Positions 1 to 37,031 of a DNA stretch of 37,031 bases are shown one piece after another. Location: assembly GCA_028287305.1 (NCBI GenBank), contig JAQBPX010000010.1, positions 1-37,031 of the forward strand, in the 5' to 3' direction. The notes under the pieces are model-generated. The model saw only the letters and a program-made list of their open reading frames with translations. It was not told the origin of the DNA and searched no databases. How positions within the stretch are numbered: the first letter of the stretch is position 1; each line of letters begins with the position of its first letter. This DNA is from Gemmatimonadota bacterium (lineage in GTDB: Bacteria > Gemmatimonadota > Gemmatimonadetes > Gemmatimonadales > Gemmatimonadaceae). The position numbers were made by a program, and so were the translations under genes.

Positions 1-224
1 GCCTTGCGGCGGCGGCTGGCGGCAGGCGCGGCGGGCGCGCTCGCCTTCTCGGCGCGGACGCGCTTCTCGCGCTCCCAGCGCGCGCGGATGCGCGCGACCT
101 GGTCGTCGGTCAGCACACTGAGATGACTGCGGACCGGCACGTCCATCTGGCGGAGGATGGTGGTGACCTCCTCTGCCGAGATGCCGAACTCACCAGCCAG
201 GTCGTGCACGCGAAGCTTGCTCAA
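1..224 (-). CDS. infB: Translation initiation factor IF-2, N-terminal part (runs off the window)
   Basis: IF-2 is the GTPase that places initiator tRNA on the small ribosomal subunit. Only the first 74 or so codons lie here. The N-terminal IF2_N helical module is recognisable (SKLRVHDLAGEFGIS, then a DVPVRSHLSVL segment), followed by the start of the Ala/Arg/Lys-rich linker usual before the G domain. The likely start is TTG, overlapping the TGA stop of the L7Ae-like gene, with GGGAGGA a few bases upstream as ribosome binding site. It is the last visible gene of the rimP-nusA-L7Ae-infB operon, the normal bacterial order. The GTPase domain is outside the window, so the identity rests on the N-terminal module plus gene order. 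Confidence 0.9.
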   Translation of the reverse strand, partial: MSKLRVHDLAGEFGISAEEVTTILRQMDVPVRSHLSVLTDDQVARIRARWEREKRVRAEKASAPAAPAASRRRK

Positions 225-565
225 ACCATCCTCCCAGTGGGCTCGTCGGAGCCCGTGTCCAGCAGAGCGCGAATCCCCTTGGCGAGATTGCGATCCACGA
301 TCCCTACCGCCGCCGTCTGGTCACGCCCCACGGCGACGCCGAGCGTCGCCATGTCGAGCGCCTCGGAGAAGCGGATCCGCTTCGCCGTGAGCATCGGCAC
401 AATTTTGTCCCTGCTGTTCTTCGACGCGTCGGGGGCGACCAGTGCGAACACCAGCTTGCCCTTCTTCGCGGCGTCCTTCGTCATCTCCACGCCCGTCACG
501 ACCGTCCGCGCGCGTGCCCCGAGCCCCACGAGGCCGGCGAGCTTGCGGCGGGTGACGTCGTTCAC
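221..565 (-). CDS. L7Ae/L30e-like RNA-binding protein (YlxQ type)
   Basis: This is a 114-residue protein of the L7Ae/L30e/S12e/Gadd45 fold, the group that binds kink-turn RNA. The family pattern is visible: a basic N-terminus, a GARARTVVTGVEMTKDAAKKG segment, then LVFALVAPDASKNSRDKI and a conserved C-terminal half with FSEALDMATLG. It lies between nusA and infB, where ylxQ sits in Firmicutes. The start is GTG, overlapping the nusA TGA (GTGA), and the stop overlaps the TTG of infB, so all three genes look translationally coupled. The ylxR gene that often sits between nusA and ylxQ is absent. The cellular role of YlxQ proteins is not firmly known; binding to rRNA or another structured RNA is inferred from the fold. 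Confidence 0.85.
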   Translation of the reverse strand: MNDVTRRKLAGLVGLGARARTVVTGVEMTKDAAKKGKLVFALVAPDASKNSRDKIVPMLTAKRIRFSEALDMATLGVAVGRDQTAAVGIVDRNLAKGIRALLDTGSDEPTGRMV

Positions 566-1902
566 GCTGGTGCGCCCCCGGCCTCGGCGGCGCCTTCCTC
601 ATCGGGGGCGCCGTCCTCGGTGGTGAGCTCGTCGATCATGGCCATGATGCGATCCGCTTCCTCGGGGGCGATGCCCGCAAGGCGGAGGAAGTCATCGCGC
701 TCGAGATCGATGATGTCGTTGAGCATCTTGTAGCCCGCCTCGTTGAGGACCGCCACCGTGGCGGGATGCATCCCCTCGATCTCGGTGAGCGGCACGTCCA
801 CCTCTTCCTGCTCCTCGGGCAGCGGGGCGAAGAATCCGCTCTCGCCCGACTTCTCCATCCACTCGCGGCTGGAGAAGAGGTCGATCTTCCAGCCCGTGAG
901 CTCGGAGGCGAGGCGCACGTTCTGTCCATTGCGGCCGATGGCGAGGGACAGCTGGTCCTCGTCGACGATCGCCTGGATGGTCTTGGTGTCGGGATCGCTG
1001 AAGACGCGCGCGACCTTGGCCGGCGCGAGGGCCAGCTTGGCGAAGCGCTCGGGATCGGGCGACCAGGGGACGATGTCGATGCGCTCACCGCCCAGCTCAT
1101 TGACCACGGCCTGCACGCGCGAGCCCTTGAGGCCCACGCAGGCGCCCACGGGATCGATCGCGTCGTCGCGGGAGAACACGGCGATCTTGGTGCGACTGCC
1201 CACTTCGCGGGCAGTGGCGCGGATCTCGACGATGCCCTGCTGGATCTCGGGGACCTCGAGCTTGAACAGCGCCTTGACGAAGAGGCCGTCGGCGCGGCTG
1301 AAGATCAGGCGCGGTCCCTTGGGCGTCTCCTCGACGCGCTTGAGCACCGCGCGGATCGGCTCGCCCTGGTGGTAGTGCTCGCGATGGTTCTGCTCGCGAT
1401 AGGGGATGATCGCCTCGGCCTCGCGGTACTTGTTCAGCATGATCACGAGCTTGCCGCGCTCGATCTGCTGGACCTCGCCGGAGAGCAGCTCGCCCACGCG
1501 CGTGGAGAACTCGTCGCGGATGCGGCTGCGCTCGCCCTCGCGGACGCGCTGGATGATGCGCTGCTTGGCAGCCTGCACCGCGGCGCGGCCGAAGACCTGG
1601 AAGTCGATGGGCTCCTCGAGCACGTCGCCGGGCTCGAAGCCCTCGTCGAACTCGCGCGCTTCCTCCACGGACACCTGATGCGACGCGTCCTCGACCGTCT
1701 CCACGACGGTCTTCAGGAGGACGATCTTGATATCGCCCTTGGAGTCGTCGATGGTGACTTCGGCCTGCACGTTGGGCCCGTACTTCTTGGCGAGGGCCGC
1801 CATGATGCCGTCCTGGAGGAGGCCGTACAGCTCCGCGCGATCGAGCTGCTTGGTGTTGGACACCTCGCGGAACGCGGCCAGAATCTCTGCAGAGCTCACC
1901 AT
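562..1902 (-). CDS. nusA: Transcription termination/antitermination factor NusA
   Basis: NusA binds RNA polymerase and nascent RNA and modulates pausing, intrinsic termination and antitermination. The 446-residue protein shows the RNAP-binding N-terminal domain (about 1-125), an S1 domain (about 135-203, GELLSGEVQQIERGKLVIML), KH1 with GACVGLKGSRVQ near residue 255, and KH2 with LAIGRNGQNVRLAS near residue 328. A C-terminal helix-hairpin-helix region (about 375-430, LTEIEGMHPATVAVLNEAGY) follows, then an Ala/Gly/Glu-rich tail. It is longer than the Bacillus form and shorter than the E. coli form, which has two C-terminal repeats. The ATG start follows a 73-bp spacer after rimP that contains a strong hairpin. 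The operon leader carries a terminator-like hairpin, so NusA could act on its own transcript. Confidence 0.97.
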   Translation of the reverse strand: MVSSAEILAAFREVSNTKQLDRAELYGLLQDGIMAALAKKYGPNVQAEVTIDDSKGDIKIVLLKTVVETVEDASHQVSVEEAREFDEGFEPGDVLEEPIDFQVFGRAAVQAAKQRIIQRVREGERSRIRDEFSTRVGELLSGEVQQIERGKLVIMLNKYREAEAIIPYREQNHREHYHQGEPIRAVLKRVEETPKGPRLIFSRADGLFVKALFKLEVPEIQQGIVEIRATAREVGSRTKIAVFSRDDAIDPVGACVGLKGSRVQAVVNELGGERIDIVPWSPDPERFAKLALAPAKVARVFSDPDTKTIQAIVDEDQLSLAIGRNGQNVRLASELTGWKIDLFSSREWMEKSGESGFFAPLPEEQEEVDVPLTEIEGMHPATVAVLNEAGYKMLNDIIDLERDDFLRLAGIAPEEADRIMAMIDELTTEDGAPDEEGAAEAGGAPA

Positions 1903-1923
1903 CCAGGAAACCCTCGGGTCGTG

Positions 1924-1941
1924 CGGCCGGCGGACCGGCCG
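1924..1941 (-). other. Stem-loop between rimP and nusA
   Basis: A perfect 7-bp inverted repeat (CGGCCGG / CCGGCCG) encloses a 4-base loop, read TCCG on the transcript strand. It lies in the 73-bp spacer between the rimP stop and the nusA start. No T-run follows it, so it is not an intrinsic terminator. It may be an mRNA-stability or processing element. The structure is seen in the sequence; the function is unknown. Confidence 0.4.
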
Positions 1942-1975
1942 AATGTGTCATGGCGCGCGTGCGCCCGTTGCATGC

Positions 1976-2431
1976 TCAGAACCGAAACGACAGTCGTGCC
2001 TCCTTCACGTCGGCCAGCGGAATGCGCTTCTCCTGCGCGCGCTCCATTTCCAGCACGACCACCTCGGCGCCGGGCTCTCCCTCGAGGGCGAGCAGCTTGC
2101 CCTCGAAGCGACCGCCCTGCAGCGGGGCCAACACGTTCACGAACCGCGACACGAAGCGGCGCCACTCCCCGGGCGTGCGGAGCGGACGCTCCCCCGGTGA
2201 CGACACCTGCAGCACGTACCGTTCGTGCACCAGCGGCGAGCCATCGAGCTGCTGCTCGATCGCCCTCGACACCCGAGCACAGTCGTCGACCGTGATCTTC
2301 GTGCCGTCGCGCCGGTCGATCCTCACCTCGATGACGGGACGGGAGCGAGTGCCCCCGTTCCGCAGCTCGACGAGTTCGAACCCGTTCGACTCAACTTCTT
2401 GCTGTACAACGCGTTCCAGCGCAGCGTTCAC
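1976..2431 (-). CDS. rimP: Ribosome maturation factor RimP
   Basis: RimP binds the 30S precursor and helps assemble the head/central-pseudoknot region. The 151-residue length fits the family. The N-terminal alpha/beta domain includes GFELVELRNGG, RPVIEVRIDRRDG and ITVDDCARVSRAIEQQLD; the next stretch YVLQVSSPGERPLRTPGEWRR is the family hallmark (VSSPGxxRPL); the C-terminal half is an SH3-like beta domain ending EARLSFRF. The start is GTG. It is the first gene of the rimP-nusA-L7Ae-infB operon, as in most bacteria. About 80 bp of leader with attenuator-like hairpins separates it from the predicted promoter. Confidence 0.95.
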   Translation of the reverse strand: MNAALERVVQQEVESNGFELVELRNGGTRSRPVIEVRIDRRDGTKITVDDCARVSRAIEQQLDGSPLVHERYVLQVSSPGERPLRTPGEWRRFVSRFVNVLAPLQGGRFEGKLLALEGEPGAEVVVLEMERAQEKRIPLADVKEARLSFRF

Positions 2432-2455
2432 GTCAAGTCGAGGCTACCGTACAGA

Positions 2456-2510
2456 ATAAAAAAATGTGGGGAGCATCCCCCACATCCGCGAGCGGGGACA
2501 ATTCCCCACC
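2456..2510 (-). terminator. Intrinsic terminator in the rimP operon leader, with competing hairpins
   Basis: On the minus strand ATGTGGGG (2485-2478) pairs with CCCCACAT (2471-2464), a perfect 8-bp stem with a 6-base loop, followed at once by seven T residues (2464-2458). Just upstream GGGGA (2507-2503) pairs with TCCCC (2498-2494) around an ATTG loop. Segment 1 can also pair with the terminator 3' arm (GTGGGGA with TCCCCAC), and segment 2 with the terminator 5' arm, so the structures are mutually exclusive. The hairpin can act both as the pgeF/murA terminator and as a leader attenuator for rimP-nusA-infB, because a promoter lies between pgeF and it. Confidence 0.75.
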
Positions 2511-2519
2511 AGCACTGTA

Positions 2520-2548
2520 AAGGTATCCAGCGCTTGGAGCTACGTCAA
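2520..2548 (-). promoter_or_regulatory. Predicted sigma-70-type promoter of rimP-nusA-infB
   Basis: On the minus strand TTGACG (2548-2543) and TACCTT (2525-2520) are separated by exactly 17 bases. The -35 overlaps the pgeF stop codon. The predicted start point near 2513 lies immediately upstream of the attenuator-like hairpins and about 80 bases before the rimP GTG. The call rests on consensus match and position. Confidence 0.6.
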
Positions 2549-3255
2549 GACAACGGGGTCGCGATCACGCCCAGCTGGCGCCCCGCGTCGCCGGCGCGAT
2601 GCGAGAAGAAATCGGCGTTGTCGCAGCGCGTGCAGCGGTCGCTGATCGACAGGTGGCGCACCCCGGCCCCGCGCGCCTGCGCGGCGATCAGCGCCCGCAG
2701 GTCCACCGTGGCCGGCCCGCCCGGGTCGCGACCGGTGAGCTGCAGGTGGACGTCGGCGCTCACCTCGTAGCAGCGGCCGCAGATCGCCGGGCCCAGGTGC
2801 ACGCGAAGCTCCGACGCGGGCAGCCCGCGATGCGTGAGCGCGTCGATCCCCCGCTCGACGATGCGCGCAGCCGTGCCGCGCCAGCCGGAGTGGATCGCCG
2901 CTGCTGCTCCCGAGGGGTGCGCGATGAACACCGGCACGCAGTCGGCGATCGTCACGGCCATCGCGGTGCCCGGCGCGAGCGACGCATGCCCATCCGCCGC
3001 CTCCGAGCGCAGCCAGCCCTCCCAGCCGGCGTCGTGCACCAGCACGCGATCGCCGTGCACCTGGTGCGCCGTGGCGAGGCGCGAGGCGCCGGCGGCGCGC
3101 AGCAGCTCACGCAGCGCGCTCCACCGGCCCATCACCTCCGCCACCGGCTCCTGGCCCGCCGTGCCGAAGGTGCCCGCGGCGCGGCGCGTGGTGAAGGCGG
3201 TGATGCCGAACGAGGCGAAGTCGTCGATCGCCTCGATCGCGAGCGGCTGCGTCAT
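2545..3255 (-). CDS. pgeF: Multicopper-oxidase-like laccase-domain protein, PgeF/YfiH family
   Basis: This 236-residue protein belongs to the DUF152/laccase-domain family. E. coli YfiH (PgeF) edits wrongly incorporated L-Ser in UDP-MurNAc peptides, and related proteins act as purine nucleoside phosphorylases or polyphenol oxidases. Metal-site residues are visible: His67 in AHQVHGDRV, Cys106 in TIADCVPVF and His122 in [26 protein letters not shown] and the C-terminal [20 protein letters not shown] are also family-typical. Its ATG overlaps the murA TGA (ATGA). Co-transcription with murA makes a peptidoglycan-precursor editing role attractive, but that is inferred from context. A terminator hairpin lies 60-80 bases past the stop. 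Confidence 0.88.
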
Positions 3256-4550
3256 TTCGTCCGGCGATCCTCTACGCGCTCGACCCGCGCGCCCAGCGCG
3301 CGGAGGCGCTCGTCGATGCGCTCGTAGCCGCGCTCGATCTGCGACACGTTGTTGATGATGCTCTCGCCCTCGGCCGCGAGCGCCGCGATGAGCATCGCCA
3401 TCCCCGCCCGGATGTCCGGCGACTCCACCTCGGCCGCGCGCAGCCGGCTGGGGCCCGCCACGATGGCCCGGTGCGGATCGCAGAGCACGATCTTGGCGCC
3501 CATGCCGATCAGCTTGTCCACGAAGAAGAGCCGCGACTCGAACATCTTCTCGTGGATCATGATCATCCCCTCACACTGCGTGGCCGCCACGAGCGCGATG
3601 GACATGGTGTCCGCCGGGAAGGCAGGCCAGGGCTGGTCCTCGAGCTTGGGGACGTGCCCGCCGAGGTCCGACTGGATGCGGCGCTCCTGCTCGGCGGGGA
3701 CCACGAGGTCGTTGCCGTCGATCATGCACGAGATGCCGAGGCGCGCAAAGCCCATCAGCGTGGAGCGCAGGTGCTCGACGCCGGCGTCCTGGATGCGGAT
3801 CTCGCTCTTCGTGACGGCCGCGAGCCCGATGAACGAGCCGACCTCGATGTGGTCGGGCCCAATGGTGTGCGTGGCGCCGTGCAGCGAGCGTCCGCCCTGG
3901 ATGGTCACCTTGTTGGTGCCGATCCCCTCGATCTCGGCGCCGAGCGCGATGAGGAAGTGGCAGAGGTCCTGGACGTGGGGCTCGCAGGCGGCGTTCCGGA
4001 TGATGGTGCTGCCGGTGGCGGCGACCGCCGCGGTGATGGCGTTCTCGGTGGCCGTGACGCTCGGCTCGTCGAGGAAGACGTCGGCGCCCCGCATGCCGCT
4101 GGTCGAGAGGAGGAACTTGTCCTCGAGCTCGAAGTCCACGCCGAGGCGCTCGAGCGCCAGGAAGTGCGTGTCCACGCGACGACGGCCGATGACGTCGCCG
4201 CCGGGAGGCGGCAGCTCGATGCGCCCGCAGCGCGCGAGGAGGGGCGCGGCGAGCAGGATGGATGCGCGGATCTTGCGGCAGAGGTCGGGGTCGAGGCCCG
4301 CGGCGCGCACTTCCTTCGCGTGGATGTGCAGCGTGTTGCGCGCGACCCACTCGGCCTGGGCGCCCACGGAGCGTACGAGCTCGACGAGCGTCTCGACGTC
4401 GCGAATGCGCGGGACGTTCTCGAGGACGACGGGCTGGTCCGTGAGCAGCGAGGCAGCCACGATCGGCAGCGCCGCGTTCTTGTTGCCCGAGGGGCGAATG
4501 GTGCCGGAGAGGGTGTGCCCTCCCTCGACGATGAACTGCAATGCGCCCAT
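3252..4550 (-). CDS. murA: UDP-N-acetylglucosamine 1-carboxyvinyltransferase MurA, Asp-type active site
   Basis: MurA transfers enolpyruvate from PEP to UDP-GlcNAc, the first committed step of peptidoglycan synthesis. The 432-residue protein fits the family from [10 protein letters not shown] (Lys24) through RKIRASILL to the C-terminal [16 protein letters not shown]. The start [11 protein letters not shown] matches family N-termini; open frame extends further upstream but is not MurA-like. The catalytic loop reads [11 protein letters not shown], so Asp119 occupies the position of E. coli Cys115. Enzymes with Asp there are active but insensitive to fosfomycin, as known for Mycobacterium and Chlamydia. 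It is transcribed with pgeF, with a possible promoter at 4614-4643. Confidence 0.97.
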
Positions 4551-4613
4551 GGCGAGAGTGCGTCGTTGGATCGTGAAACGGCGACGCGCGCCGAGGAGCG
4601 CGTGCGAGGGCGA

Positions 4614-4643
4614 AGAATGCCCACGCGCCATGGTGCAGGTCAA
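4614..4643 (-). promoter_or_regulatory. Possible murA promoter
   Basis: On the minus strand TTGACC (4643-4638) is followed after 18 bases by CATTCT (4619-4614), giving a start point near 4607 and a leader of about 57 bases. The -35 is good and the -10 weak. It lies in the 238-bp divergent spacer between murA and the DUF948 gene. Confidence 0.35.
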
Positions 4644-4662
4644 GCGGAGTGCCGCGCGTTTG

Positions 4663-4691
4663 TTGCCGCGTGACGGGGGCGCGAGTACCCT
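4663..4691 (+). promoter_or_regulatory. Possible promoter of the DUF948/YtxH/phospholipase-like operon
   Basis: TTGCCG (4663-4668) and TACCCT (4686-4691) are spaced by 17 bases on the plus strand, about 100 bases upstream of the DUF948 start. It overlaps no gene and is divergent from the murA promoter candidate. The call is by consensus only. Confidence 0.4.
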
Positions 4692-4788
4692 TGCGGGAGC
4701 CGCGCAGGTGGCCCTGCCCTTGCACTGTCGGGGCTGCTGCGGGCACGACCACGCCTTCGCCCGTTCCCTACACCGCCAACTCCTGCCG

Positions 4789-5436
4789 ATGACCGAGGCT
4801 TTCACGCACTCCGGCGCCTGGCTGCTGCAGCAGGTCGCCACGCTGCCGGACACGATCGTCACCAAGACGGTCCCGGCGGCGCACACGTGGTTCGAGCAGG
4901 TGACGAGCATCGCGAGCGGGGTGATGACGCTCACGCTGCTCGCGCTGTCGGCGGCGCTGATCCCGGCGGCGTGGAACTTCCGGAAGAGCTACAAGAAGAT
5001 CAGCGACCTGCTCGACCGCGTGTATGGGGACATCAACCCGATCATGCGGCACGCGAGCTCGATCGCGGACAACGTGGATTACATCACGACCACGGTGCGG
5101 ACGGACGTGGCCCAGATCAACGCGACGATCGCGACGGCGAACCAGCGGCTGCACCAGGCGGTGCAGCTCACGGAGGAGCGGATCGCGGAGTTCAATGCGC
5201 TGATGGCGGTGGTGCAGGGTGAGGCCGAGCAAACCTTCGTCTCCACGGCGGCCACGGTACGCGGCGTGCGCACTGGGGCAGCGAGCTTCCGCGACGACCT
5301 GCGGGCGGAGCTGGCGAGCGATGGACACGAGTTCACTGATGAGGAGGAAGTCGATGGGTACGACGGCGACGGAATCGAAGACGGCATCACGCGGCCCGCG
5401 GGCTCGCGGCGGCCAAGGACGCGGCACGGCCTCTAG
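4789..5436 (+). CDS. DUF948 membrane-anchored coiled-coil protein
   Basis: This 215-residue protein has one transmembrane helix (about 41-63, ending in [10 protein letters not shown]) and a long, charged helical region that reads as coiled coil ([45 protein letters not shown]). This is the DUF948 pattern, found in general-stress-type envelope proteins of unknown biochemical function. The last 27 codons are acidic ([12 protein letters not shown]) and overlap, in another frame, the start of the next gene. The ATG used is the first that leaves a normal N-terminus; the frame stays open far upstream but only antisense to murA. DUF948 and YtxH genes are often neighbours, as here. Confidence 0.8.
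5341..5350 (+). promoter_or_regulatory. Strong Shine-Dalgarno site inside the DUF948 gene
   Basis: GAGGAGGAAG ends 3 bases before the ATG at 5354. It lies inside the DUF948 coding region and fixes the start of the downstream YtxH-like gene despite an 83-bp overlap between the two genes. Confidence 0.75.
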
Positions 5437-5809
5437 CGCGCGCCGGCAGGCTGCTGCCGAGCGCGACCAGCAGTACGACCTGCTCACCGCCACGCTGATC
5501 GGCGTGGCCATCGGCGTGGGCACCACGCTGCTGTTCGCGAAGGGAGAGAATGGGCGCCGCCCGATCTCGCCCCTGCTGAGTGGTGTGGGACGTGGCGCGA
5601 AGTGGGCCGGCCGCGGCATCCGCCACGGCGCGGGCCGAGTGCGCGAGGAGGGCGGTGAGCTGCTCGACCGCATCCCGATCGAGCGCATGGAGCACGCGCT
5701 GTCGGAAACGTTCTCCGAGGCACAGGAACGCGTGGACGAGGCAGTTCGCGGCGAGGTGCACGCGCTGCGAAAGGCGATCCGCCGCCAGCGGCAGCGACTG
5801 GGCCTCTAG
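5354..5809 (+). CDS. YtxH-like small membrane protein
   Basis: This 151-residue protein starts with a basic, Gly/Arg/Ser-rich segment. One transmembrane helix follows (about 43-62, LLTATLIGVAIGVGTTLLFA), ending in the FAKG-type turn seen in YtxH proteins (usually LFAPxSG). The rest is amphipathic helix (EALSETFSEAQERVDEAVRGEVHALRKAI region) with a basic tail. The start is set by a near-perfect ribosome binding site. The gene overlaps DUF948 by 83 bp in another frame. YtxH proteins are associated with general stress in Bacillus, but their molecular function is unknown. The YtxH assignment is based on pattern and neighbour rather than strong identity. Confidence 0.7.
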   Translation: MGTTATESKTASRGPRARGGQGRGTASSARRQAAAERDQQYDLLTATLIGVAIGVGTTLLFAKGENGRRPISPLLSGVGRGAKWAGRGIRHGAGRVREEGGELLDRIPIERMEHALSETFSEAQERVDEAVRGEVHALRKAIRRQRQRLGL

Positions 5810-5811
5810 GC

Positions 5812-6747
5812 GTGCGGGTGACCTGGCGGGGGGCCATGCGGCTCCTCGTCCCGGCGCTCGTCGTCCTCGTACTCCTGCCCTCGACGGCGCATGCATGGAC
5901 CCCGGGGACGCACGTCTTCCTCGGCGAGGCCGTGCTGCGCTCGCTCTCGATGCTGCCCGGCAGCGTGAGCGAGCTGCTCAGCGCCTTTCCGTACGACTTT
6001 CTCTACGGATCGATCGCGGCCGACACCAGCATCGCCAAGAAGTACGCGCCCGCCGGCCGGCACTGCCACGACTGGTCCGTGGGATTCGAGATTCACGAGC
6101 GCGCCCCCGACGAGCCGCTGCGCGCCTTCGCGCTCGGCTACCTGACGCACCTCGCGGCGGATGCGGTGGCGCACAACTACTTCGTGCCCACGCAGCTCGC
6201 GATCACGGCGAGCACCTCGTCGCTGGGGCACAGCTACTGGGAGAGCCGCTTCGAGACGCACCTCGGCCCCGTGGCGAGCGCGCGGGCGCGCGACCTGATC
6301 CTGCTCGATCACTCCCGCGCCGACGGACTGCTCGATCGCGTGCTGAGTCCCACGCTGTTCAGCACGTCCACGAACCGTCGCATCTTCCGCGGGATGGTGC
6401 ACGCCGCCGACAACGAGAGCTGGCAGCGCATCTTCCAGCTGATGCTGGAGCGCAGCCGCTGGGACCTGGCGGACGGCGAGGTGGGACTCTACCTGGCGCG
6501 CTCGTTCGACTTCATCGTGGACCTGCTCAACCGCTTCGACCACTCGGAGCCCTACACGCTGGACCCGAGTGGCGACGAGCCGCTGCGGCTCGCGAAACAG
6601 GTGCGGCGCGACGCGCTGCGCACCGGCGGGGAGCAGGCGGTGCGCGACGGCGCCGCCAGGCACTTCGGCATGCCGGTCACGACGCTCGACTTCTCGCCGC
6701 GGATCGTGCCGCCGCTCTACGCCGGGAACCGCTCCGCGAGCAGCTGA
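5812..6747 (+). CDS. Secreted zinc-dependent phospholipase C-like protein
   Basis: A classical signal peptide (MRLLVPALVVLVLLPSTAHA) ends just before Trp29, so the mature protein would begin with Trp, as in Zn-dependent phospholipase C of the Bacillus cereus type. Likely metal ligands follow the family spacing: His34 (WTPGTH), Asp71, His86, then His113, Asp117 and His121 in LTHLAADAVAHNYF. The fold is that of the zinc PLC/S1-P1 nuclease superfamily; the substrate cannot be told from sequence. The GTG at 5812 sits 2 bp after the YtxH-like stop; an ATG at 5836 is an equally good start. The 3' end overlaps the convergent gatB by 31 bp. Confidence 0.75.
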   Translation: MRVTWRGAMRLLVPALVVLVLLPSTAHAWTPGTHVFLGEAVLRSLSMLPGSVSELLSAFPYDFLYGSIAADTSIAKKYAPAGRHCHDWSVGFEIHERAPDEPLRAFALGYLTHLAADAVAHNYFVPTQLAITASTSSLGHSYWESRFETHLGPVASARARDLILLDHSRADGLLDRVLSPTLFSTSTNRRIFRGMVHAADNESWQRIFQLMLERSRWDLADGEVGLYLARSFDFIVDLLNRFDHSEPYTLDPSGDEPLRLAKQVRRDALRTGGEQAVRDGAARHFGMPVTTLDFSPRIVPPLYAGNRSASS

Positions 6748-8162
6748 TTCAGCTTCTTCGCATCGGCGCGGCCCTTCGACTTCTTCATCACCGCGCCGAC
6801 CAGCACGCCCTGCAGCTTCCGCTCGCCGGAGGCGAAGCGCTGCGCCTCGGCGGGATGCTCGGCGAGGACTTCCTCCAGCCATGTGGCGAGCTGGCCGTCG
6901 TCACCCACCTTGAGCAGCCCCTCGCGCTCCGCCACCTGCTCGGCGCGATCGCCAGTCTTCACCATGGATGCGAACACCTGCTTCGCCGCCGTGTGGGTGA
7001 GCTTGTCACCCGCGATCATCTCCAGCAGTGACGCGAGGTCCGCGGGGCGGACGCGGAAGCCCTGGAGCGTTTCCCCGTTGACCTTGAGCGCGGCGAGGAC
7101 CTCGCCCATCACCCAGTTCGCGGCCGCCTTGGCGTCGCCCGACGGGCGCGCGACGCCCTCGAAGTATTCGGCGACCTGGGGACTGGCCGTGAGGACGTCC
7201 ACGTCGTAGTCGCCAAGGCCGTACTCGGACTTGAAGCGCGCGCGGCGCGCGTCCGGCGACTCGGGCAGGTCGTGCCGCACCTTCGCGATCCAGTCGGTGT
7301 CGAGGATCAGCGGCGGCAGGTCGGGCTCCGGGAAGTAGCGGTAGTCGTGGCTGCCCTCCTTCGCGCGGGCCGGCCGCACGGTGGCGCCATCCCAGATCAT
7401 GGTCTGCTGCACCACCGTGCCGCCCGAGGCGAGCAGCGCGCACTGCCGCGCGAACTCCGACTGCAGCGCGCGCTCCACGCCGGAGAAGGAGTTCATGTTC
7501 TTCACCTCGGTCTTGGTGCCGAGCTCCGTCTCGCCGCGGATGCGCGCGCTGACGTTGGCGTCCACGCGCAGGCTTCCCTCTTCCATCGAGACGTCGCTGA
7601 CGTCCATGTATTCGAGCAGCTGCTTGAGCACGCGGAGGTAGGCGCCGGCCTCCTCGTGGGTGCGCATGTCGGGCTCACTGACGATCTCGATCAGCGGCAC
7701 CCCGGCGCGATTGAGGTCGATGGCCGTGGCGCCGGAGAAGCGATCATGGATGGACTTCCCCGCGTCCTCTTCCATGTGCACGCGCGTCACGCCGATCGTG
7801 ATCGGCGACTGGTCCTCGCGAATGCCAATCTGCACGCAGCCGCCAAGGGCGAGCGGCTTGTCGAACTGGGAGATCTGGTAGCCCTTCGGCAGGTCGGGAT
7901 AGAAATAATTCTTGCGCGCAAACACCGACACGGGGTTCACGGTGCAGCCGAGCGCGAGCGCGGTGCGCGTGGCCAGCAGCACGGCGTGCTCGTTGAGCAC
8001 CGGCAGCGCGCCAGGCAGCGCGAGGCACACCGGGCAGGTGTTGGTGTTGGGCGGTGCGCCATACTCGGTGGAGCAGCCGCAGAATGCCTTCGTGCGCGTC
8101 TTGAGCTGCACGTGCACCTCGAGGCCCACCACCATCTCGTATGCGTCGGTCACGCCACTCAT
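6717..8162 (-). CDS. gatB: Aspartyl/glutamyl-tRNA amidotransferase subunit B
   Basis: GatB is the kinase/tRNA-binding subunit of GatCAB, which converts Glu-tRNA(Gln) and Asp-tRNA(Asn) to Gln- and Asn-tRNA using ammonia from GatA. The 481-residue protein shows the GatB signature near the start (VVGLEVHVQLKTRTKAFCGC; NTNTCPVCLALPGALP), KNYFYPDLPKGYQISQFD and SMEEGSLRVDANVS. It ends in the YqeY-like helical tail with MVKTGDRAEQVAEREGL. The paired cysteine motifs are those that bind zinc. The ATG overlaps the gatA TGA. It ends the seven-gene operon and overlaps the convergent phospholipase-like gene by 31 bp, with no terminator between them. Confidence 0.97.
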   Translation of the reverse strand: MSGVTDAYEMVVGLEVHVQLKTRTKAFCGCSTEYGAPPNTNTCPVCLALPGALPVLNEHAVLLATRTALALGCTVNPVSVFARKNYFYPDLPKGYQISQFDKPLALGGCVQIGIREDQSPITIGVTRVHMEEDAGKSIHDRFSGATAIDLNRAGVPLIEIVSEPDMRTHEEAGAYLRVLKQLLEYMDVSDVSMEEGSLRVDANVSARIRGETELGTKTEVKNMNSFSGVERALQSEFARQCALLASGGTVVQQTMIWDGATVRPARAKEGSHDYRYFPEPDLPPLILDTDWIAKVRHDLPESPDARRARFKSEYGLGDYDVDVLTASPQVAEYFEGVARPSGDAKAAANWVMGEVLAALKVNGETLQGFRVRPADLASLLEMIAGDKLTHTAAKQVFASMVKTGDRAEQVAEREGLLKVGDDGQLATWLEEVLAEHPAEAQRFASGERKLQGVLVGAVMKKSKGRADAKKLNQLLAERFPA

Positions 8163-9601
8163 CGGTGTGCCTCCTCGCCGAGCGCGCGCTCGAGGGCGTA
8201 GGCGGCAGCGAACATCTCGCGCTCGCCGAAGTGCGGGGCGATGAGCTGGCCGCCCACCGGCAATCCGCCCATGCGACCGATCGGTTGCGACATCGCAGGC
8301 ACGCCCGCCAGGTTCGCCGTGACCGTGTAGATGTCCGAGAGGTACATCTCGTAGGGATCCGCCTTCGCGCCGAAGGCGAAGGCGGGACTCGGCGTGGTCG
8401 GCGTGAACAGCAGGTGCACGCCACCCTCGAACACCGCGCGGAAGTCGGCGGCGATGCACGAGCGCACCTGCATCGCCTTCCGGTAGTACGCGTCGTAGTA
8501 GCCCGCCGACAGCACGTAGGTGCCGAGCATGATGCGGCGCGTGACCTCCGCACCGAAGCCCTTCGAGCGCGTGGCTTCGTACATGCCGCGCAGTCCGTCG
8601 CCCTGCAGCCGGAGCCCGTAGCGCACGCCATCGAAGCGCGCGAGGTTCGACGACGCCTCGGCGGGCGCGATGATGTAATAGACGGGAATGGCGTACTCGG
8701 TGTGCGGCAGTGAGACGTCGCGCACCTCGGCGCCGAGCGAGCGGAATGCGTCGAAGGCGCGCTCGCAGCGCGCCCGCATCTCGGGCTCGAGCGACGCCGG
8801 GAAGTATTCCTTCGGCCGGCCGATCACGACGCCCTTGAGCGACCCGCCTGCGGCGGCCCGGTAATCGGGAACGGAATGACGCGCGCTGGTGGCGTCGTGC
8901 TGGTCGTAACCGGCAACGGCGGCGAGGCCGAGCGCGGCGTCGTCCACCGTGGCGCCGAACACGCCGATTTGATCGAGCGAGCTGGCGAAGGCCACGAGGC
9001 CGAACCGGCTGACGCGACCGTAGGTGGGCTTCACGCCCACCACGCCGCAGAATGCCGCGGGCTGGCGCACGGAGCCGCCCGTCTCGGAACCGTACGAGAT
9101 CGGGACGATGCCGGCGGCCACCGCGGCCGCGGAGCCGCCGGACGAGCCGCCCGGCACGGTATGCGGCGCGACCGGGTTGCGCGTGGGACCGTACGCGGAG
9201 TTCTCGGTGGAGGAGCCCATCGCGAACTCGTCCATGTTCGTCTTGCCCACGATCACCGCACCGGCCTCACGCAGGCGCGTGACAGCCGTCGCTTCCCAGG
9301 GACTCACGTAGCCCTCGAGGATTCGCGAACCGCACGACGTGGTGAGGTCGAGCGTGGCGATGTTGTCCTTGATGGCCACCGGCACGCCGAGCAGCAGCCC
9401 GGGCTCAGCGTCGCCCATCTTCGTGGCCGCCGCCGCTGCATGCCTCTCGGACACGGCGGGGTCGCGCGCGAGGAAGATGTTCAGCTTGTTCGTGCGGTCC
9501 GCCACGTCAGCCGCGGCGTGCGAGTCGCGGACGATGCTCTTCGGGTCGCGCTGTCCGGACACGACCTGCTCACGGAGGGCGGCGGCGGTGCGCAGGCTCA
9601 C
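8159..9601 (-). CDS. gatA: Glu-tRNA(Gln)/Asp-tRNA(Asn) amidotransferase subunit A
   Basis: GatA is the amidase-signature subunit that releases ammonia from glutamine. The 480-residue length is normal. The Ser-cisSer-Lys triad is visible as Lys78 (GVPVAIKDNI), Ser153 (VPGGSSGGSAAAV) and Ser177 (YGSETGGSVRQPA). FCGVVGVKPTYGRVSRFG and the C-terminal TVTANLAGVPAMSQPIG are typical of GatA rather than other amidases. The start is GTG, overlapping the gatC TGA (GTGA). Together with gatC and gatB in one operon, it points to indirect tRNA amidation in this organism. Confidence 0.97.
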   Translation of the reverse strand: MSLRTAAALREQVVSGQRDPKSIVRDSHAAADVADRTNKLNIFLARDPAVSERHAAAAATKMGDAEPGLLLGVPVAIKDNIATLDLTTSCGSRILEGYVSPWEATAVTRLREAGAVIVGKTNMDEFAMGSSTENSAYGPTRNPVAPHTVPGGSSGGSAAAVAAGIVPISYGSETGGSVRQPAAFCGVVGVKPTYGRVSRFGLVAFASSLDQIGVFGATVDDAALGLAAVAGYDQHDATSARHSVPDYRAAAGGSLKGVVIGRPKEYFPASLEPEMRARCERAFDAFRSLGAEVRDVSLPHTEYAIPVYYIIAPAEASSNLARFDGVRYGLRLQGDGLRGMYEATRSKGFGAEVTRRIMLGTYVLSAGYYDAYYRKAMQVRSCIAADFRAVFEGGVHLLFTPTTPSPAFAFGAKADPYEMYLSDIYTVTANLAGVPAMSQPIGRMGGLPVGGQLIAPHFGEREMFAAAYALERALGEEAHR

Positions 9602-9909
9602 GCGGAATCCCCCGCGTCTTCATGCGTGGAGAGCCGGGGCACCAGGAAGAATCCCTCGCGCATCATGGGAGCGAATCCCTCGGGGCTGCGCTTCAGCAGC
9701 ACCCCCGGCCCGTGGTCGGGGCGCAGCGGCATGCCCGAGGCGCCGATGCCGGAGACTTCGGCCACGCCGTCGGTGTCCACCTTGCCCAGCGCCTCCATGT
9801 GGCCGAGGATGCCGTTGAGCTCCTGCACGAGCGACGTGGCGCGCGCGTCGTCGAGGCCCAGGCGCGCCAGCAGCGCGATGTGTCGCACGTCTTCGATGGT
9901 GACAGCCAT
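9598..9909 (-). CDS. gatC: Aspartyl/glutamyl-tRNA amidotransferase subunit C
   Basis: This 103-residue small subunit wraps around GatA and stabilises the A-B interface. Family features are ITIEDVRHIALLARLGL-like N-terminus, a short helix (LVQELNGILGHMEAL), VDTDGVAEVS, and a C-terminal half with PLRPDHGPG and APMMREGFFLVPRL. The ATG lies one base after the pcrA stop, so the helicase and amidotransferase genes are packed together. The extension past VPRL is short and polar. Confidence 0.93.
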   Translation of the reverse strand: MAVTIEDVRHIALLARLGLDDARATSLVQELNGILGHMEALGKVDTDGVAEVSGIGASGMPLRPDHGPGVLLKRSPEGFAPMMREGFFLVPRLSTHEDAGDSA

Positions 9910-9910
9910 T

Positions 9911-12253
<2,343 letters not shown>

Positions 12254-13408
12254 CTAGCGAAGTATAATCTCGAAGGTCGCCCCGCGGTCGGCGTTGACGA
12301 GCGCCAGCGTGCCCCCGTGGTTGTCCTCCACGATGCGCCGCGCAAGCGCGAGGCCGATCCCCCACCCGCCCTTCTTGGTGCTGAAGCCGGGCTCGAAAAT
12401 GCGGCGGCGCAGGTCGGGCGGTACGCCCGGCCCGTCGTCGGCCACGCGAACGCGCGCGCCGCCCTCGGGAACACCCTTCACGTGCACGTCCACGTGCCCG
12501 CCGCGACCGGCGAGCGCATCCACGGCGTTCTTCACCAGCACCTCGAGCACCCACTCGAAGAGCACGGCGTCCCCTTCCACGTGAATGACCTCATCCCCGT
12601 GGTGGGCCTCGACCACCACGGCGTTCGCGAGCTGCGGCACGCGGGCGCGAAAGTAGCCCACCACGCGGTCCACGATCGCGGTGACGTCGATCGACTCGGC
12701 CCTCGGCTCGCGCCCGATGCGCTCGAACCGATGCGCCACGCGATCGAGGCGATCGAGGTCGCCTCGCATGTGGCGCACCGCCGCACCGATCCGCTCGTCC
12801 GATTCGCCGCGCTCCTCCAGCAGCTCGATCCAGCCGGCGAGGCTGGACAGCGGCGTGCCGAGCTGGTGTGCCGACTCGCGGGCCATCCCCGCCCAGATGC
12901 GCTCGCGGCTGGCATTGCCGCGTGCGCGAATGATGGAGAGGCCGAAGATGAGCAGGATGGCCGCGGTCACCGCCTGGAGCACGGGGATCACGCGCAGCCC
13001 GTTCACGAGCGGCGTGTCGCCGAAGTGGATCTGCCCCACCAGCGAGTCGGTGACGGGCGGGTTGCGCGCGTCGAGCACCTTCACGTAGGCCACGATGCGC
13101 TCGTCGTCGTCGGCAATGGCGGCGGGCAGGTTGGCGTGCGCGGTGGGCCTGCCGAGGCGGTCCGTCACGATCACCGGCACGCCCTGCTCCACGATGGCAC
13201 CGGCCAGGTCGCTCAGCGCCAGGGTGCTGGCGGAGATGCTCGTGTCACTCTGCGCGCGGAAGATGCGCGCGTACATGCGGCTCGAGATGCCGGCCTGGTG
13301 CCGCAGCTCGCGCACGGCGCGCTGCGTGTACCACACGTACGACGTGAGCAGCAGGGCAAGGAGCAGCGCGACCACCAGCTCTGGCGTGCCGCGTCGCAGC
13401 GCCTTCAC
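12254..13408 (-). CDS. Membrane sensor histidine kinase, orphan
   Basis: This 384-residue kinase has transmembrane helix 1 (about 11-27), an external sensor region (about 30-138) and transmembrane helix 2 (about 140-160). A short linker leads to the dimerisation domain with phospho-acceptor His181 in MARESAHQLGTPLSSL, then an HATPase domain with the N-box Asn294 (LVKNAVDAL), the G1 box ADDGPGVP and the G2 box GWGIGLALARRI. No recognised sensor fold is evident. GTG overlaps the serS TGA (GTGA). No response regulator is adjacent; the nearest receiver (15757) belongs to another transcription unit. It sits in an operon between seryl-tRNA synthetase and a helicase. The signal and partner are unknown. 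Confidence 0.88.
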   Translation of the reverse strand: MKALRRGTPELVVALLLALLLTSYVWYTQRAVRELRHQAGISSRMYARIFRAQSDTSISASTLALSDLAGAIVEQGVPVIVTDRLGRPTAHANLPAAIADDDERIVAYVKVLDARNPPVTDSLVGQIHFGDTPLVNGLRVIPVLQAVTAAILLIFGLSIIRARGNASRERIWAGMARESAHQLGTPLSSLAGWIELLEERGESDERIGAAVRHMRGDLDRLDRVAHRFERIGREPRAESIDVTAIVDRVVGYFRARVPQLANAVVVEAHHGDEVIHVEGDAVLFEWVLEVLVKNAVDALAGRGGHVDVHVKGVPEGGARVRVADDGPGVPPDLRRRIFEPGFSTKKGGWGIGLALARRIVEDNHGGTLALVNADRGATFEIILR

Positions 13409-14679
13409 CCGAGCCGGTCCATCCCCAGGTACGGCCGCAGCACCTCGGGCACGTTCACCGACCCATCGGCATTCTGGTGATGCTCGAGGATGCAGGCGAT
13501 GGTGCGCGGAAAGGCGAGCCCCGATCCATTGAGCGTGTGCACGAACCGCGGCTTCTCCCCCTTCGCAGGGCGATAGCGAATGTTGGCGCGCCGAGCCTGG
13601 AAGTCGGTGAACACGCTGCAGCTCGAGACCTCCAGCCATGCGCCCACGCCGGGCGCCCATGCCTCGAGGTCGAAGGTCTTGGCCGACGAGAATCCGGTGT
13701 CGCCTGCCGCGAGCAGCTTGCGACGGTACGGGATGCCCAGCTTCTCCAGCGCCGTCTCGGCGTGGCGCGTGAGCAGCTCGAGCTGCACGCCCGATTCCTC
13801 GGGCGTGCAATAGCGCACCAGCTCGACCTTGTCGAACTCGTGCGTGCGGAGGATGCCGCGCGTGTCCTTGCCCGCGGAACCGGCCTCGCGCCGGAAGCAG
13901 GGGGAGTACGCGACGAAGCCGCGCGGCAGCTCGGAGGCGTCGAGGATCTCGTCGCGGTAGAGGTTCGTGACTGGAACCTCGGCGGTGGGGATGAGGAACA
14001 GGCCGTCGCCCATGGTCTGGTAGGCGTCGTCCTCGAACTTCGGGAGCTGCCCGGTGCCGGTCATCGTCGCGCGATTCACGAGCACCGGCGGCCATACTTC
14101 CTCGTAGCCATGCTCGCGGGCGTGCAGGTCCACGAAGAAGTTGAGCAGCGAGCGCACCAGGCGCGCGCCGAGTCCGCGATAGAACACGAAGCCGGATCCG
14201 CTCACCTTGGCGCCGCGATCCAGGTCGATCATGCCGAGTGTCGCGCCGACTTCCCAGTGGGGCTTCACCCCTTCGGGGCTGCGGGGCGTGCCCCACTCGT
14301 GGACGATCACGTTCTGCGACTCGTCGCCGTCGGGGACGTCCGCGAGGTTCATGTTCGGCAGCTCGAGCAGGATGCGATGCAGGCGCTCCTCGGTGGCCGC
14401 GAGCTCCACTTCCAGGCGACCGATCTCCTCGCCCAGCTGGCGGCCGTGCGCGATCAGGTCGTCGGCACCCTCGCCAGCGCGCTTGCGCTTCGCCACTTCC
14501 TGCGAGCTCACGTTGCGCGCGGCCTTTCGTTCCTCGACCGCGGCAATGTGGGTGCGGCGTTCCTGCTCCAGGCGCTCGCCCTCGGAGACCAGCGGCTCCA
14601 GGGCCTCGAGCGCGCCCCGGCGGCGCAAGCCATCACGCAGCGCGCCGACCTGCTCCCGCAACAGGCGCATGTCGTGCAT
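13405..14679 (-). CDS. serS: Seryl-tRNA synthetase
   Basis: This class IIa synthetase charges tRNA(Ser). At 424 residues it is standard length. The N-terminal coiled-coil arm (about 28-100, EGERLEQERRTHIAAVEERKAARN...) binds the long variable arm of tRNA(Ser). Motif 2 includes YSPCFRREAGSAGKDTRGILRTHEFDKVEL and motif 3 NGSGLAFPRTIACILEHHQ. The TAEVPVTNLYRDEIL segment that contacts serine is present. The ATG at 14679 follows the lipoprotein stop by 3 bp. A second ATG three codons in is possible, but the first matches family starts. Confidence 0.97.
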   Translation of the reverse strand: MHDMRLLREQVGALRDGLRRRGALEALEPLVSEGERLEQERRTHIAAVEERKAARNVSSQEVAKRKRAGEGADDLIAHGRQLGEEIGRLEVELAATEERLHRILLELPNMNLADVPDGDESQNVIVHEWGTPRSPEGVKPHWEVGATLGMIDLDRGAKVSGSGFVFYRGLGARLVRSLLNFFVDLHAREHGYEEVWPPVLVNRATMTGTGQLPKFEDDAYQTMGDGLFLIPTAEVPVTNLYRDEILDASELPRGFVAYSPCFRREAGSAGKDTRGILRTHEFDKVELVRYCTPEESGVQLELLTRHAETALEKLGIPYRRKLLAAGDTGFSSAKTFDLEAWAPGVGAWLEVSSCSVFTDFQARRANIRYRPAKGEKPRFVHTLNGSGLAFPRTIACILEHHQNADGSVNVPEVLRPYLGMDRLG

Positions 14680-14682
14680 CGA

Positions 14683-15261
14683 TCAGTCCTTCGGGATGCT
14701 CCCGGAGACCAGCGAGCGGAATCCGCAGTTGGGATCCACCACTTCACGCATGAAGATCGCGCGGTCGGACGTACGCACGCTGTCCACCACGAGCTTCGCG
14801 AAGTACGCGGCGCCCTTGAGCGAGAGCGAGCAGAGCGTGGGGTCGGTGATCTCGGCCACGAACACCCCGCCCTTCCCGGACACCACGGTGGTGGAGTCGT
14901 AGCGGAAGGCGGTGCGCGGCGCGCTGGTGACCGCGTCGAAGGTGCCGGTGACCGCCTGCAGCCCAACCGTGTGCGTGCTGGCAATGCCACTCGCGACGAG
15001 GCGCACGGGCAGGAGCACCACGTTTCCGCTCGCGTCGATGTCCGCCGCAAAGTCGAAGGAGAAGGTGGCATCCGCACGGATGGCCGACCCGCTCGAGATG
15101 TGCACCGCCGTGGGCACTCCCGCGGGCGTTCCCGAGAGCGCGTACACGTTGACCGTGTCGGTATAGACGTTCAGCGTCGCCTTGGTGGCGAGCGGATCGC
15201 CGCAGGCGGCAAGCGCGACGGCGAGGCCGGCGGCAAGGAAGATCGAGGGACGGAACGTCAT
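14683..15261 (-). CDS. Predicted lipoprotein of unknown function
   Basis: I do not recognise a family. The 192-residue product has a lipoprotein signal peptide: MTFRPS, a hydrophobic stretch (IFLAAGLAVALA), then a lipobox LAAC, so Cys would be lipidated and the protein anchored to a membrane. The mature part is rich in Thr, Val and Ser, with short alternating-hydrophobic strands, suggesting an all-beta exported domain. It contains two further cysteines, which could form a disulfide. An in-frame GTG two codons upstream is an alternative start. A well-spaced promoter lies 30-66 bases upstream, so this looks like the first gene of the operon with serS, the histidine kinase, pcrA and gatCAB. Confidence 0.7.
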   Translation of the reverse strand: MTFRPSIFLAAGLAVALAACGDPLATKATLNVYTDTVNVYALSGTPAGVPTAVHISSGSAIRADATFSFDFAADIDASGNVVLLPVRLVASGIASTHTVGLQAVTGTFDAVTSAPRTAFRYDSTTVVSGKGGVFVAEITDPTLCSLSLKGAAYFAKLVVDSVRTSDRAIFMREVVDPNCGFRSLVSGSIPKD

Positions 15262-15298
15262 GGACACTCGGAGGGCGGACGGATGGGCTTCGAAGCGA

Positions 15299-15327
15299 AG
15301 GATACGGCTGGTGGCCGCATATCACAA
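15299..15327 (-). promoter_or_regulatory. Predicted promoter of the lipoprotein-serS-gatCAB operon
   Basis: On the minus strand TTGTGA (15327-15322) and TATCCT (15304-15299) are spaced 17 bases apart. The predicted start point near 15291 leaves about a 30-base leader before the ATG. It lies in the 136-bp divergent spacer and does not overlap the plus-strand promoter. Confidence 0.55.
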
Positions 15328-15341
15328 GCGATTGCCGTCGC

Positions 15342-15370
15342 TTGACTTCGACCCCTTCGCGACCTAGCCT
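15342..15370 (+). promoter_or_regulatory. Predicted promoter of the Roadblock-receiver-manC operon
   Basis: TTGACT (15342-15347) and TAGCCT (15365-15370) are spaced by 17 bases on the plus strand. A purine-rich site (GCGGAGACGAG) precedes the ATG at 15398. The candidate is well placed, about 20 bases from predicted start point to ATG. Confidence 0.55.
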
Positions 15371-15397
15371 TCGCCGAGCACTTTCAGCGGAGACGAG

Positions 15398-15751
15398 ATG
15401 GCAAGTATCCGGGACCTCGTGGCCGCGATCCGGCAGCGAGATGGGGTCGAGGCCGCTGTCGTGCTGGGTCGCGACGGCCTGCTGATCGACAGCCAGGTGA
15501 TACCCGGGCTCGACCCGGAAGATCTCGCCGCCCGGATTCCCCCGATCATCGGGCCTTCGGACGAGCTGGGACAGGCCATGGGCCGCGGCGCCATGCTCAC
15601 CGCCGTCATCGAGCACGAGCGCGGGCTGGCGATCGTCTCCTCGCTGAGCGTGGAAGCGGTACTGGTGGTGCTGCTCACCCCCGCCGCCAACCTCGGCCAG
15701 CTGCTGTTCGAGCTGCGCCGCAATCGCGAACAGATCGCCGCGCTGGTCTGA
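15398..15751 (+). CDS. Roadblock/LC7-domain protein
   Basis: The 117-residue protein reads as a single Roadblock/LC7 (MglB/profilin-like) domain: an N-terminal helix IRDLVAAIRQRDGVEAAVVL, a beta-turn GRDGLLIDSQ, a central segment with MLTAVIEHERGLAIVSSLS, then VEAVLVVLLTPAANLGQLLFELRRNREQI. Such proteins dimerise and usually act as GAP or regulator of a Ras-like MglA GTPase, or as scaffolds in polarity and signalling. No GTPase gene is in the window. Five bases downstream is a stand-alone receiver domain in the same unit, so these two may work together. The partner is unproven. Confidence 0.82.
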   Translation: MASIRDLVAAIRQRDGVEAAVVLGRDGLLIDSQVIPGLDPEDLAARIPPIIGPSDELGQAMGRGAMLTAVIEHERGLAIVSSLSVEAVLVVLLTPAANLGQLLFELRRNREQIAALV

Positions 15752-15756
15752 GCATC

Positions 15757-16173
15757 GTGACCGACGACGCTGCGACCTGCCACGTGCTCGTCGCCGACGA
15801 CGAGCCGCACATCGGCCGCATCATCAAGATGAAGCTCGAGCAGGGCCCCTTCCGGGTCACGCTCGCGTATGACGGCCGCGAGGCGCTCGAGCGCCTGGAG
15901 AAGGAGACCGACGTCGGCCTGGTGCTCCTCGACCTCATGATGCCGCACCTGAGCGGACTGGACGTGCTCGCGGCCATGCGCGCCGACCCGCGCTGGGAAA
16001 AGCTGCCGTGCATCATCCTCACGGCGGCGGGCCAGGAACAGCAGCACCAGCGCGCGATGGCGCTGGGCGCCGACGACTTCCTGACCAAGCCGTTCAGCCC
16101 CAAGAAGCTCTACGCGCGCGCCGCCGAGCTGGTTGGCCTGGCTCCCGAGGAATCGGGCGCCGAGCCGGCGTAG
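15757..16173 (+). CDS. Stand-alone response regulator receiver protein
   Basis: The 138 residues hold just one CheY-like receiver domain. Acidic pocket VADDEP (Asp14-Asp15), phospho-acceptor Asp59 in LLDLMMPHLSGLD, the switch Thr in ILTAAG and the conserved Lys in DDFLTKPFSP are all present. There is no DNA-binding or enzymatic output domain, so it must act by protein-protein contact. The GTG start lies 5 bp after the Roadblock stop. The nearest kinase gene (12254-13408) is on the other strand; whether it phosphorylates this protein is unknown. Confidence 0.92.
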   Translation: MTDDAATCHVLVADDEPHIGRIIKMKLEQGPFRVTLAYDGREALERLEKETDVGLVLLDLMMPHLSGLDVLAAMRADPRWEKLPCIILTAAGQEQQHQRAMALGADDFLTKPFSPKKLYARAAELVGLAPEESGAEPA

Positions 16174-16179
16174 GCAAGC

Positions 16180-17214
16180 ATGGCTCGCTGGGTCGTGGTG
16201 CTCGCGGGCGGCGTTGGCTCGCGCTTCTGGCCGCTCAGCACGCCGCAGCGCCCCAAGCAGCTGCTGCCGCTGGTGAACGACGCGCCCCTGCTGACGAACG
16301 CGCTCGAGCGCCTGCGTCCACTGGCAGACGGCGCGCACACGCTGATCCTCACCAACGCGTCGCTCGCCGACGCGATCGCGGTGATGGCCCCCGACCTGCC
16401 GCGCGAGAACATCATCTCCGAGCCGCAGCCCAGCGGCACGGCGGCCGCGCTCGCGTGGGCCGCGCACGTGATCGCGCAGCGCGACTCGCCCACCGCCACG
16501 ATGATTTCGGTCCACGCCGACTGGGCCATCGGGGATGATGAAGGCTTCCGGCTCGCGCTGGTGCAGGCGGCGCGCGCGGCGGAGAAGCACCAGAGCCTGG
16601 TGACGGTAGGCATCGTGCCGGCGCGTCCGGATCCCGGCTTCGGCTACATCCAGCCGGGCGCGCCGGTGGATGGCGTGGTGCGGCGCGTGGAGCGATTCGT
16701 CGAGAAGCCCGACCGCGAGCGCGCGACGCGCATGACCGCCGAGGGGTACCTGTGGAACTCGGGGATCTTCGTGTGGCGCGTGGGGGACTTCCTGGAGGAG
16801 CTTCGCGCGCACTGCCCGGAGGTGGCGCCGGTGCTCGCCGCGTATCCCGACAACATCGCGCAGTTCTTCGCGGCCGTGACGCCGGTGGCGGTGGACGTGG
16901 GCGTCATGGAGCGCAGCGCGAAGGTGCTCGTGGTGCCGGGCGAGTTCGGCTGGGACGACGTGGGCACCTGGGGCGCGCTGCATCGCGTGCGCGCGCACGA
17001 TCCGCAGGGCAACGCGGCGAGCGGGCGCGTCTTCGCGCTGGACGCGAGGGGCAACGTGGTGCACGCGGAAAAGGGGAACGTGGTGCTCTACGGCGTGAAC
17101 GACCTGGTGGTGGTGATGCAGGACGGCCTCACGCTCGTGACCACCACCGAGCATTCGTCGGACCTCAAGAAGCTGCTCGACGCGCTGCCGGACGAGCTGC
17201 GGATCCGCGAATGA
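16180..17214 (+). CDS. manC: Mannose-1-phosphate guanylyltransferase
   Basis: This enzyme makes GDP-mannose from GTP and mannose-1-phosphate for surface polysaccharides. The N-terminal nucleotidyltransferase signature is clear: LAGGVGSRFWPLSTPQRPKQ (residues 8-27). It is followed by SVHADWAIGD (the HxPADH-like metal loop variant), FVEKPDRERA and YLWNSGIFVW. At 344 residues it lacks the C-terminal isomerase domain of bifunctional ManC/AlgA. The stop TGA overlaps the first ATG of a chain of mini-ORFs leading to the GlmU-like gene. The gene symbol refers to the GMP activity; other GDP- or UDP-sugar pyrophosphorylases of this family cannot be excluded. Confidence 0.9.
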   Translation: MARWVVVLAGGVGSRFWPLSTPQRPKQLLPLVNDAPLLTNALERLRPLADGAHTLILTNASLADAIAVMAPDLPRENIISEPQPSGTAAALAWAAHVIAQRDSPTATMISVHADWAIGDDEGFRLALVQAARAAEKHQSLVTVGIVPARPDPGFGYIQPGAPVDGVVRRVERFVEKPDRERATRMTAEGYLWNSGIFVWRVGDFLEELRAHCPEVAPVLAAYPDNIAQFFAAVTPVAVDVGVMERSAKVLVVPGEFGWDDVGTWGALHRVRAHDPQGNAASGRVFALDARGNVVHAEKGNVVLYGVNDLVVVMQDGLTLVTTTEHSSDLKKLLDALPDELRIRE

Positions 17215-17280
17215 GCGCGCATCCATGAGCGCGCAGCGATGAGCGCGCATCCATGAGCGCGCAGCGATGAGCGCACAGCG
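17211..17280 (+). repeat. Five tandem 14-bp repeats that encode a chain of overlapping mini-ORFs
   Basis: Units start at 17211, 17225, 17239, 17253 and 17267, and read ATGAGCGCGCATCC or ATGAGCGCGCAGCG (last copy one base different). The sixth, partial copy (ATGAGCGCG) is the start of the GlmU-like gene at 17281. Each unit opens a reading frame of five codons (MSAHP or MSAQR), and each TGA stop overlaps the ATG of the next (ATGA). The first ATG likewise overlaps the manC stop, so the chain is continuous from manC to the downstream gene. The repeat looks like an amplified coupling junction. Confidence 0.9.
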
Positions 17281-18519
17281 ATGAGCGCGTACCTGCTGGA
17301 CGATCCGCGCGCGCAGCAGTTCGAGCCCTTCGCGCTCACCCGCCCCGCGGGCGAGCTGCGCGCCGGCGTCGTGCTCACGCGCGAGCGCTGGCACGTGGTG
17401 CTCGGCGTGCCGGTGGCGGCATCGCTGTGCGCGCCGCACCTGGATGGGTTCGAGGAGCCCGACGCGGCCGCCGTGATCACGGGCGGCGAGATCGCGGCGG
17501 GGAGCCTGCTGGTGAATGCGCGCGCGCTGCCGGCGCTGCAGCGGGCGATGGTGGCGGACGCGCGCGCCTGGCGGATCGCGGACCGCATCGCGGCGGTGCG
17601 CGTGAACGCGGCGGTGCCGGTCGCGTCGCTGGTGAGGGGCGCGGTGAGCTTCGAGGCGCTCGCGGTGGGGGCGCAGCCGGTGGAGCTTCCGGGTCACTGG
17701 GCCGCGGAGGTGTGGGACTACGTCCGGCTGCTCCCCGAGATGCTGGCGAGCGACATCATGGCGCTCGGCGCGGCCATGAAGCCGGTGCGACCGGAGGGCT
17801 GCCTGATCATCGGCATGCATCCCGTGTTCGTGGAGCAGGGCGCGGTGATCGAGCCGCACGCGTGCTTCGACGTGTCCGCCGGGCCCGTGCTCGTGCGCGC
17901 GGGCGCACACGTCCACGCGTTCACGCGAGTGGTGGGACCGTGCAGCATCGGGCGCGGCGCGCAGGTGACCACCGACCGCGTGGCCGCCTCGAGCATCGGT
18001 GACCGCTGCAAGGTGCACGGGGAGATGAGCAACACCATCATGCTCGGGCACTGCAACAAGGGGCACGACGGATTCGTGGGGCACTCGTACCTGGGCCGCT
18101 GGGTGAACCTGGGCGCGGGCACGATCACGAGCAACCTGAAGAACACCTACGGGCCGGTGGCGCTCTGGACGCCCGGGGGCGTGCGCGACAGCGGGATGCA
18201 GTTCCTGGGCACGCTGTTCGGCGACCATGCGAAGACCGGCATCGGCACCACGCTCAACACGGGCACCGTGCTGGGCGCGGGGGCGAACGTCTTCGGCGGC
18301 GCGATGCCGGGCAAGGCCGTGCGCCCCTTCGCGTGGGGCGATGGCGAGGGCGCCTCCACGTGGCGGCAGGACAAGTTCCTCGAGGTGGCGGAGCGCGTGA
18401 TGGCGCGCCGGGACGTTGCACTCAGCGACGGGGCGCGTCGTCAACTGGAGGCCGCGTATGCGCGCGGCACCACGGGGGCGCTGGCGGATGCGTGGCACGT
18501 GACGCGAGGAGACGGGTGA
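17281..18519 (+). CDS. Alternative-type GlmU: putative sugar nucleotidyltransferase with left-handed beta-helix
   Basis: This 412-residue protein resembles the GlmU variant best known in Bacteroidota, proposed to make UDP-GlcNAc from GlcN-1-P. The N-terminal half is a divergent nucleotidyltransferase-like domain (FALTRPAGELRAGVVLTRERW). The LLPEML segment near residue 154 leads to the second half, a left-handed beta-helix with hexapeptide repeats (ASSIGDRCKVHGEMSNTIM; GHSYLGRWVNLGAGTITSNLKNTYGPV), the last typical of GlmU-type acetyltransferases. The classical GxGxRM motif is absent, so nucleotidyl transfer is not assured. It follows manC through the repeat chain. Its TGA overlaps the next GTG (GTGA). 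Confidence 0.75.
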   Translation: MSAYLLDDPRAQQFEPFALTRPAGELRAGVVLTRERWHVVLGVPVAASLCAPHLDGFEEPDAAAVITGGEIAAGSLLVNARALPALQRAMVADARAWRIADRIAAVRVNAAVPVASLVRGAVSFEALAVGAQPVELPGHWAAEVWDYVRLLPEMLASDIMALGAAMKPVRPEGCLIIGMHPVFVEQGAVIEPHACFDVSAGPVLVRAGAHVHAFTRVVGPCSIGRGAQVTTDRVAASSIGDRCKVHGEMSNTIMLGHCNKGHDGFVGHSYLGRWVNLGAGTITSNLKNTYGPVALWTPGGVRDSGMQFLGTLFGDHAKTGIGTTLNTGTVLGAGANVFGGAMPGKAVRPFAWGDGEGASTWRQDKFLEVAERVMARRDVALSDGARRQLEAAYARGTTGALADAWHVTRGDG

Positions 18520-19328
18520 AGGCCTGGATGCTGGGGAGCGGGAGCGCCGGGAACGCGGTGCTCGTGGAATGCGGCGAGACGCGCGTGCTGGTGGACTGCG
18601 GCTTCGGCACGCGCACCATGGCGATGCGGCTCAAGCTCGCGCACGTGGCGCCCGAGTCCATCTCCGCGTGCATCGTGACGCACGAGCACAGCGACCACGT
18701 GAAGGGCGTGGCGCAGGCGGCGCAGAAGTGGGGATGGTCGGTGTTCGCGACGCACGGCACCGCCGCCTGCCCCGAGCTGGCGGATGCGCAGGTGCGCACC
18801 TTTGCCGCGGGCGATTCACTGGTGATCGGGTCCATGCACGTGGAGACGCGACGCATCCCGCACGACGCAAGCGAGCCGATCGGCCTGGTGCTCGAGTCGC
18901 AGCGCAGCGGCGTGCGCATGGGCGTGGCGTACGACGTGGGGCACGTGACGGACGACGTGCGCGCGCTCTGCCGCGACCTCGACCTGCTGGTGCTCGAGTC
19001 GAACCACGACGACGGCATGCTGCGCGCGGGCCCGTATCCGTGGGTGGTGCAACAGCGCATCGCCGGCCCGCTCGGCCACCTCTCGAATCGCGAGGCCTCG
19101 GCGCTCGCCGCGGATTCACTGTCACCGAACCTGGCGCACGTGGTGCTGGCGCACCTGAGTGAGCGATGCAACGAGCCGGAGCTGGCGGCGAGCCGCACGC
19201 GGGCGGCGCTGGCGCGGGCGCGGTTTCGCGGGGCGGTGACGAGCGCGTCGCAGTCGGTGGTCGTGGGGCCGTTTGAGCCCCGCACTTCCAGACAGCGGGA
19301 TGCGGTGCAAATGGCGCTTCCTTTTTAA
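18516..19328 (+). CDS. Metallo-beta-lactamase-fold hydrolase (YycJ/WalJ-like)
   Basis: This 270-residue protein of the MBL superfamily has the metal signature THEHSDHVKG (His56, His58, Asp60, His61). It begins with GSGSAGNAVLVE, the start of the YycJ/WalJ group, and has AYDVGHVTDD, then LVLESNHDD and LGHLSNREA near the C-terminus, where later metal ligands lie. YycJ-like proteins are predicted nucleases or phosphodiesterases; the substrate is unknown. The GTG overlaps the stop of the GlmU-like gene. It ends the operon; no clear terminator is seen before the repeat island that begins at 19334. Confidence 0.85.
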   Translation: MKAWMLGSGSAGNAVLVECGETRVLVDCGFGTRTMAMRLKLAHVAPESISACIVTHEHSDHVKGVAQAAQKWGWSVFATHGTAACPELADAQVRTFAAGDSLVIGSMHVETRRIPHDASEPIGLVLESQRSGVRMGVAYDVGHVTDDVRALCRDLDLLVLESNHDDGMLRAGPYPWVVQQRIAGPLGHLSNREASALAADSLSPNLAHVVLAHLSERCNEPELAASRTRAALARARFRGAVTSASQSVVVGPFEPRTSRQRDAVQMALPF

Positions 19329-19333
19329 CTGCA

Positions 19334-19449
19334 ACGGCGGCTGGGGTGGGGCGGCTGGGGTAGGTCGGCTGGAGGTGAACTGCGCAACGGCCACGGCGCG
19401 AGCGACAACGGCGGGAATGGCGGCTGGGAACGGCGGGGGAAGGCGGCTG
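19334..19449 (+). repeat. Left G-rich repeat block of the four-helix-bundle island
   Basis: The octamer GGCGGCTG occurs four times here (19336, 19350, 19419, 19442), plus a GTCGGCTG variant at 19364. The 21 bases 19334-19354 are a perfect inverted repeat of 19905-19925. GTGAACTGCGC (19375-19385) and CACGGCGCGA (19392-19401) also recur inverted on the right at 19929-19939 and 19963-19972. Runs of GGGG make quadruplex formation possible. No gene is seen between 19329 and 19460. Confidence 0.8.
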
Positions 19450-19460
19450 ACGTGGTTCGG

Positions 19461-19847
19461 CTACTTTCGGAAGAAACGGCGCTCCTCGTTCTCGCCCCGT
19501 TCACGCACCGTCTTCATCAGGCCCGTGAGCAGCTGCTGGATGTGAGCGATCGTTTTCTGCGCTTCGGCCAGGAATCGGCTCGTGGGGTACGCGCGCTTCG
19601 CGCGCCGTAACTGCGTGGTGGCCTCGGCTACACTGCCCATTCCCGTGGACAGGTACTGGTAATACTCCTTGTTCGTTTCCTTCTTGCTGCCTTCAGCGAT
19701 CGCGTCCGGAATCGAGCCCGTCGATCGCTCGAGTTGCAGCAGCACGGGTCGCCGCAGCGACCGCGGCATGTCGATCACGAACTGCTGCGTATCGGTCGCG
19801 AGTTTTTCGGCAAGCTGGTAGACGAGCAAATCTTCGTAGCGGCGCAT
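19461..19847 (-). CDS. Four-helix-bundle protein (23S rRNA intervening-sequence protein family)
   Basis: This 128-residue, all-helical protein has the family pattern: RRYEDLLVYQLAEKLA at the start (family: F..L.vw..a..la), RSLRRPVLLQLERSTGSIPDAIAEGS, KEYYQYLSTGMGSVAEATTQL, then a final helix. The family was first met as ORFs in intervening sequences inside 23S rRNA genes, and also occurs as free-standing genes; its function is not known. Here no rRNA is nearby. The ATG at 19847 is preferred; an in-frame TTG two codons upstream is possible. The gene is bracketed by inverted G-rich repeats and lies convergent to the MBL gene, between two otherwise ordinary operons, which suggests an inserted cassette. 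Confidence 0.85.
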   Translation of the reverse strand: MRRYEDLLVYQLAEKLATDTQQFVIDMPRSLRRPVLLQLERSTGSIPDAIAEGSKKETNKEYYQYLSTGMGSVAEATTQLRRAKRAYPTSRFLAEAQKTIAHIQQLLTGLMKTVRERGENEERRFFRK

Positions 19848-19904
19848 GCGCAAGGTTGAACTCGCGCAGGGCCCACTCCGTCATCGACTCCACGCGCGCC
19901 GTAC

Positions 19905-20030
19905 CCGCCCCACCCCAGCCGCCGTCCCGCGCAGTTCACGCGCCCTTCCGATTGTCTGCGGTTCGCGCCGTGGTCGTTGCGCTCCTCTCCGTCAGCCGCC
20001 CTGCCCCAGCCGCCCCACCTCAGCCGCCGT
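19905..20030 (-). repeat. Right repeat block of the four-helix-bundle island
   Basis: The complement CAGCCGCC occurs four times (19916, 19993, 20007, 20021), all opposite in orientation to the left block. The stretch 19905-19925 pairs perfectly with 19334-19354. The region 19848-20098 contains only this block and the groEL terminator; I see no gene in it. The G-rich strand is the one transcribed with the four-helix-bundle gene. Confidence 0.8.
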
Positions 20031-20068
20031 CAAAACAAGAACGGGCCCCGGCATCGCCGGGGCCCGTT
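20031..20068 (-). terminator. groESL intrinsic terminator
   Basis: A perfect 13-bp stem (AACGGGCCCCGGC, 20040-20052, with GCCGGGGCCCGTT, 20056-20068) has a 3-base loop and is followed on the minus strand by CTTGTTTTG. It lies about 30 bp past the groEL stop. A T-run also follows on the plus strand (20073-20077), so the hairpin may work in both directions and insulate the repeat island. Confidence 0.85.
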
Positions 20069-20098
20069 CGAGTTTTTCCCGCGACAGCGGGAACGGTG

Positions 20099-22082
<1,984 letters not shown>

Positions 22083-22135
22083 TAGAACAGCCCCTCCCTG
22101 TAATGCGGTGAGGTGAATTGGATGGTGTGGTTCTA

Positions 22136-22162
22136 CTAGCACTCGTATCCGGTGAGTGCTAA
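22136..22162. promoter_or_regulatory. CIRCE operator
   Basis: Read on the plus strand, CTAGCACTC (22136-22144) and GAGTGCTAA (22154-22162) are separated by 9 bases. This matches the TTAGCACTC-N9-GAGTGCTAA consensus at 17 of 18 arm positions. CIRCE is bound by the HrcA repressor, so groESL here is expected to be HrcA-controlled and heat-inducible. It lies just downstream of the promoter, in the transcribed leader. Confidence 0.95.
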
Positions 22163-22170
22163 CAAGACGG

Positions 22171-22198
22171 AAGATACATCACTCCTCCCTGCGGTCAA
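22171..22198 (-). promoter_or_regulatory. Predicted groESL promoter
   Basis: On the minus strand TTGACC (22198-22193) and TATCTT (22176-22171) are spaced 16 bases apart. The predicted start point falls at the edge of the CIRCE, so bound HrcA would block initiation. Confidence 0.75.
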
Positions 22199-22235
22199 CC
22201 CCCGGGAGTGCGCCACGTATCTTATTGTCCCGCAA

Positions 22236-23012
22236 CTACTTGGAGAGTATCTCGAACGCCAGGCGCAACCCCACCAGCGTCAGGAACGGATCCACCTCGT
22301 CGAACTCCCGGCAGTGCGCCTTGAACGCCTCCGCCAGCCCGCCCGTCGCGATCACCAGGGGCACCTCGGCGCCAGGCCATTCCCCCTTGATCCGCCGCAC
22401 CACCCCGTCGATCGCGTCCGCTGCGCCGTAGAGGACACCCGAGCGGATGCATTCCTCCGTGCGCCGGCCGATCACCCGCTGCGGCGCCTCGATCTCCGTG
22501 GCCGGCAGCTTGGAGGTGCGCCGGAAGAGCGTCTCCGCCGAGCTTCGCACGCCGGGCATGATCACGCCCCCGATGAAGACGCCATCGCGGGTGATGCAGT
22601 CGAAGGTGGTCGCCGTGCCCAGGTCGACGACGATCGCATCGCGCCCGTGCAGGCGACTCGCCGCCAGCGTGTTGATGATCCGGTCTGCGCCGACGCTCAG
22701 CGGCTCCTCCACGTCGAGCCGGATCGGGAGCGCGGCGCGCGCGTCCACGATCACCACCGGCAGCTCGCCGAGCCACGCACGGCAGGCCTCGGCCAGGGGA
22801 GCGGTGACGGGCGGCACCACCGACCCGATCGCGATGCCGGTGACACTCGACGCGGCGATGCCGTCGCGCAGGAGCAGTGCGTGCACCACCATCCCCAGCT
22901 CGTCAGGCGTGCGCGCGGCATCGGTCGTGATGCGCCAATGACCGCGCAGCGACTCGCCGTGAAAGCAGCCGATCGTCGTCTCGGTGTTGCCGACGTCGAA
23001 GGCGAGAATCAT
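22236..23012 (-). CDS. coaX: Type III pantothenate kinase
   Basis: CoaX phosphorylates pantothenate, the first step of coenzyme A synthesis, and is not feedback-inhibited like CoaA. At 258 residues it has the ASKHA-fold pattern: MILAFDVGNTETTIGCF (phosphate-1), PLSVGADRIINTLAA, VVDLGTATTFDCI (phosphate-2), GGVIMPGVRSSAETLFRRTSKLP, and VIATGGLA near the end. The start is MILAF; the upstream extension is not family-like. The ATG overlaps the birA stop (ATGA), an order (birA-coaX) seen in many bacteria. It is the last gene of the long minus-strand run. Confidence 0.95.
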   Translation of the reverse strand: MILAFDVGNTETTIGCFHGESLRGHWRITTDAARTPDELGMVVHALLLRDGIAASSVTGIAIGSVVPPVTAPLAEACRAWLGELPVVIVDARAALPIRLDVEEPLSVGADRIINTLAASRLHGRDAIVVDLGTATTFDCITRDGVFIGGVIMPGVRSSAETLFRRTSKLPATEIEAPQRVIGRRTEECIRSGVLYGAADAIDGVVRRIKGEWPGAEVPLVIATGGLAEAFKAHCREFDEVDPFLTLVGLRLAFEILSK

Positions 23013-23761
23013 GCGTCCTCCTCGAAGATGAGCGAGCCGGCATGCGCCGATCGCAGGTCGTTCCCACACTCCACGAGCAGCGCGCCGTCGCGCGCGATGC
23101 CGCGCGCGATACCCGCAATCGGCTGGCGCAGCCGGCGGCCGAAGGCGAGGTCGCGCGCCCGCCACGCATCGCGCTCGTCGTCGCGCAGCGGCCCGATGTC
23201 CAGCGCCGCCGATCGCAGCGCGGGCACGAGCGCCGCGAGCACGTCCACTCGACGCGTGCCCTCGCGCAGCCCTGCAACCGGGAGCGACATGGGCGGCGGC
23301 GAGACGTTGAGGCCGAACCCGATCGCGATCCAGTCGGGGCGACCATCGCGCCAGCGCGCCTCCACCAGGATTCCCGCGAGCTTGCCGCGCGTGCCGCCCT
23401 CACGATCGAGCCAGAGGTCGTTGGGCCACTTCAGGCGCACCGGCGAATCGGCGAATGCGTCGAGCACCCCGGCCGCGCGCAGGCCCAGTCGCAACGAGAG
23501 CACCGACACAGCCTCCGGCGACGCCGGGCGCTCGAGCAGCGTGAGCCAGATCCCGGCGCCGGGTGCGGACTGCCATCCCCTGCCCTGCCGCCCGCGCCCC
23601 GCGCTCTGCGCGTCCGCGATCACGAGCGTGCCCGCCTCGGCGCCCTCCGCGCCCAGCGCATGCACCACGTCCAGCGTCGAGCCCACTTCGTCGAACAGCT
23701 CCACGCGCGGACATGCCGTGAGGCGCGCGATCTCCGCCGCGCCCACGCCATCGTACGACAC
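23009..23761 (-). CDS. birA: Biotin-[acetyl-CoA-carboxylase] ligase, monofunctional
   Basis: This enzyme attaches biotin to carrier proteins via biotinyl-AMP. The 250-residue product has FDEVGSTLDVVHAL, the ATP/biotin loop SAGRGRQGRGWQS (residues 53-65), LKWPNDLWLD, KLAGILVEARW and GFGLNVSPPP. There is no N-terminal helix-turn-helix, so unlike E. coli BirA it would not repress biotin genes. The GTG start lies 2 bp past the uppP stop; an ATG was not found at a better place. The C-terminal SH3-like part (GIARDGALLVEC) is present. Confidence 0.93.
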   Translation of the reverse strand: MSYDGVGAAEIARLTACPRVELFDEVGSTLDVVHALGAEGAEAGTLVIADAQSAGRGRQGRGWQSAPGAGIWLTLLERPASPEAVSVLSLRLGLRAAGVLDAFADSPVRLKWPNDLWLDREGGTRGKLAGILVEARWRDGRPDWIAIGFGLNVSPPPMSLPVAGLREGTRRVDVLAALVPALRSAALDIGPLRDDERDAWRARDLAFGRRLRQPIAGIARGIARDGALLVECGNDLRSAHAGSLIFEEDA

Positions 23762-23763
23762 GC

Positions 23764-24564
23764 TCAGCGTCGCGCGTAGACGACGAGCAGCACCGCCACG
23801 CCGACGAGCACACGGTAGATGGCGAACAGTCCGTAGCTGTGCTTCGAGACGTATCGCAGGAGGATCGTGATCGCGACCCAACCGCTCACCGCCGAGGCGA
23901 TCACCCCGATCACCAGCGGCGCGGTGACGCCGGCGCGCAGCACGCCGGGCACCTTGAGGATCGCGGCGGCGGCGATGATCGGCATGCTCATCAGGAAGCT
24001 GAACACGGCCGCGGACTCGCGCGTGAAGCCGAGCGCGCGCCCTGCCGTGATCGTGGAACCCGAGCGCGACACGCCCGGGACCAGGGCGAACACCTGCGCG
24101 AGGCCGATCACCACCGAGTCCCTGAGGGTGAGCTGCTCCAGCGGGCGCGTGGCCGACGCGGCGCGATCGACGAGCCAGAGCACCACGCCCATCACGATGA
24201 GCGCGGTGGCGACGATCGCGGGACTGCGGAACGCGGACTCCGCCGCCTTCTCCAGCAGCAGTCCCGCGATTCCGCCCGGGATCGTCGCGATGATCAGGTA
24301 GAGCACGCGGCGCTTCTCGACGGTGTCGAGGGTACGCGTTCGCAGCAGCTCGATCGCAGCCCTGGCCAGCGCGACCCACTCCGCACGGAAGTACCAGAGC
24401 ACGGCCACCAGCGTGCCGGTGTGGAGCGCGACATCGAAGGCCAGCCCGGGATCTTCCCAGCCGAGCAGCCAGGGCACCAGCGTGAGGTGTGCCGAGCTCG
24501 AGATCGGGAGGAATTCCGAGAGCCCCTGCACGAGTCCCAGCACCAGCGCCTGCAGGATCGTCAT
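23764..24564 (-). CDS. uppP: Undecaprenyl-diphosphatase (bacitracin-resistance type)
   Basis: UppP dephosphorylates undecaprenyl pyrophosphate so that the lipid carrier can be reused in cell-wall synthesis. The 266-residue integral membrane protein has both family motifs: LVQGLSEFLPISSSAHL near residue 14-30 and PGVSRSGSTITAGRALGFTRE. Further helices cover the rest. The ATG overlaps the ubiA-like stop (ATGA). Overproduction of such enzymes gives bacitracin resistance in known cases; here it is probably the ordinary recycling enzyme. Confidence 0.95.
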   Translation of the reverse strand: MTILQALVLGLVQGLSEFLPISSSAHLTLVPWLLGWEDPGLAFDVALHTGTLVAVLWYFRAEWVALARAAIELLRTRTLDTVEKRRVLYLIIATIPGGIAGLLLEKAAESAFRSPAIVATALIVMGVVLWLVDRAASATRPLEQLTLRDSVVIGLAQVFALVPGVSRSGSTITAGRALGFTRESAAVFSFLMSMPIIAAAAILKVPGVLRAGVTAPLVIGVIASAVSGWVAITILLRYVSKHSYGLFAIYRVLVGVAVLLVVYARR

Positions 24565-25367
24565 GACGTCACCAATCGGGTGAGGACCAATGCCGCGAGC
24601 ATTCCTACCATCGCCAGCTTGAACAGCCGCGGCGCGCCGGCCCCGTGCGCGCGGACGCGATGCAGGGCCAGCGCGCCCAGTGCCACTGACGGCAGTGCGA
24701 ACAGCCACAATGCCCGGTCGTGTGCCCCGAGCAGTATCACTGCCGCGAGAAACATACACGCTGCCACGGCGACGGTGACCACCGCCGCAGGCTCGCCATG
24801 CACCAGCGGAACGGTGTTCCGTCGGCCCGCGTCGCCGGGCGCGTCCTCGATGTCCTTGGACAGCTCGCGCGCGAGGTGCAGCGGCGCCGCCGCCGCCACG
24901 AGCAGGAGGCCCACGCGCATCGAGCCGGCCGAGGCTGCCCCGAAGAAGAATGGAAGTGATGCCAGCAGCGCCACGAGCAGGTTCGCCCCGATTCCGCCGA
25001 CCCGGGAGAGCCGAGCGGCATAGGCGAGCATCAACGCGAGCACCACGATGCTGAGCGCGCCGAGCAGCGGCGACGCCGCGAGCTCGAAGCCGATGGCGAG
25101 GATTGCAGCCGCCGTCGCGAAGCGCACCGCCGCCGCGCGAGTGATGGCGCCACTCGGCAGGGGCCGGCCGGGATGCGCGACGCGATCGATCTCGGTATCG
25201 GCGACGTCATTCGTCGCGTTGGCGAAGGCCGTGAGCGGAATGGCACCGAGTGCCGCCCACCACGCGGCGGACGGCAGCGCGCGCGCCGACCACCACGCTC
25301 CCACCAGTACGCCTGCCGCGGCGATCAGCGCGTTCTGCCAGCGCGCCAGCGACAGGAAGGCCCGCAC
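24561..25367 (-). CDS. UbiA-family prenyltransferase
   Basis: This 268-residue polytopic membrane enzyme joins a prenyl diphosphate to an acceptor. The first Asp-rich motif is NDVADTEIDRVAHPGRPLPSG (Asn53, Asp54, Asp57, Asp61), the second is LSKDIEDAPGD (about 169-179). The HPxRPLPSG tail resembles members acting on glycerophosphate or (bacterio)chlorophyllide acceptors more than UbiA itself. The acceptor cannot be decided from sequence. The GTG start lies one base past the bshA stop. Its neighbour uppP also handles prenyl phosphates, but a shared pathway is only inferred. Confidence 0.8.
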   Translation of the reverse strand: MRAFLSLARWQNALIAAAGVLVGAWWSARALPSAAWWAALGAIPLTAFANATNDVADTEIDRVAHPGRPLPSGAITRAAAVRFATAAAILAIGFELAASPLLGALSIVVLALMLAYAARLSRVGGIGANLLVALLASLPFFFGAASAGSMRVGLLLVAAAAPLHLARELSKDIEDAPGDAGRRNTVPLVHGEPAAVVTVAVAACMFLAAVILLGAHDRALWLFALPSVALGALALHRVRAHGAGAPRLFKLAMVGMLAALVLTRLVTS

Positions 25368-25368
25368 G

Positions 25369-26493
25369 CTACTTCAGGGCCGTCTCGTAGAATGCCTCGT
25401 AGCGCGCGACGACGGCGTCCATCGAATAGCGAACGCGGGCATCGGCCGCCGCGGCGCGACTCATCGCCTCCCACTTGCCCGGATCGCGGAGGATGGAGAG
25501 CGCGGCCTTCGCCATGCCGTCCACGTCGCCCACGGGGCAGAGTGCGCCCGTCACGCCATCCTGCACCACCTCGGGCAGCCCGCCGGCGTCGGTGCCGACC
25601 ACGGGCACGCCCGAGGCGAGCGCCTCGAGCGCGCTGAGGCCGAACGACTCACGACTCGTGGGCAGCAGGAACAGGTCGGCGGCCGCGAGCAGCGGCGCCA
25701 CCTGGTCGATCTTGCCCAGGAAGTACACATCCCGCTCGACCCCGAGCTCGCGCGCTTCCTGCTCGGCGTCCACGCGATCGGGTCCGTCGCCGACCATCAC
25801 GAGCACGCTCGGGACCTCCGCGTGCACCTTGGCGAACACCTGCACCACGTCGCGCACGCGCTTCACGGGACGGAAGTTGGAGATGTGCATCAGCACCTTC
25901 CGTCCATCGTCGAGCTGGGGCAGCTCGTTCTTGTACCGCTCCCGATCGTAGACCGCGGGATCGATGAAGTTCGGGATCACCTCGATGCGGCAGGCGGTGC
26001 AGCCGAAGGCCGACTGCGTCTCCGCCTGGAGGAATGAGCTCACCGCGCTGAGGCCATCGGAGCGCTCGATCGAGAACTTCGTGATGGCATGGAAGCTCGG
26101 GTCCTGCCCCACGATGGTGATGTCGGTGCCGTGCAGCGTGGTGAGCACCTTGATGTCGCTGCCCTGCGCGCGCAGCATCTCGCGCGCGATCCACGCGCTC
26201 GTCGCATGCGGGATGGCGTAGTGACAGTGCAGCAGGTCGAGCTTGTGGCTGAGCACCACCTCGTGCATGCGCACGGCGAGCGCGAGGTCGTACGGCGGGA
26301 ACTCGAATAGCGGATATCGGCCCACGTCCACTTCATGGAAGTAGATGCGCGGAAAGAACGCCGGCAGCCGGAAGGGCTGCTGGTACGTGATGAAGTGCAC
26401 CTCGTGGCCGCGCCGCGCGAGCGCGATGCCGAGCTCCGTGGCCACGGCGCCGGAGCCACCGTACGTCGGATAGCAGGTGATGCCGATGTTCAC
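25369..26493 (-). CDS. bshA: BshA-type glycosyltransferase (N-acetyl-alpha-D-glucosaminyl L-malate synthase)
   Basis: BshA is a GT4 enzyme that links GlcNAc to L-malate, the first step in making bacillithiol. The 374-residue protein starts with the BshA-typical MNIGITCYPTYGGSGAVATELG and has HEVHFITYQQPFRL, HCHYAIPHA, LHGTDITIVGQDP, IPNFIDPAVY, HISNFRPVKR and LFLLPTSRESFGLSALEALASGVPV. These are the features that separate BshA from other GT4 enzymes. The start is GTG, overlapping the miaA stop (GTGA). bshB and bshC are not in this window, so bacillithiol production is likely but unproven. Confidence 0.9.
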   Translation of the reverse strand: MNIGITCYPTYGGSGAVATELGIALARRGHEVHFITYQQPFRLPAFFPRIYFHEVDVGRYPLFEFPPYDLALAVRMHEVVLSHKLDLLHCHYAIPHATSAWIAREMLRAQGSDIKVLTTLHGTDITIVGQDPSFHAITKFSIERSDGLSAVSSFLQAETQSAFGCTACRIEVIPNFIDPAVYDRERYKNELPQLDDGRKVLMHISNFRPVKRVRDVVQVFAKVHAEVPSVLVMVGDGPDRVDAEQEARELGVERDVYFLGKIDQVAPLLAAADLFLLPTSRESFGLSALEALASGVPVVGTDAGGLPEVVQDGVTGALCPVGDVDGMAKAALSILRDPGKWEAMSRAAAADARVRYSMDAVVARYEAFYETALK

Positions 26494-27428
26494 GTCCCCT
26501 CCCCTCCCTCATTCAGCCATCGCCCGGCCCGCGCGTCCGCACCGGCGGCGAGCGGGTCGAGACGTGTCGTGCGGTCATCCGGCAGCTGGTGCCGAAACCA
26601 CGTGCGCTGCCGCTTGGCGTACTGCCTGGTCTCGATCACGACCCGCTCGCGCGCCTCGCGCTCGCTGACCCGGCCCTCGACCAACTCCAGCATCACGCCA
26701 TATCCGGAGGAATTCCACGCCGGCGCACCGGCAGGGACTGCGTGGCGCAACGCCGCCACCTCGTCCAGCCAGCCCGCTTCGAAAAAGGCATCCACTCGCC
26801 GGGCGATGCGCTCCCCGAGGGCCTCGCCCGGATCGACGACAAGATAGCGCGCGGCGCGGCGCGCGGGGCGGGCCGCGTGCCGATGCCACTCCGAGAGGGG
26901 CCGACCCGAGAGCCGCGCGACCATGATCGCGCGAATGAGCTGCGCGCGGCCGAGATGGGCGCGCGCCGGATCCAGAGCGGCGCAGCGTTCGCGGAGCTCG
27001 CCGAGCGCGAGCGGCGCGAGCTCCCGCTCGATCGCGTCGCGGTCGGCTGGATCGAGTACCGGCTCCTCGAAGAGTGGCTCGAAGAGCGCGCGCAGGTAGA
27101 AGCCGGTGCCGCCGACGATCACCGGCACCCGGCCCGCCACGCGCGCTTCATCGATCCATCGGTCCGCCGCGTCGGCCCACTGCACGGCGTTGTACCGCAC
27201 GGTGGGTTCCACCACGTCGATCCCCACGTGGGGCACGGTCGCCCGCTCGCTCGCGGAGGGCTTCGCGGTGCCGATGTCGAAGCCGCGGTAGACCTGGCGG
27301 GAATCGGCGCTGATGATGGTCACCGGCACGCGCGCAGCCAGGGCCATCGCCACCGCCGACTTGCCCGCGGCCGTGGGGCCGCAGAGCACCAGGACGTCAG
27401 CGCCTGCCGAAGCGGCGCTCGAGCTCAT
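26490..27428 (-). CDS. miaA: tRNA dimethylallyltransferase
   Basis: MiaA adds dimethylallyl to A37 of tRNAs reading UNN codons. The 312-residue product has the P-loop VLCGPTAAGKSAVA, DSRQVYRGFDIGTAKP, HVGIDVVEP, VIVGGTGFYLRAL, AWNSSGYGVML and the C-terminal TRQYAKRQRTWFR, all typical. The ATG at 27428 is inside mutL, giving a 32-bp overlap in another frame; the mutL-miaA order is common. A GTG further in would cut too close to the P-loop. Confidence 0.95.
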   Translation of the reverse strand: MSSSAASAGADVLVLCGPTAAGKSAVAMALAARVPVTIISADSRQVYRGFDIGTAKPSASERATVPHVGIDVVEPTVRYNAVQWADAADRWIDEARVAGRVPVIVGGTGFYLRALFEPLFEEPVLDPADRDAIERELAPLALGELRERCAALDPARAHLGRAQLIRAIMVARLSGRPLSEWHRHAARPARRAARYLVVDPGEALGERIARRVDAFFEAGWLDEVAALRHAVPAGAPAWNSSGYGVMLELVEGRVSEREARERVVIETRQYAKRQRTWFRHQLPDDRTTRLDPLAAGADARAGRWLNEGGEGT

Positions 27429-29160
27429 CCCAGCCAAGCTGCACGATGGTGGAGCGGCCGTGCACGTCATGCGCGGGCAACGTGGTGTCGCGCAGCGCCA
27501 CGAAGAGCGCGCGCATCTCGCCGGCGGAGAGTGCGTCGCCCGCCTTCACCGCCGCCTTGCAGGCGACGGTGGCGGCCAGCCGCTCGTGCCGGGCGTGCAC
27601 CGCCGCGAAGCGGTCGCCCGTGAGTGACGCGAGCGTCTCGCGCAGGCAGCGCTCGGCGTCGAAGCGCGGATGCGGCGCCGGCACCGCATGCACCAGGATC
27701 GAGTGTCCGCCAAATGCCTCCGCCTCGAAGCCCAGCTTCTGCAGCAGGTCACTGTTCGACTCGAATGCCTCCTCCTCCTCGGGCGTGAGGTGGAGCGTGA
27801 GCGGAAAGAGCAGGCGCTGCGACGGCGCGTCGCCGCGCGCGAGTGCCCCCATGAACTGCTCGTAGAGGATTCGCTCGTGCGCCGAGTGCTGGTCGATGAG
27901 CACCACGCCGTCGCCGGCTTCGAACATCATCCAGGTGCGGCGAAGCTGGAGCAGCGGCGGCACTGGCTCATCCACGGCGGCGGGCTCGCGCGAGTCCGGG
28001 GCAGCTCCGGTCTCCATGGGCTCCTCGTCGACGAACAGCGGACCGTCGGCGTCGAAGGCGGGGCGCATGGCCTCCACGTCCACCGGCGGACTGCCGTACA
28101 CCGGCGCCGCGGCGGCGGGCCACGCCGTGCGACCGAACATCGCGCCGCTGTCGAAGGTGCCGAGCGCGCGTCGTACGGCGGCTTCCACCGCGCGCTCGAG
28201 CACCCAGCGATCGTGGAAGCGGACCTCGGTCTTGGCCGGGTGAACGTTGACGTCGATGCCGTTGGCGGGCATCACGATCTCGAGGAAGAGCGCCGGGCGC
28301 ACGCCCGCGGGAATGGTCGAGCGATACGCGGCCTCCGCCGCGCGCACGAGTCCCGTGTCGCGAATCGCGCGACCGTTCACCGCGATGTGTACGCGCCGCG
28401 ACGCCAGTCCCACGTCGGCGGGACGCTCGACCAGGCCGCAGGTGTGCGTGGGTCCGCTCACGTCATCCACCGCGAGGAACCGCTCGGCGTATGGCCCGCC
28501 CCAGAGCGCGGCGATGCGGTCGCGAAGGTCGCGGGCCGGCGGCAGCGTGAACATCGCCTTGCCGTCCTGGCGCGCCACGATGCGCACGTCGCGCCGCACG
28601 AGCGCGATGGTGGTGAGCGTGTCGGCAATGGCGCGCCACTCGGAGCGCGCGCCGCGCAGGAATCGCTGCCGCGCCGGCGCGTTGTAGAAGAGCTGCGAGA
28701 CTTCCACAGTGGTGCCGCGACGTCGCGCGGCGGGCTCGGCACCCAGCAGCTCCCCCGCCGCGGACCGGATGCGCGTGCCCTCGCCGTCCGCCGGTGCCGT
28801 GTCGATGCGCAGCATGGAGACGGAGGAGATCGCCGGCAGCGCCTCGCCGCGGAACCCGAAGCTGGCCACCCCAACGAGGTCCGACGCCACGCGAATCTTG
28901 GAGGTGGCATGCCGTGCGAGCGCGAGGATCGCATCGTCGCGCTGCATCCCGGTACCGTCGTCGCTCACGCGGATCAGGCGCTTGCCGCCGTCCTCCACGT
29001 CCACTTCCACGGAGGTCGCGCCCGCGTCGAGCGCATTCTCCACCAGCTCCTTCACGACGGAGGCCGGTCGCTCCACCACCTCGCCGGCGGCGATCTGGTC
29101 GGCGACCGCACTGGGCAGGACCGCGATGCGGCCGAGGGGAGACACGAGGGATGAGGACAT
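27397..29160 (-). CDS. mutL: DNA mismatch repair protein MutL
   Basis: MutL couples mismatch recognition by MutS to strand removal. The 587-residue protein has the GHKL ATPase N-terminus (IAAGEVVERPASVVKELVENALDAGA, VSDDGTGM, ARHATSKI, SFGFRGEALPAISSV), a polar linker (about 340-400), and the C-terminal dimerisation domain. The endonuclease motif DQHAxxExxxxE is present as DQHSAHERILYE (423-434), and Cys534 in ACKAAVKAGD is kept. The third metal motif (CPHGRP) reads DVHGRS (565-570), so its Cys is replaced by Asp. It begins 32 bp after the BatD/E gene and overlaps miaA. Confidence 0.96.
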   Translation of the reverse strand: MSSSLVSPLGRIAVLPSAVADQIAAGEVVERPASVVKELVENALDAGATSVEVDVEDGGKRLIRVSDDGTGMQRDDAILALARHATSKIRVASDLVGVASFGFRGEALPAISSVSMLRIDTAPADGEGTRIRSAAGELLGAEPAARRRGTTVEVSQLFYNAPARQRFLRGARSEWRAIADTLTTIALVRRDVRIVARQDGKAMFTLPPARDLRDRIAALWGGPYAERFLAVDDVSGPTHTCGLVERPADVGLASRRVHIAVNGRAIRDTGLVRAAEAAYRSTIPAGVRPALFLEIVMPANGIDVNVHPAKTEVRFHDRWVLERAVEAAVRRALGTFDSGAMFGRTAWPAAAAPVYGSPPVDVEAMRPAFDADGPLFVDEEPMETGAAPDSREPAAVDEPVPPLLQLRRTWMMFEAGDGVVLIDQHSAHERILYEQFMGALARGDAPSQRLLFPLTLHLTPEEEEAFESNSDLLQKLGFEAEAFGGHSILVHAVPAPHPRFDAERCLRETLASLTGDRFAAVHARHERLAATVACKAAVKAGDALSAGEMRALFVALRDTTLPAHDVHGRSTIVQLGWDELERRFGRR

Positions 29161-29192
29161 CGTGCCGGAAGCTATTGGGGACGCAGGTGGAA

Positions 29193-31568
29193 TCAATCGC
29201 TGCCGGGCGCGATCGGCTGCAGCATGTCGCTGCTCACCCACCCTTCGGCGCCACCGTCCACGCGAACGCGCACCCACACGCCCTGCTGGCCGAGGCGGCG
29301 CACGATCTCCCCTCGCACCACGTCGGCGCCGGCGTCGCCGCCGAGCGTGGGATCGTCGCGCAACCGATCGGCGCCGCGCACCACGGCGAGCTTGCGCACG
29401 TCGGTGCGCTCGTCGAGCAGCAGGCCGGATGCTCCCACGAGCACTGCGGCGCCACCTGCAACCAGCACCCACGCTCGTGGCAGGAGTCGCCCGCGCGCGC
29501 GCGCGAACGCCGCGGCACACGCCGCGAGCCAGAGCACCGCAGCGCAGAGCGCAACCGTGGAGCGCGGCAGCGCGGGCAGCCATCCGGGATTGCGCATGCC
29601 GAGCGGCGCGATGTCGTCCAGGTGGGCGCGCGCGTCGCCAGAGGCAGGCTCGAAATCGAGCGCGACGCGCCAGCCGCGCACCGCGGTCACCGTGTCGCCT
29701 GCCGCAAAGGCCGCCGTGCCCAGGTTCGCCCACGCATCGGCGGCGCGCGGGGCAGCGATGGTCACGACCCGGAAGGTGGACTCCGCCGCCGCAAAATCGC
29801 GCTGCTCGTACTGCTGCACGCCATCGCTGAATGCCGCGGCAGGATCCTGGGCGGACGCATGCAGCGCGCTGGCCCCGAGGCCGACTGCCAGCAACAGCAG
29901 CGCGAGTGGTGACACGCCGGCAAGCTCCACGCGGTGCAGCGCCTCATCGTCCACGCGGCGGTAGAGCGCGAGCGCGCGCGCGGAGGCATCGGGGGGAGCC
30001 GCCGCGTGCGCGTACGCCGCCGCGTCGAGTTGCGAGAGCAGCGCCTCCACGTCCGCGGCAATATCGCCGGACACGCCGCCCAGCCGCAGCGCGCGCGCCA
30101 GCGCACCGGCGCGCGTGAACGGCTCCGCGGGAATGGAAAGGCGCGCGGCTAGCGCTTCCACCAGCGCGCGACGAACGCGTCGCGGCTCGCCCCCGTGGCG
30201 CCTCGCGACGTCGCGCAGCACGGCGCCAGCGTCTCGCTGGAGCACGAGCCGGCGCCGCCTCGTGCGCCACGACTCGGCGAGCGCCGGCAGCGGCGCGAGC
30301 GCGAGCAGCAACCAGAACGCGCCGTGCTGCGTGAACGGCGGCGCAATGTCGCCGCGGTACGTCCGGCGAATCGGTGCGGGTGGGACCACCGACGCGGTGT
30401 CGCTGCTCGCGAGCGTGCCCGCGCGCACGCTCACCGGCAGCGCGGGCGCCACCGACTCGCCATACTCGCGGCGCGAGGGATCGAACTGCGGATAGTGCAC
30501 GGGCGGCACCACCTGGTCGCCATCGCGGATGGGCGTGAGCACCCACTGAAACTCCTTGGAGCCGCGGATGCGGAGGCCCGACGAATCGGCCTCGACGCGC
30601 TCGTCACCGGCGACCAGCGAGGCCCACGGCACCTCGAGCTTCGGGCGTGGCAGCAGCTTGATGTTTCCCGACCCCGCCACCCGCACGATCAGGGTGATCG
30701 GGTCGCCCACGCGAGGATTGCCCGCCGCCAGTCGCGAGGACACCGTGAACGTTCCCACCGCGCCGCGATAATCCGCGGGCCGACCCGCGACCGGGGGAGC
30801 GATGGCGATCACCACCGCGCTATCGGTGGTGAGCTCTCGCGTCTCCTCGCGCGAGAAGAAGCTGGCGGAGAGCGGCAGCGCGTACGAGAGCTGCGCCGGG
30901 GGGATCACGAGGCGCCCCGGCAGCAGCGGGAAGAGTGCGCGGCGGTAGAGCAGCGACTCGAAGCATCCTCCCGCCGTGACCTTGCGACCGCCGTCACTCG
31001 CGCCGGGCGCGATGTCGTAGGCCAGCATCGCCGGCATGTCGGGAGGATAGAACGTGGGATTGCGCCGCAGGCGGTCGCGCACCGTGCGGTTGAGATGCAC
31101 GGCCACCTCGTAGTTCGCCTGCTGGCCGACGTACACGGTCTCCGGCGCGGCGAGCCCGCGCAGCTGGCGACCCGTGCCGGTGTCCACGCGGACGTCGGCG
31201 ATCACCTGCGGTTCCGGCGTCATGCGCTGGTCCACCGCCACGTACCGCCGTGCCGGAACGCGCGCGCTCTCGCTACCGGCGCGCACCTCGAACGCGGGAA
31301 TGGGATAGACGCCCGCGCGCGGCGCCACCACGATGAAGCGCCACTCGGCCATGACGGACGTGCCCTGCCGCTCGCGCGACACGCGCGGCACCGCCGAGGA
31401 GCGCAACACCGTAAGCTGGCCGAAGTCGGCGCTCGTGAGGTGCGGCACCACGGTGCCATCGATCCGCGCCGCGATGCTGACCTCGACCGGCGCGCAGACG
31501 CTCCCGGTGTCCGGCGCGTGCGCCGCGACCGAGAGCTGCGCGACGAGCGCCAGGGGCAGCAGCATCAC
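29193..31568 (-). CDS. BatD-BatE-like fusion: oxygen-tolerance domain, TPR, SH3-like domain
   Basis: This 791-residue exported membrane protein starts with a signal peptide (MLLPLALVAQLSVAAHA). The BatD-type beta-sandwich region follows (YVGQQANYEVAVHLNRTVRDRL..., YDIAPG), then a transmembrane helix near 420-440. A cytoplasmic-type helical stretch runs to an internal signal-peptide-like segment (553-574, ending LHASAQ). Two TPR-like helices follow (DAWANLGTAAFAAGD), then two hydrophobic segments and a C-terminal SH3-like domain (about 726-785, DVVRGEIVRRLGQQGVWVRVRVDGG). TPR plus SH3 is the BatE pattern. A GTG and an ATG one codon apart both overlap the upstream stop. Role: partner of the vWA proteins, inferred from context. 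Confidence 0.82.
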   Translation of the reverse strand: MMLLPLALVAQLSVAAHAPDTGSVCAPVEVSIAARIDGTVVPHLTSADFGQLTVLRSSAVPRVSRERQGTSVMAEWRFIVVAPRAGVYPIPAFEVRAGSESARVPARRYVAVDQRMTPEPQVIADVRVDTGTGRQLRGLAAPETVYVGQQANYEVAVHLNRTVRDRLRRNPTFYPPDMPAMLAYDIAPGASDGGRKVTAGGCFESLLYRRALFPLLPGRLVIPPAQLSYALPLSASFFSREETRELTTDSAVVIAIAPPVAGRPADYRGAVGTFTVSSRLAAGNPRVGDPITLIVRVAGSGNIKLLPRPKLEVPWASLVAGDERVEADSSGLRIRGSKEFQWVLTPIRDGDQVVPPVHYPQFDPSRREYGESVAPALPVSVRAGTLASSDTASVVPPAPIRRTYRGDIAPPFTQHGAFWLLLALAPLPALAESWRTRRRRLVLQRDAGAVLRDVARRHGGEPRRVRRALVEALAARLSIPAEPFTRAGALARALRLGGVSGDIAADVEALLSQLDAAAYAHAAAPPDASARALALYRRVDDEALHRVELAGVSPLALLLLAVGLGASALHASAQDPAAAFSDGVQQYEQRDFAAAESTFRVVTIAAPRAADAWANLGTAAFAAGDTVTAVRGWRVALDFEPASGDARAHLDDIAPLGMRNPGWLPALPRSTVALCAAVLWLAACAAAFARARGRLLPRAWVLVAGGAAVLVGASGLLLDERTDVRKLAVVRGADRLRDDPTLGGDAGADVVRGEIVRRLGQQGVWVRVRVDGGAEGWVSSDMLQPIAPGSD

Positions 31569-33265
31569 CAGTCCTTGCCGCCGGGCGGAGGCTCCACCTT
31601 GCTCTGCTTCTGCCGCTTGGCCTGGACCTGGCGTTCCTCGCGAGCCGCGCTGCCGAGCAGCTGGTCAGCCTGCGACTGCCCCAGCCCGCCGGCAGGAGTG
31701 GGCGCCTGGGCATCGGGACTGGGCTGGTCCTGCGAGTTGCCCCCTCCCCCGCCGCCGCCGCCGCCTCCGCCCTGCTGCTTCTTCCGCAGCGCGAGCTCGT
31801 AGTTCCACACCGCATCCATATCGGTGGGATTGCCGAGTAACACCTTCTTGTAGAGCGCCAGCGCGGCATCGAGCTCCGGCGCGGCGGCCTCACTCTCGGC
31901 CACCAGCCCCTTCTTCAGGTGCACGAGGCCCAGGTTGAAGGTCGCGCGATACTTCTCGTCCGCATCCGGGCTGTCCACCGCGCGCTCGAGCGCCTCGGTC
32001 GCGCGGTCGAGCGAATCCGCGGCGACGAGTGCCGTGCCGTAGTTGTAGAGCGCGCGCGGCGTGCGATCGCCGTTTTCCATCAGTGTGCGATACGCATTTG
32101 CCGCGTCGGCGAATCGGCCGCTGCGCCACGCGCGCGCAGCGGAATCCTCCGGACGCGCGCAGCCGTTGAGCGCGAGTGCGAACAGCAATGACGCCGCGAG
32201 GGCCGTGGTTTCGGCCGCCGCGCGCTTGCGCCGCCGTCCGTGCAGGTCGCCGAGAAAGGTGTCGAGGAGGAGCAGGAGCACCGCCGGGAGCAGGAAGAGC
32301 TGGAAGCGCGGCGTGGAGGTCTCACCGGCGCTGATGGTGCGCTGCTGCGTGCGGAGCGATGAGAGCGCCTGCCTGATACGCCCGGCCTTGTCGGACTGTT
32401 CGGCGGGGATGAAGGTGCCCTTCGCCGCCTCGGCCGCCGCTTGCAGGAGCTGGGGGTCGTACTTCGACACCACGACCTGTCCCTGGTCATCGCGCTTCAG
32501 CTCCACCGATCCGTCTGCGCTGCGCACGGGGATGTTGGCGCCCTGCGGCGTGCCGAAGCCCACGGTCACCAGGTAGATCCCCTGCTCGCCGGCGCGCTTC
32601 GCCTCGGCGATGATGTCGGCCTGGTCCTCGAATGCCTCGCCGTCACTCATCACCACGAGCGCCTTGTCCGCGCCGCTGTTGCTGAGCATCAGCAGGTCGG
32701 TGCCCTGCCTGATGGTCCTCGCAACGGAGCTGCCGGCCTGCCCCACCACGCTCGGGTCGAGGTTGTCGAGGAAGAGGTCGAGCGCGCCGGCATCGACAGT
32801 CAACGGGGACAGCACGTAGCTGCGGCCCGCAAAGGCGAGCATGCCGACTCGATCACCGCGCGACAGTTCCCGCAGCCGCCGCACCTCCTGCTTGAGGCGG
32901 TCCAGCCGGTTCGGCTTGTCGTCGGTGGCCATCATCGAGAGCGAGGCGTCGAGCGCGAGCACCATGTCGATGCCCTTCGTGCGCACGGCGCTGCGCTCCA
33001 CGCCCCAGCGCGGGCCGGAGACCGCGACGCCGAGCAGCGCGGCCGCCGTCGCCACGCGCGCCAGGCGCCAGCCCACCGGGCGCGTGAGGCCGGGCGGCAC
33101 CAGCCGGCTCACAACGTCGAGCTCACCGAGCTTCGCAAAGCGTTGCTGGCGCCGCAGCCAGCTGCGCCGCACGGCGAACCACGCGAGCGCGGGAAGCAGC
33201 ACCGCGAGCGGCAGCAGCCAGATGTAGTCGAACGACACGCCGAAGATGGTCACGTCGAAGCTCAC
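31565..33265 (-). CDS. BatB-BatC-like fusion: membrane vWA protein with TPR
   Basis: The 566-residue protein has transmembrane helices (about 14-32 and 68-84), then a von Willebrand A domain with MIDAS DASLS (Asp106, Ser108, Ser110) and MSDGE. Another helix (322-340) and an internal lipobox-like stretch ending ALNGC (Cys369) follow. TPR repeats come next (about 375-495, YNYGTALVAADSLDRATEAL; NLGLVHLKKG), then an 11-Gly run and a Gln/Pro/Lys-rich tail. BatB-BatC is the equivalent split pair in Bacteroidota and spirochaetes. GTG overlaps the batA stop. Probably a membrane scaffold worked on by the MoxR ATPase; exact function unknown. Confidence 0.88.
   Translation of the reverse strand: MSFDVTIFGVSFDYIWLLPLAVLLPALAWFAVRRSWLRRQQRFAKLGELDVVSRLVPPGLTRPVGWRLARVATAAALLGVAVSGPRWGVERSAVRTKGIDMVLALDASLSMMATDDKPNRLDRLKQEVRRLRELSRGDRVGMLAFAGRSYVLSPLTVDAGALDLFLDNLDPSVVGQAGSSVARTIRQGTDLLMLSNSGADKALVVMSDGEAFEDQADIIAEAKRAGEQGIYLVTVGFGTPQGANIPVRSADGSVELKRDDQGQVVVSKYDPQLLQAAAEAAKGTFIPAEQSDKAGRIRQALSSLRTQQRTISAGETSTPRFQLFLLPAVLLLLLDTFLGDLHGRRRKRAAAETTALAASLLFALALNGCARPEDSAARAWRSGRFADAANAYRTLMENGDRTPRALYNYGTALVAADSLDRATEALERAVDSPDADEKYRATFNLGLVHLKKGLVAESEAAAPELDAALALYKKVLLGNPTDMDAVWNYELALRKKQQGGGGGGGGGGGNSQDQPSPDAQAPTPAGGLGQSQADQLLGSAAREERQVQAKRQKQSKVEPPPGGKDW
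31739..31771 (-). repeat. Poly-glycine codon repeat in the BatB/C-like gene
   Basis: Eleven consecutive Gly codons (mostly GGC, some GGA and GGG), residues 499-509, lie between the TPR part and the tail. On the plus strand it reads as a CCG-rich triplet run. It may vary in length by slippage without a frameshift. Confidence 0.9.
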
Positions 33266-34254
33266 GGCAGTGGCCCCCGGCGCGCGGCGAGGGCGAGCTC
33301 CGCAATCAGCGCCAGCAAGCCGAGCGCGAGCGGCCAGCGAAAGAGCTCGGTGTAGCGCACGTAGCTGTGCGTCTGCACCGGCTCGCGCTCGAGCGTATTG
33401 ATCTGCTCGTAGATGCGCTCGAGGGCAGCCGCGTCGCGGGCGCGGAAGTACCGGCCGCCGGTGGTCTTCGCGATGTCGGTGAGCAGCGGCTCGTCGATCT
33501 TCACCGGCCGGTTCTCATAGCGCAGGCCGAAGAGCCCGCGGCCCACGGGCACGGGCGCCATCCCCTCGGTGCCGACTCCCACGGTGTACACGCGAATGCC
33601 GAATGCTGCCGCGGCGCGCGCCGCCGTGCGCGGATCGATGGCGCCGCGATTGTTCTCGCCGTCGGTGAGCAGCACCACCACCCGCGAGCGACCCGGTGCA
33701 TCGCGCAGGCGATTGGCCGAGGTGGCGATCGCGGTGCCGATGGCGGTGCCATCCTCGAGCTGGCCAGCAGCCAGGTTGTCGATGGCCGAGGTGACCACGG
33801 GGTAGTCCGTGGTGAGCGGGACCTGCGTGAGCGCCTCCGCGGCGAACGCCACCACGCCGATGCGATCCGACTTCCGCGCGAGCACGAAGCGCTTCACCAC
33901 GTCCTTCGCGACCTCGAGGCGATTCTGCGGCAGGAAGTCCTGCGCGAGCATGGAGCTCGAGAGGTCGATGGTGAGGACGATGTTGATGCCCTCGCTCGTG
34001 ACGCTCTCCGAGCGCCCACCCGCGCGCGGGCGCGCGAGCGCGACGACGAACGATGCGAGTGCCAGGTTGCGGAGGATGACGAGCGCCCGCGCCAGGGCGC
34101 GACCGGCGCGCGGTCCCCTGGCGAGCGTGCTCACGCGCGAGAAGACAATCGCCGGCGCGCGACGGCGACGTCGCCAGATCCACCACGCCGGCAGCGCGAG
34201 CAGCAGCACCAGCGCCCACGCCGACGTGAACTCCAGGGAGCCGAACTGGATCAT
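33262..34254 (-). CDS. BatA-like membrane von Willebrand A protein
   Basis: The 330-residue product has two N-terminal transmembrane helices (about 12-27 and 56-74), a vWA domain with a complete MIDAS DLSSS (Asp97, Ser99, Ser101), TAIGTAI and LLTDGENNRG, and a C-terminal helix (about 308-325). This is the BatA layout from the Bacteroides aerotolerance locus. The domain should face the periplasm and bind a partner by metal coordination. ATG overlaps the upstream TGA (ATGA), and GTG of the next gene overlaps its stop. The gene lies between a BatD-like and the BatB/C-like gene. Confidence 0.9.
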   Translation of the reverse strand: MIQFGSLEFTSAWALVLLLALPAWWIWRRRRRAPAIVFSRVSTLARGPRAGRALARALVILRNLALASFVVALARPRAGGRSESVTSEGINIVLTIDLSSSMLAQDFLPQNRLEVAKDVVKRFVLARKSDRIGVVAFAAEALTQVPLTTDYPVVTSAIDNLAAGQLEDGTAIGTAIATSANRLRDAPGRSRVVVLLTDGENNRGAIDPRTAARAAAAFGIRVYTVGVGTEGMAPVPVGRGLFGLRYENRPVKIDEPLLTDIAKTTGGRYFRARDAAALERIYEQINTLEREPVQTHSYVRYTELFRWPLALGLLALIAELALAARRGPLP

Positions 34255-35195
34255 GCGGCCGCCCTGGCCGGCACGGCCTCGGGGGGAAACGCGGCCGCAT
34301 GCTCGGCGGAAATCAGCGCGCGGCCCTCACGCCCCAGCTCGCGCGCACGCTCGTCACTCAACGGCCGGCGCGCGAACTTCGCGAGGTCAGCCTCCTCCAG
34401 CAGCCGCGAGAGCCGCTCGCGCGGAACGGTGGGCACGGCCTTCACCGCCTGCACCAGCTCGCGCGACGTGAGCGCCAGCGACGCCGCCTCGTGCCTCGCC
34501 GCGAGGTAGTCGCGCAGGATCTCGACCGCGAGCGCCACGTGCCGCACGCGCTCGCCTGCCGGAACCAGGCCCATCTTCTCCAGCCGGTCGAAATCGCGCT
34601 CCGCGCGCAGGAAGGGATCCTCGATCACCTGCGGTCCGCGCTCGCGCCGGCGACGCCACCACCAGATGAACCAGCCGAGGAGCGCCGCTGCCGCTGCGGC
34701 GACCAGCGCCCACACCCACCACGGGATGGCCGAGCCGAAGAATGGCGGGCGCGGCGGCTTCGGCACGCGCTCGGTGGAATCCCTGGGCAGCACGCTCCGC
34801 ACGAACACCTCGAGCGGGCCGAGCGACAGCGGCGTCTTGCCGCCACCGGGCAATTGCAGCGCGAGGCCGGTGAGCGCGATCGGCTGGTCGCCGATGTCCC
34901 ACGCCGCCAGGCGATACGTGGCGAGCTGCGTGAACGCACCGGGCGCGGCCGCGTCGGTCTTCACCACGCGCGGGTCGAGCGACTGCACCGGCGTGGACGA
35001 ATCCGGCGCGGCGGGAAAGAGGATCGTGGCGCCCGGCACGGACGTCACGCGCACCATCACGACGAAGGGCTGCCCCACCGTCACCGTCTCCGGCTGCACG
35101 CCCACCTGCACGCGCGGCGCCTGGGCGCGCAGCGCGCCCGCGCCGAGTGCCAGCACCGCGATCGCGCGCGTGGCGCGCAGCAGGCGCGCGATCAC
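34251..35195 (-). CDS. BatD/DUF4381-like membrane protein
   Basis: The 314-residue protein has a signal peptide (residues 1-25, ending LRAQA), a beta-rich external part opening with VGVQPETVTVGQPFVVMVRV (as in BatD-like oxygen-tolerance proteins), and a transmembrane helix at about 157-180. A basic stop-transfer segment (RRRRERG) and a cytoplasmic helical part (FDRLEKMGLVPAGE..., LAKFARRPLSDERAREL) follow; the last is like DUF4381 proteins of MoxR/vWA loci. Start GTG overlaps the DUF58 stop. The name is by pattern and neighbours, not by a firm family call. Confidence 0.7.
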   Translation of the reverse strand: MIARLLRATRAIAVLALGAGALRAQAPRVQVGVQPETVTVGQPFVVMVRVTSVPGATILFPAAPDSSTPVQSLDPRVVKTDAAAPGAFTQLATYRLAAWDIGDQPIALTGLALQLPGGGKTPLSLGPLEVFVRSVLPRDSTERVPKPPRPPFFGSAIPWWVWALVAAAAAALLGWFIWWWRRRRERGPQVIEDPFLRAERDFDRLEKMGLVPAGERVRHVALAVEILRDYLAARHEAASLALTSRELVQAVKAVPTVPRERLSRLLEEADLAKFARRPLSDERARELGREGRALISAEHAAAFPPEAVPARAAA

Positions 35196-36133
35196 TTGCG
35201 GCGCGTCCTCGTCTCGCGGTTGCGGAAAAACCGGTACAGTGGCTCGACGATCCCACCGGCCGTCGAGATGTTCACCTCGTCGATGGCCAGGCGCCGCATG
35301 AGGTGCTGGCGGCGCTCGGCGTCCTCGTCGGTGTGCTTGAGGTACGCGGCGCGAACGGCCGGGTCGCTGGTATCCACGTCGATCGTGTCGCCGGTCTCGG
35401 GATCCACGAAGCGCGCGAGGCCCACGTCAGGGAGCAGGCGCTCGCTGGGGTCCTCCACCGACACGGCGACCACGTCATGCCGCTGCGCGAGCAGCTTGAG
35501 CGGGCGCTCGAGCTCACCGCCCTGGAAGTCCGACACCAGGAAGATGATCGACTTGTGGCCGAGCATCTTGTTGAGGTACTCGGTGGCGCCGGCGACGTCG
35601 GTGCCGCGACCGGTGGGCTCGAAGATCAGCAGGTCGCGCACGAGGCGCAGCGCATGGCGCCGTCCCTTGCGCGGCGGCACCACGTGCTCGATGCGGTCGG
35701 TGAAGAGCAGGATGCCCACGCGATCGTTGTTGCGGATGGCGGACATCGCGAGCACAGCGGCAAGCTCCGACGCCAGCTCGCTCTTGAAGCGCTTGCGCGT
35801 GCCGAATCGCTCGGAGCCCGAGAGATCGACCGCGAGCATCACGGTGAGCTCACGCTCCTCGATGTAGCGCTTGACGTACGGCTTCCGCATGCGGGCCGTG
35901 ACGTTCCAGTCGATCGAGCGCACCTCGTCGCCCACCTGGTACTCCCGCACCTCGGAGAACTCCATGCCCTGCCCCTTGAACACCGAGCGGTACTCGCCGG
36001 TGAAGAGGGAGTTCACGAGTCCCCGCGTGCGAAGCTCGATGAGCTTCACCTGGCGGAGGATCTCGGGCGGCACGCGCGCGGCGGTGCGCGCGCGATCCTG
36101 CACGGGACGCGAGGCGGGCGCGGGCGCCGCCAT
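35192..36133 (-). CDS. DUF58 protein
   Basis: The 313-residue soluble protein carries the DUF58 hallmark (GMEFSEVREYQVGDEVRSIDW, then NVTARMRKPYVKRYIEERE) and a vWA-like part beginning MLAVDLSGSERFG. DUF58 proteins almost always accompany MoxR ATPases and are thought to link the ATPase to membrane vWA partners; the biochemical role is not established. Its ATG lies one base after the moxR stop. No signal peptide or membrane helix is seen. Confidence 0.92.
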   Translation of the reverse strand: MAAPAPASRPVQDRARTAARVPPEILRQVKLIELRTRGLVNSLFTGEYRSVFKGQGMEFSEVREYQVGDEVRSIDWNVTARMRKPYVKRYIEERELTVMLAVDLSGSERFGTRKRFKSELASELAAVLAMSAIRNNDRVGILLFTDRIEHVVPPRKGRRHALRLVRDLLIFEPTGRGTDVAGATEYLNKMLGHKSIIFLVSDFQGGELERPLKLLAQRHDVVAVSVEDPSERLLPDVGLARFVDPETGDTIDVDTSDPAVRAAYLKHTDEDAERRQHLMRRLAIDEVNISTAGGIVEPLYRFFRNRETRTRRK

Positions 36134-36134
36134 G

Positions 36135-37031
<897 letters not shown>

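What the first reader, a model, noticed from the sequence alone, without database searches (positions are those of the whole stretch)
17211..17294. Chain of five overlapping five-codon mini-ORFs between manC and the GlmU-like gene
Five 14-bp tandem units each carry an ATG, five codons (MSAHP or MSAQR) and a TGA that overlaps the next ATG. The manC stop overlaps the first ATG and the last TGA overlaps the GlmU-like ATG. A 14-bp period changes frame each time, yet the chain never breaks, because every unit terminates and restarts. The number of units could therefore change by slippage without breaking the coupling. A plausible effect is lower expression of the downstream gene per added unit, giving a rheostat rather than an on/off switch. 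I know of no described system of this form.
Basis: partly seen in the sequence, partly recalled or inferred. Interest (0 to 1): 0.78.

Follow-up and report, generated by a model that had tools for sequence, protein, structure and literature searches.

The report
Tandem start-stop repeats linking two genes
Five 14-base repeats between two sugar-nucleotide genes each form a tiny gene whose stop overlaps the next start, and similar repeats, differing in copy number between related species, sit at many other gene junctions in this bacterial family, so a ribosome could in principle be handed on through them without losing its place.

Summary
In detail: ATGA recurs at 17211, 17225, 17239, 17253, 17267 and 17281, giving five intact five-codon ORFs chained by 4-nt overlaps between manC and a GlmU-like gene. 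It is not chance. In the 29 compared family members manC-glmU has no such array, and 21 of them keep a single 4-nt RTGA overlap, so the array is an insertion of 5 x 14 bp at an ancestral coupled junction. It is also not unique. The same genome has a second array (ybeY-corC, 2 units). Across 179 genomes of the family, ATGA arrays of period 14 and 11 lie at gene junctions in about half of cases, whereas period 13, which breaks the frame chain, gives 0 of 21. Copy number varies between close species at one orthologous junction (0, 2 or 3 units). An Actinomycetota contig has 7 units. Best reading: recurrent short tandem duplications at stop/start overlaps, kept where the unit length (2 mod 3) preserves termination-reinitiation coupling. 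The rheostat idea is untested; nothing here shows an expression effect. The closest known kind is the mycobacterial MIRU, which inserts at start codons and keeps -4 coupling but has 53-77 bp units and appears mobile. New variant of that kind.

The parts
16180..17214 (+). manC-like mannose-1-phosphate guanylyltransferase CDS (upstream gene); its TGA 17212-17214 lies in the first ATGA
   Evidence: TIGR01479 1e-73 (below that model's cutoff) and PF00483
17211..17224 (+). unit 1, ATGAGCGCGCATCC, mini-ORF MSAHP
17225..17238 (+). unit 2, ATGAGCGCGCAGCG, mini-ORF MSAQR
17239..17252 (+). unit 3, ATGAGCGCGCATCC, mini-ORF MSAHP
17253..17266 (+). unit 4, ATGAGCGCGCAGCG, mini-ORF MSAQR
17267..17280 (+). 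unit 5, ATGAGCGCACAGCG, mini-ORF MSAQR; its TGA 17282-17284 overlaps the GlmU-like start
17281..18519 (+). GlmU-like CDS (TIGR03991 alt_bact_glmU family), downstream gene; starts ATGAGCGCG like the units
   Evidence: TIGR03991 8.7e-92, 308 bits over a cutoff of 225, aligned from residue 1

Best explanation
The array is a coupling-preserving start-stop minisatellite. An ancestral 4-nt stop/start overlap (RTGA) between manC and the GlmU-like gene was tandemly duplicated in this lineage, including a step that copied a 28-bp pair, adding 70 bp. Because the unit is 14 bp (2 mod 3) and contains ATGA, every copy is a complete five-codon ORF overlapping its neighbours by 4 nt. A ribosome ending manC can therefore terminate and reinitiate six times in succession and still start the GlmU-like protein in frame. 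Such duplications arise repeatedly at different junctions in this family and survive when the unit length keeps the relay (11 or 14 bp). Shown here: anatomy, ancestral state, recurrence, period dependence, and copy-number variation between species. Inferred: ribosomes translate the mini-ORFs, and the effect on GlmU-like output is mild enough to be tolerated, probably a modest decrease per unit.
For: Ancestral state: all 29 compared family genomes carry manC-glmU without an array; 21 have exactly a 4-nt RTGA overlap. Recurrence: second array in the same genome, ybeY-corC, ATGAGCATCGCCCA x2; the same junction in genus g22 has an unrelated unit x3 (L061), while the other family genomes with a readable ybeY show none. 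Family survey: arrays with at least 100 open codons on both sides: period 14 17/40, period 11 20/39, period 13 0/21, period 8 2/18, period 17 1/14; single-ATGA baseline 3.0%; 14 vs 13 p=2e-4, 11 vs 13 p=2.4e-5. Restricted to near-identical units: 17/40, 18/36, 0/14, 2/11, 0/8. Variation: ABC-transporter junction 3 units (G117), 2 (G096), 0 in seven close relatives, proteins 93-96% identical to the query. Another phylum: histidine kinase to FGGY carbohydrate kinase (glycerol-kinase-like) with 7 units, Actinomycetota contig L127. Why the chain matters: about 20 nt of intergenic distance nearly abolishes coupling and the last 15 nt of the upstream ORF suffice (PMC10666635), so 70 bp without relay ORFs should uncouple the genes. 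No SD-like match above 3 nt before any of the six ATGs.
Against: No ribosome, protein or reporter data. Several period-14 arrays lie outside junctions (L054, L060, L071), so a mutational source independent of coupling exists. The weakness of period 8, also 2 mod 3, is not explained by frame alone and rests on few arrays. The SD-like matches of other genes in the window are weak as well, so lack of SD does not exclude de novo initiation.
Confidence: 0.66

Rival explanations
1. Evolved rheostat: unit number is a selected, slippage-tunable setting of the downstream-to-upstream protein ratio, each unit costing one imperfect reinitiation.
For: Unit number varies between close species; two independent arrays at ybeY-corC; reinitiation efficiency is gene-specific and often below one (PMC6728339).
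Against: Arrays are young and not conserved; most orthologues have none; affected genes are diverse (ABC and MFS transporters, sigma-54 response regulator, penicillin-binding protein, CorC); no within-species variation could be tested.
Confidence: 0.15
2. Bystander repeats: the duplications are neutral and the mini-ORFs are not used; the GlmU-like protein starts by independent initiation at 17281.
For: Short tandem arrays also occur outside junctions; relatives such as L010, L013 and L018 have the pair with gaps of 28-56 nt, so strict coupling is not obligatory.
Against: 0 of 21 period-13 arrays at junctions against 17/40 and 20/39 for 14 and 11; no clear SD before 17281.
Confidence: 0.17
3. 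A MIRU-like mobile element inserted at the junction.
For: Same target site type, stop/start overlap with -4 coupling (PMC12548453).
Against: No other copy of the unit in the 4.37-Mb genome; the second array has its own unit matching the start of its own gene, as expected for local duplication.
Confidence: 0.01
4. Assembly artefact.
For: The genome is a 39-contig draft.
Against: 79 bp is short enough for single reads to span; units differ from each other; equivalent arrays appear in many independent assemblies.
Confidence: 0.01

Closest known systems
Mycobacterial interspersed repetitive units (MIRUs), e.g. senX3-regX3 (Supply et al. 1997; PMC12548453; PMC4213456)
   Same: Repeat at a start codon whose internal ORF is coupled to the neighbouring gene by a -4 nt overlap; copy differences between strains.
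   Different: MIRU units in senX3-regX3 are 53-77 bp and MIRUs appear mobile and recur at many sites; here units are 11 or 14 bp, resemble the start of the downstream gene, and differ from junction to junction.
Termination-reinitiation coupling at 4-nt overlapping gene pairs (Huber et al. 2019, PMC6728339; 2023, PMC10666635)
   Same: Each link of the chain is the standard ATGA overlap.
   Different: Known cases have one link between two full genes; here six links in series through five pentapeptide ORFs.
Two-codon minigene in the axe-txe toxin-antitoxin operon (PMC8708949)
   Same: A mini-ORF affects translation of the following gene, dependent on distance and frame.
   Different: A single minigene, not a tandem array; proposed effect is positive through mRNA stability.
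TAACTGA heptamer direct repeats upstream of start codons (PMC4679880)
   Same: Short direct repeats containing TGA, placed just before start codons.
   Different: One fixed 7-bp sequence, mostly intergenic, with no start codon in the unit and no chain of ORFs.
Simple-sequence-repeat phase variation (e.g. PMC6321876)
   Same: Repeat number may change by slippage.
   Different: There repeat number shifts the reading frame and switches a gene on or off; here every unit number keeps the frame.

Membership tests
MIRU | Sits at a stop/start overlap and keeps -4 nt coupling on both sides | tested here: met
   (sequence arrangement only; coupling itself not measured)
MIRU | Unit of about 50-100 bp carrying a longer ORF | tested here: not met
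   Units are 14 bp, five codons; senX3-regX3 units are 77 and 53 bp (PMC4213456)
MIRU | Same repeat sequence dispersed at many loci of the genome | tested here: not met
   DNA search of the own genome finds only this locus; the second array has a different unit
MIRU | Copy number differs between strains | tested here: inconclusive
   Differs between close species at other junctions; no second strain of this species was available
Termination-reinitiation gene pair | ATGA/GTGA 4-nt overlap of stop and start | tested here: met
   Six ATGA links; 21 of 29 orthologous pairs have the plain overlap
Termination-reinitiation gene pair | Downstream translation depends on translation of the upstream ORF | not testable with these tools
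   Needs reporter fusions or ribosome profiling
SSR phase variation | Unit loss or gain changes reading frame or promoter spacing | tested here: not met
   Each unit terminates and restarts, so frame is kept for any unit number
SSR phase variation | Repeat number changes at high rate within a culture | not testable with these tools
   No read data available

The most novel reading that the evidence does not exclude
A widespread class of start-stop minisatellites with 11- or 14-bp units acts as a graded, slippage-tunable translational attenuator between operon genes, each added pentapeptide ORF lowering the downstream-to-upstream protein ratio by a roughly constant factor.
Probability: 0.15. 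Interest if true: 0.82.

Novelty: new variant of a known kind. Interest (0 to 1): 0.62.

Why it matters
If the relay works, these arrays are natural experiments in serial termination-reinitiation: the same gene pair occurs with 0, 2 or 3 links in sister species, so the per-step efficiency of reinitiation could be measured directly. They also show how operon junctions can absorb insertions of tens of bases without uncoupling, a short-unit and apparently non-mobile counterpart of MIRUs, and annotation pipelines are unlikely to report ORFs this short.

Tried and rejected
RNA structure as the reason for the array: the fold of 17195-17310 is no better than shuffles (z -0.56). A promoter or terminator in the junction: none found. 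A dispersed or mobile unit: no other copy in the genome. A general 14-bp tandem-repeat bias of this genome: in 365 kb of the genome the period spectrum shows no excess of 14. Single-copy duplications at junctions in 1.2 Mb of fetched sequence: too rare to use. Period 15 (a multiple of 3) as a control: swamped by in-frame coding repeats.

Full report
Observation. The sequence 17205-17300 reads exactly as described: six ATGA words at 14-bp steps from 17211 to 17281, the first holding the manC stop and the last the start of the GlmU-like gene. The five units encode MSAHP, MSAQR, MSAHP, MSAQR, MSAQR, each followed by a TGA that overlaps the next ATG. TRF scores it as the strongest tandem repeat of the window, with a 28-bp register fitting better than 14. 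The pattern occurs in 0 of 100 dinucleotide shuffles. The upstream ORF matches the mannose-1-phosphate guanylyltransferase model TIGR01479 (1e-73, below that model's cutoff) and PF00483; the downstream one belongs to TIGR03991, aligned from its first residue.

Ancestral state. All 30 loci compared in the family, the window included, carry manC directly before the GlmU-like gene. In 21 of the 29 relatives the two overlap by exactly 4 nt (ATGA or GTGA); the others have short gaps or alternative starts; none has an array. The array is therefore an insertion of 5 x 14 bp into a coupled junction, specific to this lineage. Its units share ATGAGCGC with the start of the downstream gene, as a local duplication would.

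Not unique. The own genome has one more array found with the pattern, between ybeY and corC: ATGAGCATCGCCCA twice, then ATGAGCATCGCATGG, the corC start. The same ybeY-corC junction in a different genus of the family (L061) has three copies of an unrelated unit, ATGAGCGGCAGCAC, while the other family genomes with a readable ybeY have none. The two arrays at this junction thus look like separate events.

Family survey. ATGA-N10-ATGA-N10-ATGA was sought in 179 genomes of the family, then the same with periods 17, 15, 11, 13 and 8. Contexts of 40 period-14, 40 period-11, 20 period-13, 14 period-17 and 20 period-8 places were fetched, without regard to genes. With at least 100 open codons ending at the first stop and at least 100 beginning at the last start, junction arrays were 17/40 (14), 20/39 (11), 0/21 (13), 2/18 (8) and 1/14 (17); a single random ATGA in the same sequences qualifies in 3.0%. 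A test of codon-position GC on both sides gave 14 (period 14), 14 (period 11) and 0 for the rest. Keeping only near-identical units gave 17/40, 18/36, 0/14 (13), 2/11 (8) and 0/8 (17). Period 13, which breaks the relay, is thus absent from junctions while 11 and 14 are common there. Six further period-14 loci (L284-L289) were picked by eye and are excluded from these counts. Limits: the sets are small, the fetched period-14 and period-11 lists were taken mainly from near-identical units while period 13 also included diverged ones (hence the filtered count), and the contrast with period 8 is only suggestive (p 0.02-0.18).

Variation. At an ABC-transporter junction in genus g22, G117 has three units, G096 two, and seven close relatives (93-96% identical proteins) have none, with the same ATGA overlap. 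G096 groups with a zero-unit species rather than with G117 on the gene tree, with moderate support. At an MFS-transporter junction G098 has two units and G100 three, the first beginning with GTG. Unit number therefore changes on short evolutionary scales. No two strains of one species were available, so slippage within a population is not shown.

Other phyla. A scan of 85,000 species for five ATGA words at 14-bp spacing returned mostly 7-bp arrays not at junctions, but also an Actinomycetota contig in which a histidine-kinase-like ORF and an FGGY carbohydrate kinase (glycerol-kinase-like) are joined by seven units. The architecture is not confined to one family. The taxon of the window itself is not named by the tools.

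Mechanism. Published measurements show that intergenic distances of about 20 nt almost abolish termination-reinitiation in E. coli and Haloferax, and that the last 15 nt of the upstream ORF are enough to support it (PMC10666635). Seventy extra bases without relay ORFs would thus be expected to uncouple the genes, whereas a five-codon ORF ending in a 4-nt overlap provides what is needed at each step. None of the six ATGs has more than a 3-nt match to a Shine-Dalgarno sequence, although other genes in the window are weak too. The relay is the best-supported reading; that ribosomes actually translate the mini-ORFs, and what each costs, is inference. Whether unit number is tuned by selection is open; the young, scattered distribution over diverse genes favours tolerated insertions.

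Known kinds. A 2025 review describes MIRUs as apparently mobile repeats that insert at start codons so that an internal ORF is coupled to the gene at -4 nt, probably minimising the effect of insertion (PMC12548453); senX3-regX3 carries 77- and 53-bp units in strain-dependent arrangement (PMC4213456). The present arrays work like that but fail two MIRU features tested here: unit size, and a shared dispersed sequence. Nine literature searches found no description of 11/14-bp start-stop arrays; the library lacks most subscription papers, so this is weak evidence of novelty.

Noticed in passing
window 19336-19377 and 19993-20028: Two 14-bp-period tandem repeats, GGCGGCTGGGGTGG and CAGCCGCCCCACCC, are reverse complements up to rotation and flank a small ORF (19461-19853, minus strand) that looks like a four-helix-bundle/intervening-sequence protein; possibly a small mobile element.
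   Followed up: no
G000 whole genome: The reversed control pattern AGTA-N10-AGTA-N10-AGTA matched 67 times in the own genome and dozens of times in a few relatives such as G065, suggesting another period-7 or period-14 repeat family.
   Followed up: no
L211 and L216: Long period-13 arrays (12 and 9 units) with TGA in every unit, outside gene junctions.
   Followed up: no
L157 about 4486-4542: Alphaproteobacterial UbiB/ABC1-like gene whose start region is tandemly repeated four times (ATGATCCGCTCCCG) in what looks like its leader, with no upstream gene overlapping: a chain of upstream mini-ORFs.
   Followed up: partly
L300 (G122), ABC-transporter junction: GTGAGTCGCCC followed by GTGAGTGG: a single 11-bp start-stop unit at the junction that carries 14-bp arrays in G117 and G096.
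   Followed up: partly
L086 4697-4766, L081 19369-19509, L089 9890: Dispersed 10-bp tandem repeats related to CCGCGGACGA / GTCCGCGGTA in the own genome.
   Followed up: no
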